Shown: in pieces, positions 1 to 64,000 of the stretch | How the letters are laid out: every line of letters begins with the position of its first letter | Position numbering within the stretch: the stretch's first letter is position 1 | NCBI RefSeq assembly: GCF_000024725.1 | Contig: NC_013960.1 | Location: forward strand, 1,138,261-1,202,260 | Source of the DNA: Nitrosococcus halophilus Nc 4 | Lineage (GTDB): Bacteria; Pseudomonadota; Gammaproteobacteria; Nitrosococcales; Nitrosococcaceae | Direction of reading: 5' to 3' | Length of the DNA: 64,000 nt | Made by a program: the position numbers and the translations under genes | The notes under the pieces: model-generated | Databases searched by the model: none | Told to the model about the DNA's origin: nothing | What the model saw: the letters and a program-made list of their open reading frames with translations, nothing else

Positions 1-128
1 AGGGGGTTGGCGCTATACTCCCACGCTGGTTGTAGGTAAGCGGTCGTCAATTGAACCCAAGCCATTGAAGAATGAATAAGCAGTCCAACCCATATTTGAC
101 TGAACTATGGTTAGAATCCGTATATACA

Positions 129-2639
129 TCACCCGTTTTTTGCCCGTTGCTGTAGGACATTGTGGAATAAGAAAGCTACCTGAAGGGCTGCTTTTAAGTT
201 TTTTTCTGAGATCGGCTTCTCAAGAAATTTAAAGATAGCCCCTTCATTGATCGCGTCTACCTCGGTGCTTTTATTGCTTTGGTCAGTAAGCAAAATGCGT
301 ACGGTTTTAGGGTAAATATCCCGCGCCCGGCGGAGAAACTCGACGCCCTCCATCTTAGGTATGCGCTGGCCTGCCATCACGACGTCAACTGGGTGGACAG
401 CAAGTAAATCCAGGCCTTCCAAGGCATCTCGGCAGGTCAGCAGGCGGTAAGGCTTCTCGCGTAACAGCTGCTGCAGCGTGGCTGCTGCCAGGGGGTCGTC
501 GTCCACCAGCAGGAGGGTGGGGGGGTGGCCGGAGCCTATTTCAGAGGCTTGTATCAAGCGCTTATTTTCCCGTACCCATGGGGCGAGCTGCTCTGGCGGT
601 AGGGGGCGGCTAACATAATAGCCCTGAATGGCATGGCAGCGTTTTGCCTGCAGGAAGGCCACTTGGGCCTCCCTCTCCACGCCTTCGGCCATCACTTCCA
701 GCTTCAGGCTATGGGCCAGGGCAATAATAGCCTGGGCGATGGCCGCATCATCCGGTTCCCGGGTGATATCCCGGATGAAAGCGCGGTCAATTTTTAACTG
801 GTCCAGAGGAAAGCGTTTGAGGTAGTTGAGCGAGGAATAGCCGGTACCAAAATCATCAATGGCCAATTGGATCCCCCGCTCCTTGAGAGCATGCAAAGTA
901 GTAATCGCCCCTTTGAGATCCTGCATCAAGAGGCTTTCGGTGATTTCCAGTTTTAGGACTTTGGCCGCCAGACCGCATTGGCCTAAGATTTGGTCGATTT
1001 GGGCAATGAATTTGGTCTGTAGAAATTGCCGGGCCGAGAGGTTGACAGCGATGGTGAGGGGCGGTTCCCCCGTGACCTGCCAAGTTTTCGCCTGGGCACA
1101 AGCGGTGTTGAGCACCCACTCGCCAATGGGCACAATCAAGCCATTCTCTTCGGCTAAGGGAATGAACTGGGCAGGGGAAATCCACCCCCGGTGCGGGTGC
1201 TGCCAGCGCAGTAAGGCCTCCACCCCCATGACCCGGCCATTTTCCAGGCTGACTTGGGGTTGGTAGTGGAGCTTTAGCTCCCCCCGATCTAAGGCAGAGC
1301 GCAAGCTATTTTCGAGGGATAAACGCCGGATGGTTTCCATGCTCATCGCCGGGGTATAGTATTGCAGACCGCGCCTGCCTTGGTTTTTGGCCCGATGGAG
1401 GGCGATGTCGGCCTGCTTCAACAGTGTGCGAGCCTTTCGCCCATCCTGGGGAAAGAAGCTCACGCCGATACTGGCGCTGATAAAAAACTCTTGGGTTTCT
1501 AACTGAAAAGGCGCTTCCAGGGTGTTGAGTATCCGCTGGATGGTAGGCTCTACCCCTGTTTTCTCCGGCAGATCTTCCAGTACCAGGACAAACTCATCCC
1601 CGCCGAGGCGGGCGGCCGTATCCCCCTCCCGGAGGCAAGCCTCCAGGCGGGAGGCGACGGCTTGAAGGAGGGCGTCCCCAGCAGAATGGCCCAGGCTGTC
1701 GTTGATCAACTTGAAATGATCCAGACCCAACCCCAGGACAGCGACCCACTGGCGAGTCCGGCGGGCACGAGCGAGGGCATGAGACAGTCGATCTTGGAGG
1801 AGGTTTCGGTTCGGCAGTCCAGTCAGGGTATCGTAATTGGTTTGGCGTTCTAGTTGTGCCTCATAAGCCTTATATTCCGTTACATCTTTTCCAATCCCAA
1901 TCCGGCTGCCATCAGAGAACCTGATATTGGCCCAGCGGGTCTCCAACACTCGCCCATTGCGTGAGTGGATGCGGAGATCTCCCCATCGGGGGTGGGCATC
2001 TTGCATGAACGCCAGGGTTTTCTGATAGTCATCGGGATCGGGAGAGCAGGCTGCCAAAATATCTATCTGTTTGGCTTCTTCCAAAGACCAGCCCAACAGG
2101 TGCTCAGCTTCCCGGTTCAGCCATTGCAGTTGGCCTTGGGGATCAAAGTGAGCAATCATGACAGGAATACGGTCGAGAATGGTTTGCAGGAACTCTTGAT
2201 GTTGCTTAAGGGCGGCCTCAGCTTGTTTGCGCTCGGTAATATCGATCCAATAACCCACAATTTCTAAGGGTTGTCCATCTGCAGCACGGACCAGGTGCTG
2301 GCCATTATGTATCCAGCGGTAATGTCCATCCCGGTGCTGGAGGCGGTATTCATAGTAGAGCTTATTGTGCCGGAAGAGGCTTTTTAGTTTGGTGAGGACT
2401 CGGTCCCGGTCCTCTGGATGCACCCGGTTAAGCCAAAAATCAGGGGTATCAATGAAATCCTTGGGTCTATACCCCATCTGTGCTTGGATATTGTCGCTGA
2501 TAAAGGTCGTTGCATAGGGAGCCCGGAGCATACGGCTATAAATGATGGCGGGGCCGACGGTCAGTAGATGCTGCAGTCGCGCCTGTGCTACTTTAGATGC
2601 TTGCGCCTTCTTGTTGGTTTTTCTGCGATAATTTTGCAT
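129..2639 (-). CDS. PAS-PAS-GGDEF-EAL-REC protein (c-di-GMP turnover)
   Basis: An 836-residue cytoplasmic signalling protein that should make and/or degrade cyclic di-GMP. Domains in order: two PAS sensors (about 35-135 and 150-258), GGDEF (about 265-430), EAL (about 450-690) and a C-terminal receiver-like domain (about 705-830). The GGDEF motif is intact at 346-350, with an RxxD inhibitory site (REGD) five residues before it. EAL is intact at 474-476 and DDFGTGYSS at 595-603. Both catalytic halves therefore look usable. The receiver keeps its acidic pocket (VDDD, 712-715) and the lysine of FLEKP (808), but the position expected to hold the phospho-acceptor Asp appears to be Gly757, so it is probably a pseudo-receiver. 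No transmembrane segment is visible. It stands alone on the minus strand. The first 128 bases of the window, downstream of its stop, show nothing I can name. Confidence 0.93.
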   Translation of the reverse strand: MQNYRRKTNKKAQASKVAQARLQHLLTVGPAIIYSRMLRAPYATTFISDNIQAQMGYRPKDFIDTPDFWLNRVHPEDRDRVLTKLKSLFRHNKLYYEYRLQHRDGHYRWIHNGQHLVRAADGQPLEIVGYWIDITERKQAEAALKQHQEFLQTILDRIPVMIAHFDPQGQLQWLNREAEHLLGWSLEEAKQIDILAACSPDPDDYQKTLAFMQDAHPRWGDLRIHSRNGRVLETRWANIRFSDGSRIGIGKDVTEYKAYEAQLERQTNYDTLTGLPNRNLLQDRLSHALARARRTRQWVAVLGLGLDHFKLINDSLGHSAGDALLQAVASRLEACLREGDTAARLGGDEFVLVLEDLPEKTGVEPTIQRILNTLEAPFQLETQEFFISASIGVSFFPQDGRKARTLLKQADIALHRAKNQGRRGLQYYTPAMSMETIRRLSLENSLRSALDRGELKLHYQPQVSLENGRVMGVEALLRWQHPHRGWISPAQFIPLAEENGLIVPIGEWVLNTACAQAKTWQVTGEPPLTIAVNLSARQFLQTKFIAQIDQILGQCGLAAKVLKLEITESLLMQDLKGAITTLHALKERGIQLAIDDFGTGYSSLNYLKRFPLDQLKIDRAFIRDITREPDDAAIAQAIIALAHSLKLEVMAEGVEREAQVAFLQAKRCHAIQGYYVSRPLPPEQLAPWVRENKRLIQASEIGSGHPPTLLLVDDDPLAAATLQQLLREKPYRLLTCRDALEGLDLLAVHPVDVVMAGQRIPKMEGVEFLRRARDIYPKTVRILLTDQSNKSTEVDAINEGAIFKFLEKPISEKNLKAALQVAFLFHNVLQQRAKNG

Positions 2640-2877
2640 AGTTGATGGTTCCTGAGTGACTTCAAGGATTCAACTTAGCGGGTACCCTTACTGGAGGGTA
2701 TTTTTTAGCTGTTAAAGGATAACGGCCTAATATTTGAGTTCTTTAGTAGGTTTTTTCAAATTATGGTGAGAGGCGGGAGAGGTAATTTGAACTCGGCTTC
2801 TCATTCAACTCGTGTTTTTTTGCCAAAAAACCTCTAATTAATGAGATATTTTTTGCTGTTTTTCGGCTTAGACAGAC

Positions 2878-3324
2878 TCAGCAGGTCTCGACAGTCTTGA
2901 CGCGAACGGAAACCAACCCCTCCCGTACAAAACCCAGTTCCCGCGCGGCGCGGTAGGAAACGTCCAGAAAGCGACCCATGACAAAGGGACCCCGATCATT
3001 GACCGTAAGCACCACCGAGCGGCCGTTCTTTTGGTTTGTCACCCGTATTTTGGTGCCGAATGGGAGACTGCGATGCGCTGCCGTCAAGCCGTTCATGTCG
3101 AATACCTGTCCGTTTGCCGTGCGTCGACCATGATGAGCGCGGCCATACCAGGATGTGGTGCCCTCTTCGTCATAATCCCGTGCCTCCTCACAGCTCAGCG
3201 GCGATGCCGTAAAGCGGTAGACTGTGGAGCCAATTTGCCCGCACCCCAACGGAACAAGGGTTATTAGGATCACGACGGAGGAAGCTAGAACGTCCTTGAT
3301 CGGAGAGGCTTTTTGCCGCAGCAT
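2878..3324 (-). CDS. RlpA-like double-psi beta-barrel lipoprotein
   Basis: A lipoprotein of the RlpA family, which act as septal or peptidoglycan lytic factors in the envelope. I chose the ATG at 3324 because it gives a proper lipoprotein signal: MLRQKA, a hydrophobic stretch, then the lipobox LGC. The longer upstream reading overlaps the next gene and looks non-coding. The RlpA core follows: TSWYG near the start, then GLTAAHRSLPFGT, VTVNDRGPF and a final LDVSYRAA block, all characteristic of the domain. It lacks the C-terminal SPOR domain found in long RlpA proteins, so it belongs to the short form. The start lies 21 bases after the stop of the neighbouring glycine-zipper gene on the same strand, so the two probably form an operon. 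Confidence 0.88.
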   Translation of the reverse strand: MLRQKASPIKDVLASSVVILITLVPLGCGQIGSTVYRFTASPLSCEEARDYDEEGTTSWYGRAHHGRRTANGQVFDMNGLTAAHRSLPFGTKIRVTNQKNGRSVVLTVNDRGPFVMGRFLDVSYRAARELGFVREGLVSVRVKTVETC

Positions 3325-3344
3325 GGGGGCCTCTATCGTCGGCG

Positions 3345-3740
3345 CTAGCTTGCGAGCCGCCAAGAGCCGTCCGGCTGGCGGCAGGCGGTGCCGTAGGTCT
3401 GGACGGTCTCGCCGCCGACTATGGATTTTGCCGTATATTCCCGGCAATAGCGCCCGTTGTTCGTTTGGAAGGTCTCGTGTGGGGTTACCTGATGACGTTG
3501 GTTTTCCCCTGGGGTGCGCCACTCGATGGTCTTACCGTCAGGCGCGTATTCCAGTGCTTGATCGATGCAGAGATGGTCGGCCTTATCCATGGTGCGTCCG
3601 ATTTCGCCGCCGAGAAAGAAGCCGGCCAACGTACCCCCAATAATGGCGATGATCCGTCCGCGCCCATCGCCGATCTGCGACCCTGGAAAAACAGTTGTTC
3701 CAACACTCTTGAAAAACATAACTGAGTCCCAATTTTTCAA
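3345..3740 (-). CDS. Glycine-zipper surface-antigen-type protein, N-terminus clipped
   Basis: A 131-residue protein of the 17-kDa surface antigen/RT0821-like family. Members are normally small outer-membrane lipoproteins with a glycine-zipper membrane segment. The segment GSQIGDGRGRIIAIIGG followed by FLGGEIGRTMD is the family core, and the C-terminal half (ALEYAPDGKTIEW, GRYCREYTA, YGTACRQPDGSW) is also typical. The usual signal peptide and lipobox are missing: only about 20 residues precede the zipper, and none of them look like an export signal. Either the 5' end was lost or the gene is a decaying copy. An internal ATG at 3719 is an alternative start. It is followed closely by the RlpA-like gene. 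Confidence 0.7.
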   Translation of the reverse strand: MKNWDSVMFFKSVGTTVFPGSQIGDGRGRIIAIIGGTLAGFFLGGEIGRTMDKADHLCIDQALEYAPDGKTIEWRTPGENQRHQVTPHETFQTNNGRYCREYTAKSIVGGETVQTYGTACRQPDGSWRLAS

Positions 3741-3787
3741 CAGGAAGAGCTGATCAGAACAATCAGCATCAATAAGGAGGTGCAGAC

Positions 3788-4231
3788 ATGTTCGGTAATC
3801 TGGTCAATTTTGAGGCTAGCTTGTTCGATGAGTTCAGGCGTCTGGAACGGGATATGGATCAACTGTTTGGGGCGACACCCTGGCCAAGCGGTATTCGAGC
3901 GGTGGAGAGGGGAACCTACCCGCCTCTCAATGTGGGAAGCACTCCGGATCGGGTCGATGTCTACCTATTTGCGGCGGGTTTGGATCCTAAGAGTCTGGAT
4001 ATTTCCATTCAGCAGAATCTGCTGACCGTGGCCGGTGAGCGCAAGCTAAGCACCGAGGAGGGAGTCAATTATTACCGCAAAGAGCGTTTCGATGGCGCCT
4101 TTCGCCGTGTCGTGACCCTACCCGAAGATGTGAACCCGGATCAGGTGAATGCCCGCTATCGGGACGGGGTCCTGCATGTCACTATCCAGCGGCGCGAGTC
4201 GGCTAAGCCGCGGCAGATCGAAGTAAAATGA
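3788..4231 (+). CDS. Small heat-shock protein, Hsp20 family
   Basis: A 147-residue small heat-shock protein that should bind unfolding proteins in the cytoplasm without ATP. The alpha-crystallin domain runs from about residue 45 to 135: DRVDVYLFAAGLDPKSLDISI, LTVAGERK, FRRVVTLPEDVNPDQVNARYRDGVLHVTI. The canonical A-x-x-x-x-G-V-L motif is present as ARYRDGVL. An N-terminal MFGNLVNFEASLFDEFRRLERDMDQLF segment is typical for oligomerisation. A strong ribosome site (aaggagg, 3776-3782) sits just before the ATG. It is followed after 18 bases by a second Hsp20 gene, a common tandem arrangement. Confidence 0.95.
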   Translation: MFGNLVNFEASLFDEFRRLERDMDQLFGATPWPSGIRAVERGTYPPLNVGSTPDRVDVYLFAAGLDPKSLDISIQQNLLTVAGERKLSTEEGVNYYRKERFDGAFRRVVTLPEDVNPDQVNARYRDGVLHVTIQRRESAKPRQIEVK

Positions 4232-4249
4232 TCAGCAGGAGGGGACAAA

Positions 4250-4645
4250 ATGGCCGAGACAAAAGAAGTGGCAAGAGAGGAAGCTAAGGCGGCTCAGGAA
4301 GCACAGGAGATGGAGCGTGCGCTCCGGCCTGCGATAGATATCTTTGAGGATGCTGCGGGCATTACGTTACAGGCGGATATGCCGGGCGTATCGCGGGATC
4401 GGCTCCAGGTGCATATCGACAGGGATACCCTGTCCATTGAGGGTAGGGCGGATATCTCGGTGCCGGAAGGCATGCAGGCCCTCTATGCCGATGTTCGCTC
4501 TACCCGCTATCAACGCAGTTTTTCCCTCAGCAGAGAATTGGATGGGGACAACGCCCAGGCCACTCTGAAAGAAGGGGTTTTGACCCTGCGTATCCCGAAG
4601 CGAGAGGAGCATAAGCCTCGTAAGATCCAGGTGCGCACTGAGTAG
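4250..4645 (+). CDS. Small heat-shock protein, Hsp20 family (second copy)
   Basis: A 131-residue Hsp20, the partner of the gene just upstream and probably co-transcribed with it. The first 25 residues are an acidic and alanine-rich, likely helical, arm (EVAREEAKAAQEAQEMERA). The alpha-crystallin domain follows (ITLQADMPGVSRDRLQVHID, LSIEGRAD, YQRSFSLSRELDGDNAQATLKEGVLTLRIPK). The A-x-x-x-x-G-V-L motif is present as ATLKEGVL. Its arm differs from the first copy, which suggests the two form hetero-oligomers or take different substrates; that is inference. A good ribosome site (caggagggg) lies ahead of the start. Confidence 0.94.
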   Translation: MAETKEVAREEAKAAQEAQEMERALRPAIDIFEDAAGITLQADMPGVSRDRLQVHIDRDTLSIEGRADISVPEGMQALYADVRSTRYQRSFSLSRELDGDNAQATLKEGVLTLRIPKREEHKPRKIQVRTE

Positions 4646-4691
4646 CCAAACTATTTGGCTTCCCCTCATTATTAATAGAGATAAAAAAATC

Positions 4692-4715
4692 GCTCCGGTC
4701 CCATGGGGCCGGAGC
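4692..4715. terminator. Hairpin downstream of the hsp20 pair
   Basis: GCTCCGG (4692-4698) pairs with CCGGAGC (4709-4715). On the plus strand an A-run precedes the stem and no T-run follows. On the minus strand the stem is followed by GATTTTTTTATC, so as an intrinsic terminator it fits minus-strand transcription better than the hsp20 operon. It may act as a simple 3' stem for the hsp20 mRNA. Confidence 0.45.
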
Positions 4716-4835
4716 AACTAGAACGAAGATAGCCGCTTGAAGGGGAAGGTTCTTAGCGCAATTCTTAAAAATCCTCGCCCGAGAGGGTGGAGAAAAGCTA
4801 GATCATGCATTTAACCCTCTGGAAAGGCAATTTAA

Positions 4836-4925
4836 TACCAATTTAATCAAAGAATGCAATTTATTAAGGCTTTAAGTGCTTGTTTAGACTGCATCTATAC
4901 AATGCAAAATTACATGAAATTGGTA
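4836..4925. mobile_element. 90-bp MITE, copy 1
   Basis: A 90-bp element without coding capacity, bounded by TACCAATTT and AAATTGGTA and flanked by TAA on both sides (4833-4835 and 4926-4928). Its body matches three other copies in this window. It is in the same orientation as the copy starting at 16760. It ends about 20 bases before the ribosome site of the ABC operon, so it has replaced or become part of that operon's upstream region. Confidence 0.9.
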
Positions 4926-4958
4926 TAACTCATAAAGAATAAAGACAGGAGCGCTTTG

Positions 4959-5894
4959 ATGATTCAAGTAGAAGCGTTGACCAGAACTTACGGTGATCTG
5001 ACGGCAGTCGATCAGGTCTCCTTCGAAATCGGTCAGGGCGAGATTGTGGGATTGCTTGGCCACAATGGTGCGGGCAAGACCACTATTATGAAAATGCTAA
5101 CCGGCTATTTGGAACCGACCAGCGGTTCCATTGAAATCGATGGCCTGGATATCGCAACCCACCGTGAAGTTGTCCAGAGTTATATCGGGTATCTGCCGGA
5201 GAACGATCCCCTTTATCCTGAGATGACGGTAATCGATTATCTTGATTATGCCGCTTCGTTGCATGGTGTTCCCAAAGGTGAACGGGCGGAGAGAATCCGG
5301 GAGGCCATTGATAGCACGGAACTGTCAGTCAAGGCGACGGATACCATTGGGACTCTTTCCAGGGGGTATTGCCAACGGGTAGGCGTGGCTCAGGCGATTC
5401 TCCATAATCCTCGCCTACTCATTCTTGATGAGCCCACCAATGGTCTGGATCCCACCCAGGTGCAGCATATGCGGGATCTCATTCGGGCTTTGTCAAAGCG
5501 GGCCACCGTCATCCTCTCCACCCACATTCTGCAAGAGGTTCAAGCTATCTGCGATCGGGTCATCATTATCCGCAACGGTCACAAGGCGCTGGACGCCACC
5601 ATGGACGAGTTGCAGGCCGGCAGGCGGCTCTTGGTTGCCGTTGATGCCGGGCCGGAGCAGGCGCTGGACCTGTTCAAGTCGGTCGACGGTATTCAGTCCG
5701 TGGAATCATTGAGTGCATGGGGGCCGGGGCACCGTTATGCCCTCGCCCTGGACAGTCAGGGCCAGCTCGCTGACACCGCGCCTAATGTTGCCAAGCGAAT
5801 TGCAACGGCGGGGTGGAAGCTCTACGCCTTGCAACCGGAGCGCCGGGATCTGGAAACTATTTTCGGTGAAATCTCAGCACAGGAGGGGAGGTAA
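4959..5894 (+). CDS. ABC transporter ATP-binding protein (GldA-type)
   Basis: The 311-residue ATPase of an ABC-2 type exporter. Walker A is GHNGAGKT at 34-41, the signature is LSRGY followed by QRVGVAQAI, Walker B is LLILDEPTNGLDP, and the switch histidine lies in ILSTHIL. I chose the ATG at 4959 because AGGAG (4947-4951) is well spaced for it; a TTG lies one codon earlier. About 90 extra C-terminal residues follow the nucleotide-binding core, as is usual for this family. The permease-GldG gene starts 6 bases downstream and a DUF4340 gene follows, so the three form one operon. The same trio occurs in many bacteria and is related to the gliding transporter GldAFG, but the substrate is unknown. 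Confidence 0.93.
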   Translation: MIQVEALTRTYGDLTAVDQVSFEIGQGEIVGLLGHNGAGKTTIMKMLTGYLEPTSGSIEIDGLDIATHREVVQSYIGYLPENDPLYPEMTVIDYLDYAASLHGVPKGERAERIREAIDSTELSVKATDTIGTLSRGYCQRVGVAQAILHNPRLLILDEPTNGLDPTQVQHMRDLIRALSKRATVILSTHILQEVQAICDRVIIIRNGHKALDATMDELQAGRRLLVAVDAGPEQALDLFKSVDGIQSVESLSAWGPGHRYALALDSQGQLADTAPNVAKRIATAGWKLYALQPERRDLETIFGEISAQEGR

Positions 5895-5899
5895 GCAAG

Positions 5900-8824
5900 A
5901 TGGGGAATGCACTGAGAATTGCGCGCAAAGAGTTTGCCGGCTTTTTCTCCTCGCCTACCGCTTTTATCTTTCTCGGCGCCTTTCTGGCGGTCACTCTGTT
6001 CATCTTCTTTTGGGTGGAAACCTTTTTCGCCCGTAATATCGCCGATGTGCGGCCCCTGTTCGAATGGATGCCGCTATTGCTGATTTTTCTGGTGGCGGCC
6101 ATCACCATGCGCATGTGGTCGGAGGAGCGGCGCGCCGGCACTCTGGAGTTTTTGCTCACCACACCGGTCAAAAGCTATCAGTTCGTGCTTGGCAAGTTTT
6201 TCGCCTGTCTGGCATTGGTGGCCGTGGCGCTGCTGTTGACTCTGCCCCTGTCACTGACCGTGAGCCTCGTGGGCCCCTTGGACTGGGGGCCGGTGTTTGG
6301 AGGGTACCTGGCCACGTTGTTTCTAGCAGCCGCTTATGCCGCCATCGGGTTATTCGTGAGCGCCCGTTCGCCCAATCAGATCATTAGCCTGATTCTGACG
6401 GCGGTAGTCTGCGGTTTTTTTTATTTGCTGGGTTCCGATGCCCTGACTGGGCTATTCGGCAACCGGGTTTCGGAGTTTCTTAAACTATTGGGTTCTGGCT
6501 CACGCTTTGACTCCATCACCCGTGGCGTGATTGATCTACGGGATCTCTACTATTATTTGAGTCTGGTCGGGGTTTTTCTCTCCCTGAATGTTTTCGCATT
6601 GGAATGGCTGCGTTGGGCCGGTAACCCGAGCAATACCCACCATCGGCGCTGGGGGTGGGTGACTGGATTATTAGTTGCCAACTTCCTGGCGGCCAATCTG
6701 TGGTTGGCGCCCCTGGGCTGGGTCCGCGCCGATGTCACCCAGGGCAACATCTACTCCATCTCCGAGGCGACCCGAAGCTACCTGGCGCAGCTGCGGGAGC
6801 CCATGCTAATTCGCGGCTACTTCAGCGCCCAGACTCATCCGTTGTTGGCGCCGTTGGTGCCCCGCCTGCGTGATTTGCTGGAAGAGTATGGGGTAGCCGG
6901 CGAGGGCCAGGTGCGGGTTGAATTCATTGACCCCCAGGCCCATCCGGAGCTGGAACAGGAGGCCAACGAAAAGTATGGTATTCAACCAGTGCCCTTCCAG
7001 TTCGCCAGTAAGTATCAGGCTTCGGTGGTCAATTCCTACTTCAATATTCTGATTCAATATGGGGATCAGTACGAGGTCTTAGGTTTCCAGGATCTTATTG
7101 AAATCAAGGTCCAGAGCGAGACCGATTTGGATGTGGAGCTGCGTAATCCCGAGTACGATATCACCCAGGCCATCAAGAAGGTGCTTTACGCCTATCAAGG
7201 GGCCAGCGAACTGTTCGAGAATATCCCCCATCCGGTGAGTTTCAAGGGGTATATCTCGGCGGATGAGAAGTTGCCAGAAGTGCTCCAGTCGCTCCGTCAG
7301 GATTTGGAAGTTTTACTCGATGAGCTGCGTGAGGAGTCGGGCGGCAAGATGACCGTGGATATCCGCGACCCGGATGCCGAAGGGGGCGCATTAGCCGAGC
7401 AAATCAGAAGCGAATTCGGTTTTCGCCCCATGGCCGCCAGTCTGCTCGATGCCAATACCTTCTGGTTCTACATGACTCTCGAAGGGGAAGGACGCACCAT
7501 CCAAGTACCCTTGCCGGAGAACTACGAAAAGGCCGGGCTTGAACGCAGTATTGACGCCGCCCTCAAGCGCTTTTCCCGGGGTTTCCTCAAGACTGTGGCC
7601 CTGCACACCCCGCCCTCGACGCCTTCCTTGCCCCAGTTCGGTATGGCGGGCGGGGGTAAGCGCTTTAACTGGCTGCGGGATACCCTGGCGGAAGAGCACA
7701 ATGTCACCGCTGCGGATCTGAAAAACGGACAGGTGCCTTCCGATACCGACCTGTTGCTGTTGGTTGCCCCCGATACCCTGGACGAGAAGCAGCTATTTGC
7801 CGTGGACCAGTTCCTGATGCGTGGCGGCACCCTAGTATTGGCCACTGCGCCCTTCGATATCGACACCCAGGAGACCCTTGCCGCCAGCAAACACGATTCG
7901 GGGCTGAAGGATTGGTTGGCCCATCATGGTCTCCAGCTTGGGGAGCAGATGGTGCTCGATCCCCAAAATGCGGCCTTCCCGATTCCGGTGGATCGCCAGG
8001 TTGGGGGATTCGTGGTGCAGGAGACCCAGCTGGTGGATTACCCCTATTTTATCGATATCCGCAATGACGGTATGTCCCAGGAGGGGGATATCACTGCCGG
8101 CCTCAATCAAGTCACCATGACTTGGGCTTCCCCCATCACTATGGATGAGCAGAAGAACCAGGGGCGTCAGGTCACCCGCCTGCTGGAAAGTTCGGATCAA
8201 TCCTGGACCTCCGATAGCCTCAACATCCAACCTGACTTCCGCGCCCATCCTCAGCTCGGTTTCCCCATCGGCGGGGAACAGGGCAGGCAACTGTTGGGAG
8301 TGATGGTGGAGGGTCGCTTCGACTCCTTCTTCAAGGATAAACCCTCGCCTCTGGCCACGGTAGAGGAAGAGGCTGACCCCGACAATGAGGAGACAGCAGC
8401 AGGCGCCGAGGAAAGTGAGTCCAAGAATCCCGAGAACGAGGAGACGCCGGAACCGGTGATTACGCGGGTGATTGAGCGCTCACCCGAGTCATCGCGTATC
8501 CTTCTGTTTGCTTCCAACAGCTTCCTCACTGACGAGATGCTGGATTTGGCTGCCGCCGGATTGGGTACCCGCTATCTCAAGCCGGTGGAATTGGTGGAAA
8601 ATGCCATCGACTGGTCCCTGGAAGAGGAGGGTCTGCTTGCCATCCGTGGCCGAGCCCAGTTTTCACGCACCCTTGCACCCTTAGGTCGGGACGCCCAAAT
8701 GTTTTGGGAGTACCTCAATTATGGTCTGGCGCTGTTCGGTTTGCTGCTGGTCTGGTTGCTCCGCAGGCAGGTCAACCAACAGGCGCGGCGGCGCTATGCT
8801 GCAGTGTTGGGTACGGCCAAATAA
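5900..8824 (+). CDS. ABC-2 permease fused to GldG-type auxiliary domain
   Basis: A 974-residue inner-membrane protein joining two parts that are separate in many genomes. Residues 1 to about 245 are an ABC-2 permease (GldF-like) with about six membrane helices (for example FSSPTAFIFLGAFLAVTLFIFF and LVAVALLLTLPLSLTVSLVG). From about 255 onward comes another membrane helix and a long periplasmic region of the GldG/ABC_transp_aux type, with the motif GYFSAQTHP after the helix and a DTLDEKQLFAVDQFLMRGGTLVLATAPFD block. A C-terminal helix (LALFGLLLVWLL) re-anchors it, then RRQVNQQARRRY ends in the cytoplasm. Residues about 820-860 form a low-complexity Glu-rich linker. It is translated just after the ATPase and pairs with it. 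Confidence 0.9.
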   Translation: MGNALRIARKEFAGFFSSPTAFIFLGAFLAVTLFIFFWVETFFARNIADVRPLFEWMPLLLIFLVAAITMRMWSEERRAGTLEFLLTTPVKSYQFVLGKFFACLALVAVALLLTLPLSLTVSLVGPLDWGPVFGGYLATLFLAAAYAAIGLFVSARSPNQIISLILTAVVCGFFYLLGSDALTGLFGNRVSEFLKLLGSGSRFDSITRGVIDLRDLYYYLSLVGVFLSLNVFALEWLRWAGNPSNTHHRRWGWVTGLLVANFLAANLWLAPLGWVRADVTQGNIYSISEATRSYLAQLREPMLIRGYFSAQTHPLLAPLVPRLRDLLEEYGVAGEGQVRVEFIDPQAHPELEQEANEKYGIQPVPFQFASKYQASVVNSYFNILIQYGDQYEVLGFQDLIEIKVQSETDLDVELRNPEYDITQAIKKVLYAYQGASELFENIPHPVSFKGYISADEKLPEVLQSLRQDLEVLLDELREESGGKMTVDIRDPDAEGGALAEQIRSEFGFRPMAASLLDANTFWFYMTLEGEGRTIQVPLPENYEKAGLERSIDAALKRFSRGFLKTVALHTPPSTPSLPQFGMAGGGKRFNWLRDTLAEEHNVTAADLKNGQVPSDTDLLLLVAPDTLDEKQLFAVDQFLMRGGTLVLATAPFDIDTQETLAASKHDSGLKDWLAHHGLQLGEQMVLDPQNAAFPIPVDRQVGGFVVQETQLVDYPYFIDIRNDGMSQEGDITAGLNQVTMTWASPITMDEQKNQGRQVTRLLESSDQSWTSDSLNIQPDFRAHPQLGFPIGGEQGRQLLGVMVEGRFDSFFKDKPSPLATVEEEADPDNEETAAGAEESESKNPENEETPEPVITRVIERSPESSRILLFASNSFLTDEMLDLAAAGLGTRYLKPVELVENAIDWSLEEEGLLAIRGRAQFSRTLAPLGRDAQMFWEYLNYGLALFGLLLVWLLRRQVNQQARRRYAAVLGTAK

Positions 8825-8836
8825 GAGGAGGGGTGA

Positions 8837-9835
8837 ATGAAGATGAAGAAGTGGATTTCCATTCTGGGTGGCCTGCTGCTGGTGCAACTGGTTCTAGCGA
8901 TAGCTGTCAACTTGATGGGCGAGGACTACGGGGCCTTTGAGCCCCAAGAAAAGCTGCTTGCCTTTGATGAGAAGGGGGTAGACGGGCTGCGCATTGAAGA
9001 TGGCGAGAACAGTCTGGTGTTGAAAAAACGTGACGGCAAATGGCTGTTGCCGGATAGCGGGGACTTTCCAGCCGATCAGGAGGCCGTGGAGCGGCTGCTG
9101 GACAAGCTGGCCACACTGGAAAAGGGCTGGCCGGTGGCCACCACCGCGGGGGCGGCCAAGCGTTTCAAGGTGGACGATGAAGCCTTCGAACGCAGGCTGG
9201 CTCTGTTGATAAAGGAGGAGACCCAGGCGGTGCTCTATGTGGGTACCTCGCCAGGATTTCGTAAGGTTCATGTCCGGCCTGAGGGGGAGGACGCAGTCTA
9301 CGCCGTGGCCTTCAATACCTGGGAGGCCAATGCCAAGGCTGACGATTGGATTGACAAGGACATTCTCAGGCTGGAGGGGGACCAGGTCACCCGGGTGGAG
9401 ATGCCTGAATTCACTTTGCAACGGAATGACGAACAGTGGCAGCTGGTTAGTCTTAAAGCGCAGGAGGAGACCAATGGAGAAGAGGCCCGCGCCTTGGTGG
9501 ATAAGCTGACCGGCTTGCCCATTGAGTCCCTGCTAGGCACCGAGGCGAAGCCTTCGTTCCGGCAAGAGGCGCCTGAATTTGAGGTTAAATTAGCCCGAAA
9601 GGGAGGCGATCTCCTGAGCTATCGTTTTTCCAAGCCCGAGGACGAGGATTATTACGTGTTGAAACGCTCTGATTTGGATCACTACTTCAAGGTTGCTCCA
9701 TTCGCTGTAGAGCCGATTCAAACGACTGGGCGGGAAAAGCTGGTGCAAACCAAGACGGAGGAAGCGCCGAGCGAAACCTCTGGCGGCGATATCTCTGCTG
9801 AGGCGGAGGTAGAAGCGGCAGAGGTGCAAGAATAA
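8837..9835 (+). CDS. DUF4340 domain protein of the Gld-type ABC operon
   Basis: A 332-residue protein with a single N-terminal membrane segment (ISILGGLLLVQLVLAIAVNL) and a periplasmic body. The body has two repeated modules of the DUF4340 kind (LRIEDGENSLVLKKRDGKWLLPDSGDFPADQEAVERLLDKL and VEMPEFTLQRNDEQWQLV followed by ALVDKLTGLPIESLL). The tail is Glu- and Ala-rich low complexity. A strong ribosome site (gaggagg) and 12-base spacing tie it to the upstream permease. Proteins of this family almost always follow a GldG-type gene, so it is probably a periplasmic accessory of the exporter; its exact role is unknown. Confidence 0.88.
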   Translation: MKMKKWISILGGLLLVQLVLAIAVNLMGEDYGAFEPQEKLLAFDEKGVDGLRIEDGENSLVLKKRDGKWLLPDSGDFPADQEAVERLLDKLATLEKGWPVATTAGAAKRFKVDDEAFERRLALLIKEETQAVLYVGTSPGFRKVHVRPEGEDAVYAVAFNTWEANAKADDWIDKDILRLEGDQVTRVEMPEFTLQRNDEQWQLVSLKAQEETNGEEARALVDKLTGLPIESLLGTEAKPSFRQEAPEFEVKLARKGGDLLSYRFSKPEDEDYYVLKRSDLDHYFKVAPFAVEPIQTTGREKLVQTKTEEAPSETSGGDISAEAEVEAAEVQE

Positions 9836-9874
9836 TGAAAGTCTCCTGTTGGGTATTTACCGAAATTCCGCCCA

Positions 9875-10495
9875 AAGCCCCTTCCTTTAGGGAGGGGATG
9901 TAGGGCGGTTCTGCTAATATTAAGTGATGAAACTTAAGGCCAACATAAAAACCCTGAAAGTCAGAGTCAAGGATAAGCATAAGCCAGTCCTTGAGCGCAT
10001 GGCCTTTGAAGTCAATCAGGTCTGGAATGCGGCTAACGAAATCACGGCGGATTATTCCTATCATGCCAAGATCAAAAATAGGCGTTTAGACGCCCTCCAT
10101 AAATTCACGACACAAGTGGTTCGTGAGAATGCATTCATCGTCGTGGGCAATGTCAGCAGTTCCAGCCTTGCTAAAACTAAAATGGCTAAATCTGTTTTAG
10201 ATGCGGGCGGGTTTATGCTGAAAACTCAGCTTGATTATAAATCGAAGGCGATGCAAGCCGAGTTTGTAGAGATCAACGAAGCGTACACTACCCAAGCCTG
10301 TTCGTGCTGTGGCTGTATCAGCAACGGTAGTCCGAGAGGTAGGGCGGGTCTTGGAATAAGAGAATGGTCATGCCCTGAGTGTGGGGCGCATCACGATAGA
10401 GACGTGAACGCAGCCATGAACATTCTCGCGGCGGGGCATCGCCGTCTTGCGGAAGGAATTCCCCTCCTTTAGGGCGGGAAGGATGTCAATGTGCA
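9875..10495 (+). mobile_element. Remnant of an IS200/IS605-type element
   Basis: The span carries a tnpB with an internal deletion and no tnpA. Near each end is a related short block: CCTTCCTTTAGGGAGGGG followed by ATGT near 9880-9902, and CCCCTCCTTTAGGGCGGG followed by AAGGATGT near 10462-10486. In elements of this type such blocks are subterminal hairpins and RE-like ends. Two RE-like ends around a deleted ORF suggest a PATE-like or collapsed element. The exact ends are uncertain. Confidence 0.55.
9927..10472 (+). pseudogene. tnpB with in-frame internal deletion
   Basis: About 181 residues remain of a protein usually near 370-400. The N-terminal part (LKVRVKDKHKPVLERMAFEVNQVWNAANEI) is the TnpB start. 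It jumps, still in frame, to the late part: VVRENAFIVVGNVSSSSLAKTKMAKSVLDAGGFMLKTQLDYKSK, then the zinc ribbon CSCCG with WSCPECGAHHDRDVNAAMNIL. The first RuvC aspartate region (the usual VGIDxG block) is absent, and the acidic residue of the second is gone (IVVGN where an E is expected). Only the last aspartate (DRDVN) survives. It cannot be an active RNA-guided nuclease as written. It sits between the ABC operon and groEL. Confidence 0.8.
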
Positions 10496-10657
10496 ATCCA
10501 GGGCCCTTGTATATCTGTAGCTTGCCATGTAACAGCGGTGAGACTAAATTTTTTATATCGGTTTGGGGGATAACGTCGACCAAGACAGGACACGCGTTAT
10601 GAACTTTCGCTCCTATGGCCGCGTTGACAAAATGGGCAAACGAGGAGTTGGGCGCTG

Positions 10658-12289
10658 ATGCCAGCCAAGGAACTGAGATTTGGACATGACGCACTCCAGC
10701 GTATGGCGTGCGGTGCCAGCATTCTTGCCCAGGCGGTCAAGGCGACACTAGGGCCGAGAGGGCGTAATGTCGTGATCCAAAAGCCATTTGGCGGCCCCGC
10801 CATTACCAAGGATGGTGTGGCTGTGGCGAAAGAGGTTGAGCTTGAGGATCAGTTTGAGAATATGGGCGCCCAGATGGTAAAGGAAGTGGCCGCCAAAACC
10901 TCGGAAATCGCCGGTGACGGAACAACCACCGCTACTGTACTGGCTCAATCCCTCTTTCAGGAAGGTTTGAAATCGGTAGCGGCGGGCATGAATCCAATGG
11001 ATATCAAGCGCGGCATTGACAAGGCTGTCGAGGCGGCAGTTGAGGAACTGAAACATCTATCCATCTCCTGTGAAGACAGCAAGGCCATTGCCCAGGTAGG
11101 GACGGTATCGGCCAATGGTGACGAGGAGATCGGTGGCTTGATTGCCTCTGCCATGGAAAAGGTGGGTAAGGAAGGGGTCATCACCGTGGAGGAAGGCACC
11201 GGGCTGGCAAATGAACTGGAGATTGTCGAGGGCATGCAGTTTGATCGGGGCTATCTGTCGCCTTATTTCATCAACAAGCCTGAAGAGATGAATGCGGAGC
11301 TGGAAGAGGCATTTGTTCTGCTCTACGACAAGAAGCTCTCCAATATCCGGGATTTGTTGCCCTTATTGGAAGCTGTCGCCAAGTCGGGGAAACCCTTGCT
11401 GGTGATTGCCGAGGACGTGGAGGGCGAGGCGCTAGCCACCCTGGTAGTCAATGCGGCGCGCGGTATTATCAAAGCGGCGGCCGTTAAGGCGCCCGGGTTC
11501 GGGGACCGACGCAAGGCCATGCTGCAAGATATTGCCATTCTAACCGGTGGCAAGGTGATTTCCGAAGAGACCGGCCTGACTCTGGAAAAGGCTAGCCTGG
11601 ATGAATTGGGTTCAGCTCGGAAGGTTATCATCGCCAAGGAGACGACCACATTAGTCGGCGGCAACGGTGAACCTGAGGCAATCCAGGCGCGCATCAAGCA
11701 GATTCGCCGGGAGATGGATGACGCTACATCCGACTATGACAAGGAGAAATTGCAAGAGCGCCTGGCTAAATTGTCCGGTGGTGTGGCGGAACTCAAGGTG
11801 GGCGGGGCGACGGAAACGGCGATGAAGGAGAAGAAGGACCGGGTCGAGGATGCCATGCATGCGACGCGGGCGGCTGTCGAGGAAGGAGTAGTGCCGGGCG
11901 GAGGCGTGGCGTTGGTGCGCATGATGCAAGCCCTTCAGGCCCAGGGCCTAAAGGGCGCAAATACCGACCAAAACATCGGTATCAAGATCGTCCTGCGCGC
12001 CATGGAGCAACCATTGCGGGAGATCGTGGTGAATGCAGGGCTGGAGCCGTCGATAGTTCTGAATAAGGTGAAGGAGCGCCAGGGAAACTATGGGTTTAAC
12101 GCCCAGACCAGCGAGTACGGCGACATGATCGAGATGGGGATTCTGGACCCGAGCAAGGTTGTACGGGTGGCACTACAGAACGCCGCTTCCATTGCGGGAT
12201 TGATGATCACGACAGAGGCCATGATCGCCGAGGCGCCTAAGAAGGAAATGGAAGTACGGCCGGGCGTGGGAGAGATGGGGGGCTACTGA
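10658..12289 (+). CDS. groL: GroEL-type chaperonin (solitary copy)
   Basis: A 543-residue Hsp60 chaperonin. It has the ATP-binding and hydrolysis motifs [22 protein letters not shown] and [11 protein letters not shown], and the apical domain [32 protein letters not shown]. Length and alignment are full. There is no groES directly before it, unlike a standard groESL operon; upstream is the tnpB remnant. The C-terminus is [13 protein letters not shown], not the GGM-repeat tail of the main housekeeping GroEL. Both points suggest a second, specialised or stress copy that relies on GroES from elsewhere; that is inference. A ribosome site GAGGAG lies about 10 bases before the ATG. A MITE begins 3 bases after the stop, displacing any original terminator. 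Confidence 0.95.
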
Positions 12290-12292
12290 TAA

Positions 12293-12382
12293 TACCAATT
12301 TCATGTAATTTTGCATTGTATAGATGCAGTCTAAACAAGCACTTGAAGCCTTAATAAATTGCATTCTTTGATTAAATTGGTA
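12293..12382. mobile_element. 90-bp MITE, copy 2
   Basis: Same 90-bp element as copy 1 but inverted. It is flanked by TAA at 12290-12292 and 12383-12385. It begins immediately after the groEL stop codon (TGA 12287-12289), so it now forms the 3' end of the groEL transcript. Confidence 0.9.
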
Positions 12383-12385
12383 TAA

Positions 12386-12991
12386 GGAATGAGCAGGTCC
12401 AGGTTTCGGAGGATCATGTTCAGGTCCGTGGGCGGCAAAACTTTCACGGGTCTACGTGGGTCTACCGGACCCACGGTCCCGGCTCATCCTTGAGGCGCCC
12501 CCTCAGGGCCTCTTGCGGAGGTCCCGATTCGCTCCCGGCGAATCGGTGTTGCCGACGGTCTCTTCACACTTACCCCGAACTCCTTTAGGTCTCATTTAAA
12601 CGGAAAATGGTATAGCATCGGCCTGGACCTGCGGCACCATATTCCATCTTTTGCAAGGCTGCTTGATTATTTGTACCTGCTGAAAATCACTGATCTGCGA
12701 TTTGCCGACGGCGTTGTCGATTTGGCCTTCCGCTGCTGCCCACGGGACGGGGCGTCAATGTGCTGCTGTAAGGAAGAGAACATCGAAATTGTGGTTATTG
12801 TTTGATGCCGCTCCGGTGTGGTTTTGCGTATGGAACGCCGGGAAGGTGAACTGAAGATTACCATGGGGGTCCAAAACAGTCGGCCGCCACTAGGAGATTT
12901 GAAAATAGGGCAATATGAGATGGTGGAGGGGGTTGAATGATTACAAGATATCCCTACATAAACCACAATAACATGATTTGGGGGATTAAAA
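12386..12991. other. 606-bp non-coding stretch with hairpins
   Basis: I see no convincing gene here. There are several GC-rich hairpins, for example CGTGGGTC (12455-12462) pairing with GACCCACG (12468-12475), and GATTCGC pairing with GCGAATC near 12526-12544. A short plus-strand reading around 12660-12800 (LLKITDLRFADGVVDLAF) looks like a scrap of a larger enzyme, but I cannot name it with confidence. It lies between the MITE and the protease gene and probably holds that gene's promoter. Confidence 0.5.
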
Positions 12992-14440
12992 ATGCATAAA
13001 TATCGAATAAATCTCTTCCTATGGGTGGCGTTCCTTGCGCTGCCAGTGCACGCACTCGAGGGCGACGGTGGTGTTGAGAGCCTGCGTCAGACGGGCAAGG
13101 CATTTGCTGCGGTAGCCCGCCAAGTATCACCGTCGGTGGTCTTTATCCAGGTGGAAACCACCCACGAGGGCCGTGCCCCGACACCCTTCGGCGATGAGTG
13201 GCCCTTTGGGGATGAGTTCTTCAGGCGCTTTTTTGGCGAGCCATTTTCACCCCCGCAGGAAGAGCCGAGGGGGCAGCGCCGCGCTATCAGCCAGGGTTCA
13301 GGTTTTGTGTTTTCATCGAAAAAGGGTTTGTTGTCGGACAAGACCTACATTCTCACTAACAACCATGTGGTAGAAGGCGCCGATAAGATTCGAGTCCAGT
13401 TCCAGGATGGTCGCGAATTCGATGCTGAAATTGTAGGGACCGATCCCAAATCCGAGATTGCGGTGATTGAGATCGAGGTCGGCGGACTGCCCGCCTTGCA
13501 GTGGGGTGATTCTTCTAAGCTCGAGGTAGGCGAATGGGTGGTGGCCCTGGGCAATCCCTTTGGGTTGAGCCATACCCTGACGGTCGGTGTGGTCAGCGCT
13601 AAAGGTCGCACCAGTTTAGGCATCAGCGACTATGAAGATTTTATTCAAACGGATGCCGCCATCAATCCGGGTAATTCCGGCGGTCCCCTGGTGAATCTGG
13701 ACGGTAAAGTGATAGGCGTCAACACGGCCATCTTCAGCCGCAGTGGCGGCTATATGGGCGTAGGATTCGCCATTCCCAGCAGTTTGGCCAAAATTATTGC
13801 CGACCAACTGATTGAAACTGGCGAAGTGATCCGGGGTTATCTGGGGATCGTGATTCAGCCGCTAACAGCGGAGCTAGCGGAATCCTTTGGCTTGAAACAG
13901 TCCCAAGGCATCCTGGTCGCCCAGGTATCCGAGGACTCGCCCGCGGCGAAGGCGGGACTCAAGCAAGGTGACGTCATCATCAGCTACCAGGGAAAGTCGG
14001 TCAAAGACATCGGTGATTTCCGCAATCGCGTCGCACTCACCCCACCTGGCAGCCGCGAGGCTCTCACCCTCCTTCGTGATGGCAAGCAACGGGAGGTCAA
14101 AGTGACCATTGGCGAACTTAGCAAGACTCAGACGCTCGCCCAAGGTCCTGCCCAGACCGCAGAAGAACTGGGCCTGGCGGTGCAGACCCTGACTCCGGAG
14201 CTGGCTAGGCAATTTGATGCCAAAGCCGGTGAAGGCGTGGTGGTCACCGGGGTTAAGGCTGGCTCCATCGCCGCCATGGCAGGCATCAGACCCGGCAATG
14301 TAATCCTTCAGGTGAACCGCAAACCGGTCAACAGCGCAGAGGAGTTCGATCGCGCAGTGAAGGAAAGCCGTGACGATAGGCGTGTCTTGCTATTAGTTCG
14401 CTCAGGCGATATGCAACGCTACGTCGTTTTGCGCTGGTAA
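12992..14440 (+). CDS. DegP/DegQ-type periplasmic serine protease
   Basis: A 482-residue HtrA protease-chaperone for damaged envelope proteins. The N-terminus is a Sec signal peptide (NLFLWVAFLALPVHA). The trypsin-like domain has His125 (NNHVV) and Ser229 (GNSGGPL). The position expected for the catalytic Asp is Glu155 (SEIAVIEI instead of the usual TDIA). Two PDZ domains follow (about 270-370 and 385-480: GILVAQVSEDSPAAKAGLKQGDVI and GVVVTGVKAGSIAAMAGIRPGNVI), the DegP/DegQ layout. A Phe- and Pro-rich loop (FRRFFGEPFSPPQEEP) is the LA loop. It follows a solitary GroEL and may belong to the same stress response; the sequence shows no clear operator. Confidence 0.93.
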   Translation: MHKYRINLFLWVAFLALPVHALEGDGGVESLRQTGKAFAAVARQVSPSVVFIQVETTHEGRAPTPFGDEWPFGDEFFRRFFGEPFSPPQEEPRGQRRAISQGSGFVFSSKKGLLSDKTYILTNNHVVEGADKIRVQFQDGREFDAEIVGTDPKSEIAVIEIEVGGLPALQWGDSSKLEVGEWVVALGNPFGLSHTLTVGVVSAKGRTSLGISDYEDFIQTDAAINPGNSGGPLVNLDGKVIGVNTAIFSRSGGYMGVGFAIPSSLAKIIADQLIETGEVIRGYLGIVIQPLTAELAESFGLKQSQGILVAQVSEDSPAAKAGLKQGDVIISYQGKSVKDIGDFRNRVALTPPGSREALTLLRDGKQREVKVTIGELSKTQTLAQGPAQTAEELGLAVQTLTPELARQFDAKAGEGVVVTGVKAGSIAAMAGIRPGNVILQVNRKPVNSAEEFDRAVKESRDDRRVLLLVRSGDMQRYVVLRW

Positions 14441-14834
14441 ACTCTATGTTCCGCGCCCGTCTGCGTTGATTTGGAGGGTAAGCGAATCATTGGTTCACCA
14501 TTGGTGGCGGGTGCTCGCTCCCCCATTTCAGCGCGTGGGCGCAATGGGCCTTACACATACCCGAGAGGATGACACCGGTTATTCGCGGTTGAAGCCGCTC
14601 CTACAAGAATCTTAAGAGGGGTGTCTCTGCTGTAATGGGTCCCGCCAGGTGGAGGCCGTGGGAGCGGGGGATATCGTGGGCTGGGCGCAAAGCCGGGTTT
14701 GAATAACACGAATAGGGCGAGATGCTTGCCATCCCATAAGGGCGGTGTTTGGAGAAGCGCCTGTGGTGAGTGTCCGCATTCGCGCCCATTTACGATCCCA
14801 CCGGGCAAACAAAAGGAGATGATCGCCATTCATT

Positions 14835-15031
14835 GAACCGCCACAAGATAGCGGTTCGGGGAAGACCGTAAAGCGTCTTCTATCCTGCACGTCGGTCATG
14901 TAGCGTCCTGCATGCCCGTCATACGGGTGTCCGGCGGGCGGGGCGCGGCCCGAGGCGAATGAGCCGCGCCCATATTACAATCCGGGTTAACACTGCCGTT
15001 CTCCGCCTTCGGTTGAGGCGACGGTCATTTG
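14835..15031 (+). ncRNA. Candidate structured RNA (possible retron msr-msd)
   Basis: Five consecutive stem-loops occur in about 200 bases just upstream of the retron genes. They are GAACCGC/GCGGTTC (14835-14857), GAAGAC/GTCTTC (14861-14880), CCCGT/ACGGG (14915-14927), the perfect 9-bp GGGCGCGGC/GCCGCGCCC with a 13-nt loop (14941-14971), and a bulged CCGT-CGCCT/AGGCG-ACGG stem (about 14994-15031). Retrons need a noncoding msr-msd RNA near the RT gene, and the other gaps in this operon are too short to hold one. I cannot identify the priming G or the outer a1/a2 repeats, so this is a placement hypothesis. The rest of 14441-14834 is non-coding and contains a REP-like AAGCCGCTCCTAC segment. Confidence 0.4.
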
Positions 15032-15066
15032 CAATGGGGCAGGTGACTGCAACTGAAGGAGATTTA

Positions 15067-15237
15067 ATGAAGAAATTGAAGGTTATCGATCAACGGCAGG
15101 AGCGGTCGAAGAAACGGAGACCATGGCTTAAATGGCTGTGTAATCCCCGTTCGCTTCGGCTATTGATTTTGTTTGGTCAGATGATTTTCTCATTTATAAA
15201 GATGCTGATCGAGTTGATGCAAATGTTTCGGAGCTAG
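15067..15237 (+). CDS. 56-residue membrane peptide upstream of the retron genes
   Basis: A short ORF with a very good ribosome site (GAAGGAG, 7 bases before the ATG). The first 27 residues are strongly basic (KKLKVIDQRQERSKKRRPWLKW). A hydrophobic helix follows (SLRLLILFGQMIFSFIKMLIELMQMF), ending the protein. It looks like a single-span or membrane-attacking peptide with a cationic N-terminus. The XRE regulator starts 51 bases downstream and the retron RT overlaps that gene, so the three read as one operon. I do not recognise a named family. In this position it could be a toxic effector or a small accessory of the retron, which is inference. A longer upstream start (14959) is possible but runs through the hairpin-rich region. 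Confidence 0.65.
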   Translation: MKKLKVIDQRQERSKKRRPWLKWLCNPRSLRLLILFGQMIFSFIKMLIELMQMFRS

Positions 15238-15288
15238 ACCGCTAACTCGTTTTGTAACTAGGCCCTCAAACTTTAGAGAGGTGACAAT

Positions 15289-15594
15289 ATGCTAAATGAA
15301 GCTCTGAGGTTGATGAGGGTATTCCATGACATGAAGCAGAAAGAACTTGCAGAGAAACTCGGAATATCCAAATCACATCTCTCGGAAATTGAATCGGGAA
15401 AAAAAGTGCCGACACTGGCGCTTTTAAATCGATATTCGGAGGTATTTGGAATACCTGTTTCTTCGATTATGTTCTTCTCTGAGAATCTGAACAGTGGTGT
15501 AAAAATTGAGAAAGCCAGAACTTTTGTATCCTCCAAAATTTTGGCTCTAATGAAATTCATTGCAGAACGGTCGGGGCATACCCATGCAGAGTAG
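15289..15594 (+). CDS. XRE-family helix-turn-helix protein of the retron
   Basis: A 101-residue protein with an N-terminal Cro/C1-type HTH: MKQKELAEKLGISKSHLSEIESGKKVPTLALLNRYSEVFGIP (about residues 14-55). The C-terminal 45 residues (SSIMFFSENLNSGVKIEKARTFVSSKILALMKFIAERSG) show no known domain. A ribosome site (gagaggtg) precedes the ATG. The RT start codon (15584) lies inside its last codons, giving an 11-base overlap and probable translational coupling. Retrons with a small HTH partner form one of the recognised retron classes; the partner may be a repressor, an antitoxin or the effector itself. Confidence 0.88.
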   Translation: MLNEALRLMRVFHDMKQKELAEKLGISKSHLSEIESGKKVPTLALLNRYSEVFGIPVSSIMFFSENLNSGVKIEKARTFVSSKILALMKFIAERSGHTHAE

Positions 15595-16473
15595 AAACCG
15601 GAAAAGTTATGCGCTCGATCAATCGCCGTTCTATCGATTATCTTCCAAAAAAAACTCTCGGAGATTTTGGGTATTACTCTATCGGAGTTAAAAAAGCTGA
15701 TCTGTTCCAAAGGTCTATATAAAGAGTGGGATGAAGTTAACGCCAAAGGAAAGAAGCGGCACATCGAGAATCCGCATCTCCCATTAAAACGAGTACAGGG
15801 TCGTATCGCTAAACTCCTTAGTCGAATCGCACCTCCTCCTTTCTTGTTTTGCCCGGTCAAGGGACGCTCTTATATCAGTAACGCCCGACAACATGTAAAT
15901 GGCAATGTGGTACGGAGTCTTGATATCAAAGAGTATTTTCAAGCCACTTCATCTCAGCGCGTATATTGGTTTTTTCACAAAAGAATGAGATGCGCGCCGG
16001 ATATAGCATGGATTTTGACAGCCCTTTCGACCTTTAAGGGGAGACTACCGACCGGCAGTCCCCTCAGTCCAATCTTGGCATACTATGCACACGTCGATAT
16101 GTGGGAGGCAGTTGAAGCTATCGTACATGAGGCAGGTTGTACCCTGACCCTTTATATGGATGATTTGACGATATCGGGCACAAATGTGTCTAACAAGGTC
16201 ATGTGGAGGATTAAAAGGCAAATTCACCGCCGCGGTTTGCGGTATCACAAAGAGAAATTTTACTCCGGTAAAGAAAGTGCTGAGGTCACTGGTATTGTCA
16301 TCAGGGACGGCCTATTAAAAATGCCTAACCGCCAACATCAAAAAATCCATGAAATGCGGCAGCGGCTTCAGCGAGAAACCACTCTTCAACAACGAGAAAG
16401 ACTAAAACAACAGCTTCAGGGACGCCTCTCACAAGCCCGACAAATTTCCTCGGCCAATGAAAAAATAAGATAG
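15584..16473 (+). CDS. Retron-type reverse transcriptase, requires a -1 frameshift
   Basis: Read from the ATG at 15584, the protein starts MQSRNRKSYALDQSPFYRLSSKK, typical of retron RTs, but the frame closes at a stop at 15689-15691. The remaining RT lies in the -1 frame. The switch falls on AAAAAAC at 15649-15655, in phase as A AAA AAC, a classic -1 slippery heptamer. Slippage continues as LSEILGITLSELKKL and gives a 296-residue product. Retron hallmarks are present: NARQH (about 100-104, the NAxxH motif), YMDD catalytic site (about 191-194) and VTG (about 235-237). No maturase or endonuclease domain is attached, so it is not a group II intron RT. The shift could also be a loss-of-function indel or a sequencing error in the A8 run. 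The operon is preceded by an XRE gene and a small membrane peptide. Confidence 0.85.
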
Positions 16474-16848
16474 TAACACGCTATCTTCCAAAAACACCTC
16501 ATACGTAATGACTTTTCCCTCATATTAAAGTATCGCGTAGAACCCAATCCTCAGCCGGTTGAATTTAAAGTTGACCCAGGCAGCAAAACCACCGGCCTAG
16601 CCTTAGTCAGTCATTTCCCAACGCAAGGCCGCGTGGTGTTATGGGCCGCCAATCTTACCCATCGCGGGCACGCCATCCGTGAGCGGCTAACCAGTCGTTG
16701 CAGTTTGCGCCGAGGCCGAGGAGGCAGAAAGACTCGCTACCGCGCGCCACGGTTTCTAATACCAATTTAATCAAAGAATGCAATTTATTAAGGCCTCAAG
16801 TGGTTGTTTAAATTGAATCTATACAATGCAAAATCACATAAAATTGGT

Positions 16849-18123
16849 CACTACTGTCCCACTAAGAATTAACGAAAAAGGCCTGAAAACCAACTTGTTT
16901 TGATACAATGAAATCACGACAAATCATTGAAGAACAAGAAGGAGTTCAGGCCTTGGCACATCATAATACTGTATTTTCTCAGTTACTGAAACTAGTCCCG
17001 AGACATGAATTCGAGGTGCTGGCAAATCAGCACCACGAGGGCCGGAAACTACGCAAGATGACCCGTTGGTCACAATTTGTTTCCATGGCACTGGCACAGC
17101 TGTCAGGGCGCACTAGTTTGCGTGATGTGGTCAGTAATCTATCGGCTCAGGCCAGAAAACTCTACCTTTTAGGTGCCGTGCCGGTGAGCCGCTCCTCTCT
17201 AGCCCGGGTTAATGAGAAACAACCCTATGCACTGTACGAAGCGTTATTCGCCAAACTGTTTTCCCGCTGTCAAGGGCTCGCGCCCCGTCATGGTTTCCGG
17301 TTCAAGAACAAGCTCTACTCACTTGATGCTTCTACTCTCGATCTGTGCCTGAGCGTCTTTCCCTGGGCGAAGTTTCGAACCACCAAGGGGGCCGTCAAGC
17401 TCCATGTCGGTCTGGATCATGACGGGCTGCTCCCGCATTGATGACCGTCACTAACGGCAAAGTCCACGATATTACCGTGGCCCGTACTTTGGCATTACCC
17501 AAAGGCAGTATCGTGGTCTTCGATCGGGGCTATACCGATTATGATGGGTATCATCAACTCAATACCCAGGGCATCTTTTTTGTCACGCGCCAACGTAAAA
17601 AGGCCCGCTATCGCGTGGTTGAACGCCGTAAAGTCGATAAATCCAAGGGCCTAACGAGCGATCAGACCCTCGAACTGACCGGCGCCAAGGCCCGAAACTG
17701 CCCGATCGCTCTGCGCCGCATCGGCTTTAAGGATTTTGACACCGGTATCCGGTATTGCTTCCTGACCAACAATTTTCATCTTGCTGCCAGCACTATCGCG
17801 GCAATCTATAAGTCCCGATGGCAGATCGAACTGTTTTTCAAATGGATAAAGCAGAATTTAAAGATCAAGCGTTTCTTGGGAACCTCAAAAAACGCCGTCA
17901 TGACCCAACTCTGGATCGCCCTTTGTGCCTATTTATTGCTCGCTTATCTCAAGTTCGTCAGCAAAATAGACTGCTCTCTTCAGCAGATTATTCGATTGCT
18001 CCAGCTCAATCTGTTTGAGCGGCGCGACCTTCAAGCATTGCTACGAGGCGATCCGCCAGAACCAGAACTTCTACCTCTTCAGGCTTCATTGCAGTTTTCG
18101 TGAAAGTTTATGGGACAGTAGTG
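16849..18123 (+). mobile_element. IS4-type insertion sequence, 1275 bp
   Basis: Terminal inverted repeats begin CACTACTGTCCCA on both ends (16849 onward, and the complement ending at 18123). A 9-bp direct repeat AAAATTGGT flanks it (16840-16848 and 18124-18132), which is a true target duplication of the MITE end. It carries one transposase gene, now frameshifted. This order shows that the MITE entered iscB first and the IS came later. Confidence 0.95.
16908..18103 (+). pseudogene. IS4-family transposase, broken by one frameshift
   Basis: Two reading frames together cover a full-length DDE transposase of the IS4 type (with an N-terminal DUF4372-like segment). The first (16908-17441) contains HNTVFSQLLKLVPRHEFEVLANQHH and ends HVGLDHDGLLPH. 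The second (from 17438) continues MTVTNGKVHD, VFDRGYTDY (second catalytic Asp) and SRWQIELFFKWIKQNLKIK (the YREK-like region with the catalytic Glu). The break is at CCGCATTGATGACC near 17430-17443. Inserting one base after CCG would read P-A-L-M-T and join the frames. IS4 transposases are normally a single ORF, so this copy is probably inactive. Confidence 0.88.
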
Positions 18124-18716
18124 AAAATTGGTATAAATAGAACGAGGCCGAAGGGCTGGCTGCCGCCACCACTAAGATCGCGGGTTGAGAATGTTTCGAC
18201 TTGGTTTAGCTGTCTGCTCGATAGAGCACCTATCACAGAGTGCCATATTGAGACCGTGCGTTTTGACTTGCAGAAGATTCAAAACCCTGAAATTAGCGGC
18301 GTTGAATATCAGCAAGGCGAGTTGCAAGGTTATGAAGTGCGCGAATACTTGCTGGAAAAATGGGGCAGAAAGTGCGCCTATTGCGGCAAAAAAGATATTC
18401 CGCTTGAAGTTGAACATAGTGTTCCTAGATTTAGCGGCGGTAGTGATCGAGTCTCTAACCTGACCCTGGCCTGCACACCCTGCAACCAAAAGAAAAACAA
18501 CAAAACGGCTGCCGAGTTTGGATATCCTCAGATCCAGTCCAAAGCCAATCAGCCTTTAAAAGATGCCGCCGCAGTCAATGCCACCCGCTACGCCATTGGG
18601 CACGCCATCCAGTCGGTGGGGTTGCCCACCTCTTTCTGGAGTGGGGGGAGAACTAAGAGAAACCGACTCTCTCAGGGGTACTCAAAAGACTACTGGATTG
18701 ACGCGTCCTGTGTCGG

Positions 18717-19226
18717 TATTAAGCTTACCCGATCTGCTACGAATTGTAGCGGTTGCCACTCTGCTTGAAGCATCTCCCGCAAAGCTTGCAATTGATTCCT
18801 TCCGTTGACTTGCCCAACACTAAGATGGGGTGTGAAGCCGCTGGTAAAGCGCCGCACCTCGTCGCAATCTGGGACCAGGCGCCAGATCGCTTCTTGTAAT
18901 TGGACTAAAGTTTCCTTGGGTTCGGGGATTAACTATAGGGTAAAGTGGTTGCGACCGTGGTGGAAATAATTAACCTCTGCCAGCTCCACTGTAAAGGGTT
19001 CGATGCCTTCACAGACTGGCGCAATCTCCGGTATTAATCTAGCGAACTCTTCCCGGGGTCTAAAAGGATAGATTAGGGTGATATGGGGCATCCATCGACG
19101 TATCTGGCGGTCATGTTTGCGCCGAATTGCCTGAATTGATTCCCAGATCGTTTCCTGCGGAATGAGGACCAGGGCGGATTTATGGGTCTTGGAGGAGGTC
19201 ATACTCTCTATAGTATCGTAGCTCAT
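18717..19226 (-). pseudogene. 2'-5' RNA ligase family protein, broken and truncated
   Basis: The minus strand reads MSYDTIESMTSSKTHKSALVLIP, then RWMPHITLIYPF (first HxT motif), to NHFTL, where an in-frame TAG (18930-18932) interrupts. The same frame continues LIPEPKETLVQLQEAIWRLVPDCDEVRRFTSGFTPHLSVGQ (second H-x-S/T motif) and QLQALREML to about 18720. The C-terminal strand is missing where the IscB relic begins. The family handles 2'-5' phosphodiester or cyclic phosphate ends of RNA. A Trp codon (TGG) is the likely original at the stop. One nonsense change plus loss of the 3' end makes this a pseudogene. Confidence 0.82.
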
Positions 19227-19302
19227 GAATGCCCATGCTTGGATATTTACTTCGCAGACCCTCTATATTACTGGCATATTACGCTAATCGTTGGGAGGCT
19301 GT

Positions 19303-19995
19303 ATGAGAAGACCAGACTTTGCCCGGACCAATTTAAGCGGATTAGCAGATCGCGACTTGGAATTCTTGATCGAAAACATGCCCCAACCGGGGGGCAGTTA
19401 CCAGGAGATCGCCAAGCTTATCAACGACCTGCCAACAACCCTGGAGTCTATGCTGACCAGCGAGTATGTGTTCCAAATGATCCGCGATCAGCAACGGCAG
19501 ATCCTCAATATCTCTCCTTTTTTGCTGTTTAGCGTATTGCTGCGCCGCAGCCTGGCCCGCCCCAAATCATCGCTTGATCGGCAGGTTATCAATTACCTGG
19601 CTAACCTGCTTACCTTATTTATTCGAACCGATCGAGTCTATCGGGTAGAGTTGGGGGATTCCGAGCCTCGCGAATATGTGGTTGACCTACTCCAGGACGT
19701 ACAAGAGGCCGATCCCCACCGCCAGTTCATTACCTATGCCCACATCGGCAACTACGCGCTCTGGTTGACCGGCCTGCAACTCGACTGGTTGGAATACCGC
19801 CACCGCTATCATCGACGTCCCATAGATACCCAGTACTATGTGGCCTCCGGTCAATCCAATTTCGGTCAGGCGGCGAGACACCGTCTGGCTAGGGAATTCA
19901 GCCTGGAAGATGTCTTTCTGCGCCTAGCCATGAGGTTTGAATATTATAAACAAGGGCTTAACTATATGACGCGACATTTTGTGCCGATGGGGTAG
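19303..19995 (+). CDS. Conserved-looking hypothetical protein
   Basis: A 230-residue protein starting MRRPDFARTNLSGLADRDLEFLIENMPQPG. I chose 19303 because GGGAGG lies 5-10 bases upstream. The body is helix-rich with several arginine and aromatic clusters (FLLFSVLLRRSLARPKSSLDRQVINYLANLL and EYRHRYHRRPIDTQYYVASGQSNFGQAARHRLAREFSLEDVFLRLAMRFEYYKQGLNYMTRHF). No signal peptide, convincing membrane helix or recognisable catalytic motif is visible. It looks like a real cytoplasmic protein by codon use and amino-acid composition, but I do not recognise a family with a known function. Confidence 0.75.
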   Translation: MRRPDFARTNLSGLADRDLEFLIENMPQPGGSYQEIAKLINDLPTTLESMLTSEYVFQMIRDQQRQILNISPFLLFSVLLRRSLARPKSSLDRQVINYLANLLTLFIRTDRVYRVELGDSEPREYVVDLLQDVQEADPHRQFITYAHIGNYALWLTGLQLDWLEYRHRYHRRPIDTQYYVASGQSNFGQAARHRLAREFSLEDVFLRLAMRFEYYKQGLNYMTRHFVPMG

Positions 19996-21207
19996 TGGTC
20001 AGTCTCGCGAAGTCAATATTACCCTCAATCGCGCCGAGCACCTGGAGCAGCTAATCCTGCCACAAGTTTTCTCGGCAAGTTTTAGTACTTTGAAGGAGTG
20101 CAGGGACGCACGACATCCCCCTAGCGATGATGCGAAACGGAGTGGCGCACGAAGTGCAAGGGTCACATTACTTGCGTTTTGCCATGAATCGGCGCTATGA
20201 TTTTCTCGCTCTCGGAGCCTAGGGTGGGGAGCACCCGAAGTCAAAGCGCGTGGAGCGGTAAAGACCCTGAGGCCAAGGTCACCCCTTCGCCGAGGACTGC
20301 TGAGAAACGCGAATTCTTCAGGCTGATGAGGTTTTGTAGGAACAAAATTGCTATCAGTCATGGCGAAACTTCAATTGTGCTATGCAATGCCCTACGCTTG
20401 GCTGGGGCTACCCATAGCTGGAAATTGCGCGCCATCTCAAAAATCCCGAGGTCGTCATAGCCGCGAAGGGAAAATGCTATAGCCGTCGTTATCGTCTCCA
20501 CTTGTACAACTGTCATACGCTTGCAAAACTTCTTACCTAAACTGAGCGACTGCGGGCGTTGCTCGTCCGTCGGTTTCGGCGGTTTTGACTGTTGCCGGTA
20601 TTCGCATCTCCGGCCCCGACGCCAGCCTAGCCCAAGACTTGGAACCTGTGACTCGGCAGGGGGCGGCCTAGGTCCTAAGGGTCTGTACTTTATCCTGTGA
20701 TATGCCAGCGCCAATTGCTCTCTTCCGCGGGTGGTCGGCAATGAAATGAGCGGCACCACAATGATTTACCAAGTCAACGTCTCGTTTCGATTACGCCGAT
20801 TATAAGCGCGGCGATTTTATCGACCAGGCCGGCAAATGCCGGCCTTTTTTTATGGCGCTGCCCGCCAGCATTTCCCTGTGTGGAATTTCTGCCAAATACC
20901 GTGATAAGTTGGCTATTTTTAGAAACTGTTGGAATCCCCCTTTTTAGGTAGGGTAGGTGAAGGTGTGTTAGCGCCGTACCTACCAAAGTTTAAGCGTTTA
21001 ATGGTGGGACCATTTTTTGGCCTTGATCCACCTTTCACCGAAAGCAAGGTTTTCCAGCAGCTTTTTAACTGCAGCACGCCTATAGCCGATATCTAGTAAG
21101 GTGTCGCGGCTGAAGCCGCCCCTATGGAGAGATTTCGCTAGGTGCCTGTCAGGACTCTTAGTGGAAAATTGGCCTTCCTCCTTTAACAGGGATAAATAAA
21201 CATTAAA
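19996..21207. other. 1.2-kb stretch without an intact gene
   Basis: The ORFs in both strands here have implausible compositions (Arg-, Ser- and Pro-rich), and I accept none. The plus strand around 20380-20800 has gene-like patches broken by stops (for example KCYSRRYRLHLYNCHTLAKLL near 20470-20530), suggesting a decayed gene that once ended at the terminator at 20826. A REP-like hairpin GCGGCTGAAGCCGC lies near 21106-21120. Confidence 0.5.
20826..20851 (+). terminator. Rho-independent terminator
   Basis: AGGCCGGC (20826-20833) and GCCGGCCT (20838-20845) form a perfect 8-bp stem with an AAAT loop, followed directly by a T-run to 20851. It is a strong plus-strand terminator standing after what looks like a decayed gene. 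Confidence 0.9.
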
Positions 21208-23070
21208 ATGGCGACTTTGATTCCTTCACTCAATAGTTGTCTCGGTCGTATGCAGGCTGGCGAAAAGCGTTTTGCATACCGATTGGAGAGTCACCTGGAG
21301 GACGACTATCTTTGTTGGTACGAGATGCCGGTGGGGCGGCGCCAACGTTACTCGGATTTCATCATTCTTCATCCCCTGCGTGGCTTGTTATTGTTGGAGG
21401 TGAAGGATTGGAAGCGCGATACCATTCAGAAGATCGACAAGGCCACAGCCACAATCATTACGCCTAGTGGTCTCAAGATAGTTAGCAATCCATTGGAACA
21501 AGTCCGCCAGTGTACCTATCAGCTGATCGAGCATTTGGAAAAAGATCCCCAGTTGATCAATCAGTCGGGCCGATATAAGGGCCATCTGGTGTTTCCCTAT
21601 GGCTATGGGGTGGTCCTGAGCAATATTACCCGCAAGCAATTTGATGCCACCGATTTGGGTGAAGTGCTGCCGGAATATCAGACCCTCTGCAAGGATGAGA
21701 TGGTGGGGAGCGTTGATCCTGAAGACTTTCAGGAACGCCTCTGGAACATGTTCAAGGTGCAGTTCTCCCAGCCGCTGACCTTACCCCAGATCGACCGGAT
21801 TCGCTGGCATCTATTTCCCGAGGTGCGTATCAATGCTGGCGACCAGGGAAGTCTCTTTCCTGCCGAATCAGAAGAGGAGAAGGTGGAAGCCCTCTTGCCC
21901 GACATTGTCAAAGTAATGGATATGCAGCAAGAGCTGTTGGCTCGCAGCATGGGGGAGGGGCATCGGGTGATCCATGGGGTGGCCGGGTCGGGTAAGACCT
22001 TAATCCTGGGCTATCGTTGCCTCTACCTGGCTAAGCTGTTGCACCAGCCGATTTTAGTGCTCTGCTATAACATCACCCTAGCCGCCAGGTTGCGGGAACT
22101 GATGGCGGAGCGGGGTATCGGCGACAAGGTCAATGTCTACCATTTTCATGACTGGTGTGGTGAACAGTTGCGCACCTATCACGTTGACTGCCCCAAGCCC
22201 GGAGAAGGCTATTGTGAGCGGCTGGTGGAGAAAGTCATTGCTGCGGTTGAGAAGGGGACAATACCGAAGGCTCAGTACGGCGCGGTCATGATTGATGAAG
22301 GTCATGACTTCGAACCGGAATGGTTGACCCTAGTGGTTAGCATGGTTGATCCAGAAACCGATTCTTTATTGCTGCTCTATGACGATGCCCAATCCATCTA
22401 CAGCAAGAAGAGGCAACTCGGTTTCAGTCTGTCCAGTGTGGGTATTCGGGCCCAGGGCCGAACCACCGTCCTAAAACTGAACTATCGAAATACCGACGAG
22501 ATTCTCGGTTTCGCCTATCGCTTTGCTAGCCGTTATCTCAGCCCTAGTGACAAGGGTGAGGATCATGTCCCCTTGGTGGAGCCCCAATCGGCGGAGCGAC
22601 ATGGGCCGCCTCCTGCCGTCAGGACTTTTGAGAGTTACGAGCAGGAAGCTCGCTATATTGCCCGAATCTTTCATCGGCTGCACGAGGAGCAGGATATTCC
22701 TTGGTCAGAGATGTGCGTCACTTATCGCAGCAATTGGATGGGAGAGAAACTGCGCAGATTCTTTTTGGCCGAGGGGGTGCCTTGTCACTGGCTGGGAAAT
22801 GCAAAGGCAAAGAAGCAGTTCAAGGCTTCCCATGACAGCGTCAAGCTGATGACGATGCATAGCAGCAAAGGCCTGGAGTTTCCGGTGGTAGCCGTTTCCG
22901 GTGTTGGCTATATGGCGGCAGAGGGGGAAGATCTGGTCCCAGAGGCCAAACTGCTTTATGTGGCTATGACTCGCTCAACGGAGAAGCTCCTGATCACCAG
23001 CCACCGGGAGACAGCCTTTCTCGCCCAACTTCAGGATGCAGGCTCGCCCCTGGAAGGTATAAGTTATTAG
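21208..23070 (+). CDS. NERD-domain UvrD-like superfamily I helicase
   Basis: A 620-residue protein joining an N-terminal NERD nuclease-like domain (about 15-135) to an SF1 helicase. NERD residues SDFIILHPLRGLLLLEVKDWK give the D50...E64-x-K66 arrangement of a PD-(D/E)xK fold. The helicase has Walker A GVAGSGKT at 257-264, motif II VMIDEGHDFEPEW, motif III-like LLLLYDDAQSIY, motif V MTMHSSKGLEFPVV and motif VI LLYVAMTRSTEKL. It should act on DNA (or RNA) ends in repair or defence; such proteins occur in both settings. It is a single gene here with no visible partner nuclease or methylase, so I do not call it a defence system. Confidence 0.9.
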   Translation: MATLIPSLNSCLGRMQAGEKRFAYRLESHLEDDYLCWYEMPVGRRQRYSDFIILHPLRGLLLLEVKDWKRDTIQKIDKATATIITPSGLKIVSNPLEQVRQCTYQLIEHLEKDPQLINQSGRYKGHLVFPYGYGVVLSNITRKQFDATDLGEVLPEYQTLCKDEMVGSVDPEDFQERLWNMFKVQFSQPLTLPQIDRIRWHLFPEVRINAGDQGSLFPAESEEEKVEALLPDIVKVMDMQQELLARSMGEGHRVIHGVAGSGKTLILGYRCLYLAKLLHQPILVLCYNITLAARLRELMAERGIGDKVNVYHFHDWCGEQLRTYHVDCPKPGEGYCERLVEKVIAAVEKGTIPKAQYGAVMIDEGHDFEPEWLTLVVSMVDPETDSLLLLYDDAQSIYSKKRQLGFSLSSVGIRAQGRTTVLKLNYRNTDEILGFAYRFASRYLSPSDKGEDHVPLVEPQSAERHGPPPAVRTFESYEQEARYIARIFHRLHEEQDIPWSEMCVTYRSNWMGEKLRRFFLAEGVPCHWLGNAKAKKQFKASHDSVKLMTMHSSKGLEFPVVAVSGVGYMAAEGEDLVPEAKLLYVAMTRSTEKLLITSHRETAFLAQLQDAGSPLEGISY

Positions 23071-23223
23071 GGAGGAAATTAACCTGATGCCTAATTGCTG
23101 TGGAAGGCGTTTTGCAGAGGGGGTTGTTCCATTAAGCTCACTGCTTGAATGCCTTGCCCGGTGCACTATCCTTCCTAGAAGAGACCTACTTCAGTTGGGA
23201 TCGAGATGGGAAGGAGAATCGGA

Positions 23224-23730
23224 ATGAAAGCTCTGATTGTCAGTGCCGATGGCTTTGAGGATAGCGAGCTACAGGTGCCTTACCAGCAGCTTACCCAGGA
23301 GGATATTGCAACCGATGTGGCTTCTTTGCAACGGGGCATGTTTCAGGGCAAGCATGGGGCCGTAGTGGAAGCAAGCCTGACTGTCGAGGAGGTGGACCCT
23401 GGTGCTTATGATCTGCTGATTCTACCGGGTGGGCGAGCTCCGGCGCAGCTACGGAAGGAGAAGGCCGTGCTAGATCTGGTCCGTCGCTTCGTGGAGGCTG
23501 ACAAGTTGGTCGCTGCCATATGTCACGGCCCCCAGATACTCATCTCTGCCCAGCTTATGGAGGGCAGAAAGGCCACCTGTTACCGGTCGGTCGCCACAGA
23601 AATGAAGCAGGCAGGTGCCTACTATGTGGATGAGGAAGTCGTGGTCGACGGCAATCTTATTACTTCCCGCCAACCTTCCGATCTTCCCGCATTTATGGAG
23701 AAAATCATAAAAAGCCTCCACTCACGATGA
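23224..23730 (+). CDS. DJ-1/PfpI family protein
   Basis: A 168-residue class I glutamine amidotransferase-like protein starting MKALIVSADGFEDSE at 23224, where AAGGAG is well placed (the longer start at 23206 is not needed). The nucleophile elbow AAICHGPQIL supplies the catalytic Cys, and the N-terminal Glu (GFEDSE) that activates it is present, as is the typical HGAVVEASLTVEEVDPGAYDLLILPGGRAP. Length is normal for PfpI/YhbO-type proteins, which have protease, chaperone or deglycase activities reported. Its stop overlaps the next start (ATGA), so it is translationally coupled to the thiamine-binding-type gene. Confidence 0.92.
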   Translation: MKALIVSADGFEDSELQVPYQQLTQEDIATDVASLQRGMFQGKHGAVVEASLTVEEVDPGAYDLLILPGGRAPAQLRKEKAVLDLVRRFVEADKLVAAICHGPQILISAQLMEGRKATCYRSVATEMKQAGAYYVDEEVVVDGNLITSRQPSDLPAFMEKIIKSLHSR

Positions 23731-24005
23731 AAGCAACAGCAGAATTACAAATCATTCCCGTTGGGAGTGGTGTCTCAGTCAGGCAGGAGATTTCCCGGGT
23801 CGTTGAAATGCTCCAGGATCATGGCTTCTTTTTTGAGACCCATGCGTCGGGGACCAACATCGAAGGGGAGTTGGAGGACATCCTCCGCCTCGTTAAGCAA
23901 TTACATGAGATGCTGCACAAAGAAGGGACCGTTCGGTTAGTGAGTTATCTGAAACTGGAAACTCGCACCGATAAGATCCCGACGCTTGCCGGTAAGCGGC
24001 TTTAG
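23727..24005 (+). CDS. MTH1187/YqgV family (DUF77) thiamine-binding-type protein
   Basis: A 92-residue ferredoxin-fold protein: AELQIIPVGSGVSVRQEISRVVEML, then FFFETHASGTNIEGELEDILRLVKQLHE and a C-terminal DKIPTLAGKRL. This matches the DUF77 family, several members of which bind thiamine. Length is typical. It overlaps the PfpI-type gene by 4 bases, and sixA follows after 37 bases. Confidence 0.88.
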   Translation: MKATAELQIIPVGSGVSVRQEISRVVEMLQDHGFFFETHASGTNIEGELEDILRLVKQLHEMLHKEGTVRLVSYLKLETRTDKIPTLAGKRL

Positions 24006-24042
24006 AGGACATCTTCGAATTGTGACTTAAAGAGTAGCAAAC

Positions 24043-24507
24043 ATGAAACTTTATCTGGTGCAGCATGGCGAGGCCTATCCAAAAGAAGCCAACCCTGATC
24101 GGCCCTTAACCGATCAAGGCAAAGAGGATATTGATTGGCTGGCCGCATTTCTCAAACAGGCGGATATTCAAGTCGATAGGGTGATTCACAGTGGCAAGCT
24201 CCGTGCCTTCCAGACTGCAGAGCGTTTGGCAAGGGCGATTGCACCGGGGGTCGAGCTGGAAACTAGCGGTCTCATCAATCCAAACGACAACCCCAAAGTG
24301 TTTGACTGGCAGAGCGAAAGCTGGGACAGGGATACGCTCATCGTCGGCCATCTGCCGTTTATGGCCAAACTGGTTTCCCATTTGGTTATCCAAGACGAAA
24401 CGCGGCTCATCACTGCCTATCAGCCGGGGACTGTGGTCTGCCTGGAACTCAATAACGATGCCCACTGGCAGATTAACTGGATGATTAGGCCCGAGTTGCT
24501 CAGGTAA
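24043..24507 (+). CDS. sixA: SixA-type phosphohistidine phosphatase
   Basis: A 154-residue histidine phosphatase. The catalytic motif is QHGE (residues 7-10) in place of RHG; the Q is an accepted variant in SixA proteins. The second part of the site is seen in VIHSGKLRAFQTAERLA and LIVGHLPFMAKL (second catalytic His). SixA removes phosphate from histidine phosphotransfer proteins. Length fits the family. The 3' end overlaps the first bases of a dnaJ scrap, so its final residues could be altered by the rearrangement that left that scrap. Confidence 0.92.
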   Translation: MKLYLVQHGEAYPKEANPDRPLTDQGKEDIDWLAAFLKQADIQVDRVIHSGKLRAFQTAERLARAIAPGVELETSGLINPNDNPKVFDWQSESWDRDTLIVGHLPFMAKLVSHLVIQDETRLITAYQPGTVVCLELNNDAHWQINWMIRPELLR

Positions 24508-24655
24508 AGGTCTGCCGCTATATGGAGGGTTTGGCCGTGGCAACCTCAACCTGCGCATTGAAGTTCGGATTCCAGATCATCTTACAGCGGAAGAGCGTGA
24601 ACTCTATCAGCGCTTGCGTGCACTGGAGAAAAATTACAGAAAAACAAGGCGATAA
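24503..24655 (+). pseudogene. 3' scrap of a DnaJ/CbpA-type gene
   Basis: Plus-strand reading without a start: GKGLPLYGGFGRGNLNLRIEVRIPDHLTAEERELYQRLRALEKNYRKTRR, then TAA at 24653-24655. GKGLP, the R-G-N/D-L turn and the final IPDHLTAEERELYQRLRALE block are diagnostic of the C-terminal substrate-binding domain of DnaJ or CbpA. About 50 of more than 300 residues remain. It abuts sixA directly, so a deletion joined the two. Confidence 0.8.
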
Positions 24656-24706
24656 GATCAGACTGCTGCAGCGGCTGATGATCCTATAGAAACGGCCGTT
24701 GGACGT

Positions 24707-24746
24707 GCCCAAGTAGGGGCACGGCGCGCCGTGCCCCTACTTGGGC
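24707..24746. repeat. Perfect 40-bp palindrome
   Basis: From GCCCAAGTAGGGGCACGGCG (24707-24726) the sequence returns as its exact complement to 24746, with no loop. The core GTAGGGGCACGGCG is a motif seen in dispersed intergenic repeats of several bacteria. It lies 9 bases before MITE copy 4. It could end transcription of the sixA operon, or be a small mobile repeat. Confidence 0.9.
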
Positions 24747-24755
24747 TATTTCTGA

Positions 24756-24845
24756 TACCAATTTCATGTGATTTTGCATTGTATAGATACAGTTTAAACA
24801 AGCGCTTGAAGCCTTAATAAATTGCATTCTTTGATTAAATTGGTA
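24756..24845. mobile_element. 90-bp MITE, copy 4
   Basis: Same element in copy 2 orientation, flanked by TGA at 24753-24755 and 24846-24848. With TAA at the other three copies, the target is TNA. It has more substitutions than copies 1 and 2 (for example TACAGTTTAAAC in the middle), but its ends are intact. Confidence 0.9.
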
Positions 24846-24878
24846 TGAGAGGAAAATCTCGTTCCAGGATGGCTTCCC

Positions 24879-25994
24879 TTAGCCTTGCTGGAGTAGATTC
24901 CGCAAGTCGATAAGGGCCGCGTTAGCTTTGGCTAAGTAGGAAGCCATGACCAGGGAGTGGTTGGCTAACATGCCAAAGCCGTCGCCGTTGAGTATCAGCG
25001 GGCTCCAGATCATTTCCTGGGAACTTTCTAGCCCACGGATGACCTGAGCCAAGCTCACCTCGGCGTTCTTATCTTGTAGGACATCTTCGAACTCAGTTTG
25101 CAAGGCCTTGAGAAGATGGAGGAGAGCCCAAGCGGCGCCACGGGTTTCGTAAAAGACATCATCGATTTCCCACCAGGAGGTCTTAACTCGGAGTTGGCGG
25201 GGCTCGGGCTTGGCTGATCGGCCTTGCGGTTCCCCTGCCAGGTTAATGTTATACTGGACTTGGCCTACGGCGGCTGCTAAACGCTGAACCATGCTGCCCA
25301 GGCGCTTTTCTACCACTTCCAGGTAGGAGCGCAGATTATCCGCCCGAACGAAGAATTGGCCATCATTATCGTTTTTGTCCGAGAGACGTTTTAGATAACT
25401 GAGTAATGCCTCGTTACCTTTTCGGTATTGGCTTTCAGTGGAAGGGAGAATCCAAGAATCCGAGTTAAAGTTAAACTGGGGATCGGCAATCTGTAAGTCT
25501 TTGTCCTCGATGGACTGGGTCTGGGCGCGGGCGAAATCATTGCGCATGGCGCGGACAAAGTCCCGCAGTTGTACCAGCGCCCCGAATTCCCAGTTGGGGA
25601 TATTATCCAGGTAGATGCCAGGAGGAAAGACATCGTTGCTAATATACCCTCCTGGTCTTTCCAGCAAAGCTCTGGCGACGTTAATGGCCGTGGCGGTGGA
25701 AATAAAGCCGGCAGGCAGCTCTTTCTGCTCGCTCTGGGGCAGATCAATCTCTTCGGCAATTTCCTGGGCGTTGGTACGAACATCAAAGGTAGCGGGTTCA
25801 ATCGACCACAGGATACCTAGAACTACCACGGCAACTATATAGGTGACGAAGGCAAGACCAAGAGACCAGCGGATCCCCTTTTCCTTCCAGGTTCGAGGGT
25901 GGTACAGCCAAGCCAGACGACGAACGCCCTCCTTTGAAGTGCGCGCAACAGAAGAAGTAATGCTCATACCACTATCCTTTAGTTGTTTGTTCAT
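24879..25994 (-). CDS. DUF2333 family inner-membrane protein
   Basis: A 371-residue protein with a cytoplasmic N-terminus, one membrane helix (WSLGLAFVTYIVAVVVLGILWSI, about 43-65) and a large periplasmic body. The sequence FDVRTNAQEIAEE, PAGFISTATAINVARALLERPGGYISNDVFPPG and WEFGALVQLRDFVRAMRNDFARAQTQS is the DUF2333 core, found in gamma- and alphaproteobacteria. The function is unknown. It is a monocistronic minus-strand gene; a second Met (MSITSS) is a possible start nine codons in. Confidence 0.88.
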   Translation of the reverse strand: MNKQLKDSGMSITSSVARTSKEGVRRLAWLYHPRTWKEKGIRWSLGLAFVTYIVAVVVLGILWSIEPATFDVRTNAQEIAEEIDLPQSEQKELPAGFISTATAINVARALLERPGGYISNDVFPPGIYLDNIPNWEFGALVQLRDFVRAMRNDFARAQTQSIEDKDLQIADPQFNFNSDSWILPSTESQYRKGNEALLSYLKRLSDKNDNDGQFFVRADNLRSYLEVVEKRLGSMVQRLAAAVGQVQYNINLAGEPQGRSAKPEPRQLRVKTSWWEIDDVFYETRGAAWALLHLLKALQTEFEDVLQDKNAEVSLAQVIRGLESSQEMIWSPLILNGDGFGMLANHSLVMASYLAKANAALIDLRNLLQQG

Positions 25995-26197
25995 ATTTTA
26001 TCCTAAACCTAGGTTGGCTCCCAGGAGCAAGACATTTACCTTGATAAAGACAATGGGTATTTACTGGAGTTTTTCAAGTATAGAGGAATTCTTATATTTA
26101 ATTGAGGGGAGAGGTGTAGGTTGCAAGCCCTCCTTAAGGCGAAGTAATTATGGGATTTTCGCATTAATTTAAGGATAAGTGAGGTTAGTGCCAGTTT

Positions 26198-28108
26198 ATG
26201 TACCAGAAAATCTTGGGTCGCGTCAAAATGGGGCTCAACAAACAGGTTCCGGCGTTGGGACTTGGTGTTTTTCGTCTCTTTTTGGGATTGGTTATTTTTC
26301 AAGAAGTTGTTTTTCTCTATTATTTCCGTCATCTGATTTTTGATCCCATTCCTTTTCTTGATGTTGCCTCACCCTCGATTCATTTTTTTCTGATTCTATG
26401 GGGCCTTAATGCTCTTTTTATAACTGTAGGCTACCATACCCGCTTCGCTGCTGTGGTCAATTATTTTTTCTGGGTGATCTTTACCACATTTACCCCCATG
26501 TGGCAGGATTTTGATGGTGGTTTTGATCAATTTATGATTGGATCAAGTCTTCTCCTCATCTTTTTACCTACAGAAAGAGCATTATCTCTAGACAATCTCA
26601 AGCTGAAACTCAAGTTTTCAAGGCCAGGATTGCCCTATTATCCTCCCCCTACTGTTTCTGTCCTTAGTTACTATCTTCCCCTCGCTATCGCCTTAGGATT
26701 GCTTTATTTTGACTCAGCTACTCACAAGTTATTTGCGGAACACTGGCGCAATGGGTTAGGAGGATGGTTGCCCTCAACGATGCCCTATTATATTTCTGCG
26801 ATCGATATGACGCCGATTTTAAATAATGAGGCTTTGCAAAAAATTATCGGCTACTCGATTATAGTTTTCCAGTTCATTTTTATTTTTACTTTTTATTTTC
26901 GCCCTTTTCGCGTTCCTTTGATGATGATGGGGGCTGCTTTTCACAGTGGCATTGTTTTGTCCCTCAATATTTATCCTTTTGGCTTTGGAATGCTGGTTTA
27001 TTATTTTTTGATGGTTCCTTTCTCCTGGTGGCGAAAGCTAAAGGAAACATTACAGTGTGAAGTGCCAGCACTGACCGTTTTTTATGATCAACAATGCCCT
27101 CTTTGTAATCGTACAAGAATCATCGTCGAACATTTCGATATTTTTAAAGCAATTGAATTTAAGGGGTTGCAAGATCACGCTAGGAAATATCCTGAGCTTA
27201 ATAATCTTTCTGATGATCAGTTGCTGGAAGATCTCTATGCTCTTGATCAGAAGAATCGGCTGTATTTGGGTATCGATACCTACATCCAGATTCTTTTAAA
27301 AATGAAATATACTGCTCTCTTGGGTGTGATGATAAGGATTCCTGGAATCTATCATGCTGGGAAACAAATATACCGGAGAATTGCAGATCAACGTACCCGT
27401 TTGACTTGTGATGAAAGCTGTCTTATTTCAACGGAAAAAAATCCACAAGAAGAGTGTAACCTTAGAAATATTTATGAGCACTATGCCGGGACAATGGAGC
27501 AACGGTCTAGGCGTGTTGCTAAGTTTTTAGTCGTGGTTCTGGTGCTACAGTTAAATAGTACGATTCACTATGGAATACTTTATCGTTTTGATAGTCCTGG
27601 GAAAGAGAGCGAGGTTGGCCAAGTTCTAAAACAGATAAGCAACGGAATATTGTCCCTTTCCCATGTTTTTTTGGGGATAACCCCCCATGCGCTTTATTTG
27701 CATGATCATCTCCATGGCTACGACCATATTTTGGCGCTTACCTATAAAGATAGTCGCGGTCAGGAGCGATGGCTTCCGTTTGTCAATGGGGAAGGGCGAC
27801 TAATTGCTCCAAATTGGGGCAGAGTTCAATCTATGTGGGCTAATATCGCCGTAACGCCTAACATAGAGCAGAAGCACCTTTATAAATTTATTGAAAAAGT
27901 AACTGCCTTTTGGGGAATAAAAATAGGACTTAATCTGCAAGAGACAGAGTTTATTATAAAATTAAAAGAGGTAGAGGTTCCTGTACATTGGCAAAAAGAT
28001 CTGCGTAATCACAATCTAAATCAGCCCTGGGTGAATATTGGAAAGGTAATTTGGAAAGAGGGCTCGATGAATATAGAAATACCTGATATTAACCTTGAAA
28101 CATTGTAA
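26198..28108 (+). CDS. HTTM membrane protein fused to a DCC (DUF393) domain
   Basis: A 636-residue protein. Residues 1 to about 285 are a multi-pass HTTM domain, related to the vitamin K-dependent gamma-carboxylase membrane part (LGVFRLFLGLVIFQEVVFLYYFRHLIF, HTRFAAVVNYFFWVIFTTF, DSATHKLFAEHWRNGLGGWLPSTMPYY). At about 288-400 follows a thioredoxin-like DCC/DUF393 domain with FYDQQCPLCNRTR carrying the CxxC pair. A further helix (FLVVVLVLQLNSTIHYGIL) and a roughly 170-residue extracytoplasmic tail end it. The chemistry is unknown; the membrane part plus a thiol-redox domain suggests envelope redox or carboxylase-like work. A small lipoprotein-like gene follows after 34 bases. A-T content is higher than in neighbouring genes. 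Confidence 0.85.
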   Translation: MYQKILGRVKMGLNKQVPALGLGVFRLFLGLVIFQEVVFLYYFRHLIFDPIPFLDVASPSIHFFLILWGLNALFITVGYHTRFAAVVNYFFWVIFTTFTPMWQDFDGGFDQFMIGSSLLLIFLPTERALSLDNLKLKLKFSRPGLPYYPPPTVSVLSYYLPLAIALGLLYFDSATHKLFAEHWRNGLGGWLPSTMPYYISAIDMTPILNNEALQKIIGYSIIVFQFIFIFTFYFRPFRVPLMMMGAAFHSGIVLSLNIYPFGFGMLVYYFLMVPFSWWRKLKETLQCEVPALTVFYDQQCPLCNRTRIIVEHFDIFKAIEFKGLQDHARKYPELNNLSDDQLLEDLYALDQKNRLYLGIDTYIQILLKMKYTALLGVMIRIPGIYHAGKQIYRRIADQRTRLTCDESCLISTEKNPQEECNLRNIYEHYAGTMEQRSRRVAKFLVVVLVLQLNSTIHYGILYRFDSPGKESEVGQVLKQISNGILSLSHVFLGITPHALYLHDHLHGYDHILALTYKDSRGQERWLPFVNGEGRLIAPNWGRVQSMWANIAVTPNIEQKHLYKFIEKVTAFWGIKIGLNLQETEFIIKLKEVEVPVHWQKDLRNHNLNQPWVNIGKVIWKEGSMNIEIPDINLETL

Positions 28109-28142
28109 AACTGTAGCAATTAATTGCTTGTGAGGCTTTAAA

Positions 28143-28772
28143 ATGAAAAGATTAATCACTTTTTCATTGCTATTAATTTTCTGTTTGGGGGCTACCCTCG
28201 GAGCCTGTGTTGAGAAGTTGTCCCCATTTGAAGTCACCGAGAAATTCTGGACAGCGGTAAAGGATAACGATACCCAGGGTATTCGCCAATACATTTCATC
28301 GGAGTATTCAGAAAAAAAGGAGCTTACCCCTGATTTGCTACCTATAGCTGATTTTGAATTAGGTAAAATCATTATTGATGGGGAACAGGCCTGGGTTGAA
28401 ACCACGGTGGTTGTTGACGGTGAGAGGCCAGTAACCATCCCCCTTGAGACAACGCTTATCAAGGAAAAGGGTCAATGGAAGGTGCATTATGAAGAGACGG
28501 TGGCCATGCTCACAAATGCCAGTGAGTTGGCGCAGGCGCTAAAGGGTCTTGAAACCCTTGCCGAACAGTTCTCGCAGAAATTTGATCAGTCTCTAACTGA
28601 ATTGCAGCGGTCATTGCCTAAAGTTCAGCGTGAGTTAAAGGAAATTGAGAAGAAGCTAAAGGCAGAGCTTCCTGAAATCCAAAAGCAATTGGAAGGGCTT
28701 TCTAAAGAGTTTGAGGATTTGTTCAGGTCTTTGCAGCAGCCACCTCCATCTGAGCAAGAAAAAGCTATATAG
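28143..28772 (+). CDS. Exported hypothetical protein with NTF2-like and coiled-coil parts
   Basis: A 209-residue protein with a lipoprotein-like signal (MKRLITFSLLLIFCLGATLGAC; LGAC is a good lipobox). Residues about 28-120 resemble a DUF4878/NTF2-like domain (PFEVTEKFWTAVKDNDTQGIRQYIS and KEKGQWKVHYEET). The C-terminal 80 residues are an amphipathic coiled coil with heptads rich in Leu, Glu and Lys (LTELQRSLPKVQRELKEIEKKLKAELPEIQKQLEGLSKEFEDLFRSL). It is probably anchored in the periplasm. It follows the HTTM-DCC gene closely. I do not know its function. Confidence 0.78.
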   Translation: MKRLITFSLLLIFCLGATLGACVEKLSPFEVTEKFWTAVKDNDTQGIRQYISSEYSEKKELTPDLLPIADFELGKIIIDGEQAWVETTVVVDGERPVTIPLETTLIKEKGQWKVHYEETVAMLTNASELAQALKGLETLAEQFSQKFDQSLTELQRSLPKVQRELKEIEKKLKAELPEIQKQLEGLSKEFEDLFRSLQQPPPSEQEKAI

Positions 28773-28820
28773 ATGTCAATTTAAACTTTTTTACGGGATC
28801 TATTGCCTCGAGGAGATATT

Positions 28821-30173
28821 GTGGGTTGGATAACCTTATTACCTGCATTCGCTGCGATTTTGATTGGAGTCTGGAAAAGAGAGGTTATCCTTGCCTTATT
28901 TGTCGCCCTTTTTTTCTCCGAAACCTTGCTTGCGGGCAATGACCCCGCCCAGGGATTCATCGGACTTTTGGAACGTATCACCGCCGTATTCCAAAGCGAG
29001 AGCAATACCCAGGTTTTATTGTTTAGCATGTTGGTGGGTGCATTGTTGATTTATATCCAGCAGTCAGGCGGGGTGGCTGCCTGTGTGTACTTGTTGACCC
29101 GAGCAGGATTTACCCGGACACCACGCCGAGTCAGTCTCCTGACTTCCTTTGTGGGGCTCGCTATTTTCATTGAAACCAATATGAGCATTCTGACTGCGGG
29201 GATACTTTCACGGGCCTTGTTCGATAAATTTCGGATGAGCCGTGCCCGCCTTGCTTACTTTGTGGATTCGACTTGTGCGCCCGTATCCATATTGATCTTG
29301 CTTAATGGGTGGGGTGCTTATCTGCTCGGATTGCTCATTGACCAGGGGTTCGATAATCCCATCACCATTTTAGTCATGAGTATACCCTTTAATTTCTATG
29401 CCATTATTACGTTAGTTTTGGTTTTTTATACTGCCGTTGCTCACCGCGTTTATGGGCCACTAAAACATTCCGAAACACGACAGGATGTGAATATTGGGGA
29501 AGAAAATATTGCTCCAACGAGGGCAAGATATATGTTGCTGCCTCTATTCGTCATGGTGGGCGCCGTCTTGTTTTTTTTGGGATATACCGGGAATGGGGAT
29601 TTGTTGGCCGGTTCAGGATCGAGTGCGGTCTTTTGGGCTACGGCCCTAGCGACGCTAGTGGCCTATGCCTTACTACTCAAGGATAGGGTGTATTCCCACC
29701 GGCAACTGATTGAGTTAGGTTTCGAAGGAATGGGAAAACTGCTGCCTGTGGTGACAACGGTGCTGCTAGCCCTCGCGCTGAGCGCTAGCATGGGCCTTCT
29801 GGGAACGGGGGAATTCGTTGCCCAAATAGTTGGGCCGTCACTACCGTCCCCCTTTATCCCGGTATTAGTTTTTATCACAGCAGGCATCATTTCTTTTACC
29901 ACAGGCACCTCATGGGGGACTTTTGGGATCATGATTCCCATTGCTTTACCCCTGGCCCAGGCCGTTGAGCTACCTCCCGCCTTGGTGTTGTCTGCCCTCT
30001 TAGGTGGGGGAATTTTTGGCGATCACTGTTCTCCTATTTCTGATACTACGATTATTTCTTCCTTGGCGGCAGGCTGTGACCACCTTGAGCATGTTCAGAC
30101 TCAACTTCCCTATGCCTTAACGGCAGGGGCCGTGACCGTATTGCTCTATCTCGTCACTGCCTGGCTGCTTTGA
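28821..30173 (+). CDS. NhaC-type Na+/H+ antiporter family protein
   Basis: A 450-residue polytopic inner-membrane transporter of the NhaC/ArsB-like antiporter group, with about 11-12 helices. Typical features: an N-terminal VGWITLLPAFAAILIGVWKREVILALFVALFFSE, a long loop, FIETNMSILTAGI, VDSTCAPVSILILLNGWGAYL, GTSWGTFGIMIPIALPLA, and the final GGGIFGDHCSPISDTTIISSLAAGCDHLEHVQTQLPYAL. I chose GTG at 28821 because AGGAG sits 6 bases upstream; a TTG at 28803 is weaker. It should exchange Na+ (or organic cations) for protons. The ion is an inference. Confidence 0.9.
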   Translation: MGWITLLPAFAAILIGVWKREVILALFVALFFSETLLAGNDPAQGFIGLLERITAVFQSESNTQVLLFSMLVGALLIYIQQSGGVAACVYLLTRAGFTRTPRRVSLLTSFVGLAIFIETNMSILTAGILSRALFDKFRMSRARLAYFVDSTCAPVSILILLNGWGAYLLGLLIDQGFDNPITILVMSIPFNFYAIITLVLVFYTAVAHRVYGPLKHSETRQDVNIGEENIAPTRARYMLLPLFVMVGAVLFFLGYTGNGDLLAGSGSSAVFWATALATLVAYALLLKDRVYSHRQLIELGFEGMGKLLPVVTTVLLALALSASMGLLGTGEFVAQIVGPSLPSPFIPVLVFITAGIISFTTGTSWGTFGIMIPIALPLAQAVELPPALVLSALLGGGIFGDHCSPISDTTIISSLAAGCDHLEHVQTQLPYALTAGAVTVLLYLVTAWLL

Positions 30174-30253
30174 TGAACCGGGGCTAGCGATTTCTAGATA
30201 GAGAGCAGGGGGATCTGTGCGGCCTTTTCCCCTCTGGGTCAGTAAGGTTTAGG

Positions 30254-30790
30254 CTAAATATTCCAGCTCACCATAGCAATAGCAGTGCCTATGGCCGCCC
30301 CGGCGAGAACATCCGTAGGATAATGGAGCCCTAGAACGATGCGAGATAAGGCGACTAAAGCGGTAAAGGGGACCAATAACCAGGCCAATTCTGGGAAATA
30401 TCCTACCGCAATAATGGTAAATCCGATGGCGTGCAAAGTGTGACCGGAGGGAAAGCTATAGTGATCTAGGGGGGCGGTGTAAATATGGATACCTTCATGG
30501 GTAGTGAAGGGGCGGGGCCTTTCCATATGCCCTTTCAACCATTTATAAATTAGCAGAGCAATCAACCCCACGACTAACATGTGGAGGGAGGCGATCAAAC
30601 CCTGTTCGCCCCGCATCATGGGGAGCACCAGCATGAGGGTATACCAGAAGACTCCATCCCCAAGGCGACTGATTGCTGCAAATAAGCGTTTGATTTGTGG
30701 TAAGCGACAGATACGGTTAAAGCGCAAGCAATATGTGAGTTCGTATTGATCCATGCGTTGAAAGATATTGGAGGCTTTGATTGTGCTCAT
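30254..30790 (-). CDS. PAP2-family membrane phosphatase
   Basis: A 178-residue polytopic phosphatase with all three motifs: KGHMERPRPF, FPSGHT and SRIVLGLHYPTDVLAG. It should hydrolyse lipid phosphates such as undecaprenyl pyrophosphate or phosphatidic acid phosphate on the periplasmic side. It is a single minus-strand gene converging on the NhaC-type gene. No partner is visible. Confidence 0.92.
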   Translation of the reverse strand: MSTIKASNIFQRMDQYELTYCLRFNRICRLPQIKRLFAAISRLGDGVFWYTLMLVLPMMRGEQGLIASLHMLVVGLIALLIYKWLKGHMERPRPFTTHEGIHIYTAPLDHYSFPSGHTLHAIGFTIIAVGYFPELAWLLVPFTALVALSRIVLGLHYPTDVLAGAAIGTAIAMVSWNI

Positions 30791-31044
30791 CGTTTAATTT
30801 CACCTTGTCTATTCCTATCCATGCCTAAGTAGGACATTAGGTGCTCAATATGAAAAAACGATGATCTTTTAATAAACTTTTAATTACCGTAATTTTATCT
30901 CTAAATAGAGAGCCTTGAGTAGCTGATAAATAGTGTGTTTTTAAGAGGTAAAGGTTTTGTTTTTGAAGGTCGATATTTTAGCAAAAATCCGCGTAAACCT
31001 CCGCCCACTCGGGCGGAGATACAAGCGGGAACTGCAAAGCAGTT

Positions 31045-31458
31045 CTAGTGCGGTGTTTTCTGTCCATTCACGTATGCCTTGAGCGTTTTAATGGTAGCTC
31101 CGCCGGCGCTGCACGCGAAATACGATCTTGACCACAGCGCGGCGCTTTTGCTTAAACGTGGGATGTGGGTGTTCAAGAATCGTATGCGACGCGAAGAGGT
31201 GGACTTCAAATTGTTGACCAATACGCTGATTGACAGCTTCGGAGGGTATTCCACCAGCAGGTGGACATGATCTTCCTCGCCATCGAACTCTAGGATGCGG
31301 CAGTCGAGCTTCTCGCAGGCCGAATCGAACGCTTCACGAAGCTGGCCGATCATGACACCGTCAAATACCTTTCTACGGTATTTTGTCGTGAATACCAGAT
31401 GCGCCAGCAGTCGCGTGACGCTGTGCCGTCCGCGCCTATAATCGTCATTCACACTCAC
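31045..31458 (-). CDS. tnpA: IS200/IS605 transposase TnpA (Y1, HUH)
   Basis: A 137-residue single-strand transposase. The HUH motif is HVHLL (EEDHVHLLVEYPP), and the C-terminal catalytic tyrosine lies in TLKAYVNGQ. YRRGRHSVTRLLAHLVFTTKYRRKVF is the family's N-terminal signature. Length is normal, so it looks intact. It reads away from tnpB, with 56 bases between their starts. Confidence 0.92.
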   Translation of the reverse strand: MSVNDDYRRGRHSVTRLLAHLVFTTKYRRKVFDGVMIGQLREAFDSACEKLDCRILEFDGEEDHVHLLVEYPPKLSISVLVNNLKSTSSRRIRFLNTHIPRLSKSAALWSRSYFACSAGGATIKTLKAYVNGQKTPH

Positions 31459-31514
31459 TTGATTTTACTCACGCCATGGCTTAAATTATAGTCATTGTAG
31501 CAGCGAGCACTGAC

Positions 31515-32690
31515 ATGCTGAAAGCCACCAAGATACGCCTCTATCCAAGGGCCGAGCAGGCGGCGTTCCTGAATCGCCAGTTCGGCGCGGTTCGTTTTGC
31601 GTATAACACGGGTCTTCGCATCATATCTCACCGCTACAAGCGCCATGGGCAATCCCTGAGTGCCAAGGGCGACATCAAGAAGCTGTTGCCGGTCGCCAAG
31701 AAGTCACGCCAGTATGGCTGGCTGAAAGAGGCTGATTCTGTCGCCTTGGCTCAAGCATGCCTCCACCTCGACCAGGCGTTTCAGCGGTTCTTTGATCCCA
31801 AGCAGAAGGCTGGCTACCCGCGCTTCAAAAGCAAGCGCGGCAAGCAGTCGAGCTACCATTGCATGAGTGTGAAGGTGGGCGAGGACTGGATCAAGGTGGC
31901 TAAACTCGGACCGATCAAGGCCAAAGTCCACCGGCCTATCGACGGCAAGCTGAAAAGCATCACGCTATCTCGCACCGTTACCGGCAAGCACTACGCCTCG
32001 CTACTGTATGAGACGGAGCAAGTAGCCCCGCCGCCGCTGATGGATGTAGATGTGGCCAAGGTCGTCGGCCTCGATATGGGCCTCTCGCACCTGGCGATTG
32101 ACTCCGCCGGGCGCAAGATCGCCAACCCGCGCTTTCTCAAGAAGGCGCAGAAGAATCTCAAGCGCAAACAACAGGGGCTGTCTCGCAAGAGCAAAGGCAG
32201 TGCCAAAGGGGCCAAGGCACGCCTACGGCTCGCCAAGGCTCACGAGCGGGTTGCCCATGCCCGCAATGACTTCCAGCACAAGCTCTCTCGGCAGATCGTT
32301 GACGATAACCAAGCGGTGGTCGTCGAGACGCTGAAAGTCAAAAACATGATGAAAAATGCCAAGCTCGCCAAGCACATCGGCGACGCATCCTGGCATGCCT
32401 TGACCGAAAAGCTGGAGTATAAGGCCAAGGAGCAGGGCAAACCTTTGGTCAAGATCGAGCCGTGGTTCCCCAGCTCCAAGACGTGCCCTCTCTGCCAGCA
32501 CAAGATGGACAGCATGGCGCTGAATGAGCGCGACTGGACGTGCCCGAGCTGCGGCACGCACCACGACCGCGACATCAATGCGGCGCTGAACATCAAGCAT
32601 CAAGGCATTTTGAAGTTGAAGGCGGAAGGGCTGTCCGTCTCTGCCCATCGAGGCTCGCGTAAATCCGGCATGTCACCGGTTGCTGCCTAA
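31515..32690 (+). CDS. tnpB: TnpB RNA-guided endonuclease of the IS605-type element
   Basis: A 391-residue TnpB, full length. N-terminus MLKATKIRLYPRAEQAAFLNRQFGAVRFAYNTGL is typical. RuvC acidic residues are all present: VVGLDMGLSHLA (D), VVVETLKVKNM (E) and HDRDINAALNI (D). The zinc ribbon is CPLCQHKMDSM to CPSCGTHHD. Family members cut DNA next to a TAM with an RNA derived from the element's right end, helping the element persist. It appears intact, unlike the deleted copy near 10 kb. Confidence 0.93.
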   Translation: MLKATKIRLYPRAEQAAFLNRQFGAVRFAYNTGLRIISHRYKRHGQSLSAKGDIKKLLPVAKKSRQYGWLKEADSVALAQACLHLDQAFQRFFDPKQKAGYPRFKSKRGKQSSYHCMSVKVGEDWIKVAKLGPIKAKVHRPIDGKLKSITLSRTVTGKHYASLLYETEQVAPPPLMDVDVAKVVGLDMGLSHLAIDSAGRKIANPRFLKKAQKNLKRKQQGLSRKSKGSAKGAKARLRLAKAHERVAHARNDFQHKLSRQIVDDNQAVVVETLKVKNMMKNAKLAKHIGDASWHALTEKLEYKAKEQGKPLVKIEPWFPSSKTCPLCQHKMDSMALNERDWTCPSCGTHHDRDINAALNIKHQGILKLKAEGLSVSAHRGSRKSGMSPVAA

Positions 32691-32732
32691 GAAGTGGGAA
32701 GCTCCGTCCGATAGGGCGCAGAGCAGTCACAA

Positions 32733-33053
32733 TTAAAAATAAATATTAATGGAGGGGCTGGGGCTGACCACATGGATTTTAGCTCCTGTTTCTGTGACCA
32801 GCGGGATTAAATGAGTGATTTCTTCCAGACCACGTATCTCCGCAATTTTTTCCAACAGTTCGGGTCCACCGGAGGTGTCAACTGTATCCACTTGTCTGGG
32901 GTTGGCATCGGGATGAAAATGAGAAAATAGAGTATGGTGAAAATCTGGAGGGAGTTTTAATGCGATATTGCGCTGTTCCCTAAGCAGCTGCTTCGCGGTG
33001 TAAATCGTCTCCATGCCATTCCAGATTAATTGCTTATCAGAGGATTTCATCAT
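32733..33053 (-). CDS. Small hypothetical protein
   Basis: A 106-residue ORF (MMKSSDKQLIWNGMETIYTAKQLLREQRNIALKLPPDFHHTLFSHFHPDANPRQVDTVD, then ELLEKIAEIRGLEEITHLIPLVTETGAKIHVVSPSPS). Composition is like a soluble protein. GGAGG lies about 15 bases upstream, a little far. No domain recognised. It starts just after the IS605-type element and may be an ordinary host gene. Confidence 0.6.
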   Translation of the reverse strand: MMKSSDKQLIWNGMETIYTAKQLLREQRNIALKLPPDFHHTLFSHFHPDANPRQVDTVDTSGGPELLEKIAEIRGLEEITHLIPLVTETGAKIHVVSPSPSINIYF

Positions 33054-33166
33054 TTTAAAGATTAGCAGCCTCCTTGAACTTAATCACTTTAACTTAGTCT
33101 CAGCGTGACTGAGTGCTGGAATGAGCCAACTTGGCTGGTGGCCGGCGGTACTGGAGGGTGCTCTAT

Positions 33167-33913
33167 TTGAATTCTAAAATTCCTATTGATTCCAAGCGAT
33201 TAGATAATATTTTGGCCGGCGAAACCGGCTTCCCTACCAGGGGACGCAAGCTAGTCTTGAGGGGGGCGCCTTTGATGTCCTTACTTGGCCTGGCGATGGC
33301 TTGGCACTGGACTTCCCTGTCAGAGTGGTTGGAACCTGAAAAATTGGCTGCCTGGGCACAAGGCCTGGCCGCTAACCCTTTGGGAGGCGTGGCAACAGTC
33401 CTGGGGTTTGTGCTGGGGAGCCTGATAGTCTTGCCGCTATCCGTGATGATTGTGGCTACCGCTTTGATATTTGGGCCGGTCATGGGTTTTATCTATGCTG
33501 TGACTGGGGCTTTGAGTGCGGCGCTAGTGACCTATGCCATTGGCCATGCCTTAGGAGGGGAGGCTGCATGCCGCTGGGCAGGCTGGCGCGTTCACCAGCT
33601 CAGTGAACGGTTATCCAAGCGTGGTATTTTGACGGTAATCTTTTTCCGGGTGGTGCCTTTGGCGCCGTTTACTATAATAAATTTTGTGGCCGGCGCTTCC
33701 CCCCTTAAGGTCCGGGACTATTTTATTGGATCGCTGCTAGGGATGATACCTGGAATATTTGCCATGGTTTTTTTTGTCGATGGTTTGATGGCTGCATTAC
33801 GTGAGCCTGGAATAACCCGCTTTGTATTTGTGATTCTATTGGGTCTGCTGTTATTGGTGATTGCCGCTGTTGGGGGGTATTGGCTTCGGCGAGAAAAGGC
33901 CGAGAGTGAATAG
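33167..33913 (+). CDS. TVP38/TMEM64 (VTT domain) membrane protein
   Basis: A 248-residue polytopic membrane protein of the DedA/VTT group. The core PLGGVATVLGFVLGSLIVLPLSVMIVATALIFGPVMGFIYAVTGALSAALVTYAIGHALGG and RGILTVIFFRVVPLAPFTIINFVAGASPLKVRDYFIGSLLGMIPG contains the re-entrant motifs of the family. I chose TTG at 33167 because GGAGGG (33153-33158) is well spaced; earlier TTG (33131) and later ATG (33275) are alternatives. The family is thought to move lipids across membranes. An EEP-family gene starts 9 bases downstream, a recurring pair. Confidence 0.88.
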   Translation: MNSKIPIDSKRLDNILAGETGFPTRGRKLVLRGAPLMSLLGLAMAWHWTSLSEWLEPEKLAAWAQGLAANPLGGVATVLGFVLGSLIVLPLSVMIVATALIFGPVMGFIYAVTGALSAALVTYAIGHALGGEAACRWAGWRVHQLSERLSKRGILTVIFFRVVPLAPFTIINFVAGASPLKVRDYFIGSLLGMIPGIFAMVFFVDGLMAALREPGITRFVFVILLGLLLLVIAAVGGYWLRREKAESE

Positions 33914-33922
33914 AAGCTCTGA

Positions 33923-34603
33923 ATGCGGCTTGTGACCTATAATATCAGCAGTTGCAGGGGTACCGATCGCTGTTTCAATCCAGCCCGAACGGCTTCCGTA
34001 CTCCGTTCACTTAAGGCTGATGTGCTGGCTTTACAAGAAGTTGAACACCGTTCGGTAAATGGCCAGGATTTGCTGGATTATCTTGCCTATCAAACCGGGT
34101 TAGTGGCCATCCCCGGCCCCATATTCCTTAGGAGGTCACTGCATTATGGTAATGCCCTATTGACGCGGGCGAAAGTGCTTCAAATCCGGCGCCATGACCT
34201 GAGTGTCCTACGGCGTGAGCCCCGTGGCGCTATTGATGTGGATCTCAAATGGCGAGGACAGAAAATCCGCGTGGTGGTGACCCATCTGGGATTGAGGTCT
34301 CGAGAGCGTAGGTTTCAGATCCAGCAGCTACTCAACCTGGGGCTGACCCCAGACGGGGGACGTACCGTCCTTATGGGAGACTTTAATGAGTGGTGGCCTT
34401 GGAGCCAAACTTTGCGCTGGCTGCGGCGCGAATTTGGTCGCTGTTTGAGCCCCTTCTCCTTTCCTGCTTGTTATCCCATTTTCGCCCTGGACCGGATTTG
34501 GCTACATGGACACCGACGCTTGCTGACACTGGGGGTAGAGGCTTCCTCGCTGGCGCGAGTAGCTTCCGATCACCTGCCATTGAAAGCCGTAGTGGAATGG
34601 TAA
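33923..34603 (+). CDS. Endonuclease/exonuclease/phosphatase (EEP) family protein
   Basis: A 226-residue protein with the EEP motifs MRLVTYNISS, DVLALQEVEHR (Mg-binding Glu), VVVTHLGLRSRERRFQ, VLMGDFNEWWPW and the final SDHLPLKAVVE. The family cuts phosphodiesters in nucleic acids or phospholipids. No signal peptide. The close link to the VTT gene suggests a lipid-related role rather than DNA repair, but that is inference. Confidence 0.9.
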   Translation: MRLVTYNISSCRGTDRCFNPARTASVLRSLKADVLALQEVEHRSVNGQDLLDYLAYQTGLVAIPGPIFLRRSLHYGNALLTRAKVLQIRRHDLSVLRREPRGAIDVDLKWRGQKIRVVVTHLGLRSRERRFQIQQLLNLGLTPDGGRTVLMGDFNEWWPWSQTLRWLRREFGRCLSPFSFPACYPIFALDRIWLHGHRRLLTLGVEASSLARVASDHLPLKAVVEW

Positions 34604-34609
34604 GCGCCA

Positions 34610-35482
34610 CTAAGAAGATATTTTAGCGGCGTTAGCCGCCGGTTCATAAATAGCAAAAACCTGACTAGGCTCTCCCTCGGCTGCGGTATCGTAGTAAAGC
34701 GAATGCAGGTTGAAATCGGCAACCGGATTAAGCCGTTCTCCTTCCAAAAGAGTGTCGAAGGACTCCCCGCCTAGAATTCGAAGGGCATGAGTTAAGTAGA
34801 GTCGATTGAGGCTCTGATCAGCTAGCAAAGTTTTTAAAACCTCGGGGCCCGCGATGGCATAAAGGGTAGTGAACCCTTCTTGGCCCAATGCTGCAATCAG
34901 CGTTTTTCCCTGTACGCGCAACCCCTTGCCTGCCACAATGACTTGAATGCCTTTCGCCTTGAGCTCCTGCACTCGAAGGGGGTCTGCCTCGGAACCCGTT
35001 GCCACATAGATTGGCCGATTAGCGTTTAACAATATCTCTGGGATAGGAATATTCAAGCTGGCGCTAATGACGACGATTGCAGGTTGCGGGGCCAGACCTT
35101 GGGATTGTCGCCACTGGATAAGATCGGCGTATTCTGGTTTTTCGCTGACCGGAAGAATATCTTGCGCCACATTTTGGGCGAGCTGACGAATATAGCGGCC
35201 ACTGGTAAGCAGTGCATCAGCTTGGGCAGCTAATTCTTGAAACAGGCGCCAGTCACGGGGGTTGGCGATGGTATCCGGAACAATACGGGTTCTCTTCCGT
35301 GGATGTTCTAACGAAATGCGACCATCTAAGCTAGCGATAAAATTGGTGTAGACAAAGGGCTGGGAGCGGGTTCCCAATCTATGTAGCTCTTGATTGAGAT
35401 ACAGTCCCTCTAGCGCTACCGGTTCTAAGGGGGCAGGAAATAATCTTAGAAGTTTATTTCTACTATGATTTATGCTATCCAT
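34610..35482 (-). CDS. RibD C-terminal-type reductase (dihydrofolate-reductase fold)
   Basis: A 290-residue protein with the RibD reductase domain: VYTNFIASLDGRISLEHPRKRT, ADALLTSGRYIRQLAQ, QPAIVVISASLNIP, IYVATGS and a C-terminal LTHALRILGGESFDTLLEG. No deaminase domain is attached. Members reduce pyrimidine or pterin intermediates with NADPH. It converges on the EEP gene, 6 bases between stops, and is monocistronic. Confidence 0.87.
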   Translation of the reverse strand: MDSINHSRNKLLRLFPAPLEPVALEGLYLNQELHRLGTRSQPFVYTNFIASLDGRISLEHPRKRTRIVPDTIANPRDWRLFQELAAQADALLTSGRYIRQLAQNVAQDILPVSEKPEYADLIQWRQSQGLAPQPAIVVISASLNIPIPEILLNANRPIYVATGSEADPLRVQELKAKGIQVIVAGKGLRVQGKTLIAALGQEGFTTLYAIAGPEVLKTLLADQSLNRLYLTHALRILGGESFDTLLEGERLNPVADFNLHSLYYDTAAEGEPSQVFAIYEPAANAAKISS

Positions 35483-35621
35483 TGAGTTATCGCTCTATTT
35501 GCAATTGAATATAAAAAAACATAGCCTTCTTGAACTGGCTTTTTAAATTTTGGCTGGAACCTACCCGCAAGGCAGAAGCGGCCCACAGGGTGGGAACAGC
35601 ATAAAGAGCAAGGAGGAAAAG

Positions 35622-35807
35622 ATGTTTACAAATGAAGAATTTATAGATGAACTGTGTACCGAGCTGCAGCAGTTATGCACAGAATTAGAGAAGGTGAAGA
35701 CGGTATCAGAAGAAAATTGTGGCAGAAGCATAACAGAAAGTCGAAGAAGGCAACACCTTGATTATACTCCAGACGGAACTCGAACCATTAAAAAACAAGA
35801 CTCGTAA
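35622..35807 (+). CDS. Small acidic helical protein
   Basis: A 61-residue ORF starting MFTNEEFIDELCTELQQLCTELEKVKTVSEENCG with an excellent ribosome site (AAGGAGG 7 bases upstream). The first 28 residues form an acidic amphipathic helix with two Cys; the tail is basic. No family recognised. The strong ribosome site is the main evidence that it is real. The 137 bases after it hold no gene. Confidence 0.55.
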   Translation: MFTNEEFIDELCTELQQLCTELEKVKTVSEENCGRSITESRRRQHLDYTPDGTRTIKKQDS

Positions 35808-35944
35808 AATAATCAGTTTATAGGAGAAGAACAAAGTAGGGGTTACCTTCTGAATTATACTGAAAAAAAATTTAATCGAAGGGTGAGATGGGGTATAGAA
35901 GCAGTTTTTTACTGCGCGGTCCTGCCTAAGAACAAGGAAGCCTG

Positions 35945-36211
35945 ATGAGTAGGGTAAAGCGTATTGTGCTTGATGTGCTAAAACCACATCATCCTAATGT
36001 ATTGGAGTTTGCTAGAACTATTGCCGAGCAGGACTCAGGATATCGGGTCAATATCACTGTTGAGGCAGTGGATGAAAAAACAGAGACAATTACTGTGACC
36101 CTTGAAGGTACAGATATTCAGTTTGAACAAATAGGTGAGGCGATAGCCCACATGAGCGGGTCTATCCATAGCATTGATGAGGTCACCGTTGTAGGAGAAA
36201 GTCAAAGTTAG
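35945..36211 (+). CDS. DUF211 family protein
   Basis: An 88-residue protein: KRIVLDVLKPHHPNVLEFARTIAEQDSGYRVNITVEAVDEKTETITVTLEGTDIQFEQIGEAIAHMSGSIHSIDEVTVVGE. This matches DUF211, a small ferredoxin-like fold of unknown function. A ribosome site (caaggaag) precedes it. It stands before a CCC1-like gene and a cation ATPase, a setting that hints at metal handling. Confidence 0.85.
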   Translation: MSRVKRIVLDVLKPHHPNVLEFARTIAEQDSGYRVNITVEAVDEKTETITVTLEGTDIQFEQIGEAIAHMSGSIHSIDEVTVVGESQS

Positions 36212-36265
36212 CTCGGTAGCATGGCAATGCTACTTTAACCATCCCATTCGCAAGACAAGGTTTAT

Positions 36266-36850
36266 TTGAATCTGTTCCAGGAACTCCGTTTCTTATTAGA
36301 TATTTCCCGGTCCCATCGCATTGCCCGCCGTTATTTTGTGACCAATGGCTTTGATGGCGCGTTGGCGATGTTAGGCTTAACGATGGGGTTTTACATTACC
36401 GACGCTGTGGCCGTCTCTACTGTACTCAACGCCTGTATGGGGACCGCGATTGCCTTGATGATGAGTGGTCTATTGAGTGCCTATATCAGCGAGGCCGCGG
36501 AAAGGCAAAAGGAATTGCACGAACTTGAACAGGCCATGGTCACCAATTTAGCCCATTCCGCCCATGGCAAAGCGGCCCGATTGATCCCCTTACTGATTGC
36601 TTTGGTCAATGGGGGTTCGCCATTTTTTATTGCCCTGCTCATTATCTCACCCCTATGGCTTAACCAATATGGGGTTGTATTGCCTTTGGGTCCCCTGGAA
36701 ACTTCCATTGCCGTGGCATTTGGAATTATCTTCTTGCTAGGGGTCTTTCTTGGAAAAATTAGCGGTACGTTCTGGTTATGGACGGGACTTCGTACCTTGG
36801 CCATTGCCGTGATCACAGGCTTGTTGATCCTGTTGTTGCAGGCTGGATGA
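36266..36850 (+). CDS. VIT1/CCC1-like membrane protein
   Basis: A 194-residue membrane protein with about five helices. HRIARRYFVTNGFDGALAMLGLTMGFYI and ISEAAERQKELHELEQAMVTNL resemble the VIT/CCC1 iron-manganese transporter group, which has a cytoplasmic amphipathic helix after the second membrane segment. The start is TTG (36266) with AAGG upstream. It is short for the family and the match is partial. It probably belongs with the downstream cation ATPase. Confidence 0.65.
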   Translation: MNLFQELRFLLDISRSHRIARRYFVTNGFDGALAMLGLTMGFYITDAVAVSTVLNACMGTAIALMMSGLLSAYISEAAERQKELHELEQAMVTNLAHSAHGKAARLIPLLIALVNGGSPFFIALLIISPLWLNQYGVVLPLGPLETSIAVAFGIIFLLGVFLGKISGTFWLWTGLRTLAIAVITGLLILLLQAG

Positions 36851-36942
36851 AGGATCTCCAGGAGGCAGGAGCCGGGGTAAGTTCTCTTATTGGGGGGCCC
36901 AGCATTTATCCATAGACCCTATCTGAACTTCATCCATTCATC

Positions 36943-39900
36943 ATGAATAACATGAATAACGACACCTTGAAAGGGCAGCACTGGTATACCCAGGAACCGG
37001 AGAAGGTCTTGCAACGACTAGACGTTGACCCAGAGCAGGGGCTAACGTCGGAAATAGCAAAGGAGCGGCTGGCTGCCCAGGGCAAAAATACCATCCAGGA
37101 AGCAGCCCGGCGTCCCGTGTGGCGCATGATTATCGGCCAGTTTACGGACTTTATGGTCATCGTTTTAATCGTGGCGGCAGTCGTTTCAGGCATTGTCGGT
37201 GAACCCCAGGATGCCATTGCGATCGTGGTGATCGTGGTTCTAAATGCCATCATTGGTGCCATTCAGGAGTATCGAGCAGAACGGGCGATTGCCGCACTCA
37301 GGATGATGGCGGCCCCTGAAGCCCAAGTGTTCCGAAATGGAGAAACCCAGACCATACCTGCCGTTGAATTGGTACCGGGTGATCTTGTGCTGCTAGAAGC
37401 CGGTAATGTGGTTCCAGCGGATCTTCGCTTTCTGAAAACCTCAGAGCTAAGGGTGGATGAAGCGGCGCTCACGGGGGAATCCCAAGCGGTTCAGAAGAAC
37501 ACCGAGACTTTGAGGGAGGAGGATACTCCCCTGGGTGATCGGTTTAACATGGGCTATAAAGGGACCCTGGTCAGCCATGGTCGGGCCATGGGCGTGGTGG
37601 TGGCCACTGGCATGGAGACAGAGCTGGGCCGAATCGCCTCCTTATTACATCAAGAAGAAGCCGTTAAAACCCCCCTCCAGCAGCGTTTGGCTCACTTTGG
37701 TCAACGCCTGGCCATCGTCGTTCTCATTATCTGCGGGATTATTTTTGTCAGCGGGCTGCTGCGCGGTGAGACTGTCGTCTTGATGTTTTTAACGGCGGTG
37801 AGTTTGGCCGTGGCGGCTATCCCTGAAGCCTTACCCGCGGTTGTCACCGTCTCTCTTGCCATTGGGGCCCGCAAGATGAGCCGGCGCAATGCATTGATCC
37901 GCCGTTTGCCTGCCGTGGAAACCCTCGGATCAGTGACTTATATCTGCACGGACAAGACCGGTACGCTGACTGAAAACCGGATGACGGCTGAGGGTTTTTG
38001 GGCGGCGGGCGAGAACAAGGACCAAATCCCGCCGCCGGATTCAGATCGCCTCCCTTGGAATCTACTGGGGCAAGCCTTAGCTCTTTGTAATGAAGTGGTG
38101 CCGGACCAAGACGGTGGCGCACGGGGCGATCCTACTGAGGTCGCCCTCTATCAAGCCGCCCATGGGGCCGGCTATGAGCGGCAATCCCTGGAAGAGGCGT
38201 TGCCCCGCATTGGCGATATTCCTTTCGATTCTGAACGTAAGCGGATGACGACGCTGCATCGGAAGTCGGAGGGGGAGGTCGTTGCCTTTGTTAAAGGGGC
38301 ACCGGAGCAAATTTTGTCTCGTTGTTCACAGATGCAGACTGCCGAAGGGGCCGCTGAGGTGGATACTGAGGCTTTGCTTGAGGAGGCAGAGGATCTTGCA
38401 GAGCAAGGATATCGGGTTCTCGCCGTTGCCTTTCGGCCCTTCGAGACCGACCCGACGGAATGGGATTCCGAAGACATTGAAAAGGAGCTCAGCTTTCTAG
38501 GCCTCGTGGCGTTGATCGACCCCCCGCGTAAGGAAGTGCCCGATGCGGTGGCCGATTGTATGTCCGCCGGTATCACTCCCGTGATGATTACGGGGGATCA
38601 TCCTGGAACCGCCCAGGCCATTGCGGTTCGGTTGGGTATCGATAAAGAGGATGGCTCGGTGATCACGGGTCAAGAGCTGGCCCAAATCTCGGAAGAAGAT
38701 TTTGCCCGACGGGTGAGGCAGATCAGGACCTATGCACGGGTAACCCCGGAGCAAAAAATCCGGATTGTGAAGGCATTACAGGACAGGGGAGAGTTTGTGG
38801 CCATGACTGGGGATGGCGTCAATGATGCGCCCGCCCTAAAAAGAGCCGGGATTGGGGTGGCCATGGGGCAAAAGGGGACCGATGTGGCTCGAGAAGCTGC
38901 CGATATGGTGCTGCTCGATGATAATTTCGCCACCATCGTGAGTGCCGTGCGGGAAGGGCGTCGTATCTTTGATAATATCCGTAAATTCGTCAAGTATACG
39001 ATGACCAGCAATTCAGGGGAGATCTGGACCCTATTTCTGGCCCCTTTCTTGGGTCTTCCCTTACCCTTGGTACCCATCCAAATTCTTTGGATTAATCTGG
39101 TGACCGATGGCCTACCCGGCTTGGCCCTTTCCGCAGAGCCCCAGGAGCGGGGTATTATGCAGCGTTCCCCCCGTCCTCCCAATGAAAGCATTTTCGCCCA
39201 TGGAATGTGGCAACATATGCTCTGGGTGGGTCTGCTGATTGGGGGATTGTCTCTCTTGTCCCAGGCCTGGGCTTATCATGGTGGTTCAGCGCACTGGCAA
39301 ACCATTGTGTTTACTGTCTTGACCTTCTGCCAATTGGTCCATGTTTTGGTCATCCGCTCGGAGAAGGAATCCCTGTTTAGCCAGGGCCTTTGGAGTAACA
39401 AATGGCTGCTAGGGGCGGTGGCGATAACGGTGGCTCTACAGTTGGCCGTGATTTACCTACCGTTTCTGAACCCCATATTTAGGACCTCTCCCTTGCCGCT
39501 CGGGGAACTGGCGCTTTGTTTTGCTGTGCCCGTGGTGGTCTTTGTTGCCGTAGAGATTGAGAAGTGGCTGGTTCGGAAAGGTTGGATTTATGTGGAGCGG
39601 ATCAAAAAGGAAAAGAAAGAAGAGGTTCCTGTTACAGCAGCCGAGCCTGCCGCGGCTGGTTCTGGTGGGTTCAAGTATAAGGGTATTTGGTCAACGGTAA
39701 TTATCCTGTTGCTGGTTGGCGTAGGGAGTATTCTGTGGCTCCAAGGGGGCGAGAAGGTGGAGGAAGCGCTTGTAGTGGCGGAGGCAGAAAAGGAGCCTGC
39801 GCCCCCTGCGGTTACCTCACCAAGTCCTGAGGCGCCAACGGCAACCCCTCCCCCGAGGGACGAGCAAGCAGCTGCACCCGAGAAGCCCCCTGAAGTTGCT

Positions 39901-40131
39901 AAGCTTCCTGAAAAACCAGCAAGAGAGGAACCAAAACCGGCCGAAATAACTCCCGTAGCGCCAAAAACTGTCCTTGTCCAGCCCGGCGATACTTTATCTC
40001 TAATTGCTGAGCGTGCCTACGGTGATCCCACTCAATGGCGCCTTATCTATGAAGCCAATCAGGATAAGATTAAGGATCCGGATGTGATCACCGTAGGCAT
40101 GAAACTGACTTTGCCCTCGCCTACAAATTAA
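36943..40131 (+). CDS. P-type cation ATPase with C-terminal LysM domain
   Basis: A 1062-residue inner-membrane pump. Residues 1 to about 885 are a complete PII-type (calcium/PMR1-like) ATPase: LTGES (176-180), IPEALP ion-binding motif (293-298), phosphorylation site CTDKTGTLT (Asp337), MITGDHPGTA and MTGDGVNDAPALK, and the C-terminal helices. A basic, charged loop is followed by an extra helix (IWSTVIILLLVGVGSILWL), a roughly 70-residue Pro/Ala/Glu-rich linker, and a LysM domain (about 1009-1062: VLVQPGDTLSLIAERAYGDPTQWRLIYEANQD). The extra helix would put the LysM in the periplasm, where LysM binds peptidoglycan. I know of no standard P-type ATPase with this tail. The frame is open throughout, so the fusion is not an obvious artefact. 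Confidence 0.93.
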   Translation: MNNMNNDTLKGQHWYTQEPEKVLQRLDVDPEQGLTSEIAKERLAAQGKNTIQEAARRPVWRMIIGQFTDFMVIVLIVAAVVSGIVGEPQDAIAIVVIVVLNAIIGAIQEYRAERAIAALRMMAAPEAQVFRNGETQTIPAVELVPGDLVLLEAGNVVPADLRFLKTSELRVDEAALTGESQAVQKNTETLREEDTPLGDRFNMGYKGTLVSHGRAMGVVVATGMETELGRIASLLHQEEAVKTPLQQRLAHFGQRLAIVVLIICGIIFVSGLLRGETVVLMFLTAVSLAVAAIPEALPAVVTVSLAIGARKMSRRNALIRRLPAVETLGSVTYICTDKTGTLTENRMTAEGFWAAGENKDQIPPPDSDRLPWNLLGQALALCNEVVPDQDGGARGDPTEVALYQAAHGAGYERQSLEEALPRIGDIPFDSERKRMTTLHRKSEGEVVAFVKGAPEQILSRCSQMQTAEGAAEVDTEALLEEAEDLAEQGYRVLAVAFRPFETDPTEWDSEDIEKELSFLGLVALIDPPRKEVPDAVADCMSAGITPVMITGDHPGTAQAIAVRLGIDKEDGSVITGQELAQISEEDFARRVRQIRTYARVTPEQKIRIVKALQDRGEFVAMTGDGVNDAPALKRAGIGVAMGQKGTDVAREAADMVLLDDNFATIVSAVREGRRIFDNIRKFVKYTMTSNSGEIWTLFLAPFLGLPLPLVPIQILWINLVTDGLPGLALSAEPQERGIMQRSPRPPNESIFAHGMWQHMLWVGLLIGGLSLLSQAWAYHGGSAHWQTIVFTVLTFCQLVHVLVIRSEKESLFSQGLWSNKWLLGAVAITVALQLAVIYLPFLNPIFRTSPLPLGELALCFAVPVVVFVAVEIEKWLVRKGWIYVERIKKEKKEEVPVTAAEPAAAGSGGFKYKGIWSTVIILLLVGVGSILWLQGGEKVEEALVVAEAEKEPAPPAVTSPSPEAPTATPPPRDEQAAAPEKPPEVAKLPEKPAREEPKPAEITPVAPKTVLVQPGDTLSLIAERAYGDPTQWRLIYEANQDKIKDPDVITVGMKLTLPSPTN

Positions 40132-40331
40132 AGGCTTGGTGTATGAAATAAGTTGAGTCAGCACCCCCAGAATAGAGAACCAAATGCTTGCTGTAGTCCA
40201 TAACTGAATCTCCTTTACCGTTACAATAATAATGGCACAGACACCTCCGAATTTCACGCGGAGCGCCGCCCAACATGAAATAGTCGGTGATATATGCAGG
40301 AGTATCTCATCCTAGCTGAACAATGGAGAAT

Positions 40332-40358
40332 AAACCTGCGGCATTAAGCCGCAGGTTT
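40332..40358. terminator. Bidirectional hairpin between convergent genes
   Basis: AAACCTGCGGC (40332-40342) pairs perfectly over 11 bp with GCCGCAGGTTT (40348-40358), loop ATTAA. A-T runs at both bases give short U-tracts in either direction. It lies between the ATPase gene and the convergent secreted-protein gene. Confidence 0.85.
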
Positions 40359-40370
40359 CCACTGCTATTG

Positions 40371-41258
40371 TCAGTCTCTAACGATGAGTGGGCCATTGGC
40401 GAAATTATTGCAAACTACATCCGGCACTAATTTAATAATTGACATGGCCCCTGATAATCCTTCCCCAGGAATGTCAAAGTTCGCGGTTCCATTGGTGCAA
40501 TTTTGGAATTCAAAAGTCAAGGTTCCCACCTCGGTTGTAACTACCGGTGTGGGATCATTAAGTACACCTCCCGTGGTTTCGAACAATGTGAGTTCTGCCC
40601 GATTGTCTTCAAAGGTTCCCTGGGCAGTGAACCAGCGCTGCCCCGTGCCTTCTATATTAAATGTAAACCAGGAGGCGACAATTTCTTGTCTTGAAGGAAC
40701 GACGTCAATAAAAAAGCCTTGGCCACTGGTGTCAGGATTAAACCAGGTTCCGTTGTGTCCAAAATTAATGCCTGGAGGTCCACCTTGTCTGGTAAAGCTA
40801 AAGTCATCAATCATAAGCCCGGCACCCCTAAACTCTATCCGGGCAATAGGCTGAGGGGGATCCATGTCGACAAAATTGGCAGGATCGTTGAAGGTGGTGG
40901 GATCATTGCTGCTAACCATGGCAATGGCATTATTCGTGGCGTTAAAGGCCGTTGCCTCTCCTGGAGACATCCCTGCTTCATGGACGAAAAAGAAACTGAC
41001 ACTGTCAACAGGCTGGTCAAAGACGACTTCTCCCACGTCCTCATCGGTCTCTATGGAGTAGGCAAAAGCGCCTGAAGAATAAAGCGCAGTTATCCCTTCG
41101 GTTTCTGCGATACCACCACTAAAATTTGCTCCTCCTTCAGAGAATTCTGTTTGACCTGCTTTATCCTCAAAATCAATAGTCGTTGTTTCTTGAGCTAGCG
41201 GGGTCCCTGAAGCAATGAGAATCCCTAGCGCCCCAATCCATATTTTCTTCTGCGTCAT
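40371..41258 (-). CDS. Secreted protein of unknown function
   Basis: A 295-residue exported protein; ATG at 41258 has GGAGG 9 bases upstream. Signal peptide MTQKKIWIGALGILIASGTPLAQ. The first half (TIDFEDKAGQTEFSEGGANFSGG, VVFDQPVDSVSFFFVHEAG, IARIEFRGAGLMIDDFSF) resembles beta-sandwich domains found next to PEP-CTERM-type proteins. The second half has GHNGTWFNPDTSGQGFFIDVVPSRQEIVASWFTF and GQRWFTAQG, a repeat seen in secreted gammaproteobacterial proteins. No sorting tail is visible. Function unknown. Confidence 0.8.
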   Translation of the reverse strand: MTQKKIWIGALGILIASGTPLAQETTTIDFEDKAGQTEFSEGGANFSGGIAETEGITALYSSGAFAYSIETDEDVGEVVFDQPVDSVSFFFVHEAGMSPGEATAFNATNNAIAMVSSNDPTTFNDPANFVDMDPPQPIARIEFRGAGLMIDDFSFTRQGGPPGINFGHNGTWFNPDTSGQGFFIDVVPSRQEIVASWFTFNIEGTGQRWFTAQGTFEDNRAELTLFETTGGVLNDPTPVVTTEVGTLTFEFQNCTNGTANFDIPGEGLSGAMSIIKLVPDVVCNNFANGPLIVRD

Positions 41259-41496
41259 AATCGCCACCCTCCGTATTCATATCACAGTAAAATATTTTGA
41301 CAATCACGTAAAAACTCTTTTTAAAATAGCAATCTGCTGAATTTAAAATTTTTTTGTACACGATTGTTACTTCGTAGGCTTTCTACAAAGCCAAAGGTGA
41401 CTCAGGCACCATTCTTCTTAATGCGGTCATGCTGACTGCAGTGGTTGCTTGAGTGATATTTCTTTATTCCAAAAAGTGTAGAAGATTTTTATGGAG

Positions 41497-43980
41497 CTAG
41501 GGGATTTTATATTGGATTAGTAGGCCGACCAGATTGACTTCAAAATCATTGGGGGTAGCCACCAGGAAAAGGTGGTTATCAATCAATGAGTTTAGTCCTT
41601 CAAAATGCCAATCGCGGATTGTTCCCCGTTCATAGCGGTGTAGTAAGCGCAATGCCAGATTTTTATTAATCTTCCAGCGTAAATTGGTCTCAAGTATATG
41701 TCGCGTATATTTTAAGTCGGGAAATGAATTGCCGACCACGTCTAGGGACAACTCGGGGTTTGCCAACGACAGATTTGAGGCTGCCTCATAATCGATTTCG
41801 CTGCGTGACCAATTAAAAGAGTAGTTGCCATCGAGGGTAAAGCGATCAAATTGATAGTAAAAACCAACCCCAAGAGCAGTGTTGGTCTCATCCATATTTT
41901 CTCGCCAGGCGGCGCTTAGAGGAAAGGTGGTTCCACCTGCATTAGGATCGGTAGAAAAGCCGGCGTCATTGATATTAGCGATGGCGTTGGTTCGGGTTTG
42001 ATAGCTGCCGAAGACATAGGTGTTTAGTTTAGGAGAAGGCTGATAATTCCACTCTAGATTAATGGCATTATTTTCATCATGGAGAAGACCGAAACGAGCG
42101 TCAAAATCATTATCTACCCGGGTAAAAGAGAGGGAAAAATCCATCGTTTCCCCCAGCAGCACATTGACCAATCCACGGAAAAGGTGCTGTTCCCGGTCGC
42201 TCAAATCAAATTTGCGTAGATCGGCAAGGGTAAAAGGTGTCGTTCCCTGGGGCAGCAGGGAGTTAAATTCGGGCAGAGAATTCGTAAAAAACGCTGTGTA
42301 GGGATCAAAACGGTAGGGACTACCCGTACGGTCTGAAAATTCATAGGAAAAGCGAAAGGTGGCCCAGGGGATGGAACGATTAGAGACGCGTGCGATTAGC
42401 CGATTCTCCCTTGTTTCCTCCCGCTCCCGATAGTCCCGCTCAATGACTTCCCGTTGGTAGCCTAGCCCTAAAGTTGTTTTTGGAATCAGGCGATAATCGG
42501 CATTGAAGGACCAATTTTTTTTACGCTGGGCAAAAGGGATATTGCGAAAATGAAAGGGCCTAGCCGGTTGATTCGGCTGAAAAACAAAACCACGGCCAGG
42601 ATCCGCCCCATCCTCAACAATATAGCCGATATCTCCGGTCAGGGGATTAAAGGCAGTGTAATCCGTGTCATTATCTTCATCGTAATAGCGGAAATCCGCC
42701 CGTAATGTGAGGGGATCAAAGGGAACTAACCTGAGGCCTACCTGGAATAGCCAGGTATTGATTTCAGCCTGTGCGGTTTTTTGGCTGAGGGCTGCGGTGG
42801 TGTTCCAGTTATTCAGATCAATACCCGAATCTGCTTGACCTGAATTAACGGTGGGGGGAATCAAGCCATCGTCTTGGTGCATGCGAGACCAAGCAGCAGT
42901 AGAAGTAAAAAGCCCCCTCCAGGGGAGTCGGTAGCTGAAATCTAGTTTTACATTATGAAAATCATTATCAGGATAAAGTGCAAAACGGCCTCGCTCGACA
43001 ACAAAACTATCTCCCGGTAAATTTTTGAATGGGTTTTCCCAACTGAGTGTTTTTTTTTGGTTGCGGAAAAAGGAAGCCCTATAGGTAAAATTTAACTGAT
43101 AGCGCCTGGCCCCATAATTGAAACCTGCGAGGAGATCATGGGTGAGGTAATCAATTGGCTCAACGGTTTCGACAACTCCACCCGCTGTGCCGCCGGTGTA
43201 GAAGGGGGCGAGAAAGGTTCCGCCGAAGGGGCGGGTACCCTTATTGGCCTCTTGAGTGTAACGGCCATGGATTCTAAAGTGGGGAGTGGGCGTGATTTCA
43301 AACCCGAGTCCCCCTTTTTTTCGGGATAAATCCAAAGATCTTCGAGAAGCCGCTTCCAGGGCGGAATGGATCTCCTCAGCCGTGTTATTGCCGGGTACTA
43401 ACCCGGCTGGTAGCAGCAGTTGCTGACTGCCTACTCCCTGGAATAGGGTAAGCCCCCGGGTTTCGAACACATGGGGGATTTCATTGAAAAAACCAGTCAG
43501 CTTGAATAAACCATAACGCCCACCTTGGGCCAGATAATATTGATCATCCCTACCTACGCCTCCCCCGGACAAATTAAGGAAATAACCTTTGTTTTCTTGC
43601 CAAGACGAAAAATTAAAATAATTAAGCAGGGGACCCTCGCTCCAGTCACTATACTCGATAAAGTTCTCGGGTTTTGCCGAATCATCGTCAATGAGAAAAC
43701 CGCCTTCTATGCTGCCCCGATAGTGCCAATCGTCTATTTTTCCAAACTTGGGCGGACTGAAAGGAGGCTCATAAAGCAGACCCGTAGGGGACCTGGAAAA
43801 GGTTTTTTTGAAAGTCGCAAGGCCACGCTCATCCAATGTTTGAGTGGTATCGGTACCGGTGGGGTTGAGGGTATTGCCGAGGAGGGTATCCACTCCTGCC
43901 GCCGAATTGGCTTGGGTATCGGCCGCGAGGGCTGACAGTAGCCAGAAAATAATGAGCGGGCATTGGGCTTTTGAAAACAT
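41497..43980 (-). CDS. MtrB/PioB-type decaheme-associated outer-membrane barrel
   Basis: An 827-residue outer-membrane protein; I start at 43980 (MFSKAQCPLIIFWLLSALAADTQA), which gives a signal peptide. After a periplasmic plug-like region it is made of alternating amphipathic strands with many aromatic girdle residues (YRGSIEGGFL, GFNYGARRYQLNFTYRASF, FRYYDEDNDTDYTAF), ending in a terminal beta strand (FEVNLVGLLIQYKIP). This is the MtrB/PioB pattern: a barrel that sheaths a decaheme cytochrome so electrons cross the outer membrane. The cytochrome gene ends 4 bases before this start. Shewanella-type MtrB has an N-terminal CxxC; none is visible here. Confidence 0.9.
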   Translation of the reverse strand: MFSKAQCPLIIFWLLSALAADTQANSAAGVDTLLGNTLNPTGTDTTQTLDERGLATFKKTFSRSPTGLLYEPPFSPPKFGKIDDWHYRGSIEGGFLIDDDSAKPENFIEYSDWSEGPLLNYFNFSSWQENKGYFLNLSGGGVGRDDQYYLAQGGRYGLFKLTGFFNEIPHVFETRGLTLFQGVGSQQLLLPAGLVPGNNTAEEIHSALEAASRRSLDLSRKKGGLGFEITPTPHFRIHGRYTQEANKGTRPFGGTFLAPFYTGGTAGGVVETVEPIDYLTHDLLAGFNYGARRYQLNFTYRASFFRNQKKTLSWENPFKNLPGDSFVVERGRFALYPDNDFHNVKLDFSYRLPWRGLFTSTAAWSRMHQDDGLIPPTVNSGQADSGIDLNNWNTTAALSQKTAQAEINTWLFQVGLRLVPFDPLTLRADFRYYDEDNDTDYTAFNPLTGDIGYIVEDGADPGRGFVFQPNQPARPFHFRNIPFAQRKKNWSFNADYRLIPKTTLGLGYQREVIERDYREREETRENRLIARVSNRSIPWATFRFSYEFSDRTGSPYRFDPYTAFFTNSLPEFNSLLPQGTTPFTLADLRKFDLSDREQHLFRGLVNVLLGETMDFSLSFTRVDNDFDARFGLLHDENNAINLEWNYQPSPKLNTYVFGSYQTRTNAIANINDAGFSTDPNAGGTTFPLSAAWRENMDETNTALGVGFYYQFDRFTLDGNYSFNWSRSEIDYEAASNLSLANPELSLDVVGNSFPDLKYTRHILETNLRWKINKNLALRLLHRYERGTIRDWHFEGLNSLIDNHLFLVATPNDFEVNLVGLLIQYKIP

Positions 43981-43984
43981 GGGA

Positions 43985-44962
43985 TCAGCGATGGAAACGA
44001 ACCCCTGAAGGGTGATTAGAACCATGGATTTGGGCATGGCAATTTTGGCAACTTCGATTCATCAGCCGTCCATCGGGCCTTAAACCAGAGGGCATATTGG
44101 CCATTGTCAGCAGATCATTAGGGTGTCCCCGGTTGGTATGGCATTGCTCACACAAAAAGGGCCTAGCGACAGATAACAATTTTTCATGATTGGAACCATG
44201 GGGTAAGTGACAATTTAAACAGTTTTCCCGGACGGGGGCATGTTCCCAAATAAACGGTCCCCGTTTTTCAGGATGGCATTGATAACAGAGCTGATTAACC
44301 GTGTCGGCCTTGAGCAGTGGCGTTGTGTTTGAACCATGGGGGTTATGGCAATCGACACAAGAAATCTTGCCTTCTAGCAGGGGCATATGAGAGCGTTTAC
44401 GAAATTGGACCCGTTGCTGTTGATGGCAAGTGAAACAGGTCAGGCTAATACTTTCCTTTTTGAGCAGCCCATTTCGGGAAAACTGCGCCATTGGATTGTG
44501 GCAGTCGCTGCAACCGAGATCATGAACTTGGTGGGTGGAACCCGGCCAGTAGATTCTCTCTCTGCCCCTGTGGCATTGTAGGCACATGGCGTTTTGCTGA
44601 AGAATAGAGGACCCGGAAGTGCGGGTGAAGGCCATGATCTTAGATTTGTTGGTGGGCTCGGTAATATGTTTAGATCCGGGTCCATGACAGGCCTCACAGC
44701 TCCTGGCCTGGAGTTCATCTTGGGGATTCAGGCGGAAAACCCTGGCGTGGAGAGTATGGCTCCAATGACTATTCTCAACTTGATGGCAGCCTATACAGGT
44801 GGTTTCCCCCACATAGGTGGCATCAGCCTGAGCCGGATTACCGAGAGGGGAGGTGTCGACTGGGAGGACGGGTCTACAATTGGTAATCACCGGGATCATC
44901 CCTACCATTAATAAAAAGACTAACCCCCGCCGAATTTTTATTCTTAATGGTGAAATTTTCAT
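43985..44962 (-). CDS. Decaheme c-type cytochrome (DmsE/MtrA-type)
   Basis: A 325-residue exported multiheme cytochrome. Exactly ten CxxCH motifs are visible (CIGCH, CEACH, CLQCH, CSDCH, CFTCH, CVDCH, CYQCH, CLNCH, CEQCH, CQNCH). The N-terminus (IKIRRGLVFLLMVGMIPVITNC) is a signal with a possible lipobox. Spacing of the hemes and the H-x-x-x-H context (HWSHTLHA, HGSNTTP) match DmsE/MtrA proteins, which sit inside an MtrB barrel and pass electrons between periplasm and cell surface. It is co-transcribed with the barrel gene. No surface MtrC-type cytochrome is present in the window. Confidence 0.94.
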   Translation of the reverse strand: MKISPLRIKIRRGLVFLLMVGMIPVITNCRPVLPVDTSPLGNPAQADATYVGETTCIGCHQVENSHWSHTLHARVFRLNPQDELQARSCEACHGPGSKHITEPTNKSKIMAFTRTSGSSILQQNAMCLQCHRGRERIYWPGSTHQVHDLGCSDCHNPMAQFSRNGLLKKESISLTCFTCHQQQRVQFRKRSHMPLLEGKISCVDCHNPHGSNTTPLLKADTVNQLCYQCHPEKRGPFIWEHAPVRENCLNCHLPHGSNHEKLLSVARPFLCEQCHTNRGHPNDLLTMANMPSGLRPDGRLMNRSCQNCHAQIHGSNHPSGVRFHR

Positions 44963-44999
44963 AAGAGATAATTATAGCCATGATAAATAAAGGTGCAGG

Positions 45000-45851
45000 A
45001 TGAGCTATCTTGACCATATTAGGAACTGTAATCGCTATGCTTTGAAGGATTTCCGCCCTTTTTATGTGGAGGGGGTCCAGGTAGGTCATATCAAATCCGC
45101 CTTTGCCGAGAAGCTACGATGTTGGCCGGCGATTTTCCGGGTGTCGCCGACAGCGGTCCATCTTGTTTCCAACCTCCAGTCTTTTGAGGAGCGAACCCAG
45201 GAGGTCAGGGTCGTTTTGGAGGCCTTGGTAGAGGAAGGAATCATTCCCCGTTGGCATGGGGAAGAATATGCGGTGACTGCTTCCTCCCGAGAAAGAGCCC
45301 TCTTTGTAATTGATCGGGGTTCAGCCCCTTATTTGGGTGTCCGGGCTTTCGGCCAGCACCTGAACGGTTTTGTCAATCAAGGGGGCCAGTTAAAAATGTG
45401 GATTGGCCGGCGCTCCCGAGATAAATGGAGTGCTCCCGGCAAGCTTGATAATCTGGTGGCCGGGGGGGTGCCCCACGGGGTTCCGTTGCAGGAAAATTTA
45501 GCCAAAGAGTGTTGGGAAGAAGCGGCGATCCCTGTCGAAATGGCTTCCCAAGCGGTTCCCGTGGGCTATATTTCCTATCGCTTTGAAACCCAAGAAGGTT
45601 TCAAACCCGATGTGATGTACTGCTATGATTTAGAATTGCCGCCTGATTTCGTGCCCCAATGCCAGGATGGAGAGGTAGAGGAATTTTACCTTTGGCCAGT
45701 GGAGGAGGTAGCGGCCCTGGTCCAGGAAACCGATTCATTCAAGAGAAATTGCAATCTGGTCATCATTGACTTTCTGATACGGCGAGGTTTTATTACTCCG
45801 GAACATCCCGATTATTTGGAGATAGTGGCAGGTCTTCGGGTGCCGCTATAA
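45000..45851 (+). CDS. Nudix hydrolase with DUF4743 N-domain
   Basis: A 283-residue protein. Residues 1 to about 115 are the DUF4743-type N-domain (YLDHIRNCNRYALKDFRPFYVEGVQVGHI). The Nudix box follows as GGVPHGVPLQENLAKECWEEAAI, matching GX5EX7REUXEEXGU apart from C for the R position. This architecture is found in TPK-linked Nudix proteins that clean damaged thiamine phosphates. Divergent from the cytochrome genes; monocistronic. Confidence 0.88.
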   Translation: MSYLDHIRNCNRYALKDFRPFYVEGVQVGHIKSAFAEKLRCWPAIFRVSPTAVHLVSNLQSFEERTQEVRVVLEALVEEGIIPRWHGEEYAVTASSRERALFVIDRGSAPYLGVRAFGQHLNGFVNQGGQLKMWIGRRSRDKWSAPGKLDNLVAGGVPHGVPLQENLAKECWEEAAIPVEMASQAVPVGYISYRFETQEGFKPDVMYCYDLELPPDFVPQCQDGEVEEFYLWPVEEVAALVQETDSFKRNCNLVIIDFLIRRGFITPEHPDYLEIVAGLRVPL

Positions 45852-45923
45852 GTATAAAGGTTATCTTAGGCACCACTGTTTTTGGAGTATTGGGCTCAAT
45901 ATTCGCACAATGTTTAGATTTTC

Positions 45924-48900
45924 TTAGGCAAAAATCCAGCCAATAAGATCGCTGTAGAACAATTGTTTTTCCTTTTCAAAGTTATCTCCGACGGAGAGGG
46001 GCAGGGCGTTGATAATATGAGAGCCTGTTAATCCTCTTCGGGCCAATTGTTTTTGCCATTGTTCATACAAAGAATATCGAGAAAGCTCATCAGGCGTGAA
46101 ATAAGATTGAGCGATGCACTTGTAATGGCGCTGTTCGTGAACTTGGTTCTTTACTCTTTGAATCTTTTTTTCACTGTTAGCAAGATATTTCCAGGTATCG
46201 TCTTCCCAATCAAACCAGAGTAAATTCTGATTTACGTCTTTTCGGAAAGGGCAATATTGGCTATGTTGTTGCGTCAACACCATTTGTGAATTATACCCCT
46301 CAATAAAATACATGGCCTGTTTTGACTGCTCGGTACTCTCCAAAAGTTTCTGTAATTGACCATGCTCAAGCTGGCGCATATCGGGATACACATATTGATT
46401 TTTGATCTTTTCAGCCTGAATCAGCGGTTCTTGGAGCGTGAAGCGGGCATCAATACACTCTTGCAAGCCCTTCAGATCGAATATCTGCGCTAATGTCTCA
46501 GCGCTGTCAGAGATTGCGAAATACGCGGACTCTGGTCCTGGTTTAGTAAAGCGCATGGGTTGCTCATTTAAATCCCGCAGGGTTTGACTCATTATCCGCA
46601 TATTGGGCTGGCTGGCTTCTAAATGGCGTCGGTGCCGCCAAATGCGTCCGGCCATTTGGATCAAGGACCAGTAAGAATTGGGTTCGACAATTCCCCAGTC
46701 GTAATCGTGATCGCGTCCCACTTCAGATATGGGAGAGGTGCTGACGATAATCAATAGGTGGGTTTTTCCCTGTTGCTGACAATCTTTTAAATGAGCGCGC
46801 AGAGTCGGATGATCATGCGCTTGTCGGCCCCCTTTACGTTTCAAAAGAGTATTTAATGTCCGTTCAATATGATGGCGTATTAGCGGTAAATGCTTGGCGT
46901 GATAACAAATTAGCTTTATCTGAACTTCATTTAAATTGACGGGCGTATTAAGCCAGTATTTAGCAAATTCACGGGTGTGGGCGACATTGCTCCAGCGGAC
47001 GCAGCCGATGGAATAGCAAACGCCGGTCTCCGGATCGCGGCTAGCCCACTGTTGATGCAGTTCCCTGCAACTTTCCATCACATTTTGGTAAACCGTTTCC
47101 GGGCCTTCAATAATGGGTACGGGAATGGCGCCAAGCCGGCGCCGCACGGGTTGTTGCTGTAGCGTATCCAGCAGGGCCTGGATAAATCGACCGTGCTGCT
47201 TAGCAAAAGCGGTATTGTCGGCGACGGAGGTTAACTTAATATGAGCAGCATGATGGCTGAACCAGCCGCAGCGGATGGGGCCGGGTTCCATGCCTTGAAG
47301 TTGCCGCCAGCGGTTAAAGCCAGTTTGATAGGCGCGGTAGAAAGCGCGCGCGGTTGCAGGCGGTAGGGTCGCGGAAGATAGCAGCAGTTTTCGCCCATTG
47401 AAACCCACCACATAGGCGAGTTTTAATAACGCAGGTAAATCCTCGGTGGAAAAGCTGTCAATTTCGTCAATAATCAAATCCGATCCGGCTATGCGAAAAC
47501 CCAGGACGGCAGCCGAGGCTCGCTGGCTTTGCAGAAACGGCATTAGATGATCGATAGTGCAGACCAGAACAGGGACTTGTAGCAGGCGATTAAGCTTGGA
47601 GTTATTAGGCGCAATTAGATCTTCAGGCCAAGGAGCATCGGGATCGTAATCAAATTCGCCAGTGATGCCCTCATACAAGGAATCATCCAGGTTGCTGCTT
47701 TCGATACCTGCCTGTTCCTCCGGCGGCGGTAAACTGATTAGCTCGTTTCCTTCTTCAGAATCCGTCATTTCATGGAGGGCAATGGTTAAAGCCCCGCCGA
47801 CCATGACCGCGCATTGTTCGCCCATAGCATCAGGTGTTTTTCCAAACCCCAAGTCGCCCCGGTATTCATCGCCGGTTTGCAGGGTCAAGGTGCGCAGCCC
47901 CAGGGCGACCGTCAACCGGTAATTTTGATGGTGGTTGGCAGCGGCCAGAATGCGGACATTGCCGCGTGTTTTGCCAGAGCCAGTTTCGGCCATCACTAGG
48001 GCGAAAAATCCCTCATTGGTGTCGTCCTCTTGCCGCTGGGCTTTTAGCACCTTGCGTTCGGCTTTTTCCTGCCAGATAAAGGCTTCTTCCGTAATTGGAG
48101 CGGTCAGGGAAGGGGGAGAGGTTTCAATGGCACTGGCTTTGCGATTATGCTGGAGTTGATGCAGATGGTTGAACGCCTTTCCCGATAACTTGCCGACTTG
48201 TTCCAAATGGGCGGCCAGTGTTTGCCGTAGCTGACCCTGCCAACTGTTGGCGAAACAAACTTGTGCCTGGGTTGATTGAGTATTTACGGGAAACTCTATT
48301 TTTGCCTTACTTGAAATGCTGTGATCCGCTAAGACGAGGGCACCGCGGGCCATATAGCGGGCGGCGCTATACCAGAGCGTGCGATCCTGGGTGGGAATGG
48401 GGTGTTCCTGCAAGAGGTAATGGGCACGCCGGGCATGTTTGACAATCTCGTTGACCCATTTCGGCGACTGTGACCAAGCGGGTCGATAATCAGTGGCTAG
48501 CCGTAAGCCATTTGGCAAATCCTGTGACCTATTGAGGTAAGTTTCTTCCAGCGGCGCAAAATCATCTTCATGGCCGTCAGGTAATTTGTGATGAGATATG
48601 ACCAAAAAACAGAGCACACTTAGCAAGGGTGCCAGACCTCGGTTGTCTTCTGTCGAACTCCATTCCGGGCGCAGAGTACTTCCTTCAATGGGTATGAGTT
48701 CCCGCCAATGATCATCGGGGGTTTCCTTCCATATCCGATGCAGGGCTTCATAAATTTTTTTGGTGTCGGCAAGCGCGGCAAGCCAGTGCTCGTCTTTGAG
48801 GCTGGCCAAACCGAGAGGCGGTTTGGGGAGGCTATTATTGGCTCCCGCAACCCGGCGTCGGCGTTTTTTTGGAGCGGATGTAGCCGGTGGCGGGTTATTC

Positions 48901-49406
48901 TCGGCGGCGGGTCGTGTAATTAAAGTGATAAGCCGTAACAGCAGCAAGAGCGATATTCTTTCATGGCGCACGGGATCGCTTTGGTTGCTGTTTTTATCCC
49001 GTAGTTTATGCTGAAAGCAAGAAGCATGTTTACCCAAATCATGAAAAAGCCCGGCCAATATGCAAAGATGATTAAGTAGCCGTACGGCAGGCGCGGTCTC
49101 TTCGTTGACGCTTGGCAAGGGGGTGGCGCTATGGCTGAAGGCGAATTCACCGTTCCGGCTAAAATGCCGACGGCTGCCCACCACCCATGCCAACTCGGTT
49201 TGGTAGCGCCCCTTGACGCGATGACAGGCGACCGAGGTATGGCGACTTGCCGCTTGGGTAAGTTCTCGGCGTATGTTTCGCAAACCTTCCGCGCTGATCC
49301 GCGCCAGCCAAGTGCGCCGCCCGATTTGTACCGCATAGCGGGATAGAATGCGGCGCGATCGCTTCCAAGCGGCTTTTTCGCATTCGCTGACGAATAAGAC
49401 GATCAT
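45924..49406 (-). CDS. cas3: Cas2-Cas3 fusion helicase-nuclease (type I-F)
   Basis: An 1160-residue protein. Residues 1 to about 90 are the Cas2 part (MIVLFVSECEKAAWKRSRRILSRYAVQIGRRTWLARIS). The HD nuclease follows (FHDLGKH, His122-Asp123, with HER later), then the SF2 helicase: MAETGSGKT (Walker A), LIIDEIDSF (DExH-like motif II), LLLSSATLP (motif III), and the C-terminal QMAGRIWRHRR region (motif VI). The Cas2-Cas3 fusion is unique to type I-F. It degrades target DNA after recruitment by the Csy complex and forms the adaptation complex with Cas1. Its start overlaps the cas1 stop by 4 bases. It is oriented opposite to the csy genes, unlike the usual single operon. Confidence 0.96.
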   Translation of the reverse strand: MIVLFVSECEKAAWKRSRRILSRYAVQIGRRTWLARISAEGLRNIRRELTQAASRHTSVACHRVKGRYQTELAWVVGSRRHFSRNGEFAFSHSATPLPSVNEETAPAVRLLNHLCILAGLFHDLGKHASCFQHKLRDKNSNQSDPVRHERISLLLLLRLITLITRPAAENNPPPATSAPKKRRRRVAGANNSLPKPPLGLASLKDEHWLAALADTKKIYEALHRIWKETPDDHWRELIPIEGSTLRPEWSSTEDNRGLAPLLSVLCFLVISHHKLPDGHEDDFAPLEETYLNRSQDLPNGLRLATDYRPAWSQSPKWVNEIVKHARRAHYLLQEHPIPTQDRTLWYSAARYMARGALVLADHSISSKAKIEFPVNTQSTQAQVCFANSWQGQLRQTLAAHLEQVGKLSGKAFNHLHQLQHNRKASAIETSPPSLTAPITEEAFIWQEKAERKVLKAQRQEDDTNEGFFALVMAETGSGKTRGNVRILAAANHHQNYRLTVALGLRTLTLQTGDEYRGDLGFGKTPDAMGEQCAVMVGGALTIALHEMTDSEEGNELISLPPPEEQAGIESSNLDDSLYEGITGEFDYDPDAPWPEDLIAPNNSKLNRLLQVPVLVCTIDHLMPFLQSQRASAAVLGFRIAGSDLIIDEIDSFSTEDLPALLKLAYVVGFNGRKLLLSSATLPPATARAFYRAYQTGFNRWRQLQGMEPGPIRCGWFSHHAAHIKLTSVADNTAFAKQHGRFIQALLDTLQQQPVRRRLGAIPVPIIEGPETVYQNVMESCRELHQQWASRDPETGVCYSIGCVRWSNVAHTREFAKYWLNTPVNLNEVQIKLICYHAKHLPLIRHHIERTLNTLLKRKGGRQAHDHPTLRAHLKDCQQQGKTHLLIIVSTSPISEVGRDHDYDWGIVEPNSYWSLIQMAGRIWRHRRHLEASQPNMRIMSQTLRDLNEQPMRFTKPGPESAYFAISDSAETLAQIFDLKGLQECIDARFTLQEPLIQAEKIKNQYVYPDMRQLEHGQLQKLLESTEQSKQAMYFIEGYNSQMVLTQQHSQYCPFRKDVNQNLLWFDWEDDTWKYLANSEKKIQRVKNQVHEQRHYKCIAQSYFTPDELSRYSLYEQWQKQLARRGLTGSHIINALPLSVGDNFEKEKQLFYSDLIGWIFA

Positions 49407-50290
49407 GGATGGGTCACGTGCTTGATGGACTGGAAGAGAAATGTCATGGCGTCGCTTTCATCAAGCCAAGCAATACACGCCTGGCGCATCTCTTGATCGC
49501 TACGACCAGCCGCCGCGTGTTGAAATGCAATGGGCATTACGCACGTGTCCTTAATGATGTCGGCTACATCGAAAACTAAAGCCCCGCGCCGGGTGGTGCC
49601 GTGAATCACCGGCAATGAGTGGGGAATCCCCAAAACCCATAAAACCGTCGCCGCAACTCCGTAGGCTAGATAATTCCCATGATCGAGATAGCTATTGAAG
49701 GGGTCTTTGAAGTCCCGCTTGCCAGGATCGCGAGTAAAATTTTTAGTTTGGGTGCAGTTCGCCCACAACCCATAAAGTTTTTTTGCGAACTTGGCCTCCT
49801 GGGCCAGAATCGTTTCGTTGTCCCCGGCCAATTCAATGTTCGCCAAATAGCTCTCGGCCAATTTTTCCAGACTTGCTTTATCAGGTTTAGGCTCCGCAAG
49901 TTTGGGCCATCGCTGTATTAAAAATTCAGCCCGGTTTCTTTGAAATCTTTTAGCCACCCTAAGGCACTGGCCATCATCCTGCCATAAGCGCATCCACGTC
50001 TGGCAGTACTCGGTCGGCCGGTATTCGTTTTGGGAGGCCAGGAATAGGGGGCTTCCCCCGCCGCCCACAAATGCCAGCATCACTTGTTCGCTTGCCAGCA
50101 GACGGGCGGCCGCTTGGGTCAGGGAAGTGCCGCTACCCAGCAGAATGGCACTGGTATTCGCGGGCGGGATGGCAAAAAATTTGGTGAATGCACCTTCCTG
50201 GCGGGCATAAACCACCCGCTCGTCCTTAGCCATTACTCGGCAATGTTCCAGATAATAAAGTCCCTGGCGGTGCGAAGGCAGTATCGGCAT
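49403..50290 (-). CDS. cas1: Cas1 integrase (type I-F)
   Basis: A 295-residue Cas1. N-terminal beta domain VVYARQEGAFTKFFAIPPANTSAILLGSGTSLTQAAARLLASEQVMLAFVGG, then the helical catalytic part with LPVIHGTTRRGALVFDVADIIKDTCVMPIAF containing the metal-binding His and Asp. Spacers are inserted by Cas1 with Cas2-3. It is slightly short for subtype I-F (often about 320) but no core part seems lost. It is the first gene of the leftward cas operon; a repeat-like RNA region (50317-50417) lies in its 5' leader. Confidence 0.94.
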   Translation of the reverse strand: MPILPSHRQGLYYLEHCRVMAKDERVVYARQEGAFTKFFAIPPANTSAILLGSGTSLTQAAARLLASEQVMLAFVGGGGSPLFLASQNEYRPTEYCQTWMRLWQDDGQCLRVAKRFQRNRAEFLIQRWPKLAEPKPDKASLEKLAESYLANIELAGDNETILAQEAKFAKKLYGLWANCTQTKNFTRDPGKRDFKDPFNSYLDHGNYLAYGVAATVLWVLGIPHSLPVIHGTTRRGALVFDVADIIKDTCVMPIAFQHAAAGRSDQEMRQACIAWLDESDAMTFLFQSIKHVTHP

Positions 50291-50316
50291 GGGGTATAAC
50301 CCTAATTGTGTTGCGT

Positions 50317-50417
50317 TATCAAATCCACCTATGCGGCGGTGAAAGGCTATTCAATTAAAAAACTAAAACTTTCTAAACCACCTCTGTTTTTTCTAAACCA
50401 TTTCCACGGCGGTGAAC
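50317..50417 (-). ncRNA. CreR-like guide: two degenerate CRISPR repeats around a 25-nt pseudo-spacer
   Basis: On the minus strand, 50417 to 50370 carries a pseudo-repeat: GTTCACCGCC (5' half), a 20-nt insert in the loop, then AGGTGGTTTAGAAA (3' half). The 8-nt handle TTTAGAAA is identical to that of the real array. Without the insert, 23 of 28 positions match the real repeat, and the CCGCC/GGTGG stem closes with one G-U pair. (A contiguous window 50417-50390 matches 22 of 28.) Next is a 25-nt pseudo-spacer (50369-50345) starting GTTTTAGTTTT. Then a second pseudo-repeat (50344-50317) matches 21 of 28 with stem CCGCC-GCATA-GGTGG. The spacer resembles a site 150 bp away (see the protospacer entry). 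This repeat-spacer-repeat form in a cas promoter region is that of CreR-type self-regulating guides. Transcription and Csy4 processing are inferred. Confidence 0.75.
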
Positions 50418-50519
50418 AATTTTCTGAAGTATCATTTTTAGCCTGAAGGCGACGATAGCTTTAGAACAAAGAGTCGTAAAGAGGACTTTGATCCGCATTG
50501 ATAGTTGCTGGTTATCGAA

Positions 50520-50546
50520 ATATATTTAATTATAAAACTAAAACGG
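50520..50546 (-). promoter_or_regulatory. Protospacer with CC PAM for the CreR-like guide
   Basis: On the minus strand 5'-CC (50546-50545) is followed by GTTTTAGTTTTATAATTAAATA from 50544 downward. The pseudo-spacer begins GTTTTAGTTTTTTAATTGAATA. Positions 1-11, 13-17 and 19-22 agree; mismatches are at 12 and 18 only, then at 23-25. CC directly 5' of the protospacer is the type I-F PAM. Positions 6, 12 and 18 are the ones flipped out of pairing in Cascade/Csy guides, so these mismatches should cost little. The site covers a TATAAT box and ends 3 bases before the csy -35 box. Confidence 0.7.
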
Positions 50547-50558
50547 TATTGATATCAC
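50529..50558 (-). promoter_or_regulatory. Probable promoter for cas1-cas2-3 and the guide
   Basis: Minus strand: perfect -10 TATAAT (50534-50529). A weak -35 GTGATA (50558-50553) lies 18 bp upstream. The start would be near 50521, giving a leader of about 100 nt before the guide and then cas1. The -10 box lies inside the protospacer of the guide. Confidence 0.5.
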
Positions 50559-50577
50559 CCGCAGATGGCATTATATT
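50549..50577 (+). promoter_or_regulatory. Probable csy operon promoter
   Basis: -35 TTGATA (50549-50554), 17-bp spacer, -10 TATATT (50572-50577). Transcription would start near 50584, followed by the AAGGGG ribosome site (50596-50601) and the GTG start of csy1 at 50611. The guide's target site ends 3 bases before the -35 box. Confidence 0.65.
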
Positions 50578-50610
50578 GCGCTCTATATCCATGGCAAGGG
50601 GCGATAAACC

Positions 50611-51969
50611 GTGTTGATAGATGATTTAAACCAAGCGCTTAGCTCTAATAAAGACTCACCTGCCGAGCAGTTGAAACAGCTCAAAACCCGGTTGCTAGGA
50701 CATTGCCGGGACCCCATCAAGGTCACAGACGAGGATGTTCCCCCGCTGCTTATTGCCGCGGTTAATTTCGCTTACGGCAGCCCAACTTCCTGTGAACAGA
50801 TGCTAAACGCGGAAGGCGCCAAGGCCGCACTGGTCGCCAAAGTAATCAATAAAAATATTGGGGGAACATTTATTTGGGTCGCTTTGGTTTCCCATATGGG
50901 CACTCATCATCCTAAGTCCCGTAATGATAAAGTCAGTTCAGGACCTATTGTGGCCCGTTCCTTAACGCCGCCGCCAGCGGGTTTAGTGACCTCGGCAAAC
51001 CTCAGAACGCGTCAATTTTCCGGCTCCGGTAACGCCGTTAATACTGCGCACTATCAATGGTTGGCGTTCACCTATGAAGACTCGGCCGGAGTATTCAGCG
51101 TGATTGAGCGCGCCGCTAACCGGGATGAGCGTCTGCGCGAAACGGTGATGGCCCTAGGCATTAAAGAAAGTCAGTGGCAAGCTTTCCAGGAAGCGGCGGC
51201 GGCGCATTTAGAGACCACCAATCTTGCGCCCTTGGATCGACAATTAAAGCAAGTTTTTGTTCCAAATCCAGACCCAGAGCAGGATAGGGATTATGTCGTC
51301 ATCACGCCCCTTGCCGCCACGGCGGTCATCGGGGCGTTTGAGCAGCAGCGGACTGAATTGCGGGAACAAAACGCCACTCTGAATTTTCACCGGATAGGTG
51401 TTGGCGGGACTAAACCGCGAAATGCCGGCAGTCTGATGAATGAACTGAGCGGCAATTTGCGGCAGTTAATCATGACGATACCCCGGCTTGATTTCACCCA
51501 ACGTCAGCGGCGGCTTTGGCATTTGCAGCGAGGACGGCTGTTTCAGCCCCTGCCGAAAAAGGAAGCGCAGCGTTTTACATGGTGGCTGGAGCAGGATTGG
51601 ACCCAGCGTTACGGTAACCGGCAAGACCATCTTCGGCGTCTTGAAAAGCAGATCGCTGAATGGCTATTGCCGGAACTTGAGGAACAGGAGCAACTTTTTG
51701 CTTGGCTATCATCCGATTCCCTAGACGCCGTTCAGGAGCGTCAAAAACTTGAAGCCAAGAATTTGCCCAACTGGATTTTAAGCTTGGCGGGGATTAGTAA
51801 AAACCCGGAAACGGAGCACAGCGCTCACGAAGCACGGCAAAAAGCAGCCTATAAGGCGCTTATTTTTCATTTGAAATCACCGCCGAGCGATGAAATCGAT
51901 AAACTGATTCAGGACGCTTTGGAAAGCCTGTTGGCTAAACGCTACTTAGCGGGGGAGGTGACGGCATGA
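50611..51969 (+). CDS. csy1: Csy1 (Cas8f), large subunit of the Csy complex
   Basis: A 452-residue Cas8f. It begins at GTG with AAGGGG upstream. The Csy1 N-terminal part VTDEDVPPLLIAAVNFAYGSPTSCEQMLNAEGAKAALVAKVINKNIGG and the FHRIGVGGTKPRNAGSLMNELSGNLRQLIMTIPRL block (Gly-Gly-Thr-Lys-Pro-x-Asn) are typical of the subtype. Cas8f reads the CC PAM and caps the crRNA 5' handle with Csy2. Its stop overlaps the csy2 start (ATGA). Confidence 0.94.
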   Translation: MLIDDLNQALSSNKDSPAEQLKQLKTRLLGHCRDPIKVTDEDVPPLLIAAVNFAYGSPTSCEQMLNAEGAKAALVAKVINKNIGGTFIWVALVSHMGTHHPKSRNDKVSSGPIVARSLTPPPAGLVTSANLRTRQFSGSGNAVNTAHYQWLAFTYEDSAGVFSVIERAANRDERLRETVMALGIKESQWQAFQEAAAAHLETTNLAPLDRQLKQVFVPNPDPEQDRDYVVITPLAATAVIGAFEQQRTELREQNATLNFHRIGVGGTKPRNAGSLMNELSGNLRQLIMTIPRLDFTQRQRRLWHLQRGRLFQPLPKKEAQRFTWWLEQDWTQRYGNRQDHLRRLEKQIAEWLLPELEEQEQLFAWLSSDSLDAVQERQKLEAKNLPNWILSLAGISKNPETEHSAHEARQKAAYKALIFHLKSPPSDEIDKLIQDALESLLAKRYLAGEVTA

Positions 51970-52895
51970 GTCTGTATTATCTTCTCTTACCCACCTTAAA
52001 CGTGACCGGCTGTAACTGGGAAAGCAGCCACCTCACCCGTTCATTGCCCTTAACCGCCATAGCGGGTTTTGCCGATTACCTGGTGTCTTTTGAACTTGCC
52101 GATAACGCGGCGGATGCCGGTGCCGGTTTGGAAGGGTTTGTGGTCTGTCTCCATGACGGGCAAATCCATGAAGGCTTGAGCAAAAATCCCCTTGCCTTGT
52201 GCAAGGGCAATGGGCTCAGTCAGACCCAGGACGATTTGCTTAACCCGCCTCTCATTCCAGAGGTCAAGGGTTCCATGTCCCTTAGCTTAGTGGTGGCCTT
52301 GGAGCTGGAAAACAAATCCGCCTTGGATGAGTGGCTGAAAACCCGCTCAACGGCATTTTTACAGACCCGCCGTTTAGCAGGGGGGGATATTATTGGAATA
52401 GGTCAGCCAAAAATTTACATCAAAAGATCCGATCTAGCCAGAGAAATGGGGCGGTTGCCGCCTGGCTGGTTTATTAGTAATGGCGCTGATCTTATTGCCC
52501 ATGAGCCTGATCACTTTGCTGCGCTAATCAATGCCGTGGCTTGGTTTCCGGCGGAGGATAAAGAATCACAAAATATGTCTGCTCAATCTTCCCCATTCAG
52601 GCGGCGCCAGCATCCTGGTCATTGGCTCTATGCCACCTGCGTTGGTTATCAGCTCTTGGAATCGCCCCAGCCGCGCCGTAACCGCAGCCATGCTTCTTCA
52701 GATGCCGATTCTTCCACGAATCATGCTTACGCCGAACCTGTTCACAGCCTGGCCAAGCTGCTTTGGACGCGAGGGGTGCTACGGCTCCAGAATGATTCCA
52801 CGGTCGACAACTGGCTCACGAAGAATAAGTTACTGTGGCGCTGGGATACCAACGCTCCTAGCCGCACGGTTTATCTTTCAACTAAAGCGCTTTAA
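51966..52895 (+). CDS. csy2: Csy2 (Cas5f)
   Basis: A 309-residue Cas5f. Early part YYLLLPTLNVTGCNWESSHLTRSLPLTAIAGFADYLVS contains the family's AITGF-like motif, and the C-terminal HPGHWLYATCVGYQLLE plus HAYAEPVHSLAKLLWTRGV is characteristic. It pairs with Csy1 at the crRNA 5' handle. It starts within the csy1 stop and is followed by csy3 after 22 bases. Confidence 0.93.
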   Translation: MSLYYLLLPTLNVTGCNWESSHLTRSLPLTAIAGFADYLVSFELADNAADAGAGLEGFVVCLHDGQIHEGLSKNPLALCKGNGLSQTQDDLLNPPLIPEVKGSMSLSLVVALELENKSALDEWLKTRSTAFLQTRRLAGGDIIGIGQPKIYIKRSDLAREMGRLPPGWFISNGADLIAHEPDHFAALINAVAWFPAEDKESQNMSAQSSPFRRRQHPGHWLYATCVGYQLLESPQPRRNRSHASSDADSSTNHAYAEPVHSLAKLLWTRGVLRLQNDSTVDNWLTKNKLLWRWDTNAPSRTVYLSTKAL

Positions 52896-52917
52896 ACACT
52901 ATTAAGGAGTTTCCATA

Positions 52918-53976
52918 ATGGCGTCCGTTCAGATTCCCCCCTTGCTCAACTATACCCGCAGCATCATTCCCAGCGAAGGCACCTTCTGGGTATCCAATGA
53001 GGCTAACCGGCCATTGCTTATCCAGGATAAAACCGTATTAGGTACCATCGCCAATTACAGCTCGGTCTACAAAAAAGATAAGCAGCGCGATGAAGAGGCC
53101 ATTAATAAGGAAATGATGGCGGGAGCTAACAATATTCAGCGAGTCGATAGCTGCCATCTGCCTGCCGATGCGGATACTTTTGAATTTCGTTTTACGCTTA
53201 AGTTTTTAGATAATGCCAAGGCTCCTGAAGCCTGCGACGATCCCGCGTTTCGGGAAGACTTAGAAGACATAGCGCAAGCGTATGCTGAAAAAGGCGGTTT
53301 TACCATACTGGCCGAGCGTTATCTGGCTAATCTCCTAAATGGACGGTTTTTATGGCGCAATCGCTACGGCACCCAGCGTCAAATCACCCTGCGCGCGCCC
53401 TATAACAATCTCGAAGCAACCTTCGAAGTTACTGACCATCCGGAACCCGCCCTGCCTCAAGAGCGGATGGATAAGTTCAAGCCTTGGATTGATCATATTG
53501 CCGGTGCGCTAAGCGGTGAAGTTCCGTTTTTTCTTATAGAAGTCAGCGCTAAAGTAACTATCGGCCTTGGGCAAGAAGTGTATCCCAGCCAGGAGTTTGT
53601 CGATAGTGGGTCGCGGGGACAAGGTAAGAAATCTAAGACTCTCTTTTCTGTGCAAGTCGCTGATCAACAGGTGGCCGCTATGCATAGCCAAAAAATCGGT
53701 AATGCCATTCGTACCATTGATAATTGGTATCCGGACGCCAGCGCTGATCGTCCGCTCGCGGTTGATCCCTTTACCGTCGATAAGCGCCAGGCTCGTACTG
53801 TGCGGTTGCCAGATCGTGAAAAATCGGACTTCTATAGTCTTTTGAAAAATTTGTTCGATCTGAAAGAGGGGGTTGAGCGTGCGCTGGACGCCAAAGCCAT
53901 ACCAGGGCATGCTCATTATTTTATGGCGGTATTGATACGCGGGGGGGTGTTTAGCGGAGAGAAGAAAACTAAGTAG
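52918..53976 (+). CDS. csy3: Csy3 (Cas7f), backbone subunit
   Basis: A 352-residue Cas7f. N-terminal PPLLNYTRSIIPSEGTFWVSN, GFTILAERYLANLLNGRFLWRNRYG, and the closing KAIPGHAHYFMAVLIRGGVFSGEKK are diagnostic for Csy3. Six copies line the crRNA and flip out every sixth base. A good ribosome site (aaggag) precedes the ATG. Confidence 0.95.
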   Translation: MASVQIPPLLNYTRSIIPSEGTFWVSNEANRPLLIQDKTVLGTIANYSSVYKKDKQRDEEAINKEMMAGANNIQRVDSCHLPADADTFEFRFTLKFLDNAKAPEACDDPAFREDLEDIAQAYAEKGGFTILAERYLANLLNGRFLWRNRYGTQRQITLRAPYNNLEATFEVTDHPEPALPQERMDKFKPWIDHIAGALSGEVPFFLIEVSAKVTIGLGQEVYPSQEFVDSGSRGQGKKSKTLFSVQVADQQVAAMHSQKIGNAIRTIDNWYPDASADRPLAVDPFTVDKRQARTVRLPDREKSDFYSLLKNLFDLKEGVERALDAKAIPGHAHYFMAVLIRGGVFSGEKKTK

Positions 53977-53990
53977 GGGAAATATTACCT

Positions 53991-54590
53991 ATGTTTTCAG
54001 ATTATTTTGAAATCCAGTCAATAGGGCTACCTGAAGACACCCATTTTATTTTAAGTAAGCTTTTCACTCGCATACATGGCGTGTTGAAATCCGAGTCGTT
54101 AAATATCGGCCTTGGATTTCCTGAGCTTAGCCCACGTTCCCCTGGGAGTATTGTGCGTTGTTTTGGAACGCTCCAGGAGCTGGATCAGTTGCGTTGCAAC
54201 AGCGGTATTACCCATCTTGAAGGGCGCGGGATGATTTCAATCAGGCCCATAATGGCCGTGCCTTCTAATGCAACAGCAATCGCTTATCGGCGTGATCGTA
54301 ATGCAGAGAAGCATCTAGCAGGGTTTAGACAACGGCAAATGCGCCGCCGAATCCGGCGCGCCGACTGCACCCAAAAGCAGCTAGGAATGGATTTCAAGTC
54401 GGAGGATAGGCTACAGGATAACGAGGAGACGAAGCGGCCACCTTATTTATTGTTAGAACGTGATGGTCGGCGGTTACCTATTCATATCAGCACTGTAAAT
54501 CTTCAGATTGATACTGATATTTGCCAATTTAGCAGCTACGGGTTGGCTAGAAAAGTTGAGAGTAAGTACTCAGCCGTACCCATGTTCTGA
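53991..54590 (+). CDS. csy4: Csy4 (Cas6f), crRNA endoribonuclease
   Basis: A 199-residue Cas6f. The catalytic histidine is His29 (FTRIHGVL), the same position as in the well-studied Pseudomonas enzyme. An arginine-rich helix (FRQRQMRRRIRR, about 112-123) would bind the repeat stem, and the C-terminal ICQFSSYGLARK holds the conserved YGL motif. It cuts at the base of the CCGCC-GCGTA-GGCGG hairpin, leaving an 8-nt TTTAGAAA handle, and stays bound. Last gene of the csy operon, next to the array leader. Confidence 0.94.
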   Translation: MFSDYFEIQSIGLPEDTHFILSKLFTRIHGVLKSESLNIGLGFPELSPRSPGSIVRCFGTLQELDQLRCNSGITHLEGRGMISIRPIMAVPSNATAIAYRRDRNAEKHLAGFRQRQMRRRIRRADCTQKQLGMDFKSEDRLQDNEETKRPPYLLLERDGRRLPIHISTVNLQIDTDICQFSSYGLARKVESKYSAVPMF

Positions 54591-54723
54591 CCTTGCTTTA
54601 TTACATAGGATAAAAAAATAAATAATAACAAATAGTTAGCTTAGTTTAAGAAAATGGAAGGTTTTAGGCTAATGCTCAACGTAAGTCTCTGTGGTTATTG
54701 TGTTTTTTTAGCTTTAAGTTACT
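54591..54723 (+). promoter_or_regulatory. CRISPR leader
   Basis: 133 bases between the csy4 stop and the first repeat, A-T rich (runs such as AAAAAAATAAATAATAAC and TGTTTTTTTAG). Position on the csy4 side, and the repeat orientation that puts the handle at the 3' end, mark this as the leader. New spacers would enter at 54724. Confidence 0.8.
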
Positions 54724-56615
54724 GTTCGCCGCCGCGTAGGCGGTTTAGAAATCCAGGCTTTCCATAAATCTCTTAACAGCCGTGTTCGCCGCCGCGTAGG
54801 CGGTTTAGAAAATACTTACAAACTTTGAATGTACATCTCCTAATGTTCGCCGCCGCGTAGGCGGTTTAGAAAATGCTGGAAAAGGAAGATCCACGTACCC
54901 CGCAAGTTCGCCGCCGCGTAGGCGGTTTAGAAAATCGTCGTTGCGGTAGAGGAGAAACTGATGCCGTTCGCCGCCGCGTAGGCGGTTTAGAAATACAAAA
55001 AATGATAGGTAGGTGGAGTCTTGCTGTTCGCCGCCGCGTAGGCGGTTTAGAAAATCCTCCTGGGTTTCGTAGCGGCCATGCTTACGTTCGCCGCCGCGTA
55101 GGCGGTTTAGAAAAAAAGTTTAAGCATCCCCTCAGACATTTTCCTGTTCGCCGCCGCGTAGGCGGTTTAGAAAACTCGGGTGGAAAAGTGCTTCCCGGTA
55201 ATTCCGTTCGCCGCCGCGTAGGCGGTTTAGAAAACAAAGACCGGGCGTTATGGCTGACCAAGCGAGTTCGCCGCCGCGTAGGCGGTTTAGAAAAAAGATC
55301 TATTCATAGACACAGATCATAAGTTGTTCGCCGCCGCGTAGGCGGTTTAGAAAACCCGACCCTCGCCGCTTCATCGTATGCGGTCGTTCGCCGCCGCGTA
55401 GGCGGTTTAGAAACTATGAATAACACACCACTGCGATTCAATTCCGTTCGCCGCCGCGTAGGCGGTTTAGAAATGATGCGGTCCGAAGGAGGGCAGTGCC
55501 TAGGGGTTCGCCGCCGCGTAGGCGGTTTAGAAAACGTGTTTAATAACCCCGTAGTTCGTAGTGGGGTTCGCCGCCGCGTAGGCGGTTTAGAAAACCCGAC
55601 CCTCGCCGCTTCATCGTATGCGGTCGTTCGCCGCCGCGTAGGCGGTTTAGAAACTATGAATAACACACCACTGCGATTCAATTCCGTTCGCCGCCGCGTA
55701 GGCGGTTTAGAAATATCGGATAGGACACGGGAGTCCTACTAACTAGTTCGCCGCCGCGTAGGCGGTTTAGAAATGAAGATATTTATGGGGATGAGATAGT
55801 TTAAGGTTCGCCGCCGCGTAGGCGGTTTAGAAAACCCGACCCTCGCCGCTTCATCGTATGCGGTCGTTCGCCGCCGCGTAGGCGGTTTAGAAACTATGAA
55901 TAACACACCACTGCGATTCAATTCCGTTCGCCGCCGCGTAGGCGGTTTAGAAACGAAATTGCGGAAGTCAGCGTGATAGCGTTAAGTTCGCCGCCGCGTA
56001 GGCGGTTTAGAAATCCTGCCACGGCAATAAGTCCCATCTTGGCTTGTTCGCCGCCGCGTAGGCGGTTTAGAAATTCCACAAATCTCTAAGTAACCGCTTC
56101 TCCGTGTTCGCCGCCGCGTAGGCGGTTTAGAAAATACCGAACACGACGATCTCAGGCCGGATGGAGTTCGCCGCCGCGTAGGCGGTTTAGAAAACAGGGG
56201 TCTAACCCTATAAGAATCAATATATAGTTCGCCGCCGCGTAGGCGGTTTAGAAATTTAGCGATGAAAATAGGTGTTCCGGTGCCGCGTTCGCCGCCGCGT
56301 AGGCGGTTTAGAAATTGCGTATATTTGGGAGCAAGAGCTGTCTAATGTTCGCCGCCGCGTAGGCGGTTTAGAAATAAAAGATTGCCAATAACTATTCCAT
56401 CTCTAGGTTCGCCGCCGCGTAGGCGGTTTAGAAACTCCTGAATTCATTATTTCTAATTTTTCAGATCGTTCGCCGCCGCGTAGGCGGTTTAGAAAAGGGG
56501 TATCAAAAGATATCTATTTGAATTTCCGTTCGCCGCCGCGTAGGCGGTTTAGAAATGACAGCGGATTGACGCATTTATCCCATGCAGGTTCGCCGCCGCG
56601 TAGGCGGTTTAGAAA
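54724..56615 (+). CRISPR. Type I-F CRISPR array, 32 repeats and 31 spacers
   Basis: A 28-bp repeat beginning GTTCGCCGCCGCGTAGGCGG and ending TTTAGAAA occurs 32 times, all copies identical as far as I can read, including the last (56588-56615). Spacers are 32 bp, a few 33. The hairpin CCGCC-GCGTA-GGCGG followed by an 8-nt handle is the I-F form. Spacers 11, 15 and 19 are identical, as are 12, 16 and 20, so one spacer pair occurs at 55354, 55594 and 55834 with exactly 240-bp spacing and different spacers in between. The perfect last repeat and lack of decay suggest an active or recently active array. Confidence 0.98.
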
Positions 56616-56705
56616 AAACACGAAAGCGTTACTTATAGCAAGGTCTTTCGTTACTCCAGTTCTCCTTAACAACACTTTCCCCATGCAGTGGGAAAGAGTA
56701 AAGAA

Positions 56706-56797
56706 TACCAATTTGCATTTAACCCCTTTCATTTCTTGTGCCAACCAAAGTGTGGCAACAGTCAGTAAGATTGCAGTGGGTTTTTTGCGAATTGGTA
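56706..56797. mobile_element. MITE-like element at the distal end of the array
   Basis: Ends TACCAATTTGCA and its near complement (TGCGAATTGGTA) enclose 92 bases. The first eight bases match the 90-bp MITE family, but the body is different, and no target duplication is seen (GAA and TAG flank it). It is either a related element family or an old, eroded copy. It lies 90 bases after the last CRISPR repeat. Confidence 0.45.
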
Positions 56798-56828
56798 TAG
56801 GGTACGCTATTTTGTGATATAAGCATGA

Positions 56829-57995
56829 CTAAGCCGTCCGTAGGGCGTCGACAATATTCATCCGGGCGGCGCGAATAGCTGGTAAAAAGCCTCCCACCAG
56901 GCCCATCAATAGGGAAAACAATACCGATTGCCATGCAATCTCCTTGGTTAAAGTGAAGGTAAAAGCCAGCTCGGAGAAGGTTTGCCAATTCATGGTGGAA
57001 ATGGTTAGTAACTGCGTCAACGAGGCGATGGCGAGGCCGACGATACCCCCCATAAAACTCAGGGCGAGGGATTCCAAAAGGAAAGCTTGTAAAATGCTTT
57101 GTTGGGGGAAACCGATAGCGCGTAATGTGCCGATTTCGGCGGTACGGTTTGCCACTGAAGCATACATGGTAATCATGGCGCCAATTACTGCCCCGATAGA
57201 AAAAATTGCGCTTAAGGATAGCCCTAAGATTTCAAGAAACCGGGACATCATTTCTGATTGTTCAGCATAGAATTGACTTTCCCGTTTAGCCTCTACCGTC
57301 AGCCGCTGATCATTTTCTATCCGGAATTGGGTTTGCTCAAAGTTGGTGGGATCTACCAGCTTGAAGAGGATGGAGGAATAAGCATTACGCCTGAAGGCCT
57401 GCATGAGTTGATCCACATCCCCCCAAATTTCGGAGCCAAATCCTGTTTTGCCGGCATCGAAAATGCCGGTGACGGTCCATTCCCCCAATCCCAAATTAAG
57501 TTTTTCTCCTATGCCAATACCAGTGAAACCCTGGGATATCTTATTGCCCACGATAATTTCCCGTGCTCCGGGGTGGAACATTCTTCCTTGCGTTAAACGA
57601 ACTTGGGGGCGGAGCACTAAGCCGGTATCGGAAATACCCCGGACAGTGACATTGGCCGGTTTTCCGCTGTCTTTTTTGGTGAGCACCATCAGCACCATCA
57701 ACTCCTTGGAGACCAGCGGTTTTCCCGCGGGACCATAGGCGGGATTCGAGAGGCTGACGATGATGGCTGCCTGCTCACGATCGATAACACTTTGGACCTC
57801 AGTTTCAGCCGAGCGCCGAATAACAATGACGTTGTCGGGGCTCCCTGTTGCCACCAAGGTTTTTTCCAATCCTTCGGACAACATCAGTACCGTAGCGAAG
57901 ACAAAGACGACCAATGCCATCCCTATGGCTGTCAGCAGCGTCGTGAGCTTACGAGTCCAAAGATTGCGGAGAATATAGGAGTAGGGGAGATTCAT
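56829..57995 (-). CDS. MacB/FtsX-type ABC permease (second)
   Basis: A 388-residue inner-membrane protein with one N-terminal helix (LTTLLTAIGMALVVFVFATVLML), a large periplasmic MacB_PCD-like domain, and three C-terminal helices (AIFSIGAVIGAMITMYASVANR; FLLESLALSFMGGIVGLAIASL; QSVLFSLLMGLVGGFLPAIRAARMNIVDALR). The RTAEIGTLRAIGF motif contacts the ATPase. Last gene of a four-gene operon (adaptor, ATPase, two permeases), 2 bases from its neighbour. It should work with the tripartite adaptor in efflux or envelope lipid transport. Confidence 0.9.
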   Translation of the reverse strand: MNLPYSYILRNLWTRKLTTLLTAIGMALVVFVFATVLMLSEGLEKTLVATGSPDNVIVIRRSAETEVQSVIDREQAAIIVSLSNPAYGPAGKPLVSKELMVLMVLTKKDSGKPANVTVRGISDTGLVLRPQVRLTQGRMFHPGAREIIVGNKISQGFTGIGIGEKLNLGLGEWTVTGIFDAGKTGFGSEIWGDVDQLMQAFRRNAYSSILFKLVDPTNFEQTQFRIENDQRLTVEAKRESQFYAEQSEMMSRFLEILGLSLSAIFSIGAVIGAMITMYASVANRTAEIGTLRAIGFPQQSILQAFLLESLALSFMGGIVGLAIASLTQLLTISTMNWQTFSELAFTFTLTKEIAWQSVLFSLLMGLVGGFLPAIRAARMNIVDALRTA

Positions 57996-57997
57996 GG

Positions 57998-59158
57998 CTA
58001 ACCGATTTCGCTAAAACCTTCAGTCACCGGGATGGTGGCCCCTCGCCAAGCGGGAATGGCCGCAGCGGCAAGCCCTACCAAAAAGGCGATGCCTATTGCC
58101 AGCCAGGCAGTTTCTTGGGTGACCTTGAAGACCGGAAAGAAGGTGCCGATTTTATTTGCGAAGACATCTGCCGCAGGGTAAAGGAAAAACAGCCCCAGCA
58201 AACCGCCGACCATTGCAATTATCACCGATTCCCCATAAATCAGCATGGCAATAAAGCTGCCTGGAAAACCTAGAGCCTTGAGGGTGGCATATTCCTTTTT
58301 CCGTTCCCGGGCGCTCATTGCCATGGTATTGGCCGTGACCGCCATAATAATGATGATGATGACGAAAGAGACCACCTCAATGACCATGACGATGGCTTCG
58401 GTCATGGCGACAAATCCAAGTTGAAAAGCTTTTTCCGTTTCTGTGAGGGTTTCCGCCAACGAGTTTTCAAAAAGATCATCTATGGCTTGTGAGACCTCGG
58501 CGGCTTGGCTTGCGTTTTCTAGGCCGACGACATAAATACCCACATGATCGGCTCGCTCGGCTCCAACTTGTTTCAACCTTTCATTTAAATATTCCCAGTG
58601 AAAAAAGAAGAGGGTTTCGTCAGTCTTTTCGCTAGCCCCTTCATAAATCCCCCGAAGGACAAAGTTCCAGTCGCCGGGGTAGATGGTGCCCCGAATCGGG
58701 ATGACATCACCGATTTCCCACCCATAGGTTTCCGCCAGTTTCCTGCCGGCGATGGCGCCTTGTCGGTCTTTAAAAAAAGCCCTTTTTTCCTGAGGTGAAA
58801 GCACATATTCAGGATAAAGCTTAAGATAGCTGCGGGGTTCGATAGCGAATTGGGGGAAAAAATTCTTTTCGCTAATATAAACACCGCCAAACCAATTGGA
58901 ATAGCTGGTGGCGACGACTCCTTCAACTTGCTGGATCTTGTTTCTGTAGCTCAAGGGGAGGGGGAAAACCAAGGAGATTGCATTTCGCGTGATTAGACGG
59001 GTGGCTGAAGTCGCCTCCGATCCGCCATACCAAGCATCCACCGCCGTGCGCAGCAAACCAAAGGCCACTGTAGCGACAATGATTCCGGTAACGGTTAAGA
59101 TGGTACGAAGTTTTTGGCGGAAAGCATTTCTAACGATTAAAAGAACTAAGTAGCGCAT
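57998..59158 (-). CDS. MacB/FtsX-type ABC permease (first)
   Basis: A 386-residue permease of the same layout as the next gene: N-terminal helix (LRTILTVTGIIVATVAFGLL), periplasmic domain, and three C-terminal helices with the coupling motif RERKKEYATLKALGFPGSFIAMLIYGESVI. The paired permeases are likely a heterodimer. The TM region ends in LVGLAAAAIPAWRGATIPVTEGFSEIG. Confidence 0.9.
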   Translation of the reverse strand: MRYLVLLIVRNAFRQKLRTILTVTGIIVATVAFGLLRTAVDAWYGGSEATSATRLITRNAISLVFPLPLSYRNKIQQVEGVVATSYSNWFGGVYISEKNFFPQFAIEPRSYLKLYPEYVLSPQEKRAFFKDRQGAIAGRKLAETYGWEIGDVIPIRGTIYPGDWNFVLRGIYEGASEKTDETLFFFHWEYLNERLKQVGAERADHVGIYVVGLENASQAAEVSQAIDDLFENSLAETLTETEKAFQLGFVAMTEAIVMVIEVVSFVIIIIIMAVTANTMAMSARERKKEYATLKALGFPGSFIAMLIYGESVIIAMVGGLLGLFFLYPAADVFANKIGTFFPVFKVTQETAWLAIGIAFLVGLAAAAIPAWRGATIPVTEGFSEIG

Positions 59159-59185
59159 TTCCTAGTAGGACCTTGGAATAGGCTT

Positions 59186-59881
59186 TCAGGAGGGGACAGG
59201 AGGGGGTTGATTATTCAATACGCCCTTATCCAGATGCCTAATCACATGGGCACGCTCAGCGGCCAATTGGTCATGGGTGACCATGATCACGGTTTTATGG
59301 AGTTCTCGGTTTAGCCGTTGGAGAAGGTTTAGCACCTCTCGGGCAGCGACACGGTCCAGATCCCCGGTGGGCTCATCAGCGACGATGATGGTCGGATCGG
59401 TGACTACCGCGCGGGCGATAGCCACCCGTTGTTGTTGACCGCCGGAAAGCTGCGAAGGGTAATGATCCATTCGATCTTGAAGACCCACAATGGCCAGCAC
59501 CAGTTCCACATGTTCCCGCCGCTCTTTTCGAGATAAATCCGTCAATAGCAATGGCAGTTCTACATTCTCAAAGGCGGTCAGAACGGGCATCAAATTGTAA
59601 AATTGAAAAATAAATCCCACATTCTCGGCTCGCCATTGGGCGAGCGAGCGCTCAGATAGGGTGGTGATGTCAATGTCGTTGACTAACAGTCTGCCCTGGT
59701 CGGGGGTGTCAATACCCGCAATTAAATTAAGCAGGGTGCTTTTCCCCGAGCCGGAAGGCCCCATGAGGGCGATAAATTCACCTTCCGCTATGATCAGGCT
59801 AATGTCATCCAGTACGGGAATAATCTGACTGCCCCGCTGGTAGGATTTGCTGACGTTGTTTACTTCGACCATGTTTTTCAT
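59186..59881 (-). CDS. LolD/MacB-type ABC ATPase
   Basis: A 231-residue ATPase: Walker A GPSGSGKST, signature LSGGQQQRVAIARA, Walker B IIVADEPTGDLD, switch His in MVTHD. The TGDLD variant and compact length are typical for LolD/MacB/FtsE ATPases. It lies between the adaptor gene (4 bases upstream) and the two permease genes. Confidence 0.93.
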   Translation of the reverse strand: MKNMVEVNNVSKSYQRGSQIIPVLDDISLIIAEGEFIALMGPSGSGKSTLLNLIAGIDTPDQGRLLVNDIDITTLSERSLAQWRAENVGFIFQFYNLMPVLTAFENVELPLLLTDLSRKERREHVELVLAIVGLQDRMDHYPSQLSGGQQQRVAIARAVVTDPTIIVADEPTGDLDRVAAREVLNLLQRLNRELHKTVIMVTHDQLAAERAHVIRHLDKGVLNNQPPPVPS

Positions 59882-59885
59882 AAAC

Positions 59886-61109
59886 TTAGTCGGTTTGACT
59901 CAACTCTACCGGGGTACCTTCCCTCAATTTGTCTGGCGGATTGAGAACCACCTTATCGCCTTGATTAAGCCCCCTTTGTACAATGACCAACTCATCCAGC
60001 CGTTTTCCCAAGGTTACCGGTATTTTATGGGCCGTGTTATCGTTAACGCGGAAGACATGGGGCTGATTCCCTTTCATCACCAGGGCGGAGGCCTGCACCA
60101 CGGTATGGGGTTTTTGTTCCTGGGGGGATAACTCTTTTGAGAGAAAGGAGACGCGCGAGCTCATATCCGGCAAAATTCGCTCATCCAGCTCTACGAAGCG
60201 GACTTTCACTAATACCGTGGCCTTGGTTCGATCCACGGTGGGGACAATCATATGGACCCGACCACGGAAACGTTCGCCGGGGAGGGCATCCAGCTGGATC
60301 TCGCAGGGTTGGCCGGCCCTGACCTGGGTCAAGTTTGACTCCGAGACATCGGCTTCTACTTGGAGGGTGTTCATATCCGCCATGGAGACCACTGCCCCCT
60401 TGGATTGGGTCGTGGAGGAGAAGGGCGCCACCACATCCCCCAGATCGGCGTGTTTTTTCAAAATAACGCCGTCAAAGGGGGCGCGGATGAGGGTATATTC
60501 CACCGTGACCTTGGCTTCTTCATAGCTCGCCTCGGCCGCCAAGATATTGGCCTCGGCGCTTTGGACTGCGGCGATGGCTTTATCATGGCGCGCCACGGCG
60601 GTATCGTAGGTTTCTTGCGGGATGAATTTTTTTTTGACGAGATTTTGGGCACGTGCCAGGGCGACAGTGGCATCCTTTAATTCGGCCTTGGCCTCCGCCA
60701 GTTGGGCATGGGCAACGGCGACATTGGCTTTGGCCCGTTCCTTGCCGGCCAGGACATCTTGATTTTCCAGTCGGGCAACGATGTCGCCTTTCTTGACATG
60801 GCTGCCTTCCTCCACTTCTAGGGCTTCTAACCGGCCCGTGGCCTTAGAGGCGATATCGGCCTTGGTCTGGGGGACCACATAGCCTGTAGCATTGAAGAGG
60901 GTGTATTCCCGAGCGGGATAGCTTACCGCTACAGTTCCCACCGTCACTTCAACACTAGAACTAAAGGTTCCAGTAAAAAATAAATAAATGAGGACAATCC
61001 CAAAGAGTAAACCAATTGGTAAAGCCAACTTTTTTCGACGGGACTTGGAGACCAAGCGAGACTTTGTTTTCGGGACACGTTGGATCCTGAGCTTTTCCAA
61101 TTCCTCCAT
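59886..61109 (-). CDS. HlyD/RND-type periplasmic adaptor protein
   Basis: A 407-residue membrane-fusion protein. One N-terminal helix (KLALPIGLLFGIVLIYLFFTGTF), a lipoyl half (GYVVPQTKADIASKATGRLEALEVEEGSHVKKGDIVARLE), a coiled-coil hairpin (about 125-190, with LAEAKAELKDATVALARAQNLVKK), the second lipoyl half (VEYTLIRAPFDGVILKKHADLGDVVAP), and a beta-barrel/membrane-proximal part. It bridges the ABC permeases to an outer-membrane channel encoded elsewhere. First gene of the operon. Confidence 0.92.
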   Translation of the reverse strand: MEELEKLRIQRVPKTKSRLVSKSRRKKLALPIGLLFGIVLIYLFFTGTFSSSVEVTVGTVAVSYPAREYTLFNATGYVVPQTKADIASKATGRLEALEVEEGSHVKKGDIVARLENQDVLAGKERAKANVAVAHAQLAEAKAELKDATVALARAQNLVKKKFIPQETYDTAVARHDKAIAAVQSAEANILAAEASYEEAKVTVEYTLIRAPFDGVILKKHADLGDVVAPFSSTTQSKGAVVSMADMNTLQVEADVSESNLTQVRAGQPCEIQLDALPGERFRGRVHMIVPTVDRTKATVLVKVRFVELDERILPDMSSRVSFLSKELSPQEQKPHTVVQASALVMKGNQPHVFRVNDNTAHKIPVTLGKRLDELVIVQRGLNQGDKVVLNPPDKLREGTPVELSQTD

Positions 61110-61307
61110 GGGAGTGTTGAATACCTCGATTTAAATTAGAAAGAAGCCTGATGAAATCAGTGGTGTCGGAGGAAAATTACTCCATTGGACTTAAATTTTT
61201 CCACAGAATTCCTTAAAAGGTGAGTGGTTCAATCTGCAAACCAGGAGGGAAAGCCTGTCTTACCAGGGAAAGTTGCAATAGAGTCCCAGGGAATTATAAT
61301 TTTTTAT

Positions 61308-61820
61308 ATGAGAATCATAAGTTTAATAGGTGTTTCACATCTTTTTACAGTGGCCAACTTATGCAGTGGGATGTGGTCGATTTTTTTCTTCGCCCAAGGT
61401 GGTTTTACCGAGGGCGCATCACTGTTGTTGGTTGCGGTTGCTTTAGACACCCTGGATGGTAAAGTGGCGGAACTTATGGGGCAAAAAAATGCTTTCAGAA
61501 GGCAACTTGATTCCTTGGCTGATCTGGTTTCTTTTGGAGTTGCGCCGGTGTTCTTATATTACATGTTGGATTTTCCTGGCGCTTTTGTGACCACGATTCT
61601 GCTTTTTTTTGTCACTTGTGGAATGTTACGCCTAGCTCGTTATAACATCTCTCAACAAAAAGATTTCGAAGGGGTTCCCATTACGGTTAATGGCATTATT
61701 TTTCCCTTATTATATGCTATATCACTTATTTTCCCTGGGAGTTTATCCTTCTGGCCTGTTGTTTTTGCGATAATGGGGTTATTAATGGTATCTAGTATTA
61801 GGATTAAAAGGCTATTTTAG
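61308..61820 (+). CDS. CDP-alcohol phosphatidyltransferase (PssA-like), divergent motif
   Basis: A 170-residue membrane enzyme of the CDP-alcohol phosphotransferase family, most like CDP-diacylglycerol-serine transferase. I start at ATG 61308 (MRIISLIGVSHLFTVANLCSG), since earlier residues are not membrane-like. The family motif is D-x2-DG-x2-AR-x8-G-x3-D-x3-D; here it reads DTLDGKVAELMGQKNAFRRQLDSLAD. All four Asp residues and DG are present, but the R after A is E and the G is R. Whether it still makes phosphatidylserine is uncertain. About five helices follow. Monocistronic. Confidence 0.8.
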   Translation: MRIISLIGVSHLFTVANLCSGMWSIFFFAQGGFTEGASLLLVAVALDTLDGKVAELMGQKNAFRRQLDSLADLVSFGVAPVFLYYMLDFPGAFVTTILLFFVTCGMLRLARYNISQQKDFEGVPITVNGIIFPLLYAISLIFPGSLSFWPVVFAIMGLLMVSSIRIKRLF

Positions 61821-61885
61821 CGTAAGTGATAGGCTGCATTAGAGATAAAAATCAGTTCGAACATCTGAGTGAAGGAATTGACGCT

Positions 61886-62323
61886 ATGAGTGCTGAGTTT
61901 AAAGTCATCATCGTTCCGGTAGACGGTTCTGAGGGTTCCCAACGGGCGGCACGCTTCGCCGATAACCTATCCAAGGTGACGGGACGGAAAATGAAGTTTG
62001 TCTATGTGTTTCCTGCAACTCCCAGTGAGATCATGGGGATGTCCCAACTGTCCCGGGAAGATATCGATCACACTAAGAAAGAATCCGCCCGCAAGGCTTT
62101 CGATAAGGCCCACCAAGCCATTGGCGATCAGCAACGGGAAGTGGAAGAGCAGATCCTCTTTGGCGATCCCGCCGAGGAAATTATCCGCTACGTGGGTGAA
62201 CAGACTGAACCTTTGGTCGTCATGGGGCGACGTGGCCTTTCCCGGATCGAGTCGCTGTTGCTCGGCAGCGTGAGCGGAAAGGTTATTCACTATGCTAACG
62301 CGACGGTTACCATCGTTAACTGA
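61886..62323 (+). CDS. Universal stress protein (UspA family)
   Basis: A 145-residue USP starting MSAEFKVIIVPVDGSEGSQRA; I prefer this ATG over 61826 because the family begins there. The ATP-binding-type C-terminal motif G-x2-G-x9-G-(S/T) is seen as GRRGLSRIESLLLGSVSGKVIHYA. Stress-induced proteins of this family bind ATP or act as regulators. Single gene. Confidence 0.92.
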   Translation: MSAEFKVIIVPVDGSEGSQRAARFADNLSKVTGRKMKFVYVFPATPSEIMGMSQLSREDIDHTKKESARKAFDKAHQAIGDQQREVEEQILFGDPAEEIIRYVGEQTEPLVVMGRRGLSRIESLLLGSVSGKVIHYANATVTIVN

Positions 62324-62406
62324 TTTCTGTGGGCAATAGACACCTTGCTGGAAACGGCTTAGGGCGCCCTTCCGGGCCTGCCCAGGGGGGTGCTGATAAA
62401 CGGCGT

Positions 62407-62436
62407 GTAGGTCGGATTAAGCATGGCGTATCCGGC
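62407..62436. repeat. REP-like intergenic hairpin
   Basis: GTCGGAT and ATCCGGC flank TAAGCATGGCGT, similar to the short GTCGGATTA...TAATCCGAC repeats that occur between genes in many proteobacteria. Only one copy is seen in this window. Confidence 0.4.
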
Positions 62437-62460
62437 AAAACCTAGACATCGAGAAAGCTT

Positions 62461-63351
62461 GTGACTGAAAACAACAGCCCTGGCGTCCGTTTACGGGCTG
62501 CCGTCAATGCGGAACGGCCTTTGCAAGTGGTGGGGGTCATCAATGCCTATGGGGCGCTGCTTGCCGAGCGGGCTGATTTCCGGGCCCTTTATCTTTCCGG
62601 AGCCGGGGTGGCCAATGCATCCTTTGGCCTGCCGGATCTCGGTCTGACAACCCTCACTGAGGTGGTAGAAGAGGTTCGCCGTATCGTGGCGGTGACCGAT
62701 TTACCCCTGTTGGTGGATGCCGATACCGGTTGGGGAGATGACCTTATGATTGCCCATACCGTGGAGACCTTGAGTCGGGCTGGAGCTGCAGGACTGCATC
62801 TAGAAGATCAAGAACAGGGTAAACGCTGCGGCCATCGGCCAGGTAAGACCTTGGTGAGTATTGAGGAGATGAGGGCCCGGGTGGCGGCGGCGGTTAGGGG
62901 GCGCAGAGATGAACAGTTTGTGATTATGGCTCGCACCGATGCCTATAGCCTAGAGGGATTGGAGGCAGCGGTGGCGCGAGCACAGGGCTATGTGGAGGCC
63001 GGGGCGGATATGATTTTTGCCGAAGCCTTAAGCTCCTTGGAGGAGTATCGACATTTTACCCAAGCGGTGAAAGTTCCGGTGCTGGCCAATATGACCGAGT
63101 TTGGACGTACCCCTTTATTGACCGTCCAGGAACTGGGGGAAGCGGGAGTCCGGTTGGTGTTGTATCCCCTAAGCGCTTTCCGGGCTATGAGCGCGGCGGC
63201 CTTGCAAGTCTACCAGACCCTGCGCCGGGAGGGGACCCAGCAAAGTTTAATTGAGCAGATGCAAACCCGGGAAGAGCTTTATGAAATATTAGGGTACTAT
63301 GATTATGAACGCCAACGGGATGCACGTCCGTCAAAGGAGAAAAAATCATGA
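62461..63351 (+). CDS. prpB: 2-methylisocitrate lyase
   Basis: A 296-residue lyase of the isocitrate lyase/PEP mutase family, starting GTG. The catalytic motif is KRCGH (LEDQEQGKRCGHRPGK). LYLSGAGVANASFGLPDLGLTTLTEV, VDADTGWGDDL and MARTDAYSLEGLEAAVARA are the PrpB substrate and metal-binding blocks. It splits 2-methylisocitrate to pyruvate and succinate in the methylcitrate cycle for propionate. Its stop overlaps the start of prpC (ATGA). Confidence 0.95.
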   Translation: MTENNSPGVRLRAAVNAERPLQVVGVINAYGALLAERADFRALYLSGAGVANASFGLPDLGLTTLTEVVEEVRRIVAVTDLPLLVDADTGWGDDLMIAHTVETLSRAGAAGLHLEDQEQGKRCGHRPGKTLVSIEEMRARVAAAVRGRRDEQFVIMARTDAYSLEGLEAAVARAQGYVEAGADMIFAEALSSLEEYRHFTQAVKVPVLANMTEFGRTPLLTVQELGEAGVRLVLYPLSAFRAMSAAALQVYQTLRREGTQQSLIEQMQTREELYEILGYYDYERQRDARPSKEKKS

Positions 63352-64000
63352 GTCCAGAAACGGTCAGTAGCGGTCTAGCTGGCGTCACCGCCGGCCGGAC
63401 AGCCATTAGCACGGTAGGGAAAGAAGCCAAGGGGTTGACCTATCGGGGGTATTCCATTGAGGTGCTGGCTGAGCAGGCCAGTTTTGAGGAAGTTGCTTAT
63501 TTGCTGATTTACGGCCAGCTTCCCAGCAGTGCCCAGCTTAGAGAATACCGGGAGCAACTGCAATCCCTGCGCCGCCTCCCCGAGGAACTTAAACCGGTGT
63601 TAGAGGCCCTGCCGGGCAATAGTCACCCCATGGATGTGATGCGCACCGGGTGTTCGGCCCTGGGTTGCCTCGAGCCGGAAATCGATCTGGAGCAGCAACG
63701 GGATATGGCTAATCGCTTGTTAGCCCTGTTTCCTTCCCTGCTGCTGTATTGGTACCACTTTCATCGTCAGGGTACCCGTATCGATACCCACACGGAAGAG
63801 GAGTCTTTGGCGGGACATTTTTTGAAACTGCTGCACGGAGAACCCCCAGAGGCAATTCCCCGGCGGGTGTTGGATGTCTCTTTGATTCTTTACGCCGAGC
63901 ATGAGTTTGCGGCTTCCACTTTTGCCGCCCGGGTGACGGCCTCCACTCTTTCTGACTTTTATTCTGCTGTCACCGCGGCGATTGGCACCCTGCGGGGGTC
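63348..64000 (+). CDS. prpC: 2-methylcitrate synthase (partial at window end)
   Basis: The ATG at 63348 opens a frame to the end of the window (about 217 residues seen). VSSGLAGVTAGRTAISTVGKEAKGLTYRGYSIEVLAEQASFEEVAYLLIYGQLP is the citrate synthase N-terminal region in the form typical for PrpC, and LILYAEHEFAASTFAARV contains the active-site His (LYAEHE). It condenses propionyl-CoA with oxaloacetate. The 4-base overlap with prpB shows the operon. Confidence 0.93.
   Translation, partial: MSPETVSSGLAGVTAGRTAISTVGKEAKGLTYRGYSIEVLAEQASFEEVAYLLIYGQLPSSAQLREYREQLQSLRRLPEELKPVLEALPGNSHPMDVMRTGCSALGCLEPEIDLEQQRDMANRLLALFPSLLLYWYHFHRQGTRIDTHTEEESLAGHFLKLLHGEPPEAIPRRVLDVSLILYAEHEFAASTFAARVTASTLSDFYSAVTAAIGTLRG

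Follow-up and report, generated by a model that had tools for sequence, protein, structure and literature searches.

The window analyzed here, a stretch of 64,000 nucleotides from Nitrosococcus halophilus Nc 4, contains a complete type I-F CRISPR-Cas system in a divergent layout. On the minus strand, cas3f (cas2-3; 45924-49406) and cas1f (49403-50290) form a leftward unit (45924-50290), while csy1 (cas8f; 50611-51969), csy2 (cas5f; 51966-52895), csy3 (cas7f; 52918-53976) and csy4 (cas6f; 53991-54590) are transcribed rightward on the plus strand (50611-54590), followed by the array. All assignments were made with PADLOC, that of csy2 also with Pfam; the product of csy4 is the expected processor of the guide RNA discussed below. 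Csy1 is a divergent member, with a Cas8f match of 2e-304 in PADLOC, a weak one in Pfam (Cas_Csy1) and none in NCBIfam. The array (plus strand, 54724 to approximately 56616) comprises 32 copies of a 28-nt repeat (GTTCGCCGCCGCGTAGGCGGTTTAGAAA) and spacers of mostly 32 nt. One block of spacers is present in triplicate at 55326-55956 (99% alike), which suggests recombination within the array. The gap between cas1 and csy1 measures 320 nt and harbors a mini-CRISPR.

By direct sequence reading and repeat finding, a first pseudo-repeat (psiR1), a 25-nt guide and a second pseudo-repeat (psiR2) were identified in series on the minus strand of 50317-50417. PsiR1 (50370-50417) is 48 nt long, its stem being formed by CCGCC (50408-50412) and GGTGG (50378-50382). 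The loop has 25 nt, compared to 5 nt in the array repeat, and carries a 20-nt insert. Depending on where this insert is cut out, psiR1 matches the array repeat at 23 or 24 of 28 positions, and its 8-nt handle TTTAGAAA (50370-50377) is an exact copy of the array-repeat handle. The pseudo-spacer, i.e. the guide, occupies 50345-50369 (GTTTTAGTTTTTTAATTGAATAGCC). PsiR2 (50317-50344) matches at 21 of 28 positions and has a CCGCC/GGTGG stem, the loop GCATA and a degenerate handle, ATTTGATA. Folding revealed that both pseudo-repeats form the CCGCC/GGUGG stem of a Cas6f-type hairpin. Thus, a first-pass annotation of the locus, which had described two degenerate minus-strand repeats around a 25-nt pseudo-spacer, an exact handle and 23 matches in psiR1, 21 matches in psiR2 and a possible stem in both, held in all these points. 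A whole-genome search for a CCGCC/GGYGG hairpin followed by TTTAGAAA detected, outside of the array, psiR1 as the only location; psiR2 was also recovered with a looser pattern. A further TTTAGAAA motif inside psiR1 was considered as the true handle but rejected, as it lacks a preceding stem and has changed in both related species possessing the element. The genome also contains, outside of the array, ten identical copies of a dispersed hairpin, CCGCCAGCCCGGCGGTTTTGATA (e.g. G000:C2:263693-263715). It is similar to the psiR2 hairpin and tail and probably represents a repeat family of another kind.

The guide matches a protospacer-like site on the minus strand at 50523-50544 in 20 of 22 positions, and this target is flanked by a CC PAM (50545-50546; GG on the plus strand). 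The mismatches are confined to positions 12 and 18. All of this had been claimed in the first-pass annotation and held. That the match is far beyond chance was shown in several ways. When the genome of 4,145,260 bases was searched for CC followed by the 22 positions with up to three mismatches, only the guide itself and 50523-50544 were found, and a control search with the reversed pattern gave no match. None of 1000 shuffled guides equaled the real one (p < 0.001). On the same 1.5 kb, the 28 distinct array spacers reached 9 to 12 of 17 matches, the guide 17 of 17. The concern raised earlier, that the similarity might merely be due to the A-T richness of the matched stretch, is answered by the uniqueness within the genome, the shuffled guides and the low scores of the array spacers. 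It is further removed by elements of other loci that are less A-T-rich, an example being AATGAGGTTTGGCCAAGAGG in L010.

The position of the target relative to the promoters of the gap is informative. The csy1 promoter (50549-50577, plus strand) consists of a -35 box TTGATA (50549-50554), a spacing of 17 nt and a -10 box TATATT (50572-50577). In the window genome and in both congeners with the system (G001, G003), the -35 box starts 2 nt past the PAM, and the position and spacing of the promoter are conserved as well. The earlier statement that the target abuts the csy -35 box is thus correct. Between the target and the csy1 start lie about 64 to 66 nt, which are taken up by the csy1 promoter and leader. 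This geometry makes repression of csy1-csy4 the preferred interpretation and very likely, even though it is inferred from the sequence without expression data.

For the leftward direction, three candidate promoters were considered. Promoter A (50570-50597, minus strand; TTGCCA-16-TATAAT) has a counterpart in G001 (TTGCCT-17-TATAGT), but its conservation is not independent evidence since it overlaps with the csy1 promoter and leader. If it were used, a complex bound to the target would sit downstream as a roadblock. Promoter B (50452-50480, minus strand; TTTACG-17-TATCGT) lies between target and guide and is similar in both congeners; it was read off the congener alignment and scores below the threshold of the promoter scan. 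Promoter C (50529-50558, minus strand; GTGATA-18-TATAAT) overlaps the target, is similar in G001 and absent in G003. Hence, the leftward TATAAT over the target, noticed in the first-pass annotation, was only partly confirmed. Among the three candidates, compared between the window genome, G001 and G003, no leftward promoter is clearly conserved on independent grounds. The proposal that both operons are controlled at once held in part: the geometry provides good support in the case of csy1-csy4, but control of cas1-cas3 is unproven. Whether cas1-cas3 and the guide transcript are repressed remains undecided because it depends on the leftward promoter used.

Three other species of the genus were compared, two with a type I-F system (G001 and G003) and one without it (G002). 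The latter, which lacks a type I-F csy3, also lacks the element. G001 and G003 have retained both pseudo-repeats with an identical repeat spacing of 73 nt, the 25-nt guide and the 48-nt organization of psiR1, in which the long loop is kept and the stem is a perfect CCGCC/GGCGG. The 105-nt block between guide and target is conserved and the CC PAM is invariant in the three species that possess the element. In G001, a C-to-T substitution at guide position 1 (plus-strand letters) is mirrored in the target of this species, as is a T-to-A substitution at position 14 in G003. The 22-nt portion of the congener guides that aligns with the target thus contains two substitutions, and both (2/2) recur in the target of the same species. 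Additional changes affect only the target, at position 21 in G001 and at positions 6 and 15 in G003; of these, the mismatch at 15 is not at a flipped-out position and speaks against a guide function. A check against related genomes, suggested along with the first-pass annotation, has thus been carried out, with the result that repeats and match both persist and co-vary. A genome of the same family (G004) contains a type I-F system but no mini-CRISPR in its 155-nt gap (L088:5215-5369), indicating that the element is dispensable. The best CC-flanked self-match of G004 (13/15) is itself a palindrome, lies within the range of shuffled sequences and was rejected as an element. In G003, cas3 is split into two frames (L086:1010-4514; break near 3065), by either a real frameshift or a sequencing error, and the CreR-like element is intact.

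To what extent such elements occur elsewhere was analyzed by a scan of type I-F loci for a hairpin plus handle, which was blind to any target. After exclusion of two hairpin hits consisting of A+T only (L054, L085) and of another at the end of a contig, 17 elements with a measurable guide remained, and for all 17 a target with an adjoining CC was present no more than about 180 nt away. A relaxed scan of 113 type I-F loci revealed about 30 elements with unrelated guides, each with a nearby CC-flanked target, while reversed guides never exceeded 12/17. Matches in L019 (at 6361) and L047, which have atypical handles and are likely due to chance, were set aside. Other divergent cas1/csy1 systems (L006, L007, L009) harbor a mini-CRISPR in the same gap but with a different guide. 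The guide of L006, a gammaproteobacterial MAG, shows 17 consecutive matches and a mismatch at 18, that of L009 (Endozoicomonas) mismatches at 6, 12 and 18 and then at 19-20. In unrelated type I-F lineages, another guide sequence has taken over, but the PAM, the match of the seed and the placement at a promoter have been retained. In L008, no element was detected by the hairpin scan; an ORF for a WYL-domain regulator lies beside cas1 (L008:5118-5990), and it is possible that this protein stands in for the guide element of the relatives. Among 369 genomes drawn from across the class, none could be clearly added to the divergent cas1/csy1 clade (the best other Cas1 reached 52%), and in the plasmid collection no Cas1 exceeded 48%.

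The distances between target and csy1 fall mainly into two groups of about 40-83 nt and 190-270 nt; outside of the window genus, they are approximate because the earliest start codon in the open reading frame was assumed to be the beginning of csy1. About twelve elements, including the window element, belong to the first group. In the own genus, L006, L010, L038 and L068, the PAM is located 0-3 nt before a -35 hexamer (-35-like in the L loci) and the gap to csy1 amounts to 53-83 nt. From this geometry it can be inferred that the 40-83 nt group probably targets the csy1 promoter itself and is CreR-like. The targets of the second group, located in the cas3-csy1 gap (L022, L027, L030, L034, L039, L040, L041, L053, L062, L079, L083), are CreTA-like and might, by analogy to the Acinetobacter type I-F CreTA (PMC10097628), leave room for a creT gene; in three of them (L027, L034, L041), the target is followed by a motif resembling a Shine-Dalgarno sequence and by a short frame. 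In Thiothrix caldifontis (L007:5189-5945), the mini-CRISPR is flanked by ORFs for an RHH-domain protein and a ParE toxin (PF05016, 2.4e-15), and its guide matches a site with an adjoining CC that lies 13 nt ahead of the start of ParE; by analogy, this may be a CrePA-like module in a type I-F locus. Gilliamella loci (L057:10411-10993, L080:10360-10935, L085:10393-10984) carry the mini-CRISPR on the csy strand, and the targets precede an ORF of 106-111 aa without Pfam family between cas3 and csy1, a possible candidate for a CRISPR-repressed toxin.

Csy and Cascade complexes leave each sixth base of the guide unread, as it is flipped out. The mismatches of the elements follow this period. In 14 non-redundant elements, whose targets were chosen on all 20 positions alike, ignoring the period, mismatches occurred in 27 of 42 cells at positions 6, 12 and 18 compared to 13 of 210 cells at the other positions within 1-17 (Fisher test, p 3e-16). 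The set of about 30 elements gave 21, 19 and 23 mismatches at positions 6, 12 and 18 (63-77%) and none at positions 1-5, 7 and 8, but as it was partly selected by matching at the remaining positions, the figure from the 14 elements is the unbiased one. The 6-nt period implies that the sequences are kept under selection as Csy guides. In the 30 elements, matching fades past about position 18-20 and is at background level beyond about 20. It is conceivable that this fading match reflects binding without cutting, an inference for which there are no cleavage data.

Taken together, the element is very likely a type I-F CreR (cas-regulating RNA) repressing its own csy operon, as proposed in the first-pass annotation. 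Its anatomy, the PAM, the match, the promoter geometry, conservation, co-variation and the periodic mismatch pattern are shown. It meets the structural criteria of a CreR, being an ectopic one-spacer mini-CRISPR with degenerate repeats beside a complete cas locus. Its guide is partly complementary to the own cas promoter with the PAM of the subtype (20/22, CC, 2 nt from the -35 box), and the match is limited, as pairing stops at position 22 of the 25-nt guide and the PAM-distal end is unpaired. As regards Cas6-type processing, folding showed that the stem and handle are retained. On the other hand, transcription, processing by Csy4, binding, effector-dependent repression, the absence of cutting and the response to crRNA or Acr load are inferred from sequence alone. 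PsiR1, guide and psiR2 would be transcribed together in the leftward direction within the cas1/csy1 gap, and cleavage by Csy4 after each hairpin would release a short crRNA-like RNA composed of the handle (8 nt), the guide (25 nt) and a 3′ hairpin, with the expected 5′ end UUUAGAAAGUUUUAG. Loaded with this guide, the Csy complex would occupy the target together with its PAM (50523-50546), right in front of the -35 box of csy1, and block RNA polymerase at the csy1-csy4 promoter. Since pairing ends near position 20-22, the R-loop would be incomplete and Cas3 would not be called to cut the chromosome. Such a feedback loop would keep the effector level proportional to the guide supply, and repression would relax if crRNAs or anti-CRISPRs occupied the complex. 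A weak point of this model is cleavage of psiR1 with its 25-nt loop by Csy4, for which no data exist; the uncertain promoter of the guide transcript also counts against it.

Other explanations were considered. According to the CreTA/CrePA model, a small toxin gene, located in the target-csy1 gap or the 105-nt block between guide and target, is held down by the guide, which makes the cell dependent on the Csy complex. In favor of this model, a type I-F CreTA of the same anatomy is known (PMC10097628), several type I-F relatives have a gap of 190-270 nt or a small ORF before csy1, and the element of L007 may control a ParE toxin. By contrast, only 64-66 nt separate the window target from csy1, and they are accounted for by the promoter and leader of the latter. 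No ORF reaching 60 codons occurs in this interval, and short reading frames flanking the target on both sides are, as read from the alignment, disrupted in the congeners. The defining trait of CreTA and CrePA, a target in the promoter of an independent gene for a toxin or toxic RNA, is therefore not given, and we regard this model as very improbable.

Very little can be said for a protein operator, i.e. the two 22-nt A+T-rich copies acting as a direct-repeat operator or as an UP element with a chance copy. Although A+T-rich sequences by a promoter are the ordinary setting of an operator, CC is present at only one copy, and the handle and flanking hairpins only at the other. Moreover, other lineages have the same arrangement with unrelated sequences, and the 6-nt mismatch period is not explained by this reading. 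Nor does the period fit a decayed, non-functional array unit, whose target match would be the relic of an old self-targeting spacer. The degenerate repeats are in line with decay, but functional ectopic repeats are usually degenerate as well (PMC9458426), the unit has been kept in three species with compensatory guide and target changes, and L006, L007 and L009 have an element at the same place with other guides. Decay is thus also highly unlikely.

CreR RNAs are known from type I-B, I-E and V-A systems (Liu et al. 2023, Cell Host Microbe, doi 10.1016/j.chom.2023.08.005, via the reviews PMC12737573 and PMC13131331). What they have in common with the type I-F CreR proposed here is a mini-CRISPR beside cas genes, limited complementarity to a cas promoter and, as expected for the window element, autorepression. 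What separates the latter from them is the type I-F context with a CC PAM in a divergent cas1/csy1 gap, the 25-nt guide, the 20-nt loop insert of psiR1 and the lack of experimental data. An Acinetobacter type I-F CreTA built in the same way exerts csy4-dependent repression on a promoter (PMC10097628). It shares with the window element the type I-F effector, the psiR1-psiS-psiR2 order on the strand opposite to csy1 and a CC-flanked target adjoining a promoter; its guide is processed by Csy4, which is expected here as well. However, the promoter targeted there serves a toxic small RNA (creT) encoded between cas3 and csy1, while the window target lies at the csy1 promoter and leaves no room for creT. 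CrePA (Shu et al. 2025, doi 10.1038/s41589-024-01693-3, via reviews) is similar in that a guide-repressed gene is linked to the cas locus, but it represses a protein toxin, which is resembled by the Thiothrix element (L007) and not by that of the window. Racr and solitary repeat units (PMC10651486) are likewise ectopic type I-F repeats outside of an array. Contrary to the window element, they are phage-borne inhibitors without a promoter-matching guide; they are defined by one repeat, without a guide, within a viral or prophage genome, whereas two repeats and a matched guide in a host cas locus are present here. Thus, CreR (I-B, I-E, V-A) and type I-F CreTA were already known, whereas a type I-F CreR was not found in the literature searched, which covered Liu et al. 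2023 only through reviews, and appears to be new within these limits.

A bolder joint reading is that ectopic guides are general in type I-F loci (about 30/113), one ancestral mini-CRISPR having been retargeted for cas autorepression, RNA-toxin or protein-toxin control, that mismatches record the bases read by Csy, and that in the divergent cas1/csy1 clade one complex throttles the effector operon, cas1-cas3 and its own guide. In this full form, we lean slightly against it. The type I-F CreR itself would extend RNA-guided autorepression to a subtype whose effector structure is well studied and for which many anti-CRISPR proteins are known, so that the balance of effector supply with guide supply and Acr attack would be directly testable. 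The bimodal distance between target and csy1 may serve as a simple rule to separate CreR from CreTA, and the mismatch pattern across many elements would provide an evolutionary read-out of how Csy complexes read their guides.
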